From: a virus
Length of the DNA stretch: 36,471 nucleotides
Reading direction: 5' to 3' (one strand)
Virus record (IMG/VR): IMGVR_UViG_3300047550_004912
Span: 1 to 36,471 of that record
The notes beneath the pieces were generated by a model. The model was not told the DNA's origin, made no database searches, and was given only the letters and a program-made list of their open reading frames with translations. Positions within the stretch are counted from its first letter, which is position 1. Each line of letters opens with the position of its first letter. Below, piece by piece: positions 1 to 36,471 of the stretch. The translations under genes and the position numbers were made by a program.

Positions 1-105
1 GATGTGGAGCTGGTCCTAGCAGCAACCCACGCCGCATATAGCAATCAGTGCATGCCCATCCACTTCATGGCTTCCATCTGCGAAAATCGCTTGACCATTG
101 GTTGA
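1..105 (+). CDS. C-terminal end of an upstream gene (partial, unknown)
   Basis: Only frame 1 stays open from the window edge, giving 34 residues before a TGA at 103-105. The last residues are ICENRLTIG. The other two plus frames stop within the first 40 bases. I do not recognise the product. The reading frame runs into the ligase promoter, so the end of this gene overlaps the -35 box. It could be a chance open frame because little of it is visible. Confidence 0.4.
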   Translation, partial: DVELVLAATHAAYSNQCMPIHFMASICENRLTIG

Positions 106-118
106 ACCCTGCTATAAT
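91..118 (+). promoter_or_regulatory. sigma70-type promoter of the DNA ligase gene
   Basis: TTGACC at 91-96 and a perfect TATAAT at 113-118 are separated by 16 bases. The predicted start of transcription, near 125, leaves a leader of about 20 bases carrying the GAGGAG ribosome binding site. The same TTGACC-N16-TATAAT arrangement recurs at 2457-2484. Confidence 0.85.
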
Positions 119-144
119 AGGCGGAGAAACGAGGAGTGAACACC

Positions 145-1542
145 ATGGCCGAGACCGATACCACCGAGGACTTTGACCCATCCACTCTGGACCTTCGCAC
201 CGCGGCCGACGTGGTGTCGGCGCTCGAATCCCGCTCGGGCAGATTGGACAAGGAACGCATCGTCCAGGCGGCGTGGGACGCCGGCATCACGGTGTTCTTT
301 GAGGGCGCGGTCATGGCATACGATGCCCTGCGCACCTACGGCGTCAAGAAGGTGCCGCTGATCGAGGACGGCGATGATGATCCGATGCTGGCCAGCACCT
401 TTACCTGGGAGCGATTCAAGGAAATCGCGTCCAAGCTGGAGACCAGGGAGCTGAGCGGCAACACCGCCCGCGACGTCCTTCGTGCCGCGGCGGATTCCGC
501 CAGCGTGCGGGACTGGAACGGCTTCTATCGCCGCGTGCTCCTCAAGGACTTCAAGTGCGGTTGCACCGACAGCACCATCAACAAGGTGCTGAAGAAAAAT
601 GGCAAGGATGCCGAGCGCTACATCATCCCGGAGTTCAGCTGCCAGCTGGCCAAGCCCGGCGAGGACCATCCCAAGAAGATGACCGGACCCAAGTTGCTGG
701 ACATCAAGCTGGATGGCGTGCGCATCCTCAGCTTCCTCGACAAGGATCGCAACGAGGTCACCCACTACACGCGGGAAGGGCGCATCAACACCAACTTCCC
801 CCACATCGCGGCCATGCAGGCCAAGCTGTTGCCCAGCCTCAAGTGCAGCATGGTGCTGGATGGCGAGATGGTGAGCCGCAGCTTCCAGGCACTGATGCAG
901 CAGCTCAACCGCAGCGAGGCCGATACCAAGGATGCCAAGCTGGCGCTGTTCGACTGCTTGCCGATGGAGGATTTCCTCGCCGGCGAGTGCAAGCTCACGC
1001 AGACGCAACGGCACGAGGCCTTGGTGCAGTTCCAACCCCTGCTCGACCAGCACAGCGGCGGCACGATATACGTGGTCCCCAAGCTGGCGGTGGATCTAAG
1101 CACCGAGGCAGGGCAAAAGACCTTCAAGGAGTTCAATCGGGACGCGATCGACGCTGGCTACGAGGGTGTGATGATCAAGGACCCCTCCGCCACATACCAG
1201 ACCAAGCGGACCTTTGCTTGGCTGAAGATCAAGCCAAAGATCACCGTGGACCTCACCGTGGTCGGGTTCGAGCCCGGCAAGGCCGAGGGCAAGTTCAGCG
1301 AAACCCTGGGCGGCATGATCTGCGAGGGCGAGGACCAGGGGCGCAAGATCCTGGTTACCGTGGGCGGTGGCTACAGCGAGGCATTGCGCGACGAGATCTG
1401 GGCCAACCAGGACAAGGTGCTCGGCCGCATTGCCGAGATCGAGGCCGACGCCATCACCAAGCCCAAGACGGGCGAGACCTACGGGCTGCGATTCCCGCAG
1501 TTCGCCCGTTTCCGCGGTTGGGCCCCGGGAGAGAAGCTCTGA
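145..1542 (+). CDS. ATP-dependent DNA ligase (T4 gp30-like)
   Basis: This 465-residue protein seals nicks in DNA through an enzyme-adenylate intermediate, acting with the phage polymerase and RNase H in Okazaki-fragment joining. The nucleotidyltransferase motif KLDGVR holds the lysine that accepts AMP, at about residue 192. It is followed by LDGEMVSRSF (motif III), EGVMIKD (motif IV) and AWLKIKPK (motif V), in the correct order. The C-terminal third resembles an OB-fold with GFEPGKAEGKFSETLG. Length is close to T4 ligase (487 residues). I chose ATG 145 over an in-frame GTG at 136 because the GAGGAG at 131-136 is correctly spaced for 145 and would overlap the GTG. It is transcribed from the strong promoter at 91-118. 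Confidence 0.93.
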   Translation: MAETDTTEDFDPSTLDLRTAADVVSALESRSGRLDKERIVQAAWDAGITVFFEGAVMAYDALRTYGVKKVPLIEDGDDDPMLASTFTWERFKEIASKLETRELSGNTARDVLRAAADSASVRDWNGFYRRVLLKDFKCGCTDSTINKVLKKNGKDAERYIIPEFSCQLAKPGEDHPKKMTGPKLLDIKLDGVRILSFLDKDRNEVTHYTREGRINTNFPHIAAMQAKLLPSLKCSMVLDGEMVSRSFQALMQQLNRSEADTKDAKLALFDCLPMEDFLAGECKLTQTQRHEALVQFQPLLDQHSGGTIYVVPKLAVDLSTEAGQKTFKEFNRDAIDAGYEGVMIKDPSATYQTKRTFAWLKIKPKITVDLTVVGFEPGKAEGKFSETLGGMICEGEDQGRKILVTVGGGYSEALRDEIWANQDKVLGRIAEIEADAITKPKTGETYGLRFPQFARFRGWAPGEKL

Positions 1543-1613
1543 TGGATCCATGGTTGCTGGCATCGCCCGAGGATGGCATATCCGCAGCGATCGATTCGGT
1601 CCATGACCGATGA
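1542..1613 (+). CDS. possible 23-residue coupled ORF
   Basis: The ATG at 1542 overlaps the ligase stop codon as TGATG, and the ORF ends in an ATGA overlap with the next gene. This chain of overlaps suggests translational coupling, but the peptide (MDPWLLASPEDGI...) is short, has no recognisable feature, and may exist only to carry ribosomes into the membrane-protein gene downstream. No function can be assigned. Confidence 0.3.
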   Translation: MDPWLLASPEDGISAAIDSVHDR

Positions 1614-1789
1614 GCGGCCTGCTCTTCATCGCGATCGCGGTCATCGGACCAATGGTCATCGGCACCTGCATCGGGATCATGTGGATTGGAACCAGGATGA
1701 TCCGTTCGATGGCATCCAGATTACGCGAGTGGTTGCGGAGGCGCATGAAAAAGCCTCCGGTGGCCAGGAGGATCGAACCGAGGCCATGA
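1610..1789 (+). CDS. small membrane protein, 59 residues
   Basis: An ATG at 1610 overlaps the preceding TGA (ATGA), and the ORF ends at 1787-1789 in another ATGA overlap with the next gene. Residues 3-27 form one strongly hydrophobic stretch (LLFIAIAVIGPMVIG and on). An Arg/Lys-rich tail (REWLRRRMKKPP) follows, as expected for a single-span inner-membrane protein with its C-terminus in the cytoplasm. No family is recognised. Its place inside a run of coupled genes ahead of another membrane protein (DUF350) supports its being real. Confidence 0.55.
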   Translation: MSGLLFIAIAVIGPMVIGTCIGIMWIGTRMIRSMASRLREWLRRRMKKPPVARRIEPRP

Positions 1790-2028
1790 TCTCCTACGGA
1801 GAGGTCATCGACCATCGTCGATGCACCATATTGCTGCCCGATGACAGGAAGGAGCTTGCCAGTGCGACGGCATGGCTGCGGAAGAACATCGGTAAGAGCC
1901 ACGGCCCGTGGCAGGGCGCATGGTGGGTAAGACCTCGCACTCCGGCCAATCCACGGGAGGTGATGAGGAGAGAGATCGTCATCATACCCGGACCACACAT
2001 GGTCCTGGTCAACCTAACCTGGATGTAA
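1786..2028 (+). CDS. small protein of a W..N/V..TW paralogous family, member A
   Basis: An 80-residue protein starting in an ATGA overlap. A longer open frame extends upstream to 1573, but that part is a shadow of the membrane-protein gene, so I take 1786. It has a helix-like stretch with AWLRKNIG, an aromatic middle (WQGAWWVRP) and a C-terminal strand VLVNLTWM. The same pattern occurs in the proteins at 4283-4582 (AWCNANVG ... VLFTLTWL) and 5944-6180 (KWCENNCT ... VMFRMVWR). They look like diverged paralogs scattered between larger genes. No function can be inferred. Confidence 0.6.
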   Translation: MISYGEVIDHRRCTILLPDDRKELASATAWLRKNIGKSHGPWQGAWWVRPRTPANPREVMRREIVIIPGPHMVLVNLTWM

Positions 2029-2055
2029 ACCGATCGAGCAACAAGGAGAGGACCA

Positions 2056-2451
2056 ATGCTCAGCACGCTACCGAATTTCTTCATGTATTTCTCGTCCAGC
2101 GTGGCCATGCTGGCCGTGGCGCTGACGATCTACAAGATCATCACCCCGTACGACGAGATCAAGCTGATCCGCGATGGCAACGTCGCGGCAGCCATCAGCT
2201 ATCTTGGCACGGCATTTGGCATGGTCGCCGCCATGTCCAGCGTGATCATACACAGCGCCGGATGGTTGGACATGATCGTCTGGTGTGGCATCGGGCTAAC
2301 CGTCCAGCTTGTCTTCTGGAAGGCGATCAACTGGCTGATGGGCGACCTGCAGAAAAGCATCGCCACCGATGGATGTGTTGCCCATGCCACGGTGTTGGGC
2401 GGTGGCAGCGCGGTCATCGGCATCCTGCAAGCGGCCTGCTTGGTCTACTAA
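2056..2451 (+). CDS. DUF350-family membrane protein (YjfL-like)
   Basis: A 131-residue protein with four hydrophobic segments, close to the length of E. coli YjfL (132). It carries the family-like sequence ITPYDEIKLIRDGNVAAAI and then a second GGGSAVIGILQAACL segment, consistent with two DUF350 repeats. The ribosome binding site AAGGAGAGG precedes ATG 2056. It is the first of three genes whose order, DUF350, DUF1190 lipoprotein, glutathionylspermidine synthetase-like ATP-grasp, matches bacterial yjfL-yjfM-yjfC. It should sit in the inner membrane and may anchor or support the system. The biochemical role of DUF350 is unknown. Confidence 0.75.
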   Translation: MLSTLPNFFMYFSSSVAMLAVALTIYKIITPYDEIKLIRDGNVAAAISYLGTAFGMVAAMSSVIIHSAGWLDMIVWCGIGLTVQLVFWKAINWLMGDLQKSIATDGCVAHATVLGGGSAVIGILQAACLVY

Positions 2452-2456
2452 TCCGA

Positions 2457-2484
2457 TTGACCGACCACGCAAAGATGCTATAAT
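2457..2484 (+). promoter_or_regulatory. sigma70-type promoter before the DUF1190 lipoprotein gene
   Basis: TTGACC at 2457-2462 and TATAAT at 2479-2484 are 16 bases apart, the same boxes and spacing as the ligase promoter. Transcription should begin near 2491, giving a very short leader before ATG 2501. It lets the lipoprotein and synthetase genes be expressed separately from the DUF350 gene. Confidence 0.8.
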
Positions 2485-2500
2485 TTCCCTGAGAAAGCCA

Positions 2501-3130
2501 ATGAAACACAGCAAGCAAATCAAGCTGGTCCTCCTGGGTGCCGTCGCCGCGATCAGCCTAACGGCATGCGACGATGACGACACGCCCAAGGAAGGCCAAC
2601 CGATCTACGAGACCGTCGAGCAGTGCATGGCCGCCGGTGGTGTGGACTGTGACGCCAAATATTCCAGGGCGTTCGGTAATCACATAGCTAATGGTCCTAG
2701 GTACCAAAACCAGGACCAGTGCTTGTCCAACGGGCACGAGCGATGCACCAACGTGAGCACCGGAGTGGCAGAGATCTGGTTACCGGCGATGGTCGGGTTC
2801 ATGGTCGCACGGAGCTTGGAAAACAGCAGGCCCGTGTATCTCCAGGGGTACCCAAGCCCGGAGACCGACAGGGAACGCGAGGACCGACGGGTGGTCGCGG
2901 GGAGCGGTAACCGTGGAGGAGGGGCCGTTTTCATCGGCAGCTATAACGGTGGTGGCGGTTCTTACGTTCCGGGGACCCTAAGCACCTCGATGAGCAGGGG
3001 TGCGGCCAGGGCCGGGGTCGCCGTTGCTCCCCCGGCATCGGTACCGGGACGAGCGGCGGTGGCCGCACCGAGCGCGGCCGCCCGGGGTGGATTTGGTGCC
3101 AGTGGGCATGGTATGTCAGCAGGAGGTTAA
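2501..3130 (+). CDS. DUF1190-like lipoprotein (YjfM/YgiB-like)
   Basis: A 209-residue exported protein. Residues 1-23 form a lipoprotein signal peptide with a lysine-containing N-region, the core LVLLGAVAAI and a lipobox LTAC, so Cys would be lipidated and the protein tethered in the envelope. The mature part has a Cys-containing region (EQCMAAGGVDC, DQCLSNGHERC) typical of the DUF1190 family. The C-terminal half is low-complexity, rich in Gly, Ala and Ser (GNRGGG, YNGGGG, AAVAAPSAAARGG). I chose ATG 2501 because the signal peptide starts there and the promoter ends just upstream. In bacteria this family is encoded beside the YgiC/YjfC ATP-grasp enzymes and is their likely partner or substrate. 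Confidence 0.75.
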   Translation: MKHSKQIKLVLLGAVAAISLTACDDDDTPKEGQPIYETVEQCMAAGGVDCDAKYSRAFGNHIANGPRYQNQDQCLSNGHERCTNVSTGVAEIWLPAMVGFMVARSLENSRPVYLQGYPSPETDREREDRRVVAGSGNRGGGAVFIGSYNGGGGSYVPGTLSTSMSRGAARAGVAVAPPASVPGRAAVAAPSAAARGGFGASGHGMSAGG

Positions 3131-3131
3131 C

Positions 3132-4283
3132 ATGAAGCGCCACGTGATCAAGCCTCGCGAGGATTGGATGGAACGCGCCGAGGAGGTGGGTTTTACCTAC
3201 CACACGGCCGGGGTCCAAGGCCCCCGAGGAGAGGGCACATACTGGGACGAAAGCATCGCCTACGAGTTCACCTCCGCCGAGGTAGACGAGATCGAGGCCG
3301 CCACCGAGGAGCTGCATGCCCGCTGCCTCGATGCCGTGGATCGCGTGTTCAAGGATCGGGACCTCATGCTACGCATGGGCATCCCGACCGACTACCACGA
3401 TTACATCCAGTGGAGCTGGGCACGGCAGGATCCCAGCCTCTATGGTCGATTTGACCTGGCCTACGATGGCAAGGGCCCGCCCAAGATGCTGGAATACAAT
3501 GCCGACACGCCCACCATGGTGATCGAGACCGGTCTCATGCAGTGGTTCTGGCTCCAGGACGTTCGGCGGGGTGCTGACCAGTTCAACAGCCTGCACGAGA
3601 AGTTCATCGAGCGATTCGCCGAGGTCCGCGTGCAGATTCCCCCCGGCGAGCGCCTCTACTTCGCCGGATACCGGGAGAATGCCGAGGAAAGCCAGACCTG
3701 CAAGTACCTGCAGGACCTAGCCCAGCAGGCCGGGATCGACACCGAGTTCATCGACCTCGAAGAGATCGGATGGCTCGGCGAGCAGTTCGTGGACATGCAG
3801 GATCGTCCTATCAAGTACTGGTTCAAGCTCTATCCATGGGAATGGATGTTCACCGACGAGTTCGGCAAGAACACCAGGACCGATTGCTCGGGCATACTCG
3901 AACCCGTGTGGAAGTGCATCCTCAGCAACAAGGGCATCCTGCCCGTGCTGTGGGAGATGTTCCCGGATCATCCAAACCTCCTGCCCAGCACATGGACGGC
4001 CGAGGCCCAGCCGACCGGTAGCTACGTGAGCAAGCCCATGCTGAGCCGCGAGGGCTCGAACATCGAGCTGTACCAAGATGGGCGATCGGTGGAGACCACC
4101 GATGGTCCGTACCATGGACACAAGATCTTCCAGCAGAAGGCCAACCTGTTCGAGCAGGACGGCAACCATGCGGTGATCGGTAGCTGGATCGTTGGTAATC
4201 GGGCGGCCGGCATGATCATCCGCGATACCCCGCACATGATCGTCCAGGATCGTTCCCGCGTCGTTCCGCACTGGTTCCTGTGA
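3132..4283 (+). CDS. glutathionylspermidine synthetase-like ATP-grasp ligase (YjfC/YgiC-like)
   Basis: A 383-residue protein of the glutathionylspermidine synthase C-terminal (synthetase) family, which joins an amine to a carboxylate using ATP. Family signatures are KMLEYNADTPTMVIETG, YVSKPMLSREGSNIEL and IGSWIVGNRAAGMIIRD with the closing VVPHWF. The last REx glutamate position reads RD here. The amidase domain of bifunctional E. coli GspS is absent, as in YgiC/YjfC. A perfect AGGAGG at 3121-3126 precedes ATG 3132, one base after the lipoprotein gene ends, so the two are co-translated. The true substrates of YgiC/YjfC are not established. Peptide or lipoprotein modification has been proposed for the family, and a polyamine substrate is possible given the decarboxylase at 9049-9411. 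Confidence 0.88.
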   Translation: MKRHVIKPREDWMERAEEVGFTYHTAGVQGPRGEGTYWDESIAYEFTSAEVDEIEAATEELHARCLDAVDRVFKDRDLMLRMGIPTDYHDYIQWSWARQDPSLYGRFDLAYDGKGPPKMLEYNADTPTMVIETGLMQWFWLQDVRRGADQFNSLHEKFIERFAEVRVQIPPGERLYFAGYRENAEESQTCKYLQDLAQQAGIDTEFIDLEEIGWLGEQFVDMQDRPIKYWFKLYPWEWMFTDEFGKNTRTDCSGILEPVWKCILSNKGILPVLWEMFPDHPNLLPSTWTAEAQPTGSYVSKPMLSREGSNIELYQDGRSVETTDGPYHGHKIFQQKANLFEQDGNHAVIGSWIVGNRAAGMIIRDTPHMIVQDRSRVVPHWFL

Positions 4284-4582
4284 TGCACGATGACGATCGG
4301 CTGGCGGGATATTCCCGTCCTGACCTGATCAGGTACGTGCTGCGGACCTGCGTGGGCATTCCGGATGAAAAGATGCACATGCTTGACGAGATGAAGGCAT
4401 GGTGCAACGCCAACGTGGGAGAAGAGCGTCCAGGTTCCATCCTGTTCGAGGCCATGGAAGGATGGCTTGATTACTTCGACGGCGAATGGAGCCATTTTCC
4501 AAACGAGATCGAACAAGGAGCATATCTCTTTTGGTTTGATCGCAAGCAGGATCGCGTGCTTTTTACGTTGACATGGCTATGA
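4283..4582 (+). CDS. small protein of the W..N/V..TW paralogous family, member B
   Basis: A 99-residue protein whose ATG overlaps the synthetase stop as TGATG. An in-frame GTG three bases earlier is less likely. It is acidic, with MKAWCNANVG in the middle, EGWLDYFDGEW, and the ending RVLFTLTWL. The pattern is shared with the proteins at 1786-2028 and 5944-6180. Its last codons overlap the -35 box of the next promoter. Function unknown. Confidence 0.7.
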   Translation: MHDDDRLAGYSRPDLIRYVLRTCVGIPDEKMHMLDEMKAWCNANVGEERPGSILFEAMEGWLDYFDGEWSHFPNEIEQGAYLFWFDRKQDRVLFTLTWL

Positions 4583-4596
4583 ACCCGTGCTAGGAT
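4568..4596 (+). promoter_or_regulatory. sigma70-type promoter, probable leaderless transcript
   Basis: A perfect TTGACA at 4568-4573 is followed after 17 bases by TAGGAT at 4591-4596. The next ATG is at 4605, only 8 bases beyond the -10 box, and no Shine-Dalgarno sequence lies between them. The mRNA would therefore begin at or within a base or two of the start codon. Confidence 0.75.
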
Positions 4597-4604
4597 AGAA
4601 CATC

Positions 4605-4934
4605 ATGGGCCGATTTATCTTCCTGGACAAGACCGAACTGAATCTGGAGGACTGGATCATACCCAGGCATTACCTGTGGTATGATCAGCGGGAAAAACCA
4701 TGGCCAAACGAACTGTTTCCGTTTGGATTGGAGATCAAAGCCTTTGATGTCCAGCATGACCATCGACAGGTGATGATACGGCGATGGATAGACCAAGGCT
4801 GTCGCGGAGACGTGGCCCTGGAAAAATGCTACTCCGAGACCAGCCTGGTATGGAATCTGTGGTTCCAGTACCAAGACGACATGGACTCCACCAATCTGTT
4901 CCTTTCCAATCTCCTCTCTGAGGCGCCAAAATGA
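4605..4934 (+). CDS. unknown protein, 109 residues, leaderless start
   Basis: It opens with MGRFIFLDKTELNLEDW and is rich in aromatic residues (HYLWYDQREKPWPNELFPF, SLVWNLWFQYQ). No domain is recognised. The VMIRRWIDQGC segment and the aromatic C-terminal strand faintly recall the W..N small-protein family nearby, but I would not group it without an alignment. The stop codon overlaps the UvdE start (ATGA), so the two genes are coupled and share the promoter at 4568-4596. Confidence 0.65.
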   Translation: MGRFIFLDKTELNLEDWIIPRHYLWYDQREKPWPNELFPFGLEIKAFDVQHDHRQVMIRRWIDQGCRGDVALEKCYSETSLVWNLWFQYQDDMDSTNLFLSNLLSEAPK

Positions 4935-5947
4935 CCCAACGAATTGGTTTCTGTTGCAAGTGGCTCAACGACCGAGCGGAGAGCAAGGACAAGGCCGTGC
5001 GTGCCGCGCTTCGTGAGCTCAACACCTCCAGCACGACGGTGGCATGGCTGAAACGGCAGACGAGGAGTGCTGCCGAGGACAGGCTGTGGGAGGTGGCGAA
5101 GCATAACCTTCTCAGCGTTCGCAACGTTTTGTCCAGGGTAACCACCCTTGATCGCCGGCTGCACATGATGCGCATCTCCAGCGATCTCCTTCCCATGTAC
5201 ACCGAGCCAACATGGCGCTATTTCTGGCAGCAGCCCGACGTGAAGGCATACTGCGAGCGCGAATTTGCCATCATCGGTGAGTTCGCCCGCAAGCACGACA
5301 TCAGGTTGAGCTTCCATCCCGGCCAGTTCTGCGTGCTGGCATCCAGCGATCCCGGCATCGTCGAGCGCAGCATCGAGGAATTCGAGTATCACGTGGACAT
5401 GGCACGCATGATGGGCTACGGTTCGACCTGGCATGACCACGGGTTCAAGATCAACGTGCATATCTCTGGCCGCGAGGGCCCGTTTGGCATCCGAGGCGCT
5501 CTGCATGTCATGTCGCCGGAGGCGCGCAATCTCATCACCATCGAGAACGATGAGAACAGTTGGGGGATCGATGCTAGCCTCGAGCTGGCCGATGACGTGG
5601 CCCTGGTCCTCGACATCCATCACCACCTGCTGCACAGCGGCGGGGAATACATCCAGCCCAGCGACGATCGCTGGCGGCGCGTGATCGACAGCTGGCGCGG
5701 TGTTCGACCTGTCATCCACTACAGCCTCAGCAGGGAGGACGTCCTGGTTGGACACGACCCCAACGTGCTACCCAACTGGAACCACGTGATGGCCGCATAC
5801 AAGAAGAACAAGCTGCGTGCCCACAGCGACGATTGCTGGAACAGCAAGCTGAACGAGTGGGCGCTGGGTTTCTGGCCGGATGCTGACATCCAGGTTGAGG
5901 CCAAGCTGAAGAACATCGCATCGGCCACCCTTCTCGCCCAGGCATGA
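4931..5947 (+). CDS. UV damage endonuclease, UvdE/UvsE family
   Basis: A 338-residue TIM-barrel nuclease that would nick DNA 5' of UV photoproducts and other distortions, starting a DenV-independent repair route. Recognisable family blocks are RIGFCCKWL at the N-terminus, MMRISSDLLPM, LSFHPGQFCVLAS (metal-ligand histidine), KINVHISGREG, LITIENDENSWG, DVALVLDIHHHLLHSG and PVIHYSLSRE. These supply the His/Glu/Asp metal ligands in order. Length matches bacterial UvdE (about 300-330). It starts in an ATGA overlap with the preceding small gene and ends in one with the next. It is a sensible gene for a phage whose DNA must survive sunlight, and could also process modified or damaged phage DNA. Confidence 0.92.
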   Translation: MTQRIGFCCKWLNDRAESKDKAVRAALRELNTSSTTVAWLKRQTRSAAEDRLWEVAKHNLLSVRNVLSRVTTLDRRLHMMRISSDLLPMYTEPTWRYFWQQPDVKAYCEREFAIIGEFARKHDIRLSFHPGQFCVLASSDPGIVERSIEEFEYHVDMARMMGYGSTWHDHGFKINVHISGREGPFGIRGALHVMSPEARNLITIENDENSWGIDASLELADDVALVLDIHHHLLHSGGEYIQPSDDRWRRVIDSWRGVRPVIHYSLSREDVLVGHDPNVLPNWNHVMAAYKKNKLRAHSDDCWNSKLNEWALGFWPDADIQVEAKLKNIASATLLAQA

Positions 5948-6180
5948 TACCCTGGACCACGAACATAACCAAGGAAGAGCTCAACCGATCCTGGCATCCC
6001 GTGTGGGTGGCTGATCACATGGACGACACGAGGGCGCTTGGTCCAACGTTCGACATGATGATCAAATGGTGTGAAAACAACTGCACCGATCAGTGGACGA
6101 TGGCGTGGTACCAGGATTATCTGGCTTACTGGTTCAAGATCAACGATGATGCCGTGATGTTCCGGATGGTGTGGCGATAA
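5944..6180 (+). CDS. small protein of the W..N/V..TW paralogous family, member C
   Basis: A 78-residue protein starting in an ATGA overlap with uvdE. It contains MMIKWCENNC followed by WTMAWYQDYLAYWFKI and ends AVMFRMVWR, matching the layout of members at 1786-2028 and 4283-4582. Its stop codon lies inside the late-type box at 6177-6185. Function unknown. Confidence 0.7.
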   Translation: MIPWTTNITKEELNRSWHPVWVADHMDDTRALGPTFDMMIKWCENNCTDQWTMAWYQDYLAYWFKINDDAVMFRMVWR

Positions 6181-6185
6181 ATATC
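6177..6185 (+). promoter_or_regulatory. late-type promoter box ATAAATATC
   Basis: ATAAATATC matches the T4 late consensus TATAAATA in seven of eight positions and recurs (TAAATATC or TAAATAATC) before many genes in this window. It stands 25 bases upstream of ATG 6211, overlapping the stop codon of the preceding gene. No -35 box is expected for such promoters. Confidence 0.6.
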
Positions 6186-6210
6186 GCAAACACACCATTT
6201 GGAGCCACGC

Positions 6211-7329
6211 ATGAAGCTCAAGACCATATTGGATCAGATGAACCTACGGCAGGAGCCATCGTCGATGGACCTGGACGTTTCAACCAGGCTTGGTCCAACC
6301 ATATCGCAGCATCTAACGGCACTCGAAGCACTGTGCAAGCTGTTGCCAAACTGCATCGAATTGCAGGAAAAACTTAATGAGATCAAGGGCCTTTTTGCCG
6401 CATCGGTACCGTTGCAGAGCAACGTGCTAGAAGCATCCTCGAGGCGCGAGGACTATCCGGTGGTGTATGAATATGATCCAAGCAAGCCGATCGAGCAGCA
6501 GAGGCTCGCGGTGATAGGCGGCGCCGGATCATATACCATGGAAAGCCTTGATACCAAGGTCAGGAGAGAGTTTGATGAGCTCTCCCATCGCATCGATGAG
6601 ATCCAGACGATCAAGAATTACGCGGATCGAGGTCCATCCTATCGAAAGGCCCAGCACATTGCCGGTATCCTAGAAAATCATCTCCTGACCATGGTAGTTG
6701 GCATCAACCAGATCGAGGAAAAGTCAACGGCCGACGAGATGGAGGAAAGTTCCGAAACAATGGTGGATGAGGGCCTGCGGGATCTAGCCGCAAGCTGGTG
6801 GAACAAGGGCAAGACCTACATATTCGACCGCTTGCCAAGCAACATCAGCATTGGACAGGCAAAGGCCGCTTACATCGACCTCGCCACACAGATATCCCTC
6901 GCGATAGATGAATATCCGGATCAGGAAAGCCTCAAGGAACCACACGCGATCACCAAGATCGTGGATCGCGTCATGAAGAAGATACTGCCCAATCTTGATC
7001 CAAAGATGGCCGACAAGGCCAGGCATGCGATCGACACCACCGTGAAGACCGCGATCAACGGGATAACACAGACCGGACGGTTGGAGATCATCATACCGGT
7101 GGTGGCTATAATCGCATACACCATGCTAAAGCATCGCACCAATGAAACCGATGACGACATGGATGATCAGATCAGGTCGGCGCATGTCATGGAGATGTAC
7201 GAGACCATGAGCCCGGGCATGGGGGACAAGGCGTGGGTGGCCATAACCAAGAGGCTCAAGGCCGAGGGCTATGATGCTGATTTAGTTGAGCGCATGATCA
7301 ATCGGGCCATCATTCTCAAGGGGTCTTGA
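6211..7329 (+). CDS. 372-residue protein with N-terminal leader motif and one membrane segment
   Basis: I chose ATG 6211 because GGAG at 6201-6204 is well placed; an in-frame TTG at 6199 would overlap it. The N-terminus MKLKTILDQM fits the MK(I/L)xxLL-like leader seen in four following genes. The body is charged and helical (DTKVRREFDELSHRIDEI, ADEMEESSETMVDEGLRD). A single hydrophobic segment near residues 288-304 (LEIIIPVVAIIAYTML) is followed by an acidic region. A late-type box lies upstream and a hairpin overlaps the stop. No family is recognised. The expression class suggests a virion or assembly protein, but this is inference. Confidence 0.75.
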   Translation: MKLKTILDQMNLRQEPSSMDLDVSTRLGPTISQHLTALEALCKLLPNCIELQEKLNEIKGLFAASVPLQSNVLEASSRREDYPVVYEYDPSKPIEQQRLAVIGGAGSYTMESLDTKVRREFDELSHRIDEIQTIKNYADRGPSYRKAQHIAGILENHLLTMVVGINQIEEKSTADEMEESSETMVDEGLRDLAASWWNKGKTYIFDRLPSNISIGQAKAAYIDLATQISLAIDEYPDQESLKEPHAITKIVDRVMKKILPNLDPKMADKARHAIDTTVKTAINGITQTGRLEIIIPVVAIIAYTMLKHRTNETDDDMDDQIRSAHVMEMYETMSPGMGDKAWVAITKRLKAEGYDADLVERMINRAIILKGS

Positions 7330-7345
7330 CCGGTAACGGTGACCC
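7321..7345 (+). terminator. hairpin at the end of the 6211-7329 gene
   Basis: GGGTC (7321-7325) pairs with GACCC (7341-7345), and within it ACCG/CGGT close a GTAA tetraloop. The stem overlaps the TGA stop. No T-run follows, so it may be a transcript-end stabiliser or processing site rather than a classic intrinsic terminator. Confidence 0.45.
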
Positions 7346-7349
7346 AACC

Positions 7350-7359
7350 ATAAATAATC
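7350..7359 (+). promoter_or_regulatory. late-type promoter box ATAAATAATC
   Basis: ATAAATAATC sits five bases past the hairpin and 21 bases before ATG 7381. It is the TAAATAATC form of the repeated box (also at 17683 and 30314). It probably drives the 7381-8639 run of late genes. Confidence 0.6.
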
Positions 7360-7380
7360 GATGATGTCCAGGGTCATTCC

Positions 7381-7731
7381 ATGAAGATACGGGAGTTGTT
7401 AGAGTCTTCCAACAAGGCCGAGATAGCCAGCGGCGTGCAGGAGACCATGCCACCGTCCCTGTCAGTGGAGGACATGGATCAATATTACGAGTATTATCGG
7501 TTCGCCGTGGCCATCGCCGGGATGCCGGAAAACGAGGGCATACCCATAAATGGCCCCATCAATGACAATCCGTGGATCGCCCCTTATAGTGCTGCTGAGC
7601 ATGATCATGTGATGGCGGTACTTAGGAAGATGGGAAAGAATCCCAAGCATCTCACCAGGAAACCAAGCTGCGAACCAGATTGGGTGAACAAATCCAGCCC
7701 GGTGAGGCCTTTCAAGGACCTAAACCCATGA
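7381..7731 (+). CDS. leader-bearing late protein, paralog 1
   Basis: A 116-residue protein beginning MKIRELLESS. After the leader come ETMPPSLSVEDMDQYYEYY and a C-terminal signature SCEPDWVNKSSPVRPFKDL. The next gene encodes a clear paralog with STMPPTVVIPEL and SQEPKHINSASPVRKFVDF, so the conserved core is xTMPP...QYY...SxEPxxxNxxSPVRxF. IRE and LLE in the leader resemble the (L/I)xE cleavage motif of T4-type prohead proteases. No biochemical function is known to me. The gene sits directly under a late-type box and ends in an ATGA overlap. Confidence 0.75.
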   Translation: MKIRELLESSNKAEIASGVQETMPPSLSVEDMDQYYEYYRFAVAIAGMPENEGIPINGPINDNPWIAPYSAAEHDHVMAVLRKMGKNPKHLTRKPSCEPDWVNKSSPVRPFKDLNP

Positions 7732-8099
7732 AGATAGCAGAACTATTGGAAAATTTCCGGGCAGCACCTCTGCGAAAGGATCTGGTATCGACGATGCCGC
7801 CTACCGTGGTGATACCAGAGCTACAGAACAATGATTCCTACACGCAATATCGATACTTGATGGCATTGGCATCAGCCGAGGCCATCAGGCGCGGAGAGGT
7901 TGCCATGGACCAGGAAAGCGCATGGAACGAAAACACCGCCGTTGTGTGCTATGCTCCGGAAGAGCTCGAGATAGTTGATATGGCAAACAAGATGATGGGC
8001 GTGACCGGTAGGAAGATATCGTCAACACCTAGCCAGGAACCAAAGCACATAAATTCCGCCAGCCCGGTCAGGAAGTTCGTGGATTTTGGTAAGGATTGA
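7728..8099 (+). CDS. leader-bearing late protein, paralog 2
   Basis: A 123-residue protein starting MKIAELLENF at an ATGA overlap. A longer frame from 7680 is a shadow. It is a tandem paralog of the preceding product, sharing the leader, TMPPTVVIPELQ, the tyrosine-rich YTQYRYLMALA segment and the closing SQEPKHINSASPVRKFVDF. The duplication is old, since identity is limited to these blocks. It is followed after six bases by the Acb1-like gene, so the three probably form one late transcript. Confidence 0.75.
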   Translation: MKIAELLENFRAAPLRKDLVSTMPPTVVIPELQNNDSYTQYRYLMALASAEAIRRGEVAMDQESAWNENTAVVCYAPEELEIVDMANKMMGVTGRKISSTPSQEPKHINSASPVRKFVDFGKD

Positions 8100-8105
8100 T
8101 CTAAG

Positions 8106-8639
8106 ATGAGACTGTTGGAACTGTTTGATCCAAAGCAAATCAGCGTTGGCCCGGAAAACATCGATGATGCCGGCAGCGTCGCGGATCGACCAAGGCATGA
8201 GCACGGCACCATAGTCCTGCTCGAGCTCACCGAGGACAGCGCGGCATCGATAGGCGAATGGTGCAGAGATCATGGTATCCCATGCATCGACGGCAAATCA
8301 CTGCACTGCACGGTCCTGTTCAGCCGCAAGCCGGTAGAACATCTCTGTGAGCTGGATGGCAAACCGGTTAGGATACTTGGACGGATCAAGTCATGGAAGA
8401 AGCTCGGGGAGGCCTTGACCCTTGAGCTAGAAGCTCCCATGGCATGCAAGCTGCATGAATGGATGATCTCCCAAGGAGGTACCCATGACTATCCGGAATA
8501 CATCGCCCATACCACGGTATCATATGAATGGCCAACGGACGAGCTTCCGGTTGACAGTCCTCGGATGGTGATGGAATTTGATAGATTGGTTGTAAAGCCG
8601 ATCGATCCGAAGTATGATAACAAATCAAAATCCGATTGA
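8106..8639 (+). CDS. 2H phosphoesterase, anti-CBASS Acb1-like (T4 gp57B-like), with N-terminal leader
   Basis: A 177-residue protein with the two HxT motifs of the 2H phosphoesterase fold: SLHCTVLFSRKPVE and YIAHTTVSYEW. The surrounding sequence (GGTHDYPEYIAHTTVSY) resembles what I recall of T4 gp57B/Acb1, which hydrolyses the cyclic oligonucleotide signals of CBASS immunity. Other 2H enzymes (LigT, CPDase) share HxT but not the DYPEYI block. Residues 1-32 (MRLLELFDPK then an acidic linker) precede the catalytic domain and match the leader of neighbouring late proteins. It lies in a late-type transcription unit, an odd place for an immune inhibitor unless it is packaged. Function is inferred from motifs. 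Confidence 0.78.
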   Translation: MRLLELFDPKQISVGPENIDDAGSVADRPRHEHGTIVLLELTEDSAASIGEWCRDHGIPCIDGKSLHCTVLFSRKPVEHLCELDGKPVRILGRIKSWKKLGEALTLELEAPMACKLHEWMISQGGTHDYPEYIAHTTVSYEWPTDELPVDSPRMVMEFDRLVVKPIDPKYDNKSKSD

Positions 8640-8653
8640 AAGGACATGAAATA

Positions 8654-8989
8654 ATGGCTATAACATATGATTGGAGCTTTTCACAGTTCGATACCGCTCC
8701 TAGCAAGGACGGGCTAACGGACGTCGTCGTTGTCGTCCACTGGCGGCTGACGGCTATCGATGGCGAATACGTCGATTCATCATACGGAACGGTGACCATG
8801 CCGGATCCAAATCCGGCTGATTACGTTCCGTATGATCAGATCACCAAGGATCTAACGATCGAATGGGTATCCGGGATTCTGGATGTTCCGGCGATAGAAG
8901 CAAATCTAGCCCTGAGGATCGAGCAGCAGAAATCCCCACCGGTCGTACCGATGGTTCCGCCGTTCGACAATTCCGCCACCAGCGAGTGA
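8654..8989 (+). CDS. conserved small phage protein (MAITYDW family)
   Basis: A 111-residue acidic, strand-rich protein: MAITYDWSFSQFDTAPS, then DVVVVVHWRLTAIDGEYVD, YVPYDQITKDLTIEWV and a tail QQKSPPVVPMVPPF. The layout (MAITYxW, VHWRL, PYDQLT, WV, NPPVVxPPxPW) recalls a small protein family that I remember as common in T4-like and marine myoviruses, with no experimentally known role. ATG 8654 has AGGA nine bases upstream. It is followed by the hairpin at 9017-9046 and a convergent gene. Confidence 0.7.
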   Translation: MAITYDWSFSQFDTAPSKDGLTDVVVVVHWRLTAIDGEYVDSSYGTVTMPDPNPADYVPYDQITKDLTIEWVSGILDVPAIEANLALRIEQQKSPPVVPMVPPFDNSATSE

Positions 8990-9016
8990 GATGAGACCGC
9001 TTTGATCCAATGCAGG

Positions 9017-9046
9017 AATCCGTGGACGTCAATCCGTCCACGGATT
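9017..9046. terminator. bidirectional hairpin between convergent genes
   Basis: A perfect 12-bp inverted repeat (AATCCGTGGACG at 9017-9028 with CGTCCACGGATT at 9035-9046) encloses a 6-base loop. It lies between the end of the 8654 gene and the end of the minus-strand decarboxylase gene, three bases from the latter's stop. No T-run is present on either side, but position and strength favour a two-way terminator. Confidence 0.75.
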
Positions 9047-9048
9047 GG

Positions 9049-9411
9049 TCAAGCCTGTCTCGTGAGATAAGTGACCCTGAGGGTCTTTGCTCCGAAGAAT
9101 TCCTTGACCGTGTCAATGACGGTCTGATTTTCGTAAGGCTTGCAGCTGAACACATCGATGTAGCATGTGTTGTCGCGATCAACGAAGTGGGCCGCGATGT
9201 TGGAGGTTTCAATGAGCTGCATCATCGAAAATCCAGCTTTCTGTGGATCGTGGGCAGCAAAATGCTCAACGATCGGATCGCCGTATGCGACCATGTCGAT
9301 CCTTTTCACCAGCTCCTTGGTAAACTCCTTGATGTTGTTCCCATCGGTGATCTTATCGTGATCACATCCACCGCAATCCAGGACCAAGTGATAACCCCAA
9401 TAGTCGCTCAT
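9049..9411 (-). CDS. speD: S-adenosylmethionine decarboxylase-like proenzyme (SpeD/SpeH class)
   Basis: A 120-residue protein matching the short class of pyruvoyl-dependent decarboxylases: GYHLVLDCGGCD near the start, LIETSNIAAHF and YIDVFSCKPY. Ser70, His75 and Cys90 have the same spacing (5 and 15) as the pyruvoyl-forming serine, processing histidine and catalytic cysteine of Thermotoga SpeD. The usual Glu-Ser-His is Thr-Ser-Asn, so self-processing or substrate choice may differ; some SpeD homologs decarboxylate arginine or ornithine instead. Decarboxylated SAM is the aminopropyl donor for spermidine. The start is ATG 9411 with GAGGAGG upstream; the longer frame to 9462 runs through the promoter box. 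It is one of only two minus-strand genes in the window. Confidence 0.82.
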   Translation of the reverse strand: MSDYWGYHLVLDCGGCDHDKITDGNNIKEFTKELVKRIDMVAYGDPIVEHFAAHDPQKAGFSMMQLIETSNIAAHFVDRDNTCYIDVFSCKPYENQTVIDTVKEFFGAKTLRVTYLTRQA

Positions 9412-9440
9412 ATTCATCCTCCTCGTAAAGAACGTGGACT

Positions 9441-9447
9441 TATTTAT
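9441..9447 (-). promoter_or_regulatory. late-type promoter box (minus strand) for the decarboxylase
   Basis: On the minus strand ATAAATA lies 29 bases before ATG 9411, with GAGGAGG between. It forms a divergent pair with the plus-strand box at 9477-9485, so the intergenic 9412-9541 holds two late-type promoters firing outward. Confidence 0.55.
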
Positions 9448-9476
9448 GGGCATGGTTACCACATGCCACGAAAGTC

Positions 9477-9485
9477 ATAAATATC
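9477..9485 (+). promoter_or_regulatory. late-type promoter box ATAAATATC
   Basis: An exact copy of the 6177-6185 box. The following 56 bases to ATG 9542 contain a 13-codon ORF (9490-9531) beginning MKICDQVYG right after the box, which could be a leader peptide or chance. Confidence 0.6.
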
Positions 9486-9541
9486 CACATGAAGATTTGT
9501 GACCAAGTCTACGGATCCAAACCCGCTTGAGAGGCCGAAAA

Positions 9542-10087
9542 ATGAAATTGCTTGATTTCCTAGATCAAGGACCACTTGACCAACCAACGCCAACGCCGCA
9601 AGCTTTAGCATACAGGTACGGAGTCATGATCGATGACGTGTTTGACCAGCTGGCATATGGTACCATGATAGAGATGGAACATACCACCAGCGTACAGGCG
9701 GCAATGGAGATCGCGCTTGATCATCTGAACGAGCGATTTGATTACTATGAGCGCTTGGTAAGCGTCGAGCAGCCAGAGGGAGAGATCGATCCGTGCCAGT
9801 CCGACGGTCCGGATGGAGAAATTGACGAGAAGTTCAGGCTCGGCCAGCCAGGAAAGAAACGGAAGAAGATATATCCGGGTCAAAGCTCAGCAACCCTGGC
9901 AAACTACGTTGCCCGCAAGTGGGGCGGAGAGGTTGGTTGTGGTCGCGCTAGCCAGATCGTCAATGATCCGGACGTTAACAATAATATCAAGAAGAGGGCC
10001 GTATGGTACCGAAGCCTACATTGCAAGGGTCGAAAGCAAGTGAGGGAAATGGATCCCTTGATCACTACGGACCAGGAGCAGCGTTAA
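9542..10087 (+). CDS. leader-bearing late protein with a DUF5661-like core
   Basis: A 181-residue protein. Residues 1-10 (MKLLDFLDQG) match the shared late leader. Residues 35-80 contain GTMIEMEHTTSVQAAMEIAL then DHLNERFDYYERLVSVE, the pattern (EHT...A..IA..HL.E..DYY..L) of the DUF5661 phage family. The C-terminal part is basic (GKKRKKIYPG) and ends with ARKWGGEVGCGRASQIVND and a Lys/Arg-rich region, suggesting nucleic-acid contact. Function unknown. Its last 85 bases overlap the next gene in another frame, so one of the two boundaries may be misassigned. GAGAGG precedes ATG 9542. Confidence 0.7.
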   Translation: MKLLDFLDQGPLDQPTPTPQALAYRYGVMIDDVFDQLAYGTMIEMEHTTSVQAAMEIALDHLNERFDYYERLVSVEQPEGEIDPCQSDGPDGEIDEKFRLGQPGKKRKKIYPGQSSATLANYVARKWGGEVGCGRASQIVNDPDVNNNIKKRAVWYRSLHCKGRKQVREMDPLITTDQEQR

Positions 10088-10653
10088 CGATCTGGGACAT
10101 CGACGATACCCTGTTCCATACCGCCGCCAAGGTCATGGTGCGAACACCTCACGGTCCGCCACGGGAACTTAGCCCAGCGGAGTTCAACGGTTACGAGCTT
10201 GGTCCAAACGAGGAGTTTGATTTCAGCCCGTTTGACGATGCCAGGTTGTTTTACACGACCAGCAAGCCAATAGAAAACATCTGGAAGAGCGCCCAGGAAA
10301 CCCTCGAGCACATCGGCAAGAGGCCAGGTTCCAGGATGGTGGTGATCACTGCCAGGAGGGATCTGGATGACAAGGATCTTTTCCTTGACACGTTTCGAAA
10401 GCACGGAATGGACATGAGCAAGGTCCATGTTTATCGATCAGGCAATCTGCGGCATGGAAGCTCGGCCGCTAACAAAAAGGTGGTCATACGCGGATTGTTG
10501 CATTCCGGTGATTATACCGAGACCAGGATGTTTGACGATCATTTCCAAAATCTTGAGGCCTTCCTGTCGCTGAAGGAGGAATTTCCGGACGTGACCTTCA
10601 AGGCCTTCCCGGTTGGACACAACGGCTTGGTTGGCCATCCGATTATTGTGTGA
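10003..10653 (+). CDS. HAD-superfamily phosphatase-like protein
   Basis: A hydrolase of up to 216 residues. Motif I is IWDIDDTLFH (Asp nucleophile and acid/base Asp), motif II is VVITARRD, a lysine follows in SSAANKKVV, and motif IV is MFDDHFQNLEAF. All HAD catalytic elements are therefore present. The substrate is unknown; phage HAD proteins include nucleotide and polynucleotide 3'-phosphatases. The only ATG is at 10003, 85 bases inside the preceding gene, with GAGG five bases before it. The first catalytic motif begins about residue 30, so a start nearer 10080 is possible only with an unusual codon. Confidence 0.78.
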   Translation: MVPKPTLQGSKASEGNGSLDHYGPGAALTIWDIDDTLFHTAAKVMVRTPHGPPRELSPAEFNGYELGPNEEFDFSPFDDARLFYTTSKPIENIWKSAQETLEHIGKRPGSRMVVITARRDLDDKDLFLDTFRKHGMDMSKVHVYRSGNLRHGSSAANKKVVIRGLLHSGDYTETRMFDDHFQNLEAFLSLKEEFPDVTFKAFPVGHNGLVGHPIIV

Positions 10654-10697
10654 AACGGGCATCTGTGGTATCCTTGCTGAAAACAAGGAGATCCATG

Positions 10698-11189
10698 ATG
10701 ACTTTGTTGATAGCACACCGAGGCTTGCTCGATGGTCCAGATACCGAAACGGAAAACACTCCCGGCGCCGTGGAGCTAGCAAGGAGGCTTGGTTACGACG
10801 TTGAGATCGATCTATGGAAGATCGATGGTGATTGGTACCTCGGTCACGATGGACCACAGTATCCCATCGATCTCGATTGGCTAAGGTCGATTGATCGCCG
10901 AAGCTACCTCGACACGCATCACGCTTGGATACATGCCAAGAACATCGACGCCCTGTATGGTCTCCGTAGGATCCACTGGGAAGGACACCTGTTCTACCAT
11001 CAAAACGACGACGTGGTCATCACCAACACCGGATATCTATGGACGTATCCGGGCAAGCAGCTAACCCCCTTGTCGATATGCGTCATGCCGGAATGGACCG
11101 ATGCCATGGATCGGATAGCTGATCTCAGAGTTGTTGTTGCCGGATTCTGCACCGATCACGTGCGCCGCATCGAGTCCATCCTTCGGTAA
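10698..11189 (+). CDS. glycerophosphodiester phosphodiesterase-like protein (short)
   Basis: A 163-residue TIM-barrel-type protein with GDPD hallmarks: LLIAHRG, the ENT of TETENTPGAV, YDVEIDLWKIDG and GHDGP. These supply the catalytic His pair and the metal-binding Glu/Asp/Glu. Typical GDPDs have about 240 residues, so this is a compact or C-terminally reduced version. The enzyme would cleave glycerophosphodiesters or a related phosphodiester. Tandem ATGs occur at 10695 and 10698; AAGGAG at 10685-10690 fits the second better. Upstream frame extension to 10650 is spurious. Its stop overlaps the late-type box at 11186. Confidence 0.8.
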   Translation: MTLLIAHRGLLDGPDTETENTPGAVELARRLGYDVEIDLWKIDGDWYLGHDGPQYPIDLDWLRSIDRRSYLDTHHAWIHAKNIDALYGLRRIHWEGHLFYHQNDDVVITNTGYLWTYPGKQLTPLSICVMPEWTDAMDRIADLRVVVAGFCTDHVRRIESILR

Positions 11190-11194
11190 ATATC
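11186..11194 (+). promoter_or_regulatory. late-type promoter box GTAAATATC
   Basis: GTAAATATC overlaps the TAA of the GDPD-like gene and lies 22 bases before ATG 11217; GAGGATG follows as ribosome binding site. It is placed like the other boxes of this class. Confidence 0.55.
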
Positions 11195-11216
11195 ACCGTA
11201 TATCTGAGGATGTGAG

Positions 11217-12194
11217 ATGAAGAAGATCCTGATCGCGGGGGTGTTGTATCAACCGTTTGCAAGCTTTCCTGTGATGAGACAAAGCGACGATGGCAAGAAC
11301 TGGGATGATGCGGTCCGGCCATTCGACGTTGGGGATTCTCCGACCGCCATGGCGACCGATGGCATCAATGTTGCCATATCAAACGGTCGCGGATACCTAG
11401 CCGTTACCACGGACATGCAGACCTTTTCGACGGTACCGGTGATGGATGGATTTGGCATAACGGATCTATCATGGTATTCCGGTGCCTGGATGGCCTGCGG
11501 GCAGGTTCTTTACCTGGATAGCTATGGACCGTATCCGGCCAATAGCGAGGTCGCGCAGATACATTCGTCTACCTCCGCGGGTGGACCGTGGAGCATGATA
11601 TGGTCCCATCCATATGCCGACAGCCGGTTTTACCAGATGAAGCATTTCAATTTGGCCCCAATCAATGGCACGACAACATCATCGGTATGGGTGGCATGTG
11701 GATCCGTTGGGAACCAAGGAGATGCTTGGTACAGCATCGACGGTGGCATCACATGGAATGAAACCTCGATACCATCCGGGGTGGGCAGGATCACCAGCGT
11801 TGAGCTGGTGACCATCGGATCTACCAAATACTGGTACTGGGGAGGCAATGGTACCATATTTAGATCAACCAGCCTGCAGGAAACGGAGTGGAACCAGCTC
11901 TACATCGACCCAACCAGCACGGTAACGGACATGATCTCCCACAACGGATCCCTGCTGATTTCCGGTACCGACGGGATCTACAGCAGCCAGGACGGCTTTT
12001 ATCTCCGCCGATGGAATTATCCTGGTTACGTTTTTGATCGCATAGCCTACATTGAAAACGATGACAGTGTCATGTGGCTCGCGTTTGCCAGGAGCACGCT
12101 CACCCAATATACCCAGTGGTCCAGCACGGATCTCATCAACTGGGAAGCATCGAACAACAACGTCCATGTATCAGGGCATACCCTCGGAATGTAA
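11217..12194 (+). CDS. BNR/Asp-box repeat beta-propeller protein, possible virion component
   Basis: A 325-residue protein with repeated Asp-box signatures (S-x-D-x-G-x-x-W): RQSDDGKNWDD near residue 20, YSIDGGITWNE near 180 and the variant WSSTDLINWEAS near 305. Between them are strand-rich blocks such as VWVACGSVGNQ and KYWYWGGNGTIFRS. This is the fold of sialidase-type propellers and of some phage tail or tip proteins. The late-type promoter favours a virion role, for example receptor or glycan contact, but no neighbouring tail genes confirm this. No signal peptide or catalytic residues could be assigned. Confidence 0.72.
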   Translation: MKKILIAGVLYQPFASFPVMRQSDDGKNWDDAVRPFDVGDSPTAMATDGINVAISNGRGYLAVTTDMQTFSTVPVMDGFGITDLSWYSGAWMACGQVLYLDSYGPYPANSEVAQIHSSTSAGGPWSMIWSHPYADSRFYQMKHFNLAPINGTTTSSVWVACGSVGNQGDAWYSIDGGITWNETSIPSGVGRITSVELVTIGSTKYWYWGGNGTIFRSTSLQETEWNQLYIDPTSTVTDMISHNGSLLISGTDGIYSSQDGFYLRRWNYPGYVFDRIAYIENDDSVMWLAFARSTLTQYTQWSSTDLINWEASNNNVHVSGHTLGM

Positions 12195-12218
12195 CCGAGC
12201 GTCCTCCCGGGTGATTTG

Positions 12219-12245
12219 TTGACAGCAATCGCCGTCGCACACAAT
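12219..12245 (+). promoter_or_regulatory. sigma70-type promoter before the DsbA-like gene
   Basis: A perfect TTGACA at 12219-12224 is followed 15 bases later by CACAAT at 12240-12245. Spacing is short and the -10 imperfect, but the position, about 40 bases before ATG 12284 with AAAGGAG between, is right. Confidence 0.5.
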
Positions 12246-12283
12246 GCTTTCCTTGCACAACGCGCTTAAAGGAGCAAGTTATC

Positions 12284-12556
12284 ATGTCAATTGGTTCACT
12301 GTCATCCGCTGACAAGGCCCGCCTAAAGAACCTCCTGGACGAGGGAGTACAGACCATGACCGATATCGCGACGATGAAGGAAGGCCTCAAGGAAACCGTC
12401 GAGGGCATCGCCGAGGAGTTGGAGATCAAGAAGACCGTCCTCAACAAGGCGCTCCAGGTCGCATACAAGAACAGCCAGAACAAGGACAAGCTGACCGAGA
12501 GCCGTGAGGAACTGGACGAGGTTGAGCAGGTTTTGATGGCGGCCGGAAGGGCCTGA
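12284..12556 (+). CDS. DsbA-like double-stranded DNA-binding protein (T4 superfamily)
   Basis: A 90-residue, highly helical and charged protein of the same size as T4 DsbA (89). The pattern LKNLLDEGVQTMTDIATMK, then AEELEIKKTVLNKALQVAY, then REELDEVEQVLMAAG parallels the T4 arrangement of an N-terminal helix, a KDELGVDGKMFNRLL-like block and a C-terminal acidic helix. T4 DsbA binds DNA near late promoters and modulates late transcription, which fits a genome with many TAAATA boxes. The call rests on pattern and length, not on strict motifs. It has its own promoter and is followed by a TGATG-coupled membrane protein. Confidence 0.62.
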   Translation: MSIGSLSSADKARLKNLLDEGVQTMTDIATMKEGLKETVEGIAEELEIKKTVLNKALQVAYKNSQNKDKLTESREELDEVEQVLMAAGRA

Positions 12557-12837
12557 TGCGCATGTTTTCCAGGATTTCTGAACAATGGAAGAAAGACTGG
12601 ATCGAAAATCGAACCATCTTTTGGTTTGAAATGATCGGTACGCTGAGCAGCATCACTGCCAGCGTGTTGATCAGCATATGGCCTGGTAGCATCAATCTGT
12701 TCTGGATATTTGTTTTCTGGATGATAGGTAGCCTATCTCTGGTAGCATCGTCGTACATGAGGTCAATCGCATGGCCGATGTTGCTCATGCTGGTATATAC
12801 GGTGTTCAACTTGATTGGATTGTATAATACCATATGA
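12556..12837 (+). CDS. three-span membrane protein, unknown
   Basis: A 93-residue protein starting at a TGATG overlap. After an amphipathic, basic N-terminus (FSRISEQWKKDWIENR) come three hydrophobic segments: IFWFEMIGTLSSITASVLI, LFWIFVFWMIGSLSLVASS and MLLMLVYTVFNLIGL. Similar small inner-membrane proteins occur near replication genes of T4-like marine phages, as far as I recall; their role is unknown. The end overlaps the epimerase start as ATGA. Confidence 0.7.
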   Translation: MRMFSRISEQWKKDWIENRTIFWFEMIGTLSSITASVLISIWPGSINLFWIFVFWMIGSLSLVASSYMRSIAWPMLLMLVYTVFNLIGLYNTI

Positions 12838-13847
12838 ACGATTGGATCTTTGTTACTGGCGGGTGTGGTTACATTGGTAGCCACATCTCGGCCCATCTAA
12901 AGACCATCACCGATCGATCGGTGATGATGATAGACCGGCGTGGTCAGGAGCTTGCGCACATCACCAGATACTGCGACATCTTTGCCGATGAGGATTTTTC
13001 GAGCGATCTGATGATGCAGGCGATCAGGGATTGCCGGCCATCCACGGTGATACATTGTGCCGATGATCCGTCCATGGAAAACGGGGTGCAAAATCCTCTG
13101 GATGTTTGGGATGAAAACGTCACCAAGACCATCAAGCTGCTCAGGTGTTGCGCCGTCCATGGCGTCAAGAACTTCATCTTCTACAGCACGTCGCAGGTGT
13201 ATTCCCATTCAGCCGGCGATGATCGGCCAAAGACCGAGCAGCATCCATTATCACTGCCGACCGCATTTTCCAGGACCAAGCATGGGATAGAAATGGTCCT
13301 CAAGGACTGTTACGTTGCCCATGGTATCTCGAGCGTAAGCCTGCGCACCTTCAACGTCGCCGGATCGCATCATCTTTATGATCTAGGTCCGCTTCCCGGA
13401 TCCCCGTATCTGATCCCTTCCATGATGGAAGCCATGGTCCACGGTGGCAGGTTGATCGTCAATGGCAAAGACCATCCGACATCGGATGGTACCGCCATCC
13501 GGGATTACGTCCATGTGATGGATCTGGCGGATTCGGCCGTTAGGCTCTTGGACTGGCTACCAGCCAACCAAGGAGCCCATGTGATGAACCTCGGGACCGG
13601 GGTCGGCACCAGCGTGCAGAACGTGATCGATCTGGCGGAATCCCTGTTTAGCAGGCAGATACCATATTCATATGGTCCTCGCCGCATCGGAGATCCTCCG
13701 ATAAGCATCGGTGATCCGACCATGATCCAAACATCCCTCGGATGGAAACCAACCAGGGCCATGGGCGAGATCCTCAGGGATTCGTTCAAGTGGTACAGCA
13801 GCGAAACCTATCGCCGGTTGGCAAACCTAAATATCAGGCATTCCTAA
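12834..13847 (+). CDS. GalE-like NAD-dependent epimerase/dehydratase, catalytic Tyr replaced
   Basis: A 337-residue extended short-chain dehydrogenase. The Rossmann motif VTGGCGYIGSH binds NAD. Further family blocks are VIHCAD, FIFYSTSQVYS (catalytic Ser/Thr), LRTFNVAGS, AIRDYVHVMDLADSAV and MNLGTGVGTSV, as in UDP-glucose 4-epimerases. The catalytic YxxxK appears as FSRTK (TAFSRTKHGIEMVL), so the base Tyr is Phe while Lys remains. A sugar-nucleotide role next to two glycosyltransferases is attractive, but activity may be reduced or altered. A TATAAT at 12823-12828 lies five bases before the ATG, in addition to the ATGA coupling. Confidence 0.85.
   Translation: MNDWIFVTGGCGYIGSHISAHLKTITDRSVMMIDRRGQELAHITRYCDIFADEDFSSDLMMQAIRDCRPSTVIHCADDPSMENGVQNPLDVWDENVTKTIKLLRCCAVHGVKNFIFYSTSQVYSHSAGDDRPKTEQHPLSLPTAFSRTKHGIEMVLKDCYVAHGISSVSLRTFNVAGSHHLYDLGPLPGSPYLIPSMMEAMVHGGRLIVNGKDHPTSDGTAIRDYVHVMDLADSAVRLLDWLPANQGAHVMNLGTGVGTSVQNVIDLAESLFSRQIPYSYGPRRIGDPPISIGDPTMIQTSLGWKPTRAMGEILRDSFKWYSSETYRRLANLNIRHS
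13827..13835 (+). promoter_or_regulatory. late-type box CTAAATATC inside the end of the epimerase gene
   Basis: The sequence matches the repeated box but lies within coding sequence, 78 bases before the polymerase start, where a sigma70-type promoter also exists. It may be chance or a second, late start. Confidence 0.3.
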
Positions 13848-13859
13848 TCCCACGGCAAC

Positions 13860-13888
13860 TTGATGCTGCCCGGGTCTTACCATAAAAT
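13860..13888 (+). promoter_or_regulatory. sigma70-type promoter of the DNA polymerase gene
   Basis: TTGATG at 13860-13865 and TAAAAT at 13883-13888 are 17 bases apart. The start would lie near 13895, ahead of AGAGG and ATG 13913. Confidence 0.6.
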
Positions 13889-13912
13889 CGTAGATATCAA
13901 AGAGGTGTATGA

Positions 13913-16678
13913 ATGTATGTTGATGCGTTCCTGGAAAGGGAAAAGAACCAGATCCTAGTCGTCGAGAGAGACCGCAAGGGCCAGAGGCAGTTTGTCGCGC
14001 ATCCAACGAAATACATCGCATATTGGCCCAGCCCAAAGGGCAAGGTACCGAACATACACGGGGAGATGTGCGACAAGTTCCAGACCAACAAGCTGAAGGA
14101 ATTCCAGAGGGAGACCAGCATGCTGCCCAAGAGCGGGCTGCATGAGAGCGACATAAATCCCATCTTCAGGTGCCTCTATGACCATTACAAGGGAGCACCG
14201 AGCCCGGATCTCCACGTGGCCTTCTTCGACATCGAGGTCGACTTTGATCCAGAACGAGGGTTTTCCAGCCCCGACGATGCGTTCGCGCCGATCACGGCAA
14301 TATCGGTCTATCTAAACTGGCTTGATCGCAATTTTACCATGGTGATCAAGCCAAAGAACATGAGCACCGAGGATGCGCAGACCATCGTCGATCGGTTCGA
14401 TGACACGGTGCTGTGCTCGAGCGAGAAGGAGCTGCTGGAGATATTCCTTGGTTTGATCGAGGATTCCGACATCATGAGCGGTTGGAACTCGGAAGGATTC
14501 GATATTCCCTACATCCATAATCGCATCGTGCAGGTCCTCGGCAAGGAGGAGACCAGGAAGCTGTGCCTATGGGGCAAGCTACCAAAGAGGCGCGAATATG
14601 AAAGCTATGGCCGTGATACCGTGACATACGATCTGGTAGGTAGGATCCACATGGACTACCTACAGCTTTACCGGAAGAACACCTACCACGAGATGCACAG
14701 CTATCGGTTGGATTTCGTGGGCGAGTTTGAGGTCGGCGAGAAGAAGATCCACTATGAGGGCAGCCTGGATGCCCTATACAATAACGATTTCGAAAAGTTC
14801 ATCGAGTATAACCGGCAGGACGTCATGCTGCTGGTCAAGATCGATCGCAAGAACAAGTTCATCGAGCTGAGCAACAACCTCGCCCATGAAAACTGCGTGC
14901 TTCTTGGCACGACCATGGGAGCCGTGGCGCTGATCGACCAAGCCATCGTCAACGAGGCCCATGACCTCGGGATGGTGGTGCCCAATCGCAAGAGGGAGGA
15001 AACCGGAGGTGGGAGTTCCGGCGACGACGATGACGATGAAGTCAACATATCCGGGGTGGTTGGAGCATACGTTGCCGATCCCAAGGAAGGCATGCACGAT
15101 TGGATCGGCGGCGTTGACATCAACAGCCTGTATCCGTCCGCCATTCGGGCATTGAACATGAGCCCGGAAACCGTGATTGGACACATCCGGTCGGAGCACA
15201 CCGACAAGCTCATTACCAAGAGGATGGGAGCTGAGAAGAAAAGCTTTGCTGACTCGTGGAACGGTATGTTCGGCACGCTGGAATACAACCAGGTGATGAA
15301 CCAAGACCTCACGCCGATCACGATAGATTTCGAGGATGGTTCGACCACCACGGTCAGCGCCGGAGAGCTTTATGATCTGGTCTTCAAGAGCGGGAAGAAG
15401 CTGATACTGTCGGCCAACGGCACTCTCTTCACCATGGAAAAGAAGGGCATCATCCCGGGATTGCTGGCAAGATGGTATGCGGAGCGAAAGCAGCTACAGG
15501 CCGAGATGCGCAAGTATGCCAAGATGGCTGACGAGGAATCAGATACGGAGAAAAAGAAGGAGCTCAAGAAGCAAGCAGACTTCTACGACCAGCGCCAGCT
15601 GATCAAGAAGATCCTCTTGAACAGCCTCTACGGCGCTATCGGTAATCCTGGTAGCCGATGGTATGATCCACGTGTCGCGCAGAGCGTGACACTGAGCGGG
15701 CGCTGCATCGTCAAGCACATGCAGAGCAAGATCAACGAGATCATCACCGGAGACTACAACCACCTTGGCATTGCCTGCATATACGGTGATACCGATTCAG
15801 GTTACTTCTCCGCATACCCGGTAATGAAGGATCTTCCGGAGTTCAAGGACTTCGAATGGACCAAGGAGAACGTCAGCAAGCTGTATGACGACATCGGAGA
15901 CATGACCAACGAGTCATTCCCGGCTTTCATGAAGCAGGCGTTCAATTGTCCCGAGGAAAATGGAGCGATCATCAAGGCGGCACGAGAGCTATGTGCTTCC
16001 AAGGGACTGTTTATCACCAAGAAGCGTTACGCGGTGCTGGTATATGACAAGGAAGGCAAGCGAAAGGACACCAACGGCAAGCCCGGTGAGATCAAGGCCA
16101 TGGGCCTTGATCTCAAGCGCAGCGATACTCCGAAGATCGTGCAGGACTTCCTCAGCGACATCCTCACGCAGGTGCTGACCGGTAACACGGAGGGAGACAT
16201 CCTCGACAAGATACTGGAATTCCGCAAGGAATTCCGCAGCTGGCCGGGTTGGTCGAAGGGTTCTCCCAAGCGTGCCAACAAGATCACCTACTATGAAAAC
16301 CTGATGAACAGCCAGGGAAAGGTTGATTGGAAGGGCACCGAGACCAACAAGAAATCAATGGTTCCCGGACACGTCTTGGCCAGCATCAACTGGAACAGGC
16401 TCAAGCGGATACACGGAGATCACTATTCCATGCCCATCCAGGATGGGTTCAAGGTGATAGTCTGCAAGCTTCGACCGAACCCAAGCGGGATCACATCCGT
16501 GGCATACCCGGTCGACGAGCTCAATCTCCCGGAATGGTTCAAGCAGCTACCGTTCGATGACGAGGCCATGGAGGCCGCGCTGATCGACAAGAAGGTCAAG
16601 AATCTTCTCGGCGTGCTGAACTGGGATCTAGACTCAAACAAGGAAGCCAACAGCTTTGGCGACCTATTCAGTTTCTGA
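13913..16678 (+). CDS. family B DNA polymerase with 3'-5' exonuclease (T4 gp43-like)
   Basis: A 921-residue replicative polymerase, near T4 gp43 (898). Exonuclease motifs are FFDIEVDFD (about 104), SGWNSEGFDIPYI (about 189) and YNRQDVML (about 299). Polymerase motifs are DINSLYPSAIRALN (about 403), KILLNSLYGAIGNPGSRWYD (about 566), YGDTDSGYF (about 624) and KKRYAVLV (about 703). Catalytic aspartates are all present. It copies phage DNA with the sliding clamp encoded downstream at 16895. A Gly/Asp-rich insert (GGGSSGDDDDDE, about 364-375) lies just before the palm. AGAGG seven bases before ATG 13913 fixes the start. No frameshift or intron is visible. Confidence 0.97.
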   Translation: MYVDAFLEREKNQILVVERDRKGQRQFVAHPTKYIAYWPSPKGKVPNIHGEMCDKFQTNKLKEFQRETSMLPKSGLHESDINPIFRCLYDHYKGAPSPDLHVAFFDIEVDFDPERGFSSPDDAFAPITAISVYLNWLDRNFTMVIKPKNMSTEDAQTIVDRFDDTVLCSSEKELLEIFLGLIEDSDIMSGWNSEGFDIPYIHNRIVQVLGKEETRKLCLWGKLPKRREYESYGRDTVTYDLVGRIHMDYLQLYRKNTYHEMHSYRLDFVGEFEVGEKKIHYEGSLDALYNNDFEKFIEYNRQDVMLLVKIDRKNKFIELSNNLAHENCVLLGTTMGAVALIDQAIVNEAHDLGMVVPNRKREETGGGSSGDDDDDEVNISGVVGAYVADPKEGMHDWIGGVDINSLYPSAIRALNMSPETVIGHIRSEHTDKLITKRMGAEKKSFADSWNGMFGTLEYNQVMNQDLTPITIDFEDGSTTTVSAGELYDLVFKSGKKLILSANGTLFTMEKKGIIPGLLARWYAERKQLQAEMRKYAKMADEESDTEKKKELKKQADFYDQRQLIKKILLNSLYGAIGNPGSRWYDPRVAQSVTLSGRCIVKHMQSKINEIITGDYNHLGIACIYGDTDSGYFSAYPVMKDLPEFKDFEWTKENVSKLYDDIGDMTNESFPAFMKQAFNCPEENGAIIKAARELCASKGLFITKKRYAVLVYDKEGKRKDTNGKPGEIKAMGLDLKRSDTPKIVQDFLSDILTQVLTGNTEGDILDKILEFRKEFRSWPGWSKGSPKRANKITYYENLMNSQGKVDWKGTETNKKSMVPGHVLASINWNRLKRIHGDHYSMPIQDGFKVIVCKLRPNPSGITSVAYPVDELNLPEWFKQLPFDDEAMEAALIDKKVKNLLGVLNWDLDSNKEANSFGDLFSF

Positions 16679-16688
16679 AAGGAACAAG

Positions 16689-16904
16689 ATGACAACCAAA
16701 ACAACACCACGGCAGGTCCAAAGGTATACTCCGGATGAGCTCAAGATCCTTGTTGACGCGCTCAACGGGGCTCCATCATATTTGTCTAAACGCTTCATAC
16801 TCAAGCATCTGTGCGGATGGAGTGACGAGCTCATCGCGGAAAACATGAGATTGAAGATGGAAGAAAAACAGCAGGAAAAGATCGGAGACCTATCATGGCG
16901 CTAA
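16689..16904 (+). CDS. small basic protein between polymerase and clamp, unknown
   Basis: A 71-residue protein starting at ATG 16689 behind AAAGGAA; a longer frame from 16656 lies inside the polymerase gene. It is helical and charged (RYTPDELKILVDALNGA, FILKHLCGWSDELIAENMR, KMEEKQQEKIGD). Sitting between polymerase and clamp, it may be a replication accessory, but no family is recognised. Its end overlaps the clamp gene by 10 bases. Confidence 0.65.
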   Translation: MTTKTTPRQVQRYTPDELKILVDALNGAPSYLSKRFILKHLCGWSDELIAENMRLKMEEKQQEKIGDLSWR

Positions 16905-17638
16905 AGGACTACCTCAAGGACCTGACCACCTACGTGGCCACCGCAGGATTCTTTGACAAGATCAAGATCACCGCGACGGGCAAGGAAATCCTCGTCGAGG
17001 CAATGGAAAAGGAAAAGGAAGTGATCCTCAAGGGCAAGTTCAGCAAGCCCTTGGCCGAGATCGAGGGAGAATTTGGTCTGAGCAATCTCAGCCTCCTGCA
17101 GACCATTTGCAGCGATCCTGAGTTCAATCTTAAGGAAAGCACGGTTAACGTGATCTACGAGACCAAGAACGCGGAAAAGGTGCCAACCGAGCTGGCATAC
17201 GAGAACAAGAGCAAGAGCACCATCAATTATCGCTTCATGAGCAAGCAGCTGGTCCCTGATCAGCCGAAGTTCCTTGAACCAAAGTGGGACGTCGTCGTGA
17301 CTCCGACCAAGGCCAGCGTGCAGCAGTTTGCATGGGCAGCAAACGGTCTTGCGTCATATGAGCAGTATTTCATCCCGAAGATCGTCGACGGCAATCTGAG
17401 GTTCTTCATCGGTGAGGATGATGCTGCAACCCAGAGGGGCGGAGTGGTCTTTGCCAGCGAGAGGACCGAGGCCTTCGAGAGCCAGCACAAGTGGAAGATC
17501 CAACAGGTGCTAGGGGTCCTCAAGGCCACCGATAACTGTGTGTGCGAGATGGCATTCAGCACCAAGGGCGCCATACAGATCACCCTCGATACCGGAGTTG
17601 GTAGCTATCGATACATCTTTCCTGCCAAGGTGAGATGA
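16895..17638 (+). CDS. DNA polymerase sliding clamp (T4 gp45-like)
   Basis: A 247-residue ring-forming processivity factor (T4 gp45 has 228). N-terminal half: ATAGFFDKIKITATGKEILV, an ILKGKFSKPLAEIEGEFG block and LSNLSLLQTI, the layout of T4-like clamps where the chain passes from the first to the second domain. The C-terminal half ends with strands MAFSTKGAIQITLD and GSYRYIFPAKVR. It would bind the polymerase and, in T4, also activates late transcription together with gp33 and gp55, which matters for the late-type boxes here. No strict motif exists for this family, so the call leans on position and pattern. Confidence 0.78.
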   Translation: MALKDYLKDLTTYVATAGFFDKIKITATGKEILVEAMEKEKEVILKGKFSKPLAEIEGEFGLSNLSLLQTICSDPEFNLKESTVNVIYETKNAEKVPTELAYENKSKSTINYRFMSKQLVPDQPKFLEPKWDVVVTPTKASVQQFAWAANGLASYEQYFIPKIVDGNLRFFIGEDDAATQRGGVVFASERTEAFESQHKWKIQQVLGVLKATDNCVCEMAFSTKGAIQITLDTGVGSYRYIFPAKVR

Positions 17639-17682
17639 GATAATCCTTCCGATAAAACTGCTTTAATTGGGTCGACGCATGC

Positions 17683-17692
17683 CTAAATAATC
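17683..17692 (+). promoter_or_regulatory. late-type promoter box CTAAATAATC
   Basis: The box ends six bases before ATG 17698 and there is no ribosome binding site between, so a transcript from here would be practically leaderless. Confidence 0.55.
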
Positions 17693-17697
17693 TAGAC

Positions 17698-17874
17698 ATG
17701 CGTCGATTCATACTCTTAACAGCAATCGAATTGCTTTCAAAACCAAAAGTATGGGCGTTCGTCCTTGGATCGACCATACTGGTCGGGTTCAATTGGTCAG
17801 AGGATACGAATTCTCTGATATCGACGATCGGATCATCGATCTTCGCAATCATCAGAGGACTGTTCGGCAGGTAA
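17698..17874 (+). CDS. small membrane protein, 58 residues
   Basis: The ATG follows the late-type box directly. The peptide MRRFILLTAIELLSKPK leads into the hydrophobic stretch VWAFVLGSTILVGF, then a second, weaker one (LISTIGSSIFAIIRGLFG). The basic N-terminus and two amphipathic or spanning segments resemble small phage membrane proteins, including pinholin-like ones, but nothing specific identifies it. It ends six bases before the next ATG. Confidence 0.5.
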   Translation: MRRFILLTAIELLSKPKVWAFVLGSTILVGFNWSEDTNSLISTIGSSIFAIIRGLFGR

Positions 17875-17879
17875 TTGCC

Positions 17880-18386
17880 ATGATCATCAATTCGCTAGTT
17901 TTTAACAGTTCAAGCCGTAGATCCACGGTCGCTAGCAAACCAATGCTGGTTTGTGTTAGTGATATTGAGCGAGATTTTAGGCTCGACGATTTTTGCTCGA
18001 TACAAACGTCTGGTACCAAGATATTGGTCGGAAATGGACCCTATCTCCAGGAACTCTCATCCAGGTATAACGACGTCATATTCGTTCCGAACAAAGCATC
18101 CGAAAGCCTGGCACATTACTATGCCAATGCCGACGTGTTGATCTGTCCAAACGGATCGCAGGGAAGATCCAGCATCATCGCCGAGTCGATATGCTGTGGA
18201 ACGCCGATAGCGGCAAGATCCCATGTCATGACGGATGGGATGATCATACGCCATGTCACCGGGGAGATATTGGACGACCTCCCGGCGGCGATCGAGCTGT
18301 GCCTGAACATGGATCGCTATGTGATCGAACAGCTTGGCCACATCCTTTTTGCCAAGCAAAACAAATTGATCAGCCATCGGTCATAA
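17880..18386 (+). CDS. glycosyltransferase-like protein, C-terminal (GT-B donor) domain only
   Basis: A 168-residue protein. TKILVGNGPYLQELSSRY, DVIFVPNKASESLAHYYANA and VLICPNGSQGRSSIIAESI-CCGTPIAAR reproduce the donor-binding half of group 1 glycosyltransferases, where an Glu in the last block contacts the sugar nucleotide. The acceptor domain is missing: only about 60 residues precede this region. A longer frame reaches back to 17751 but overlaps the small membrane gene, so I take ATG 17880. It may act with another subunit, be a degraded remnant, or pair with the full-length enzyme at 18806. Confidence 0.65.
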   Translation: MIINSLVFNSSSRRSTVASKPMLVCVSDIERDFRLDDFCSIQTSGTKILVGNGPYLQELSSRYNDVIFVPNKASESLAHYYANADVLICPNGSQGRSSIIAESICCGTPIAARSHVMTDGMIIRHVTGEILDDLPAAIELCLNMDRYVIEQLGHILFAKQNKLISHRS

Positions 18387-18394
18387 GTTATCAT
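18366..18394 (+). promoter_or_regulatory. sigma70-type promoter before the PTPS-like gene
   Basis: TTGATC at 18366-18371 and TATCAT at 18389-18394 are 17 bases apart, overlapping the end of the preceding gene. CGGAG follows and ATG 18418 is 24 bases past the -10 box. Confidence 0.5.
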
Positions 18395-18417
18395 CTCTAA
18401 AACAACGGAGATATGAT

Positions 18418-18804
18418 ATGACAACCGAACCTACCTCGCGCCTGATCTATGTGACCTTCCAGAAGGAAGGCATCCACAAGTATCCAGCGGCACTGAGCGA
18501 TCCGGCGCTGATGACCGATGATGAATATGACGTCAGCTTCCTTGGATACCCGCACAGGCACATGTTCCATTTCAAAGTCGGTATCTCGGTGACCCATAAT
18601 GATCGCGACATTGAGTTCATACAGTTCAAGCGATGGCTTGAAAAGCTCTATGCCGACAAGGTCCTACAGCTTGATTTCAAGAGCTGCGAGATGATGGCAG
18701 AGGATCTATACGAAAGGATCAATGATCGCTATCCGGGCAGGACCGTGAGCATCGATGTCAGCGAGGACGGAGAAAATGGTGCGTGGTTGATGTGGAAGGC
18801 CTAA
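18418..18804 (+). CDS. PTPS/QueD-fold-like small protein, unknown role
   Basis: A 128-residue protein. YPHRHMFHFKVGISVTHND resembles the HxHxYxxxV strand of 6-pyruvoyl-tetrahydropterin synthases, DIEFIQFKRWLEKLY resembles the GMVxDFxxLK segment, and KSCEMMAEDLYERIND with VSIDVSEDGENGAW resembles the family's C-terminal helix and final strand with its Glu. The zinc-binding trio and catalytic Cys are not clearly present. I infer a degenerate or repurposed member of the T-fold pterin/deazapurine group. It lies upstream of the 7-deazaguanine genes, which supports a link. The true QueD candidate is at 25281. Confidence 0.5.
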   Translation: MTTEPTSRLIYVTFQKEGIHKYPAALSDPALMTDDEYDVSFLGYPHRHMFHFKVGISVTHNDRDIEFIQFKRWLEKLYADKVLQLDFKSCEMMAEDLYERINDRYPGRTVSIDVSEDGENGAWLMWKA

Positions 18805-18805
18805 A

Positions 18806-19930
18806 ATGAAGATCTACATCGTCCCGATTGAGCCGATCGACACCAGATACACCCGCCAGTGGTACGATCACATCCCGGCCAAGCTGGAAGAGGCGGCCAA
18901 GGAGATCAACAAGAACATCGACATCGTGGTGGTGGAAGGGGAGCAGGTACCTCCGGTACCAACTCCCGGTGCCTTCCTCGATTTCGGTGCTACCAACATC
19001 TACAAGGCCAGCCAGCTTGGTACCATAGCTGCTGAATTCCAGCACGGGCGAGTGAAGCCCGGGGATAAGTTCCTTTTCACCGATGCATGGAATCCCATGG
19101 CGATATCGGTGCGCTACATGAGTGAGCTTCTCAACGTTCCGATCAAGATGCATGGCATGTGGCATGCCGGTAGCTACGATCCCCAGGACTTCCTGGGAAG
19201 GTTGATCGGAGACAAGCCATGGGTCAGGTATGCCGAGAAATCCATGCTGTACTCCTATGATACCAACTGGTTTGCCACCAGCTTCCATATGGACATGTTT
19301 GTGAGGAATTTGTTCGGCCCGTTCACCAAGGAAGCGTTTGAACCGACATTTGATGAGATAAAATCCAGATTGATTGGTTCCATGCGCATCGATCTAACGG
19401 GATGGCCGATGGATTACCTTTACGGGGTCCTTGAACCTTTCTCAAAAATGGCAAAGAAACCCCGCATCTCCTTCCCCCATCGCCTAGCACCAGAAAAACA
19501 GCTCGAGATATTCAAGGATCTCTCGGTGGAATTGCCGGAGTACGAATGGATAGTATGCCAAGAGAGACCCCTGACCAAGGACGAATATCATTCGATCCTT
19601 GGGGAAAGCTGCATGGTGTTCTCGGCTAATCTGCAGGAAACATATGGGATCAGCATGATAGAGGGGTTGATCTGCGGGGCATTTCCGTTGGTCCCTGATC
19701 GCTTGAGCTATATGGAAATGTATGATCCGGAGTTCAAGTATCCATCCAAATGGACATGTGATTGGGAATCCTATCTCCACCACAAGACGGATTTGATATC
19801 CAGGATCAAGCTGATAATGGAACTCAGCACCAACGGTAGCGGCTACATCAAGAACCTGATGAACGCACAGCTGGCAATGATGGACAGATACGTTCATTCG
19901 ACCCCGTTAATAGACTCCCTCATATCATAG
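18806..19930 (+). CDS. GT-B type glycosyltransferase-like protein
   Basis: A 374-residue protein starting two bases after the previous stop. The N-terminal half contains PGDKFLFTDAWNPMAI and IKMHGMWHAGSYDPQD. The C-terminal half has ISFPHRLAPEKQLEIFKDL, YEWIVCQE and CMVFSANLQETYGISMIEGL followed by GAFPLVPDRLSY, the EX7E-like donor site of group 1 glycosyltransferases (here E...ISMIE). The acceptor is unknown. Phage enzymes of this type glycosylate DNA bases, virion proteins or host surface sugars; the neighbouring base-modification genes make DNA a possibility, but this is speculation. Confidence 0.72.
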   Translation: MKIYIVPIEPIDTRYTRQWYDHIPAKLEEAAKEINKNIDIVVVEGEQVPPVPTPGAFLDFGATNIYKASQLGTIAAEFQHGRVKPGDKFLFTDAWNPMAISVRYMSELLNVPIKMHGMWHAGSYDPQDFLGRLIGDKPWVRYAEKSMLYSYDTNWFATSFHMDMFVRNLFGPFTKEAFEPTFDEIKSRLIGSMRIDLTGWPMDYLYGVLEPFSKMAKKPRISFPHRLAPEKQLEIFKDLSVELPEYEWIVCQERPLTKDEYHSILGESCMVFSANLQETYGISMIEGLICGAFPLVPDRLSYMEMYDPEFKYPSKWTCDWESYLHHKTDLISRIKLIMELSTNGSGYIKNLMNAQLAMMDRYVHSTPLIDSLIS

Positions 19931-19936
19931 ATTAAG

Positions 19937-19965
19937 TTGACTCAGGCCACCTAGGCGATCATACT
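19937..19965 (+). promoter_or_regulatory. sigma70-type promoter upstream of the endonuclease insertion
   Basis: TTGACT at 19937-19942 and CATACT at 19960-19965 are 17 bases apart. A TAAGGA ribosome binding site and ATG 19988 follow. This arrangement may be the original promoter of dpdA, now cut off by the endonuclease gene. Confidence 0.5.
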
Positions 19966-19987
19966 CTAGGCTCGAGGTAAGGATACC

Positions 19988-20041
19988 ATGAACCCTTTTG
20001 AAAACCAATCTGGATTTATAATTAGCAGTGATAGATGGTAA
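19988..20041 (+). pseudogene. 17-codon ORF, possible displaced first codons of dpdA
   Basis: ATG 19988 has its own ribosome binding site and promoter yet runs only 17 codons (MNPFENQSGFIISSDRW) before a stop in AT-rich DNA. Its first ten residues resemble the present start of DpdA (MNFTRNKNGY): identical at M, N, N, G with conservative changes at three other positions. I infer a relic of the old 5' end of dpdA left when the GIY-YIG gene inserted. Four identities in ten are weak evidence; a leader peptide is the alternative. Confidence 0.35.
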
Positions 20042-20065
20042 ATAAACATATGGAAGGAGATTCGT

Positions 20066-20869
20066 ATGTACTATGTTTACATCTATTTGGATCCGTATTA
20101 TCAGGAGCTTCATACAGCGTTAGATTATGAATTTGATTATCGCCCGATTTACGTGGGTAAAGGTACTGGTGATCGTATGTTTGATCATTTGAAAGGCACA
20201 AAGAACAAAATATTTGAAAATAAAATCCAACACTGGCAAAAGAATGGTGTGCAACCTATCATTCGGGTATTGAAAATGATGGATCTGGAGGCGGCTGCGT
20301 TTGATCTAGAACGAGAACTGATATGTACCATCGGTAGATTCGACCAAGGTAAAGGACCGTTGTTAAATCTTACTGACGGTGGGGAAGGTGTATCTGGGCA
20401 TGATCCGTGGAACAAGGGTCGTAAAGGTCTATACGTTGCATCTGAAGCTACTCGAGCTAAACTCAGCAACGCATTACGTGGCAAACCAAAGCCAAAAGAT
20501 TTCGGGGAAAAGGTCAGTCGCGGCCTAAAAGGCAAGACAAAGACTGCCGCCCATCGGCATGCATTAAGTCAGGCTAATATTGGTAAGACGAGTCCACTAA
20601 AGGGACAGCCTAGCAGACAATCTGCCGAATCTCATGCCAAGGCAGCTGATAAACGTAAAGAATGGTGGACGCCAGAACGTCGAGAAGCCAAACGAGCACA
20701 GTTTGTTGGGAAGAAGCTATCCAATGAACACAAGGCTAATTTGGCGTTAGCGATGGAAAAGGTTAGAAAACCGCACAGTGAAGAAACTAAACTCAAGATG
20801 AGTGAAAAGCGTAGGCAGTATTGGGCTGCAAAGAAAGCACAGGACACAGATGAACTTCACAAGAAATAA
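20066..20869 (+). CDS. GIY-YIG homing-type endonuclease (Seg-like)
   Basis: A 267-residue free-standing mobile nuclease. The catalytic domain opens MYYVYIYLDP and continues RPIYVGKGTGDRMFDHL (Y-Y, YVGKG, Arg) with the Glu in DLERELI. The C-terminal part carries NUMOD3-type DNA-binding repeats: NKGRKG, SNALRGKPKP, LKGKTKT, IGKTSPLKG, VGKKLSNEHKAN and KPHSEETKLKMSEKR. Codon use is much richer in A and T than neighbouring genes, a sign of recent arrival. GGAGA before ATG 20066. Its 3' end overlaps the start of DpdA by 20 bases in another frame, so it sits at the very edge of a DNA-modification gene. Confidence 0.9.
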   Translation: MYYVYIYLDPYYQELHTALDYEFDYRPIYVGKGTGDRMFDHLKGTKNKIFENKIQHWQKNGVQPIIRVLKMMDLEAAAFDLERELICTIGRFDQGKGPLLNLTDGGEGVSGHDPWNKGRKGLYVASEATRAKLSNALRGKPKPKDFGEKVSRGLKGKTKTAAHRHALSQANIGKTSPLKGQPSRQSAESHAKAADKRKEWWTPERREAKRAQFVGKKLSNEHKANLALAMEKVRKPHSEETKLKMSEKRRQYWAAKKAQDTDELHKK

Positions 20870-22478
20870 GAATGGCTACCAAGGTGATGCACTCAATTTG
20901 AGTCCGTTTGATGACCAGGCAGTGTTTCTCCCAAGCATCAGCGCGATCTATGCCAAGATCGTCAGCATGCCGGAATACAACGTTCGTGATAGATTGCCCG
21001 ATGGCCTAAACAACGATCGAAAGGATCTCAACTTCCTCGATCCGAGCAACTCGCTCATGTACTATCCAACGGCGCTTTACTCGGCAGGCCATGCGTATCT
21101 AGATCCTACCGAAAGCGACATCTATGAAAGCATGGTGCAAAAGAGGGATAGATCCAGGACCATCATCCTAGGAGATTCCGGTGGGTTCCAGATCGCCACG
21201 GGGGTGCTGAAATGGCCCTGGACCAAGAAGAACAAGCAAAGCGACCAGGAATGGGAACTGGACAAGGACAAGATGCGAATGAAGATCCTGCGGTGGTTGG
21301 AACACACCGCGGATTACTCGATGGTGCTCGACGTTCCCACCTACGGTCTCGTGAAGTTTGGGTTTGATCCGGTCACGGGAGAGAGCCTGCATCCGGGAAT
21401 GAAAACGTTCAGGGACTGCCTAAACGTGTCCCTTGAAAACTACGACTTCTTCATCAAGCACCGCAAGGAAGGAGCAACCAAGTTCCTCAACGTCCTGCAG
21501 GGAAGAAACCAGGCCGAGGGCGATGTTTGGTGGGATGCGGTCAAGGATCTGCCCTTTGAAACCTGGGCGTTCTCCAACGTGCAGGCTTCCAACTTTGCCA
21601 TCAATCTCCGCAGATTGATCATCATGAGGGACGGCAAGTATCTTGACGGCAGGGACTGGTTGCACTATCTCGGTAACGGCAAGATCAAGGCCGGATGCGC
21701 ATTGACCACCCTGCAACGCTGCATCAGGCAGTTCATCAATCCGGAAATCACCCTGAGCTTTGATGCTGCATCGCCGTTCGTGATGACCGCCAAGGGACAG
21801 ATGTACTACGGATATGAAAACAGCCATCACAACATGCGCTTCAAGGGTGGTCCGATCGTTGACGACAAGACCCTGAAGAACAGCAAGATGACACTCAATG
21901 ACTGGGTCATTGCCAACGATCGAAAGGGCGTGATCATGCCGACCGAGATCGGACGCAGATGCACGGTTGGTGATATCTGCGTCCGTGGTTATGACGATCT
22001 GGAATACAAGAAGATACCCTTCTCCAAGAAGGAGCTCGAAAGCGACTGGTATCCAAATTCCCCGGAAGGCCGAGCCAGAGACAAGTTCAGGTGGTCCGAT
22101 GCATACAAGGAATACCTTGCCCATGATCACGGCAACGGTGGCCTGTTTAACTTTGGTGGGAACTTTAGCGACGAAAAGGAAAGATACCAGGTCAAGTGGC
22201 CCAGCAGCATGGATGGGTTCTCGTATCTCATCGCCATGCATCACAATGTTGAGCTGCACATCCGTGCCATACAGGACGCTTGCAGGTGGCAGGACCAGCC
22301 CCTGCAGGAAGCCAACAATCATGTCACCCCCGATCTCCTCGAATTCAAGGATCTCTGTCCCGAGATACTGACATCCGAGACACCCATGGATATCATCAAC
22401 AAGCATGAGAAACTGCTGAGGAACATCACCGGCATGGATGCGGATAATCAGGTCAGCATGGAAATGGAGGATTTTTGA
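20850..22478 (+). CDS. dpdA: DpdA, TGT-like DNA guanine transglycosylase for 7-deazaguanine insertion
   Basis: A 542-residue member of the tRNA-guanine transglycosylase superfamily, the enzyme that exchanges guanine in DNA for a 7-deazaguanine base. IILGDSGGFQIATG (residues about 106-118) holds the conserved Asp and substrate-binding DSGGFQ loop. MVLDVPTYGLV, KFLNVLQGRN, WLHYLGNGKIKAG and ITLSFDAASPFVM follow at barrel-strand spacing, the last including candidate nucleophile aspartates. Genes for FolE, QueD and QueE in the next 7 kb supply the precursor. The start is ATG 20850 within the end of the endonuclease gene with AGGA upstream. The next gene begins at the stop as TGATG. Assignment to a DpdA subfamily needs a tree. 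Confidence 0.88.
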   Translation: MNFTRNKNGYQGDALNLSPFDDQAVFLPSISAIYAKIVSMPEYNVRDRLPDGLNNDRKDLNFLDPSNSLMYYPTALYSAGHAYLDPTESDIYESMVQKRDRSRTIILGDSGGFQIATGVLKWPWTKKNKQSDQEWELDKDKMRMKILRWLEHTADYSMVLDVPTYGLVKFGFDPVTGESLHPGMKTFRDCLNVSLENYDFFIKHRKEGATKFLNVLQGRNQAEGDVWWDAVKDLPFETWAFSNVQASNFAINLRRLIIMRDGKYLDGRDWLHYLGNGKIKAGCALTTLQRCIRQFINPEITLSFDAASPFVMTAKGQMYYGYENSHHNMRFKGGPIVDDKTLKNSKMTLNDWVIANDRKGVIMPTEIGRRCTVGDICVRGYDDLEYKKIPFSKKELESDWYPNSPEGRARDKFRWSDAYKEYLAHDHGNGGLFNFGGNFSDEKERYQVKWPSSMDGFSYLIAMHHNVELHIRAIQDACRWQDQPLQEANNHVTPDLLEFKDLCPEILTSETPMDIINKHEKLLRNITGMDADNQVSMEMEDF

Positions 22479-23008
22479 TGGAACGGGATTACAATGACGG
22501 TGTGAAATCCAACGTTGAATTCTTCACCGGCGTGGAGGTCGAGCATACCCCAGCACACGGACTGAAAACGCTGTTCGTGGTCGGCGTGCATGGTGCGGCG
22601 ACGATCGCGGCACATGCCAGGGCCGAGGAATGCTCCCACATCTACCTCGGTGCCAACCAAAGCTTTGATCCCGGTATCTGGCAGGATGGTGGTAGCAGGG
22701 AAAGCGATGCATGGGACGGCATGATCAAGGACGTTCTAGCTCTCGGTTACATGACCACTCTTGATTTTGATTCCAAGCATATCGAATGGGTGTGCGAGGG
22801 AGGTTATTGTGAAAACGATCTGTTCATACCGCAGATATCGGTAAAATTGCCATACATACGCCTCCTCAACTACAATGCAACCCTGAAGATCGACGACAAG
22901 GATTACAAGGCAACCAATCCAGGAGTATGGTGCCATTCCGTCCACGAACTGATGGACAGGAAGGTGTTCACGTCCTGGGACAAATACACAAAGGACGAAG
23001 CGCTATGA
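22478..23008 (+). CDS. conserved accessory protein of the 7-deazaguanine cluster, unknown
   Basis: A 176-residue protein starting at the TGATG overlap with dpdA. Striking blocks are VEFFTGVEVEHTPAHGLKT, LFVVGVHGA, HIYLGANQSFDP, LDFDSKHIEWVCEGGY, FIPQISVKLPYIRLLNYNAT, LKIDDKDY and NPGVWCHSVHELM. I recall similar proteins beside FolE/Que genes in marine T4-like phages, with no assigned activity. The DFDSKH and KIDD motifs could bind metal. Translational coupling to dpdA suggests it works with the transglycosylase, perhaps in making or loading the base. Confidence 0.72.
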   Translation: MERDYNDGVKSNVEFFTGVEVEHTPAHGLKTLFVVGVHGAATIAAHARAEECSHIYLGANQSFDPGIWQDGGSRESDAWDGMIKDVLALGYMTTLDFDSKHIEWVCEGGYCENDLFIPQISVKLPYIRLLNYNATLKIDDKDYKATNPGVWCHSVHELMDRKVFTSWDKYTKDEAL

Positions 23009-23487
23009 CACTGGACCCAAGCCTGGATTATTTCGAGGAATACCGTGAAAAGCTCAGGGAGATCAAATCACTCGAGAAGCAGATCAGCGATCTCCATGCC
23101 CAGATGCATTCCAAGAGATCAATGGTCAATACCCTTTCCTCTGAGATAGAGAGCATGCGGAGGATCATCACCGTGATGATAGATCGAGGGATGGATCCGG
23201 TTGAAGCAAAGCTCAAGACGGACGATGAAGAGCGAGAGGCCAATCTATGGAGGGATCATGGTATCGATCGCGTAGCGACGATGACCGCTGCTACCGGTGG
23301 CGCCGGATCGGTATCCATCACCGACCTGTCCTGGCCGTCGACGATAGTGACGTCGGCATTTCCAAGCTCTGCTATTACCAACACCGGTGCGATTTCCGCT
23401 TTAGGATCGATGAGGATTACCGGTGCGACAGGATCATATGCACCGGTGCAACGGGTATCCGCCACGAACGACGGCATCGGTTATTAG
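23005..23487 (+). CDS. coiled-coil protein with Ser/Thr-rich tail, unknown
   Basis: A 160-residue protein starting in an ATGA overlap; the frame extension to 22927 is a shadow. Residues 10-75 form a heptad-rich coiled coil (EEYREKLREIKSLEKQISDL, MVNTLSSEIESMRRII). The C-terminal 70 residues are rich in Ser, Thr, Gly and Ala (GGAGSVSITDLSWPSTIV, GAISALGSMRITGATGSY). It looks more like a structural or oligomeric protein than an enzyme. No family recognised. Confidence 0.65.
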   Translation: MTLDPSLDYFEEYREKLREIKSLEKQISDLHAQMHSKRSMVNTLSSEIESMRRIITVMIDRGMDPVEAKLKTDDEEREANLWRDHGIDRVATMTAATGGAGSVSITDLSWPSTIVTSAFPSSAITNTGAISALGSMRITGATGSYAPVQRVSATNDGIGY

Positions 23488-23489
23488 CG

Positions 23490-23518
23490 TTGATCAACCA
23501 TGAATGCATCGATACAAT
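23490..23518 (+). promoter_or_regulatory. sigma70-type promoter of folE
   Basis: TTGATC at 23490-23495 and TACAAT at 23513-23518 are exactly 17 bases apart. The start would lie near 23525, just before AAAGGA and the folE ATG. Confidence 0.75.
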
Positions 23519-23541
23519 AGCTCGTAAAGAAAGGATTGATG

Positions 23542-24213
23542 ATGACAGCTCCGAGCGAAATAATCAGGAATAGGCTAAAGCAAAAGGACCAGAAGTTCTT
23601 TTGCAATGACAACATCAGTGAAGTGATGGAAGGCATCGATTTTGATGCACTGGTGGATGAGGTCACCGGAAAGATGCAGGGTGTCCTAGACAGCCTCGTC
23701 ATCGATACCGAAAACGATCACAACACCCAGGAAACGGCCCGCCGGGTGGCGAAGATGTTCGTCCTGGAGACCTTTTCCGGGCGTTACCAACCCCAGCCGA
23801 AGATCACCGCGTTTCCCAACGCAAACCAATATGATGAGGTATACGTTACCGGACCAATCACCATACGCAGCACCTGTGCCCACCATTTCCAGGGCATCAA
23901 GGGCAAGTGCTACATCGGGGTCTTCCCTGGCAAGAACGTGATCGGTCTCAGCAAGTTCAATCGGTTGGTCGACTGGATCTCATCCCGTCCGCAGATCCAG
24001 GAGGAGATGACCGTGCAGATCGCCGATGCCGTCATGGAAGCGACCGAGGCCGAGGGTATCGCAATCCTGGTGCAGGCAGAACATATGTGCATGACCATGA
24101 GGGGTGTGAGGGAGCATGATTCTGCAATGACCACATCAGTAATGCGCGGAGTTTTTAGGGACGACCCTAGCATGAAGCAGGAGTTTTTCAACATAGTCTC
24201 CAAGATGCCGTAA
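23542..24213 (+). CDS. folE: GTP cyclohydrolase I (FolE), precursor synthesis for 7-deazaguanine
   Basis: A 223-residue enzyme that converts GTP to dihydroneopterin triphosphate, the first step toward 7-deazaguanines. DNHNTQETARRVAKMF-type helix, ITIRSTCAHHFQGIKGKCYIG (zinc Cys and His), VIGLSKFNRLVDWIS and AEHMCMTMRGVREHDS (second zinc Cys, active site) are all present. Tandem ATGs at 23539 and 23542; AAAGGA fits the second. The last 28 codons (24127-24213) occur again, about 70 percent identical, at 25115-25201 after an inserted endonuclease gene. The present tail ends FFNIVSKMP and is complete, so the enzyme should work. Confidence 0.93.
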   Translation: MTAPSEIIRNRLKQKDQKFFCNDNISEVMEGIDFDALVDEVTGKMQGVLDSLVIDTENDHNTQETARRVAKMFVLETFSGRYQPQPKITAFPNANQYDEVYVTGPITIRSTCAHHFQGIKGKCYIGVFPGKNVIGLSKFNRLVDWISSRPQIQEEMTVQIADAVMEATEAEGIAILVQAEHMCMTMRGVREHDSAMTTSVMRGVFRDDPSMKQEFFNIVSKMP

Positions 24214-24235
24214 AGCTGGATAAGCGACATGAGGA

Positions 24236-24254
24236 CTAAATACCTTAAAGGTAT
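24236..24254 (+). promoter_or_regulatory. late-type box with overlapping palindrome before the second endonuclease
   Basis: CTAAATA at 24236-24242 runs into the perfect palindrome ATACCTTAAAGGTAT (24240-24254). Its right arm contains AAAGGT, a likely part of the ribosome binding site of ATG 24264. In T4, endonuclease genes often have late promoters within hairpins that hide the binding site in early transcripts, and this layout resembles that. Confidence 0.5.
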
Positions 24255-24263
24255 GAGGTTCTC

Positions 24264-25118
24264 ATGGTCGCATATGTTTATAGTCTTCGATTCAAAATTA
24301 CCGGACAATGGTATGTTGGATGTAGATATGCGAAACATCTTACAGATGAAATGATTTCGAACGATCTATGGATCCGATATTTTACCTCGTCGAAATTAGT
24401 TCGATCTTTGATAAAAACATATGGCTATGATTCATTTGAACCAAAAATTAGACGAGTATTTTCTAACTCGGACGATGCTAAGTCTTACGAAGTTTCACTT
24501 CTTAAAAAGGTCAATGCTCGTACAAATCCTGCATTTTTGAATCAATGCAATTCGGTATTTGAAAATGCACCAGCACTGTCATGGATTACAAATGGTATCA
24601 TAGATACCATGATAGCAGCCAATAAACCAATAATACCCGGATTTTGGTATGGAAGATCGAAGAATAATAAAAACCGCAAATACGACGAGTCCCCGTTGAA
24701 AGGTCGAATCCATGTCTTAGATTCGGACCTAGAACTTCGTCGAATGATATTAGCATCAGACTATGATCCGACTAAGCATGTAAAATTACATAATGATTTC
24801 AATAAGGATCGTTTGTGGGTGTATAGCCCTATTACAAATGAATGCAGATTGATCAAGAAGGGTGAACAAATCCCAAAAGGATGGCAGCGAGGTAACCCGC
24901 ACAGAAGCGCAGCTTCTTGGTTCCACAACCCAATCACCGGTGAACAACGACAATTATCAATAGGTTCTACTCCGCCTGATGGATTCATCAAGGGAAGGCC
25001 TGTCACACATGCATGGTTCGTTAATCTAGAAACCAACGAAAACAAGCTCTGCAAAATAGACGAACCTCCGCCGATAGGTTACATTCGAGGGAGAACATTG
25101 AAGGAAAAGAAACTATGA
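24264..25118 (+). CDS. GIY-YIG-like homing-type endonuclease inserted at folE
   Basis: A 284-residue protein. VAYVYSLRFKITGQWYVGCRYAKHL gives the GIY-YIG pattern (YVY ... WYVGCR), and SYEVSLLKKV supplies the catalytic Glu region. The C-terminal half has repeated ~25-residue modules, each with W-x-x-x-P/L-T-x-E plus a GW/GF-xxGxP turn: LWVYSPITNECRLIKKGEQI, SWFHNPITGEQRQL and AWFVNLETNENKLC, each followed by PxGxxxGR. These look like DNA-recognition repeats. AT-rich codon use differs from the folE and queD genes on either side. The stop overlaps a relic of the folE 3' end (ATGA). Confidence 0.8.
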   Translation: MVAYVYSLRFKITGQWYVGCRYAKHLTDEMISNDLWIRYFTSSKLVRSLIKTYGYDSFEPKIRRVFSNSDDAKSYEVSLLKKVNARTNPAFLNQCNSVFENAPALSWITNGIIDTMIAANKPIIPGFWYGRSKNNKNRKYDESPLKGRIHVLDSDLELRRMILASDYDPTKHVKLHNDFNKDRLWVYSPITNECRLIKKGEQIPKGWQRGNPHRSAASWFHNPITGEQRQLSIGSTPPDGFIKGRPVTHAWFVNLETNENKLCKIDEPPPIGYIRGRTLKEKKL

Positions 25119-25201
25119 CCACCAGCGTGATGCGCGGAAAGTTCAGGGAAGACCCTCACCTCAAGCAGGAATTCTTCAACATCGTTGCACGGATGAAGTA
25201 A
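25115..25201 (+). pseudogene. duplicate of the last 28 codons of folE
   Basis: This in-frame 28-codon segment begins MTTSVMRGKFREDPHLKQEF and ends FFNIVARMK, the counterpart of the FolE C-terminus MTTSVMRGVFRDDPSMKQEF ... FFNIVSKMP at 24127-24213. The two are exactly the same length (87 bases with stop) and differ at roughly three bases in ten, so they are diverged alleles rather than a fresh copy. The endonuclease gene lies between them. The likeliest reading is that the mobile gene arrived with a foreign folE tail, and this is the original tail, now orphaned. Confidence 0.85.
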
Positions 25202-25280
25202 ATATAGCAAGTGGACTTTGACGCTCATCCCACTATAAACATTCTGCGTGTCATCAAACTCGCTCTAATGGAGACAAGAG

Positions 25281-25784
25281 ATGGCGAACGAACCGATCAA
25301 CTACAAGTACGTAAGCACCAAGGAATACCACAACGCATTCCCGTGCGCATACAGGCAATGGCGAGCCGATAGCCATTGCCGCTTCATCCACGGATATGCG
25401 TTCTCGATGAAGTTCTACTTTGGTACCAACGAGCTTGACGCGAGGAATTGGGCGGCCGATTACGGTGGTCTCAAGGAGCTCAAGCGATTCCTCGAGGATC
25501 AATTTGATCACACGCTGATCGTGGCCACGGATGATCCTGAGCTGGAAACCTTCCGGGAGCTTGGCCGAAAGGGCCTTGCCAAGATAGTTGAGCTCCCACG
25601 CCTCGGATGCGAGGGGTTGGCTGAAATTCTCTACAAGTATGTCAACGGTGTTTACATCCCGGAGATGTGGGGACCCGGTGAAGCGGGAAGGTTGTGGTGC
25701 TTCCGGGTGGAGGTCCGAGAGACCGTATCAAACATGGCATATCGCGAGGGCCATCGCGAATGGAACGAGGATCTGTTTTCATGA
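25281..25784 (+). CDS. queD: QueD/PTPS-like 6-carboxy-tetrahydropterin synthase
   Basis: A 167-residue T-fold enzyme that would convert dihydroneopterin triphosphate to 6-carboxy-tetrahydropterin, the second step to 7-deazaguanine. NAFPCAYRQWRADSHCRFIHGYAFSM aligns with the FxAxHR ... CxxxHGHxY active site: the catalytic Cys and one His are kept, but the first zinc His is Tyr (CAYRQ) and HGH is HGY. NWAADYGGLKELKRFL matches the GMVxDF segment, FDHTLIV holds the second catalytic His/Asp, and VEVRET gives the pterin-binding Glu. GGAG precedes ATG 25281. It directly follows the folE tail relic, so folE and queD were originally adjacent. Confidence 0.83.
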   Translation: MANEPINYKYVSTKEYHNAFPCAYRQWRADSHCRFIHGYAFSMKFYFGTNELDARNWAADYGGLKELKRFLEDQFDHTLIVATDDPELETFRELGRKGLAKIVELPRLGCEGLAEILYKYVNGVYIPEMWGPGEAGRLWCFRVEVRETVSNMAYREGHREWNEDLFS

Positions 25785-25948
25785 GCAACGAACCAAAGAC
25801 ATACACGGCCCGGGTGGCCGAGGAAAACGGCGAGCTGGTCCTGGTGTTTGATCCCCAGATGCTCAAGGATCTAGGGTGGCACGAGGGAGACGAGATTGAA
25901 TGGGACACCAGGGACGACGCCATCGTGGTCCGCAAGGTCAATGGTTGA
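25781..25948 (+). CDS. SpoVT/AbrB-like (MazE-like) small DNA-binding protein
   Basis: A 55-residue protein starting in an ATGA overlap with queD. The swapped-hairpin pattern VFDPQMLKDLGWHEGDEIEW followed by AIVVRKV is typical of AbrB/MazE domains. It would dimerise and bind DNA, perhaps regulating its own operon. No toxin of the MazF type is encoded beside it: the next gene product has no such fold signature. The longer frame from 25694 is a shadow of queD. Confidence 0.7.
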   Translation: MSNEPKTYTARVAEENGELVLVFDPQMLKDLGWHEGDEIEWDTRDDAIVVRKVNG

Positions 25949-26192
25949 GTGGATCCACGAAAGCCCCGACGGCGGACGGACCATCACCAGGCGGGTGATG
26001 GGTAACCACGAACCCCGGGACAAGCAGATGCAGGTCTGTCCCGGAGTTTGGTTTTCCATGTCCGAGCTGATGGAGCTCGGGAGGCAGGCATACGTGCAGC
26101 AATGCCTCAGGCACGAATTCCCCGTCCTCAACTCAGCATGGGAGGACTACCACACCTTGCTGAGGTTGGTGGGAACCAATAGAGACGATTGA
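25941..26192 (+). CDS. unknown protein, 83 residues
   Basis: ATG 25941 lies eight bases inside the AbrB-like gene, a common coupling geometry. The peptide starts MVEWIHESPDGGRTITRRVM, continues CPGVWFSMSELMELGRQAYV and ends LLRLVGTNRDD. It appears a small mixed alpha/beta protein. No domain recognised. It could be the partner of the AbrB-like protein by position, but no toxin motif is visible. Confidence 0.65.
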   Translation: MVEWIHESPDGGRTITRRVMGNHEPRDKQMQVCPGVWFSMSELMELGRQAYVQQCLRHEFPVLNSAWEDYHTLLRLVGTNRDD

Positions 26193-26273
26193 TCTATCGA
26201 TGCTTTATTGATGTGCCAGGATGGTAAACGCAAACTATCATCAATGCAACATCGATATTTCGAGGATCAACGG

Positions 26274-26576
26274 ATGTACAATGACGAGGATGACGGCGAC
26301 AGCGGTGTCTTGATGCTCGATTGGAGCGAACTTACCCCCAACGAGATCGACGAGAGATTGCAATGGATGAGGAGGTCCCTCATTTCCGGAGAGGATTGGG
26401 GTTATTGCCAGGAATACATGACCTGCGTGCTAAAGAACCTGGAAGCATCGACGATGTACAAGCTTGTTTGGTTTGAATCGGGACGGCAGAAGTACATAGA
26501 CAAACCAGCGATGCTGAAGAGCGATCAACGGGATGGGACATTCCATCCCGGTGATCAGTTGAGCATGCACTCCTGA
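26274..26576 (+). CDS. unknown acidic protein, 100 residues
   Basis: I chose ATG 26274 (MYNDEDDGDSGVLMLDW) because GAGGA at 26262-26266 is seven bases upstream; in-frame ATGs at 26211 and 26244 lack good sites. The protein is acidic at the N-terminus, with LTPNEIDERLQWMRRSLI, DWGYCQEYMTCVLKN and a basic tail. The codons for its last 20 residues contain an inverted repeat (GGGATGG/CCATCCC). The preceding 80 bases hold no clear promoter. No family recognised. Confidence 0.6.
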   Translation: MYNDEDDGDSGVLMLDWSELTPNEIDERLQWMRRSLISGEDWGYCQEYMTCVLKNLEASTMYKLVWFESGRQKYIDKPAMLKSDQRDGTFHPGDQLSMHS

Positions 26577-26607
26577 CCAGGATCACGAACCTCTTGGTGC
26601 GCATCAT

Positions 26608-26616
26608 CTAAATAGG
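26608..26616 (+). promoter_or_regulatory. late-type promoter box CTAAATAGG
   Basis: CTAAATAGG lies 10 bases before ATG 26627, with AAAGGAA between. It is a less conserved member of the box set because TC is replaced by GG. Confidence 0.4.
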
Positions 26617-26626
26617 TAAAGGAACC

Positions 26627-27046
26627 ATGGGCAACAGCATTTCCGTATCAAATGTTGCGATAACCACCGTGTCAGTAACCACCGCGGGCACCGGTTACAC
26701 GATGCAACCAATATCGATCGGTCCATCCAATTATCGGCCATTTAATATCATGCAGATATCTGGTGATGACGGTTCGTTGCTGACCATCAGCAAGGATGGT
26801 GAGGTAACATGGACTGGTTCAGCAAACAAGGCGTCCAGATCCTTCGTAAACATGGTGAGCCATCAGCTGGATGTGATCGCTACCGGAGAAATGGCCCTGG
26901 CACGCAGCTACCGGCGCGCGATAGAACGATGCCTACGGCAGGCTAAATCGATGGACCACGACGAGTTTATTGCGGTCCTCGAGAATGAGGTACAAACTAG
27001 GCTCAGCAAATCAGTCCTGATGAGCCTCAGGGAAAACGAGGAATAA
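26627..27046 (+). CDS. unknown protein with Ser/Thr-rich N-terminus, 139 residues
   Basis: The N-terminus MGNSISVSNVAITTVSVTTA is strand-like and Ser/Thr-rich, followed by GDDGSLLTISKDGEVTWTG, then a helical, charged C-terminal half (ARSYRRAIERCLRQAKSMD, LENEVQTRLSKSVLMSLREN). The mixture resembles small virion-associated proteins and fits the late-type box upstream, but no family is recognised. It ends four bases before queE, whose GAGGA site lies in its final codons. Confidence 0.65.
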   Translation: MGNSISVSNVAITTVSVTTAGTGYTMQPISIGPSNYRPFNIMQISGDDGSLLTISKDGEVTWTGSANKASRSFVNMVSHQLDVIATGEMALARSYRRAIERCLRQAKSMDHDEFIAVLENEVQTRLSKSVLMSLRENEE

Positions 27047-27050
27047 TTCA

Positions 27051-27932
27051 ATGTTTGGTAAGAATGAAATTACCGGTCAAAAGTATTTTGACAAGGCCGA
27101 GGACAAGCTTTTCGTCACCTCGATCTTCTATACCCTCCAGGGCGAGGGTCCGTATCGCGGAGAACCGGCCGTTTTCGTGAGGCTAGCCAAGTGTAACTTG
27201 AATTGCAGCTTCTGCGACACCTTCTTTGATGACGGCGACTGGTTGACCATTGACGAGATAGAGTCTCGCATACACAAGGTGATCAACGATCATTTTGACG
27301 GACAGGTCCCGCTGTGGGCCGATGAGGTATGGGGAGGCAACGGAGATGTGCCGGCCAAGCCCAGGGACATGGTGCTGGTCATCACCGGCGGAGAACCGAT
27401 GCTACAGAAAAATCTGGTCCCCTTCCTGGAGCGCATGGAGACCAGATTTGCCAAGACCCAGATAGAAAGCAACGGCACCATCGTTCAGAACATACCAAAG
27501 AGCACAACGTTGGTGGTCAGCCCTAAGTGCAGCGAGAAGAAGGGCGTGGCGATCAAGTATCTGGAACCCAAGCCGGAAATGCTGGCACGTGCCAACTGCC
27601 TCAAGTTCGTCATGAGTGCTGACCCTGATAGCCCGTATTCCTCGGTGCCAGATTGGGCACATGAATGGAAGGCTAGGACTGGTAATCCGGTGTTTGTCAG
27701 TCCGATGAACATCTACAACAGTGAGCCACAGAAGAGCAAGCAGTTGAGAGCATCCACCAATCAGATCACCATCGAGGAACGCAGCACCGTCGACGAGGTG
27801 ATCTCGTTTTGGACCCCTGGACTACTGAACATGCAGGAAAACCAAAAGAACCACGAGTATGCGGCTAAGTATGCGGCTAGGCACGGCATGATACTTAATT
27901 TGCAAGTCCATCTCTATTGCAGCCTTGCCTGA
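27051..27932 (+). CDS. queE: QueE, 7-carboxy-7-deazaguanine synthase (radical SAM)
   Basis: A 293-residue radical SAM enzyme that contracts 6-carboxy-tetrahydropterin to 7-carboxy-7-deazaguanine (CDG). SIFYTLQGEGPYRGEPAVFV at residues 24-43 and LAKCNLNCSFCDT with the CxxxCxxC-type iron-sulphur ligands (the family often has a longer first spacer) are diagnostic. VLVITGGEPMLQ is the SAM-binding GGE motif, QIESNGT follows, and the closing ARHGMILNLQVHLY matches the family's C-terminus. GAGGA eight bases before ATG 27051. With FolE and QueD it completes the route from GTP to CDG. No QueC is visible in the window. Confidence 0.92.
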   Translation: MFGKNEITGQKYFDKAEDKLFVTSIFYTLQGEGPYRGEPAVFVRLAKCNLNCSFCDTFFDDGDWLTIDEIESRIHKVINDHFDGQVPLWADEVWGGNGDVPAKPRDMVLVITGGEPMLQKNLVPFLERMETRFAKTQIESNGTIVQNIPKSTTLVVSPKCSEKKGVAIKYLEPKPEMLARANCLKFVMSADPDSPYSSVPDWAHEWKARTGNPVFVSPMNIYNSEPQKSKQLRASTNQITIEERSTVDEVISFWTPGLLNMQENQKNHEYAAKYAARHGMILNLQVHLYCSLA

Positions 27933-27942
27933 GGAGATGATC

Positions 27943-28527
27943 ATGAGAAAACCATTGATACCGTTCTCTTGGATGCCAGGAAGCTGGGGTCTCAAGGGCA
28001 AGACCAGAGAGATCGCCAAGGCCGAATACGAGCTTTCCGGTACTGAGCTGGAAGAAGCGCTGATCAGGATAAAATTGGATCACGACCCCGACGGTCTTGC
28101 TAGCAGTCTGCTCGAGATGCGCAGGAAGAACGGCCAGATATCCGGCTACGAGTACGAAATTGCGCGTGCCAAGCTAGACAAGAAGGACGACACGGAACAG
28201 GCGCTGGCCATCCTCGATGTCGATCTCTCGCACGGGAAGATCGATCAACTAACCCATGACAGGAAGAGGGCCGATCTGCTTGGAGAACCATGGGTCAGCA
28301 TGCCGAAGATACACTGGAACCCCTTAGGCAAGAGCCGAGCTTATTTTGAAATGGATTACAATTCTCATTTCATCAAGCAGCTTCGTGATAACGGGTACGA
28401 GGGGGAGGAATCAGACATCATCAACCAATGGATGAACGATGTTTGCATAGGAATACTCGAGGAGATCAACGACATGGACGTTGAGTTCGCCACCCCCACT
28501 AGGAGGGGCGGAGCCCTGGAGGAATGA
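27943..28527 (+). CDS. conserved phage protein, helical, unknown
   Basis: A 194-residue protein starting at ATG 27943 behind GAGGAG. It begins MRKPLIPFSWMPGSWGLKGK and continues with helical repeats rich in charged residues: REIAKAEYELSGTELEEALI, YEIARAKLDKKDDTEQAL and HGKIDQLTHDRKRAD. The centre is IHWNPLGKSRAYFEMDYNSH. Similar sequences occur, as I recall, in T4-like phages, always without function. Its last 29 bases overlap the end of the minus-strand SGNH gene. Confidence 0.68.
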   Translation: MRKPLIPFSWMPGSWGLKGKTREIAKAEYELSGTELEEALIRIKLDHDPDGLASSLLEMRRKNGQISGYEYEIARAKLDKKDDTEQALAILDVDLSHGKIDQLTHDRKRADLLGEPWVSMPKIHWNPLGKSRAYFEMDYNSHFIKQLRDNGYEGEESDIINQWMNDVCIGILEEINDMDVEFATPTRRGGALEE

Positions 28528-29242
28528 TGGCAGATTTTGACCTCAGCCATTCGGCGAGATAACCTGCCCAGGCAGCATGGCCGTCGGAGAGGAAGTGCCC
28601 TCCGGCCCCCCTGGAGAAGCCTTTCTCGGTACAATATCTATCCATATTAGTATCGAGGCAAAGGACCGATCGATCCGCCAGCTTTTGGTATCCGTGCTCC
28701 TCCTTATTGGTAGGAGGAGGCAGGAATGCGTTGAACATGGCATGCTTGATACCGAACCTCATCAGCATGCCCTGCACCATGACCAAGGTCGTCCAGTATC
28801 GATGATGGCTCTCCTCCTCCGAGTGGATGTGGCGAAAATAAAAGGAGCTGACCTTGCTTTCGTCTGGATTGATCGGATAGCATGTTGTCCATTCGCCACG
28901 AGAATCGTCATAGTATGACATGCGGGCCGGATTGGTCCACCCGATCACGAACAGCATGTTTTCGGGATCGATCCTGTTCGAGTTGTTGCCAAGCCAATCC
29001 AGGATGGATGTCGATATCTGTGACATGCTGCTACCCGGCCTTGCGAGATTAACGCATTCCCTAAACCCCATGGATCGTGCGAGGATCCTGGGCCATGCGT
29101 GCTGCTCGCGATATAGGTTGATCAGTGCGAGATCCTCCTTGGACGGCGGAGGATCGAAGTTACCCTTGGCATTGGTCTTGAATCCAGGCGGGCATAGTTC
29201 CTGCCCGTACGTGTATGAATCTCCGGCGGTTACCAAAAGCAT
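28499..29242 (-). CDS. SGNH/GDSL-type hydrolase
   Basis: A 247-residue protein. Block I is LLVTAGDSYTYGQE (the GDS nucleophile serine), VNLARPGSSMSQIS is the Gly-containing oxyanion block, ENMLFVIGWTNPARM takes the position of GxND, and LSDGHAAWAGYLAEWL is the Asp-x-x-His pair. Such enzymes are esterases or acetyl-hydrolases; in phages they may trim acetyl groups from host glycans. It starts immediately after a minus-strand late-type box without a ribosome binding site. It is convergent with the 27943 gene and divergent from the RNase H gene. The call is secure for the fold, not the substrate. Confidence 0.8.
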   Translation of the reverse strand: MLLVTAGDSYTYGQELCPPGFKTNAKGNFDPPPSKEDLALINLYREQHAWPRILARSMGFRECVNLARPGSSMSQISTSILDWLGNNSNRIDPENMLFVIGWTNPARMSYYDDSRGEWTTCYPINPDESKVSSFYFRHIHSEEESHHRYWTTLVMVQGMLMRFGIKHAMFNAFLPPPTNKEEHGYQKLADRSVLCLDTNMDRYCTEKGFSRGAGGHFLSDGHAAWAGYLAEWLRSKSAIIPPGLRPS

Positions 29243-29245
29243 GGC

Positions 29246-29254
29246 ATATTTATC
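29246..29254 (-). promoter_or_regulatory. late-type promoter box (minus strand) for the SGNH gene
   Basis: GATAAATAT on the minus strand ends four bases before ATG 29242, with no Shine-Dalgarno sequence. A transcript starting about six bases past the box would begin at the start codon. Confidence 0.5.
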
Positions 29255-29270
29255 GAACCATCAAGGTCGC

Positions 29271-29305
29271 TTGATTTAATCAATGTTGTAGCTTAATATT
29301 TAAGC
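29271..29305 (+). promoter_or_regulatory. promoter with two overlapping palindromes before the RNase H gene
   Basis: TTGATT at 29271-29276 and TAATAT at 29294-29299 are 17 bases apart. The -35 box is half of the perfect palindrome TTGATTTAATCAA (29271-29283). The -10 box lies within GCTTAATATTTAAGC (29291-29305), a 6-bp stem with 3-base loop. This pair could be an operator. Confidence 0.6.
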
Positions 29306-29322
29306 TCAACAGGAGCAAGACG

Positions 29323-30321
29323 GTGGCTACATACCTCATCATTGATACACAAAATCTATTCATGCGGGTCCGGCATGGGGTTCGTGCCCCGGACACCGAG
29401 CAGCAGCTGGCGCTGGCGCTGCACATCATACTGAGCAGCATCAAGAAGGTGTGGAATCAGTTTGACGGTACGCACACGGTGTTCTGCCTCGAAGGGCGAA
29501 GCTGGCGAAAGGACGTGTATGCACCCTACAAGGCCAACAGGAAGGCCGCGGCGATCAAGAGAACTCCCCGCGAGGTCGAGGAGGACAACGTGTTCTTCGA
29601 GGTCATGGATCAGTTCGTCAAGTTCGTGGCGGGACAGACCAACTGCACGGTTCTGCGGCATCCCGAGGCCGAGGCCGACGACATGATCGCCAGGTGGATC
29701 GCCCTCCACCCTGATGATCAACACATCATCATCAGCAGCGACAGCGATTTCCAGCAGCTGGTCAGGGAAAACGTCAAGATCTACAACGGCATCGCCGCTC
29801 TGCTTTACACGCATGAGGGCGTTTACGACAAGGACGGCAACATTGCCAAGAACAAGCACGGCAAGGAGCTTCCCATCCCTGATCCAGATTGGTTGCTGTT
29901 CGAGAAGTGCATGCGCGGCGATGATGGTGACAACGTGATGAGCGCGTTTCCTGGGGTTCGTACCAAGAAACTACAGGAAGCATACGCCGATCGCGAGAAC
30001 CGGGGCTTCCCGTGGAACAACCTCATGCTCAGCAAGTGGACCGACCACGAGGGCGTCGAGCACAGGGTCAAGGACGATTTCGAGCGCAACCGGTTGCTGA
30101 TCGATCTCAACAGGCAACCTGCGGATTTGGTCGAGAAGTTTGACCAGATCATCCAATCGAGCATCATCAGGGAACCGAGGAAGCAGGTCGGCCTGGCGCT
30201 GATCAGGTTCTGCAACCTGCACGGCCTGGTCAAGATCGAAAAAACCAGCGGAGAGTTCAGCCCATGCCTCAGCTCGATGTATCATGGGCATCTGGCGCAG
30301 GACTCCGACGCGGATAAATAA
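29323..30321 (+). CDS. 5'-3' exonuclease / RNase H (T4 Rnh, FEN family)
   Basis: A 332-residue nuclease that would remove RNA primers and flaps in lagging-strand synthesis, partner of the ligase and polymerase. It carries LIIDTQNLFMR (first metal Asp), VYAPYKANRK, EAEADDMIARW (acidic pair), IISSDSDFQQL (metal site) and CMRGDDGDNVM (the GDxxDN helix-hairpin region). Length is close to T4 RNase H (305). The start is GTG 29323 with AGGAG seven bases upstream; no ATG fits. It has its own promoter at 29271. The C-terminal tail ends in an acidic stretch. Confidence 0.9.
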   Translation: MATYLIIDTQNLFMRVRHGVRAPDTEQQLALALHIILSSIKKVWNQFDGTHTVFCLEGRSWRKDVYAPYKANRKAAAIKRTPREVEEDNVFFEVMDQFVKFVAGQTNCTVLRHPEAEADDMIARWIALHPDDQHIIISSDSDFQQLVRENVKIYNGIAALLYTHEGVYDKDGNIAKNKHGKELPIPDPDWLLFEKCMRGDDGDNVMSAFPGVRTKKLQEAYADRENRGFPWNNLMLSKWTDHEGVEHRVKDDFERNRLLIDLNRQPADLVEKFDQIIQSSIIREPRKQVGLALIRFCNLHGLVKIEKTSGEFSPCLSSMYHGHLAQDSDADK

Positions 30322-30323
30322 TC
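30313..30323 (+). promoter_or_regulatory. late-type promoter box GATAAATAATC
   Basis: It overlaps the end of the RNase H gene and lies ten bases before ATG 30334 (one base before a GTG at 30325). It is the TAAATAATC form. Confidence 0.55.
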
Positions 30324-30333
30324 CGTGTTAGGG

Positions 30334-30882
30334 ATGGGTCCAGAGGATGCGATCAGCACCGTCGAGGGTTATCGAAACCCCGAGATACATCATTATCATC
30401 ATGGATCTCACCCCGGGTCAACCTGGCACATAAAGACGATATTACCGGGTCCAACGGTCCTCAACGACGATACTCACGTTTTGTTCTCCTTCTGGAGAAG
30501 ATTACAGGAAAATCACCCAAATCTGGTGCTGCTCGGTAAGCAAGCGTACGACTGGCAGGGGAATTTGATCCCCAGCTGGTGGACCATATGGCTAGACGAA
30601 AAGGTCGACATCATTTGGTCATGGTCCAGGGAGAATGGATTTGAGTACGAGTTCGTTGATTTTGAGATCGGGCTGAAGGCCAGCGCGACCCTGATCAGTT
30701 CCATGATAGGCGGCGATGATTCTAGACTATCAACGCGCAAATCAGCAAGCTATAAGCGGTTGCACGAGATCGCGGAATTCCTCCGCACCTATACGACCGA
30801 CAAGCAAAGCCGCGCAAAACGCGCAAATCTCAGGGTTATAACCAATGACGAGGTACTCGCTGAAACCACTGACCGAAAATAG
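30334..30882 (+). CDS. unknown protein, 182 residues
   Basis: The start is uncertain: GTG 30325 would be leaderless from the box, ATG 30334 has TTAGGG directly against it. The protein is aromatic-rich (SWWTIWLDEKVDIIWSWS, YEFVDFEIGLKASATL) with a basic C-terminus (TDKQSRAKRANLRVIT). A His-rich stretch HHYHHGSHPG lies near residue 20. No family recognised. It overlaps the next gene by 38 bases in another frame. Confidence 0.6.
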   Translation: MGPEDAISTVEGYRNPEIHHYHHGSHPGSTWHIKTILPGPTVLNDDTHVLFSFWRRLQENHPNLVLLGKQAYDWQGNLIPSWWTIWLDEKVDIIWSWSRENGFEYEFVDFEIGLKASATLISSMIGGDDSRLSTRKSASYKRLHEIAEFLRTYTTDKQSRAKRANLRVITNDEVLAETTDRK

Positions 30883-31321
30883 CTGGATCCTGCTCGCCGA
30901 CGGCGAGAGGTCCGGTCTGGTCAACAGGGTGGACGATGCGATCAGGGTTATTGGTAAGATCGCATCCGGTACCCATGAAAGCATCGACGCGCTGAAGATC
31001 CAGCTCGGAGGAAAGCTGTTGATAGAGCAAACCGTTGAACCAGTGCAGGAAAAAGAGCAGGGTCAGGTCAACGGCTATCCGATCAAGCACGGTGAGTGGC
31101 ACAACGTCGTGGTCGAGCCGGTGCCAAGCTACACGAGGACCGCCAAGAGCGAGCATCGGTATGCTGCTGGATACTACGGTCTCAGGTTCCCGAACGGATG
31201 GACCCAGAGCTTTTGCCCAAAGCTGTCAACCCTGGCCGATTACGAATACATCGGTCCATTTACCACCAAGCTGGAAATGCAACATCAGATATCCTCGAAG
31301 AACAAAACCATCAATGTCTGA
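30845..31321 (+). CDS. conserved phage protein (GYPIKH ... FCPKLSTL family), unknown
   Basis: A 158-residue protein: SWILLADGERSGLVNRVDD, DALKIQLGGKL, NGYPIKHGEWHNVVVEPVPS, RYAAGYYGLRFPNGWTQSFC and PKLSTLADYEYIGPFTTKLE. I recall homologs in T4-like marine phages ending in the same MQHQISSKNK. Strand-rich, soluble. Function unknown. It overlaps the NADAR-family gene by eight bases, and both precede the small gene at 31744, so three genes form a compact operon. Confidence 0.68.
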   Translation: MTRYSLKPLTENSWILLADGERSGLVNRVDDAIRVIGKIASGTHESIDALKIQLGGKLLIEQTVEPVQEKEQGQVNGYPIKHGEWHNVVVEPVPSYTRTAKSEHRYAAGYYGLRFPNGWTQSFCPKLSTLADYEYIGPFTTKLEMQHQISSKNKTINV

Positions 31322-31763
31322 GATCAGGGAATTTTCCGGAGACCATCGGTTTCTCAGCAACTTCCAACCGATCAACGTGGAATACGAGGGCGCCATGTAT
31401 CCAAGCGTGGAACACGCCTACCAGGCGGCAAAGACCCTCGATCCGGAGGAGCGGGATATCATCCGCTCCTCCGGATCGGCATCGATGGCCAAGAAGCTTG
31501 GTCGCCACGTCAAGGTCCGCGAGGACTGGGAACACATCAAGATCGCCGTCATGACCGAGCTGGTTTACAAGAAATTCCTTGCCAGCGAGGAGCTGACCAG
31601 CAAGCTGCTGGATACCAGAGACGCAGCCCTCGTCGAGGGCAACTGGTGGGGAGATAGATTCTGGGGCGTGTGCAACGGGGTCGGATACAATCATCTAGGC
31701 CGGATACTGATGGCCGTTAGGAAATCACTGAGGGAGGAAAGAAATGAGCACGGCACCCCTTGA
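31314..31763 (+). CDS. NADAR (YbiA-like) family protein
   Basis: A 149-residue protein that matches the NADAR/YbiA family along its whole length: FSGDHRFLSNFQPINVEYEG, YPSVEHAYQAAKTLD, AKKLGRHVKVREDW, KIAVMTELVYKKFL, EGNWWGDRFWGVC and GYNHLGRILMAVRKSL. The conserved Glu of VEHAYQA and the WxDxxWG block form the active site. Family members act as N-glycosidases on ADP-ribose-like or riboflavin-intermediate compounds, and some remove ADP-ribose from guanine bases. In a phage this could reverse DarT-type attack. Start ATG 31314 overlaps the previous stop by eight bases; the longer frame to 31035 is a shadow. Confidence 0.87.
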   Translation: MSEIREFSGDHRFLSNFQPINVEYEGAMYPSVEHAYQAAKTLDPEERDIIRSSGSASMAKKLGRHVKVREDWEHIKIAVMTELVYKKFLASEELTSKLLDTRDAALVEGNWWGDRFWGVCNGVGYNHLGRILMAVRKSLREERNEHGTP

Positions 31764-31968
31764 GCAGTTCATCAAGAAATATCAAACCGCAAGGAGCTAC
31801 AACAGCAAGGAAATCCGGCTGACGATCTCCGAAGCTGAGGAACTCAGCACGGCGGTTGCCCTGCTGCTGGCCAGCACGTCGACCCTGACGGCACGGGTAA
31901 TCGCGCTACAGGACCAGTTGCTGGCGGACCGCAACGAGATCGAGGTTACCGGAGGCAGCTTCACTTGA
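31744..31968 (+). CDS. small helical phage protein, 74 residues
   Basis: Starts inside the end of the NADAR gene with GGAGGAAAG upstream. The peptide LEQFIKKYQTARSYNSKEIR continues with LTISEAEELSTAVALLLAST, and a coiled-coil region ends EIEVTGGSFT. A family with this exact layout appears common in phages, in my recollection, without assigned function. Likely oligomeric. Confidence 0.65.
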   Translation: MSTAPLEQFIKKYQTARSYNSKEIRLTISEAEELSTAVALLLASTSTLTARVIALQDQLLADRNEIEVTGGSFT

Positions 31969-31992
31969 CGCCGGCATTTTTCTAGCTAGCAT
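31965..31992 (+). promoter_or_regulatory. sigma70-type promoter, probable leaderless transcript
   Basis: TTGACG at 31965-31970 and TAGCAT at 31987-31992 are 16 bases apart. ATG 31999 follows the -10 box by only six bases, so transcription should start at the initiation codon. No ribosome binding site is present. Confidence 0.65.
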
Positions 31993-31998
31993 GTAAGC

Positions 31999-32649
31999 AT
32001 GAATCTCCTTCGAAAAGAAATCAAGGACGATGGAATCCTTTCCATCGTGGAAATGATAGGCGGGTGCGACCTAGAAAACGGTCCCTGGATCGCCGGTGGA
32101 TGTGCTAGGTTGCTTTGGTTTGGCAAACCTTGGATGGATCATGACGTCGATCTGTTCTTTCCAAACTTTGAGAAGTTCAACCTGGCCAATGCAGCACTGA
32201 GATTCCATCATGCCCTGGACGGCATGTCCCGCGCCGACGATTCATCGAACGTGCTGCTAGCAAGGTCCTCCGACCAACTGTTTGAAACGGACAATGCCAT
32301 CACCTACACCACGATCCTGCCATCAGATCGAACCACATCGGCCAAGGTGCAGATCATTCGAACGGCATGGCACGAGAACCTTCGATCGGTTTGGTCAAAC
32401 TTTGATTTCACCGCATGCAAGTTCGCCACCGACGGCAAGGTCGTGGTAGCTGATCCGTCGGCGGTAGATGATTGCCAACGAAAGAGGCTGAGGATGAATC
32501 CGCAATCCATCCGTAGGGCCAGCGCCATCCGCACCCTCAAGTATTCCATCTATGGATTCAATGCCGACCCGGATATCATCTCCGAGCTGATATCCCAATA
32601 TCGAGATGGGACCATATCCAATGACATGGGTCTGGAAGCCTATACATGA
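31999..32649 (+). CDS. nucleotidyltransferase-fold protein
   Basis: A 216-residue protein. WIAGGCARLLWFGKPWMDHD followed by VDLFF gives the GG(x)-DxD signature of polymerase-beta-type nucleotidyltransferases, with aspartates of DHDVD as metal ligands. A third acidic residue could be the Asp in NFDFTACKFA. The C-terminal part (QSIRRASAIRTLKYSIYGF) resembles the RNA-contacting arm of CCA-adding or MNT-type enzymes. It may modify an RNA or protein with a nucleotide. Leaderless start at a promoter. Ends in an ATGA overlap. Confidence 0.62.
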   Translation: MNLLRKEIKDDGILSIVEMIGGCDLENGPWIAGGCARLLWFGKPWMDHDVDLFFPNFEKFNLANAALRFHHALDGMSRADDSSNVLLARSSDQLFETDNAITYTTILPSDRTTSAKVQIIRTAWHENLRSVWSNFDFTACKFATDGKVVVADPSAVDDCQRKRLRMNPQSIRRASAIRTLKYSIYGFNADPDIISELISQYRDGTISNDMGLEAYT

Positions 32650-32999
32650 CACTGGAAGAGGCCAGGGTTTTAAGCCAGCTGGATGACAGGGTCCATCACG
32701 TCATCGATGGCATGGATCGAAAATACACATGCTATGCCGGGTTGATCGTGCCGTACAACGTCGGTATCACCGTGATACTTTACGTGCTGATCAATTCCGG
32801 TGCTTACCAAGACAAGCTGTCCTCCCACATGGACATGGATGAGATCAGGAGGCTAAACCCGCATGATCCCAAGCTATCATCGCCGGGCATAAAGATACCG
32901 ATGTATCTGTGCAGCAAGATGCGGACCATCATGGAAACATGGGAACCCCAGCATTTCGATGACCTGATACCCGCCGGGTGGTCGGACCTAGAATCATGA
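32646..32999 (+). CDS. unknown protein, 117 residues
   Basis: Starts in the ATGA overlap with the nucleotidyltransferase-like gene, so likely co-expressed with it. It includes a hydrophobic stretch LIVPYNVGITVILYVLINSG that could be buried core or a single membrane span, then MDMDEIRRLNPHDPK and the tail FDDLIPAGWSDLES. No domain recognised. The stop lies inside the hairpin at 32977-33009. Confidence 0.65.
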   Translation: MTLEEARVLSQLDDRVHHVIDGMDRKYTCYAGLIVPYNVGITVILYVLINSGAYQDKLSSHMDMDEIRRLNPHDPKLSSPGIKIPMYLCSKMRTIMETWEPQHFDDLIPAGWSDLES

Positions 33000-33009
33000 T
33001 CCGACCACC
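32977..33009 (+). terminator. hairpin at the end of the 32646-32999 gene
   Basis: GGTGGTCGGA (32977-32986) and TCCGACCACC (33000-33009) form a perfect 10-bp stem around a 13-base loop containing the stop codon. Flanking GCCG/CGGC can extend it past a small bulge. A late-type box follows at 33015. Confidence 0.65.
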
Positions 33010-33014
33010 TCCGG

Positions 33015-33023
33015 CTAAATATT
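33015..33023 (+). promoter_or_regulatory. late-type promoter box CTAAATATT
   Basis: The box lies 14 bases before ATG 33038, directly after the hairpin, so it would begin a new transcript. Confidence 0.5.
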
Positions 33024-33037
33024 GGTCGGAGAACAAC

Positions 33038-33343
33038 ATGAGCAGGCCCAAGCCGACGATATTGCTTGATCATACCGACCCAAGGACCTACAAGAGCGAG
33101 CAGGTCCTGGCGGCCGATGGCATCTATGCGGTGTTCCTCAATGGGCAACCGATCAACCTCCGCAGCCTCAACAAGCTGCTGGACTATCCTGGTCCAAAGT
33201 ATCGAAAGGTCAGCTTTTCCAATCCAGGGCATGCCCATAACCTTGCCGAAAAGCTAAACCAGGCCTTCAAGACGGACGGGTTCAAGGTCTACTTGTTGAC
33301 AAATGGCACGATCGTCGAAGAAAAACCCGCAGGATCTCAATGA
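33038..33343 (+). CDS. unknown protein, 101 residues
   Basis: ATG 33038 has GGAGAA upstream; the extension to 32978 crosses the hairpin and promoter. The sequence MSRPKPTILLDHTDPRTYKS leads to a compact alpha/beta region (GIYAVFLNGQPINLRSLNKL, KYRKVSFSNPGHAHNLAEKL and FKVYLLTNGTIV). No family identified. The 3' end overlaps the next gene by 41 bases in another frame. Confidence 0.6.
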   Translation: MSRPKPTILLDHTDPRTYKSEQVLAADGIYAVFLNGQPINLRSLNKLLDYPGPKYRKVSFSNPGHAHNLAEKLNQAFKTDGFKVYLLTNGTIVEEKPAGSQ

Positions 33344-33749
33344 TCTACCAGCCGGATGGTCAACGAGGGAGGAGCTAGCTCTCCTCATCTGCCAGGATCC
33401 GGATGCCGTTGCGGCATGGAATCGACACGTCCGCTTGGGTGCCAAGCAGCGGTACTCGGAGGATGATCCGGTCAAGGGTTGGACGTCCAACCTGTTCGTG
33501 CAAAACAGCTGGCAGCTCACCATGTTCGGATCGGCCTTGCTCGGCAGCACATACAAGCACTGGATCATCCGCAATGATGCGAACGCGAGACTGACCGGAC
33601 GCGTGATAGTCAACATGAACCGTCTCATCAACGGCCCCTGGCACGCGCACAACACCTCCATACGGGTGTGGGACCAATACCTGAACTTCGAGCTAGCGAT
33701 GTTCGATGGCAACCTGCACCAGTTTGTGGATTTTAGATCGCCAAGATAG
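33303..33749 (+). CDS. unknown protein, 148 residues
   Basis: The start ATG 33303 lies 41 bases within the previous gene. The protein begins with a basic patch (MARSSKKNPQD), then WSTREELALLICQDPDAVAA, a region WTSNLFVQNSWQLTMFGSAL and TYKHWIIRNDANARLTGRVI. This pattern may be a helical nucleic-acid or protein-binding unit, but nothing is recognised. It ends four bases before the -35 box of the MoxR gene promoter. Confidence 0.62.
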   Translation: MARSSKKNPQDLNDLPAGWSTREELALLICQDPDAVAAWNRHVRLGAKQRYSEDDPVKGWTSNLFVQNSWQLTMFGSALLGSTYKHWIIRNDANARLTGRVIVNMNRLINGPWHAHNTSIRVWDQYLNFELAMFDGNLHQFVDFRSPR

Positions 33750-33753
33750 GTTC

Positions 33754-33783
33754 TTGACGCCACCGGCGTTCTAAAACATAAAG
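33754..33783 (+). promoter_or_regulatory. possible sigma70-type promoter of the MoxR-type gene
   Basis: TTGACG at 33754-33759 and CATAAA at 33778-33783 are 18 bases apart. ATG 33818 follows with AAGGAA upstream. The -10 match is only four of six. Confidence 0.45.
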
Positions 33784-33817
33784 TCGAGTCGCAACATACC
33801 AAACGTAAGGAACAACT

Positions 33818-35023
33818 ATGGCAAAGTCTCCATCAAACAAGATCCTCGAGACCGATTCGGTCACTCCGAGCCAGCTCAAGATGGCCATCAAGCATGCCAT
33901 CGCGAGAAAGCGCCCGATGTTCATCTGGGGACAGCCGGGCATTGGCAAGAGCGAGATCGTGGCCGAGGTGGCCAAGAGCCAGGGACGCCCGCTGATCGAC
34001 ATCCGACTGCCGCTGATGGAACCAACTGACATCCGCGGTATCCCCTACCTCGCCGAGGTCAAGGTCTACGACAAGAACGGCAATCTGCTGCGGGACGAGA
34101 CCGGGGTTCCAATCACCGACAAGGAGTTCCGCTGGAGCACCCCGAGCGACCTGCCGACCGATGAGGCCAGCCGCGCGCTGGTGTTCTTCGACGAGATGAG
34201 CGCTGCCCCGCCGAGCGTGCAGGCCGCTACCTACCAGATCATCCTGAATCGCCGCATCGGCAACTACGTGATGCCCAATGACGTGGTGATCGTTGCTGCC
34301 GGCAACCGCGTCAAGGACAAGGGCGTGGCATACAACATGCCCATGCCGCTGGCCAACCGCTTCTCTCCTCACCTGACGCTGTCGGTCGACAAGGACGACT
34401 GGCTCGAATGGGCCACGCTGAATCGCGTCCACAAGGACGTGGTCGGCTACATCGGATTCCAGGGCGGCGATCTCAACCAGTTCAATCCAAGCGCCGAAGG
34501 GTATGCTTTTGCGACACCACGCAGCTGGTACTTCGTAAGCGAGCTCCTGCAGGAGGAAGGACCGGATGGTCGCCTGGTCGACACGAACCTCCCGAGCGAC
34601 GTGCTGGGCAGCATGATCAAGGGCACCATCGGCGAGGGTGTGGGCGTGAAGTTCATGACCTATCGCAACCAGGCGGCGAACCTGCCACATGCCCGCGACG
34701 TGCTGAGCGGCAAGGTTACCAAGCTGAACACCAAGCAGATCGACGTGATGTATGCCTTGGTGACGGCGCTAACCTACGAGCTCAAGGACTCCGCGGAGCG
34801 CGGCCTGAAGGCGCAGGCAAACGGTGATCGCAAGCCGATGGATGAGTTCCAGAAGCAGGTGGATACCTTCTTCCGCTTCATCATGGACAACCTCGAGGAC
34901 GAGCTGGTGGTGATGGGCAGCAAGACCATCCTCGGCACCTACAAGCTGCCGATCGAGGCGCCCGTGCTGAAGAACTGGAAGGAATTCGTCAAGCGTTACG
35001 CGGATCTCCTGCCGAACGTCTGA
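33818..35023 (+). CDS. MoxR/RavA-type AAA+ ATPase
   Basis: A 401-residue AAA+ ATPase. Walker A is FIWGQPGIGKSEIV (about 32-45), the pore region is RLPLMEPTDIRGIPYL, Walker B is ALVFFDEMSAA (about 125), sensor 1 is VIVAAGNR and the arginine-containing PLANRFSPHLTL follows. MoxR ATPases usually act as chaperones on VWA-domain proteins encoded next door, and such a protein follows at 35127. In phages such pairs are found without known target. Its stop is seven bases before a strong hairpin. Confidence 0.88.
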   Translation: MAKSPSNKILETDSVTPSQLKMAIKHAIARKRPMFIWGQPGIGKSEIVAEVAKSQGRPLIDIRLPLMEPTDIRGIPYLAEVKVYDKNGNLLRDETGVPITDKEFRWSTPSDLPTDEASRALVFFDEMSAAPPSVQAATYQIILNRRIGNYVMPNDVVIVAAGNRVKDKGVAYNMPMPLANRFSPHLTLSVDKDDWLEWATLNRVHKDVVGYIGFQGGDLNQFNPSAEGYAFATPRSWYFVSELLQEEGPDGRLVDTNLPSDVLGSMIKGTIGEGVGVKFMTYRNQAANLPHARDVLSGKVTKLNTKQIDVMYALVTALTYELKDSAERGLKAQANGDRKPMDEFQKQVDTFFRFIMDNLEDELVVMGSKTILGTYKLPIEAPVLKNWKEFVKRYADLLPNV

Positions 35024-35029
35024 TGCTGA

Positions 35030-35057
35030 GCACGAGGGGGACCAGTCCCCCTCGTGC
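35030..35057 (+). terminator. strong hairpin after the MoxR-type gene
   Basis: GCACGAGGGGGA (35030-35041) pairs perfectly with TCCCCCTCGTGC (35046-35057) around a CCAG loop. No T-run follows, but a 12-bp GC-rich stem directly after the stop and just before a new promoter is a clear transcript boundary. Confidence 0.75.
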
Positions 35058-35072
35058 CTGCCTAGAACCAGG

Positions 35073-35100
35073 TTGACTCTCCGGCGCATCCTGGTATAAT
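35073..35100 (+). promoter_or_regulatory. sigma70-type promoter of the VWA protein gene
   Basis: TTGACT at 35073-35078 and a perfect TATAAT at 35095-35100 are 16 bases apart, the same geometry as the ligase promoter. ATG 35127 follows with GGAGAG. Confidence 0.85.
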
Positions 35101-35126
35101 CGACTAAAAGCCGATTGGAGAGAACC

Positions 35127-36416
35127 ATGCTGACGAAAAGAGATCCGGTAGAAACCAAGGTCAAGCAGGCGCGCATCAAGCTTCTGTTTGCACAGCCATT
35201 CTTTGGCACCCTGATCATGCACCTTCCCTTGGTGGATGTGACCGATCAGGGTTGGTGTCCGACCGCAGCCGTGGATGGCCGCAACATCTACTACAACCGG
35301 GACTTCTTCAAGAAGCTCGACGTTGACGAGATCCAGTTCGTGCTGTGCCACGAGGTGCTGCACGTGGCATTCGACCATTTTGGTCGCCGCAGCCATCGTG
35401 ATCCCAGCTGGTGGAACATGGCCAACGACTACGTGATCAATGCCACGCTGATCCAGGATAAGATCGGCAAGATGCCGACCGAGCGGGTGCCGGTCACTGA
35501 CACGGACTCGACAGGCAAGAAGACCACGTCCCAGCGCGTCGGACTGTATGACGAGAAGTACACCAAACCCAATATCTGGACCTCCGAGGCCGTATATGAC
35601 GATCTCGAGAAGCGCAAGGTCAAGAAGGAACTCACCCTTGACGTCCATCTTGAGATGGGTAAGGACGGCAGCGGCAGCGGTGGCGACAAGGACAGCAAGT
35701 CCGGCGGCGGCATACCGATCAAGGTCTCCGATGAGGATCTCAAGAAGATCCGCGAGGAAATGAAGGCCAAGGTCCTGCAGGCTGCCAACGCGGCGGCAGG
35801 CAAGATGCCGGCCAGCCTGCGCAGGCTGATTGACGATCTCGTTGAACCCAAGGTCAACTGGCGTGACCTGCTCAAGCAGAGCATCCAGAGCTGCCTCACC
35901 GACGACTTCACTTGGATGAGACCGAACCGCAAGCACATGTATGGCGGTATCTTCCTACCGACGCTGAAGAAGGACGAGACCATCGATCTCGAGATCGCCA
36001 TCGACATGAGCGGATCGATCTCCGATGCAATGGGCAAGGATTTCCTATCGGAAGTGCATGGCATCATGAACATGTATTCCGATTTCAAGATAGGAATCCT
36101 GACCTTTGACACGCAGATCTACAATCACAAGACCTTCACCAAGGAAACGGCCGACGAGCTGCTGCGATACGAGCTCGGAGGAGGCGGTGGCACGGACTTC
36201 AGCTGCTTCTGGAACCACTGGATGAACAACCAGATAGAGCCAAAGCTGGCGCTGGTGTTCACCGATGGATTCCCATTCGGTAGCTGGGGTCCGCATAACT
36301 ACGCCGACACCCTTTGGGTGATCACCGAGGGGGCAAAGACCAGGGTCAAGCCACCGTTCGGTAGATACGCCTACTACGATTCGACCGTCGGCCTCGAGGA
36401 GCTCGGGGAGGTATGA
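35127..36416 (+). CDS. metallopeptidase-like plus VWA-like protein (DUF2201 type)
   Basis: A 429-residue protein. N-terminal part: FVLCHEVLHVAFDHFGRR carries HExxH with a following His/Asp, the putative zinc site of the metallopeptidase-like domain. Middle: a Gly/Ser/Lys linker (KDGSGSGGDKDSKSGGG). C-terminal part: LEIAIDMSGSISDAMGK is the MIDAS DxSxS of a VWA-like domain, with GGGGTDFSCF (MIDAS Thr) and ALVFTDGFPFG (MIDAS Asp). It is the expected client of the MoxR ATPase upstream. I prefer ATG 35127 to an in-frame TTG at 35115, because GGAGAG sits between. Target unknown. Confidence 0.85.
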   Translation: MLTKRDPVETKVKQARIKLLFAQPFFGTLIMHLPLVDVTDQGWCPTAAVDGRNIYYNRDFFKKLDVDEIQFVLCHEVLHVAFDHFGRRSHRDPSWWNMANDYVINATLIQDKIGKMPTERVPVTDTDSTGKKTTSQRVGLYDEKYTKPNIWTSEAVYDDLEKRKVKKELTLDVHLEMGKDGSGSGGDKDSKSGGGIPIKVSDEDLKKIREEMKAKVLQAANAAAGKMPASLRRLIDDLVEPKVNWRDLLKQSIQSCLTDDFTWMRPNRKHMYGGIFLPTLKKDETIDLEIAIDMSGSISDAMGKDFLSEVHGIMNMYSDFKIGILTFDTQIYNHKTFTKETADELLRYELGGGGGTDFSCFWNHWMNNQIEPKLALVFTDGFPFGSWGPHNYADTLWVITEGAKTRVKPPFGRYAYYDSTVGLEELGEV

Positions 36417-36471
36417 GGGTCAACCTGGACCCGGCTGCCAAGGCAGCTGGGTATCACATGTTTGGTTCCGC
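36413..36471 (+). CDS. start of a further gene (partial, runs off the window)
   Basis: ATG 36413 overlaps the VWA gene stop as ATGA, and the frame is open to the window edge. The visible residues are MRVNLDPAAKAAGYHMFGS. Nothing can be said of function; coupling suggests a third component of the MoxR/VWA operon. Confidence 0.55.
   Translation, partial: MRVNLDPAAKAAGYHMFGS

Follow-up and report, generated by a model that had tools for sequence, protein, structure and literature searches.

The acb1 locus and its phage

The window, that is, the whole stretch of DNA analysed, spans an entire IMG/VR record (36,471 bases), which is itself a genome fragment and contains no head genes. The acb1 locus also occurs on one further contig (L002), which encodes an identical Acb1. 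The DNA polymerase encoded in the window (13913-16678) is nearest to those of Sinorhizobium phage Phosso and Agrobacterium phage Atu_ph07 (46-48% identity), followed by those of RaK2-type phages. These are T4-related giant myoviruses, and judging by the DNA polymerase the window phage belongs to the same clade. The genomes of Phosso, Atu_ph07 and G015, the last of which is syntenic with the window, are 469 kb, 490 kb and 452 kb in length, respectively. A megablast search of 20 kb of the window against phages returned zero matches, indicating that the window phage is not closely related to any isolate phage compared.

Acb1 is a known phage enzyme that destroys bacterial alarm molecules, the CBASS signals. 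The initial annotation described the acb1 open reading frame (Table 1) as an Acb1-like enzyme with two HxT motifs and a DYPEYIAHTTVSY block, preceded by about 32 additional N-terminal residues starting MRLLELFDPK. The motifs and the block were found where they had been placed, at residues 67-69, 135-137 and 128-140, respectively. Ahead of codon 104, translation could begin only at ATG 8106 or TTG 8115; since codon 4 is followed by no further start codon until codon 104, the leader must be translated and cannot be the product of a misplaced start, and no fewer than 27 residues preceding the Acb1 domain are unavoidable in translation. The open reading frame and its leader are therefore real, and so is the extension: about 30 residues precede the conserved domain, which begins at H31-E-H-G-T, and the extension is 24 residues longer than the N-terminus of T4 Acb1 and 19-26 longer than those of the orthologues in L015 and L014.

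Table 1. Features of the acb1 locus in the window, and loci at which Acb1 is a domain of a longer protein
Feature	Position or loci	Strand	Remarks
GATAAATA box	6176..6183	+	before leader gene A
Leader gene A (MKLKTILDQ...)	6211..7329	+	hydrophobic segment near C-terminus
CATAAATA, T4-late-type promoter box	7349..7356	+	32 nt ahead of the operon's first gene
Leader gene B (MKIRELLES...)	7381..7731	+	acb1 operon; leader L6-x-E8 in homologues
Leader gene C (MKIAELLEN...)	7728..8099	+	acb1 operon; leader [LI]6-x-E8 in homologues
acb1, Acb1-family 2H phosphodiesterase	8106..8639	+	177 aa, ATG start; PF23474, PHROG 755, AlphaFold2 model against 7t26
N-terminal leader MRLLELFDPK and linker	8106..8195	+	residues 1-30; low model confidence; LLE at 3-5, LFD at 6-8
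First catalytic motif, H67-C-T69	8304..8312	+	T4 H44/T46
Second catalytic motif, H135-T-T137	8508..8516	+	T4 H113/T115
DUF7936 gene	8654..8989	+	last of acb1 operon, without leader; Pfam PF25590
CATAAATA box	9476..9483	+	before fifth leader gene
Fifth leader gene (MKLLDFLDQ...)	9542..10087	+	DUF5661 domain; Pfam PF18905
Portal proteins with C-terminal Acb1 domain	L028, L034, L047, L055, L056, L062, L064, L070, L072, L075, L084, L089
DUF6267 + cytidylyltransferase-like + Acb1	L016-L021, L045, L170-L186		about 740 aa; leader MKLF[ND]LLP; LTE or LEE, then A

Identity of the enzyme

The Pfam profile PF23474 (Acb1) matched residues 34-168 of the product with 66.9 bits, well over its cut-off of 27 (E 2e-18), and with 67.1 bits in the genome-level profile search, and the match to PHROG 755 (the gp57B family) agreed with this assignment. 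The LigT_PEase and 2_5_RNA_ligase2 profiles gave no match at E up to 1, and PADLOC had no model for the product. In an AlphaFold2 model based on 42 viral sequences, pLDDT exceeded 90 throughout the Acb1 domain and was about 50-55 for residues 1-20, residues 1-24 being modelled as unstructured. The solved structure closest to the model was FBB1 Acb1 (7t26; Z 18.0, rmsd 1.8 A, 131 residues aligned), followed by the phosphodiesterase of phage BCSR5, while LigT and a plant CPD reached Z of about 11 (LigT, Z 11.4, rmsd 3.2-4.4 A); the predicted fold was thus nearer to Acb1 than to LigT by a wide margin, and a structure closer to LigT, which the initial annotation had named as a refuting result, was not obtained.

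The catalytic and base-contact residues of T4 Acb1 were named by Hobbs et al. (PMC9117128). In our alignment the T4 tetrad H44/T46/H113/T115 corresponds to H67/T69/H135/T137, of which H67 and T69 were invariant among the 42 homologues. Since the Pfam match, the fold and the catalytic tetrad agree, it is nearly certain that the product is an Acb1-family 2H phosphodiesterase, as had been proposed from the motifs.

The base-contact positions are less uniformly conserved. W74 of T4, which stacks on the nucleobase, corresponds to W97, and aromatic residues are kept at F107 (Y129) and W147 (Y170). However, the base-stacking Y12 aligned with I36 and the adenine reader E141 with K164 (window 8595-8597), the latter position being K, T or A across the Acb1 clade of the window; both substitutions rest on an alignment in which the C-terminus is loosely conserved and in which, for E141, the T4 sequence was shifted by hand by one column. 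The E141 position bears on specificity, and nothing in the comparison marks it as necessary for belonging to the family. We read the product as a true Acb1 with a base preference that may differ. These substitutions would favour an alternative in which the leader delivers the enzyme, as discussed below, but the substrate differs from the T4 Acb1 set, either through a shifted base preference or because another oligonucleotide, cyclic or linear, is cut, such as the cA3 of type III CRISPR systems or 2'-5' or 2',3'-cyclic species. We consider it improbable, as the tetrad, W97 and the aromatics Y129 and Y170 are retained, the model fold is nearest to Acb1 and not to LigT, and 3'3'-cGAMP and cAAA were cleaved by each of nine further Acb1s that Hobbs et al. 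tested (PMC9117128).

A late-type transcription unit

The assignment of acb1 to a late-type transcription unit was supported at the sequence level: the CATAAATA box at 7349 is followed by four closely spaced genes, of which acb1 is the third. In Phosso and Atu_ph07, NATAAATA was found mostly 28-45 nt upstream of virion-type genes, such as those for tail sheath and baseplate-type proteins, and it also precedes the portal genes in G015 and G017; from this position, NATAAATA is probably the T4-type late box of the clade of the window phage. The CATAAATA box was found in relatives ahead of tail sheath, neck and portal genes, the roles of these virion genes being partly recognised by sequence. Late expression alone is no argument for packaging, because in T4, too, Acb1 activity did not appear until about 15 min into the infection (PMC9117128).

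Several other genes of the window deserve mention. A gene for S-adenosylmethionine decarboxylase (9049-9462, minus strand) lies behind a CATAAATA box at 9448 and would be an unusual late gene; a second polyamine gene, for glutathionylspermidine synthase, lies at 3126-4283. The GTP cyclohydrolase gene (23542-24213) and the QueE-like radical SAM gene (27051-27932) are consistent with a predicted 7-deazaguanine DNA modification. Two matches to PHROG 314 homing endonucleases were located at 20066-20869 and 24264-25118.

A family of N-terminal leaders

Five genes within 4 kb (starts at 6211, 7381, 7728, 8106 and 9542) begin with leaders, namely MKLKTILD, MKIRELLE, MKIAELLE, MRLLELFD and MKLLDFLD, all of which fit M[KR][LI]xx[LIF]x[DE]. 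The likeness of the acb1 leader to the N-termini of neighbouring late proteins, noted in the initial annotation, exceeds chance: in the window, the motif M[KR][WLIYFVM]..[LIFVM].[ED] matched 5 of 74 N-terminal ATGs and none of 324 internal ATGs (p=2e-4). This final motif was derived from the window together with Atu_ph07, having been widened after inspection of Atu_ph07, so that G015 and G017 serve as the independent tests. It was enriched in Atu_ph07 (22/1280 N-terminal vs 6/2623 internal, p=8e-7), in G015 (12/934 vs 4/2888, p=3e-5) and in G017 (6/311 vs 0/1154), and a narrower first motif, taken from the window alone, had 8 matches in Atu_ph07 with 0.5 expected. Phosso had two leaders only and showed no enrichment, indicating that leaders are not equally common in all members of the clade. 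A T4-spaced expression for capsid-targeting sequences (h..hh.E) was tried in its strict form and rejected, since Phosso, G015 and G017 showed no enrichment of it and Atu_ph07 only a weak one; the leader of the clade is therefore a shorter, eight-residue version and not that of T4.

A late box directly precedes three of the five leader genes of the window and none of the 46 other ORFs, and in Atu_ph07 leader genes lie behind late boxes at 9/22, as against 47/772 (p=5e-6). In G015 this association was absent (0/12), though leaders were enriched. Twelve of the 22 Atu_ph07 leader genes are located between gp043 and gp063, inside the CDS 31-76 cluster; mass spectrometry of virions detected 29 proteins, counted over the whole of that cluster, in a study that lists 131 virion proteins for Atu_ph07 (PMC6102473). 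The fifth leader gene of the window has similarly placed counterparts in L015 (MKLLDVLDSD) and L166 (MKLSEFIDQP).

Other leader proteins were observed in the course of this survey. In the virion-protein cluster of Atu_ph07, gp053-gp063 (L161:8485-19593) form a tandem array of proteins with MRWEQLTE-type leaders, among which gp053 contains a zeta-toxin/AAA domain. The ADP-ribosyltransferase ART-PolyVal gave a weak match to another leader protein, encoded elsewhere (L143:10373-10885). The hydrophobic segment of the leader gene A product is EIIIPVVAIIAYTML; the protein matched no family and could, from its sequence, be an injected membrane protein.

Resemblance to T4 capsid-targeting sequences

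The capsid-targeting sequences of T4 comprise about 10 residues, are recognised mainly via residues 4 and 7, and are cut by gp21 after L/I-x-E (PMC9026906). In the leader of gene B, L6-x-E8 was conserved in 6/6 homologues (33-61% identity), with no invariant residue in the next 15 positions; in that of gene C, [LI]6-x-E8 was conserved in 4/4 homologues, with I6 in L166. Phosso, Atu_ph07, G015 and G017 each have genes for a prohead protease of the S77 (gp21-like) type and for capsid proteins resembling gp23, and the propeptides of their major capsid proteins end in LME, LME, LFE and LAE, respectively, just before a conserved [NT]A.. start. As the propeptides of all four relatives end in L-x-E, the predicted protease of the clade very probably also cuts after this motif.

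In the acb1 leader, the family position 6-8 reads LFD instead of L-x-E, and LLE occurs at residues 3-5. An Asp at the cleavage position of T4 IPIII blocks processing but not targeting (PMC9026906). The acb1 leader, MRLLE|LFDPK, lines up with the start of T4 Alt, MELITE|LFDED, LLE standing ahead of LFD; Alt is packaged, is cleaved at ITE-6 (PMC5694885) and, according to its sequence record, enters the host with the phage DNA. T4 Acb1 itself (57B, L012:8953-9411) starts MMEFKDFST, near the MKTFKEFTST of the adjoining IPI (ipI, 8592-8879), and has F at both position 4 and position 7, which are reportedly important for the capsid targeting of IPIII.

The leader is thus real and does not reflect chance, and the sequence patterns taken together make it rather probable that it belongs to the capsid-targeting type. 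That it would serve as a packaging signal, as considered in the initial annotation, is plausible: it belongs to a family with properties like those of T4 capsid-targeting sequences, but it has D where the family usually has the E of the protease site, and it is missing from two of four syntenic orthologues, as described in the next section.

Leaders on Acb1 orthologues and on Acb1s of unrelated phages

Among the four syntenic free-standing acb1 orthologues, that of the window has the full leader, that of L015 a short one (MKLFEIEQDID), and those of L014 (55% identical; start MNES-HEHGT) and L166/G015 (53% identical; start MGQQLYEN-HAHGT) none, although the neighbours of the leaderless genes do carry leaders (B and C in L014, C in L166). 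Its absence from two of four orthologues weighs most heavily against the view that the leader is essential for packaging. This absence also agrees with an alternative in which the product is an ordinary late intracellular Acb1, as in T4, with a leader that was recombined from neighbouring late genes and is tolerated, packaging being nil or inefficient. That T4 Acb1 acts from about 15 min and that CBASS also fires late (PMC9117128) accord with it, as does the departure of LFD from the L-x-E rule. However, the leader is intact at M1, K/R2, L3 and L6 and has an acid at position 8, its L-E-L-F-D wording matches packaged T4 Alt and the leaders of Phosso and G017, and such leaders are also present on independent Acb1 lineages. 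We regard an ordinary intracellular Acb1 as a serious possibility, about one in three by our reckoning, but not the leading one.

The free-standing Acb1 of an unrelated lineage, G016/G017, begins with MKLFELLEKE, and a second leader, MKLLELFDTD, lies behind a late box in the G017 genome. Three further Acb1s start MSFKQFIAEEQ (L039), MIRSFSEFITEA (L081) and IKFSEFLKEQ (L031), close to the MKTYQEFIAEA of T4 IPIII. Leader-like starts were found on 12 of 33 free-standing Acb1s and on 28 of 471 neighbouring genes (p=1e-6), a comparison that overstates independence, as the L058/L066 pair is near-identical, ancestry is shared and some starts abut the first strand. Those lying at most 10 residues from the first strand could be structural.

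Acb1 domains in longer proteins

In the first alignment search, 30 of 80 Acb1 loci proved to be domains of long proteins, seven of them in the DUF6267 fusion group. The Acb1s next closest to that of the window (41-43%) form the C-terminal domain of a DUF6267-cytidylyltransferase protein starting MKLFNLLP...SLTEA; the L170 fusion starts MKVVDLLP...RLEEA and lies behind AATAAATA. Twelve of the 13 other long Acb1 proteins scanned were portal proteins (Phage_portal_3 or Portal_Mu). The Acb1 profile also matched residues 481-617 of the Pam3 cyanophage portal (8hds_A, E 7.5e-20), which contains HVT and HIS motifs, and a search of the open-access literature for Acb1 together with portal protein returned nothing relevant. 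These portal fusions, including that of Pam3, suggest that virion-borne Acb1-like domains probably exist in other phages, irrespective of the window.

A model for virion-borne Acb1

We propose that acb1 would be expressed late from the T4-type late promoter along with two other leader-bearing proteins, and that its leader, as one of the capsid-targeting leaders of the clade, would bind the prohead core. A gp21-like protease may trim the leader at LLE|LFD, as T4 Alt is trimmed at ITE|LFD. Some Acb1 would then enter the head and be ejected along with the DNA; the next host would thus receive the enzyme before phage genes are expressed, and the enzyme would linearise CBASS cyclic di- and trinucleotides via metal-free 2H chemistry. 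For the window Acb1, we infer the activity, targeting, cleavage, ejection and early action. Whether the window Acb1 is packaged and injected seems to us about evenly balanced on the sequence evidence, and the same even chance applies to the whole proposal of a late-made Acb1 with a capsid-targeting leader that is carried in the head and ejected with the DNA. A broader reading, that virion Acb1 is a recurrent strategy for clearing CBASS signals before expression, achieved through a leader on free-standing Acb1 (the window phage, G016/G017 and L039/L081/L031), a DUF6267-cytidylyltransferase fusion that itself bears a leader, or a portal fusion, is plausible but falls somewhat short of an even chance.

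Injected phage counter-defences against restriction are known, namely IPI-III and Dar. If the proposal is correct, injected counter-defence extends from restriction to nucleotide second messengers, and some phages defuse the CBASS alarm at entry, whereas CBASS is thought to fire late. The leader also suggests a genomic way of listing injected effectors in giant phages of the RaK2/Atu_ph07 type, and the portal-Acb1 fusions make the question of virion carriage testable on a virion with a solved portal structure.

Comparison with known systems

The window Acb1 shares with T4 and FBB1 Acb1 (gp57B; 7t26/7t27) the fold, the HxT/HxT tetrad, the base-stacking W and PF23474; however, identity is 21%, E141 and Y12 are replaced by K164 and I36, the window protein has about 24 extra N-terminal residues, and its gene is not beside genes 1/57A. 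The leader resembles those of T4 Alt and IPI-IPIII in being short and N-terminal, with spaced hydrophobic residues and late-type expression, and LLE|LFD recalls the ITE|LFD of Alt; it differs in having D at residue 8, and the prohead protease is known here from relatives only. Atu_ph07 (gp043, gp053-gp063) and Phosso (MRLFELFDG) have the leader motif, the late box and the clade in common with the window, whereas their cargo proteins differ, and Acb1 was absent from both genomes. The Acb1-bearing portals, such as that of Pam3 (8hds), can be likened to the window Acb1 in placing the domain on a virion component, but they do so by covalent fusion instead of a putatively cleavable leader and in phages unrelated to that of the window.
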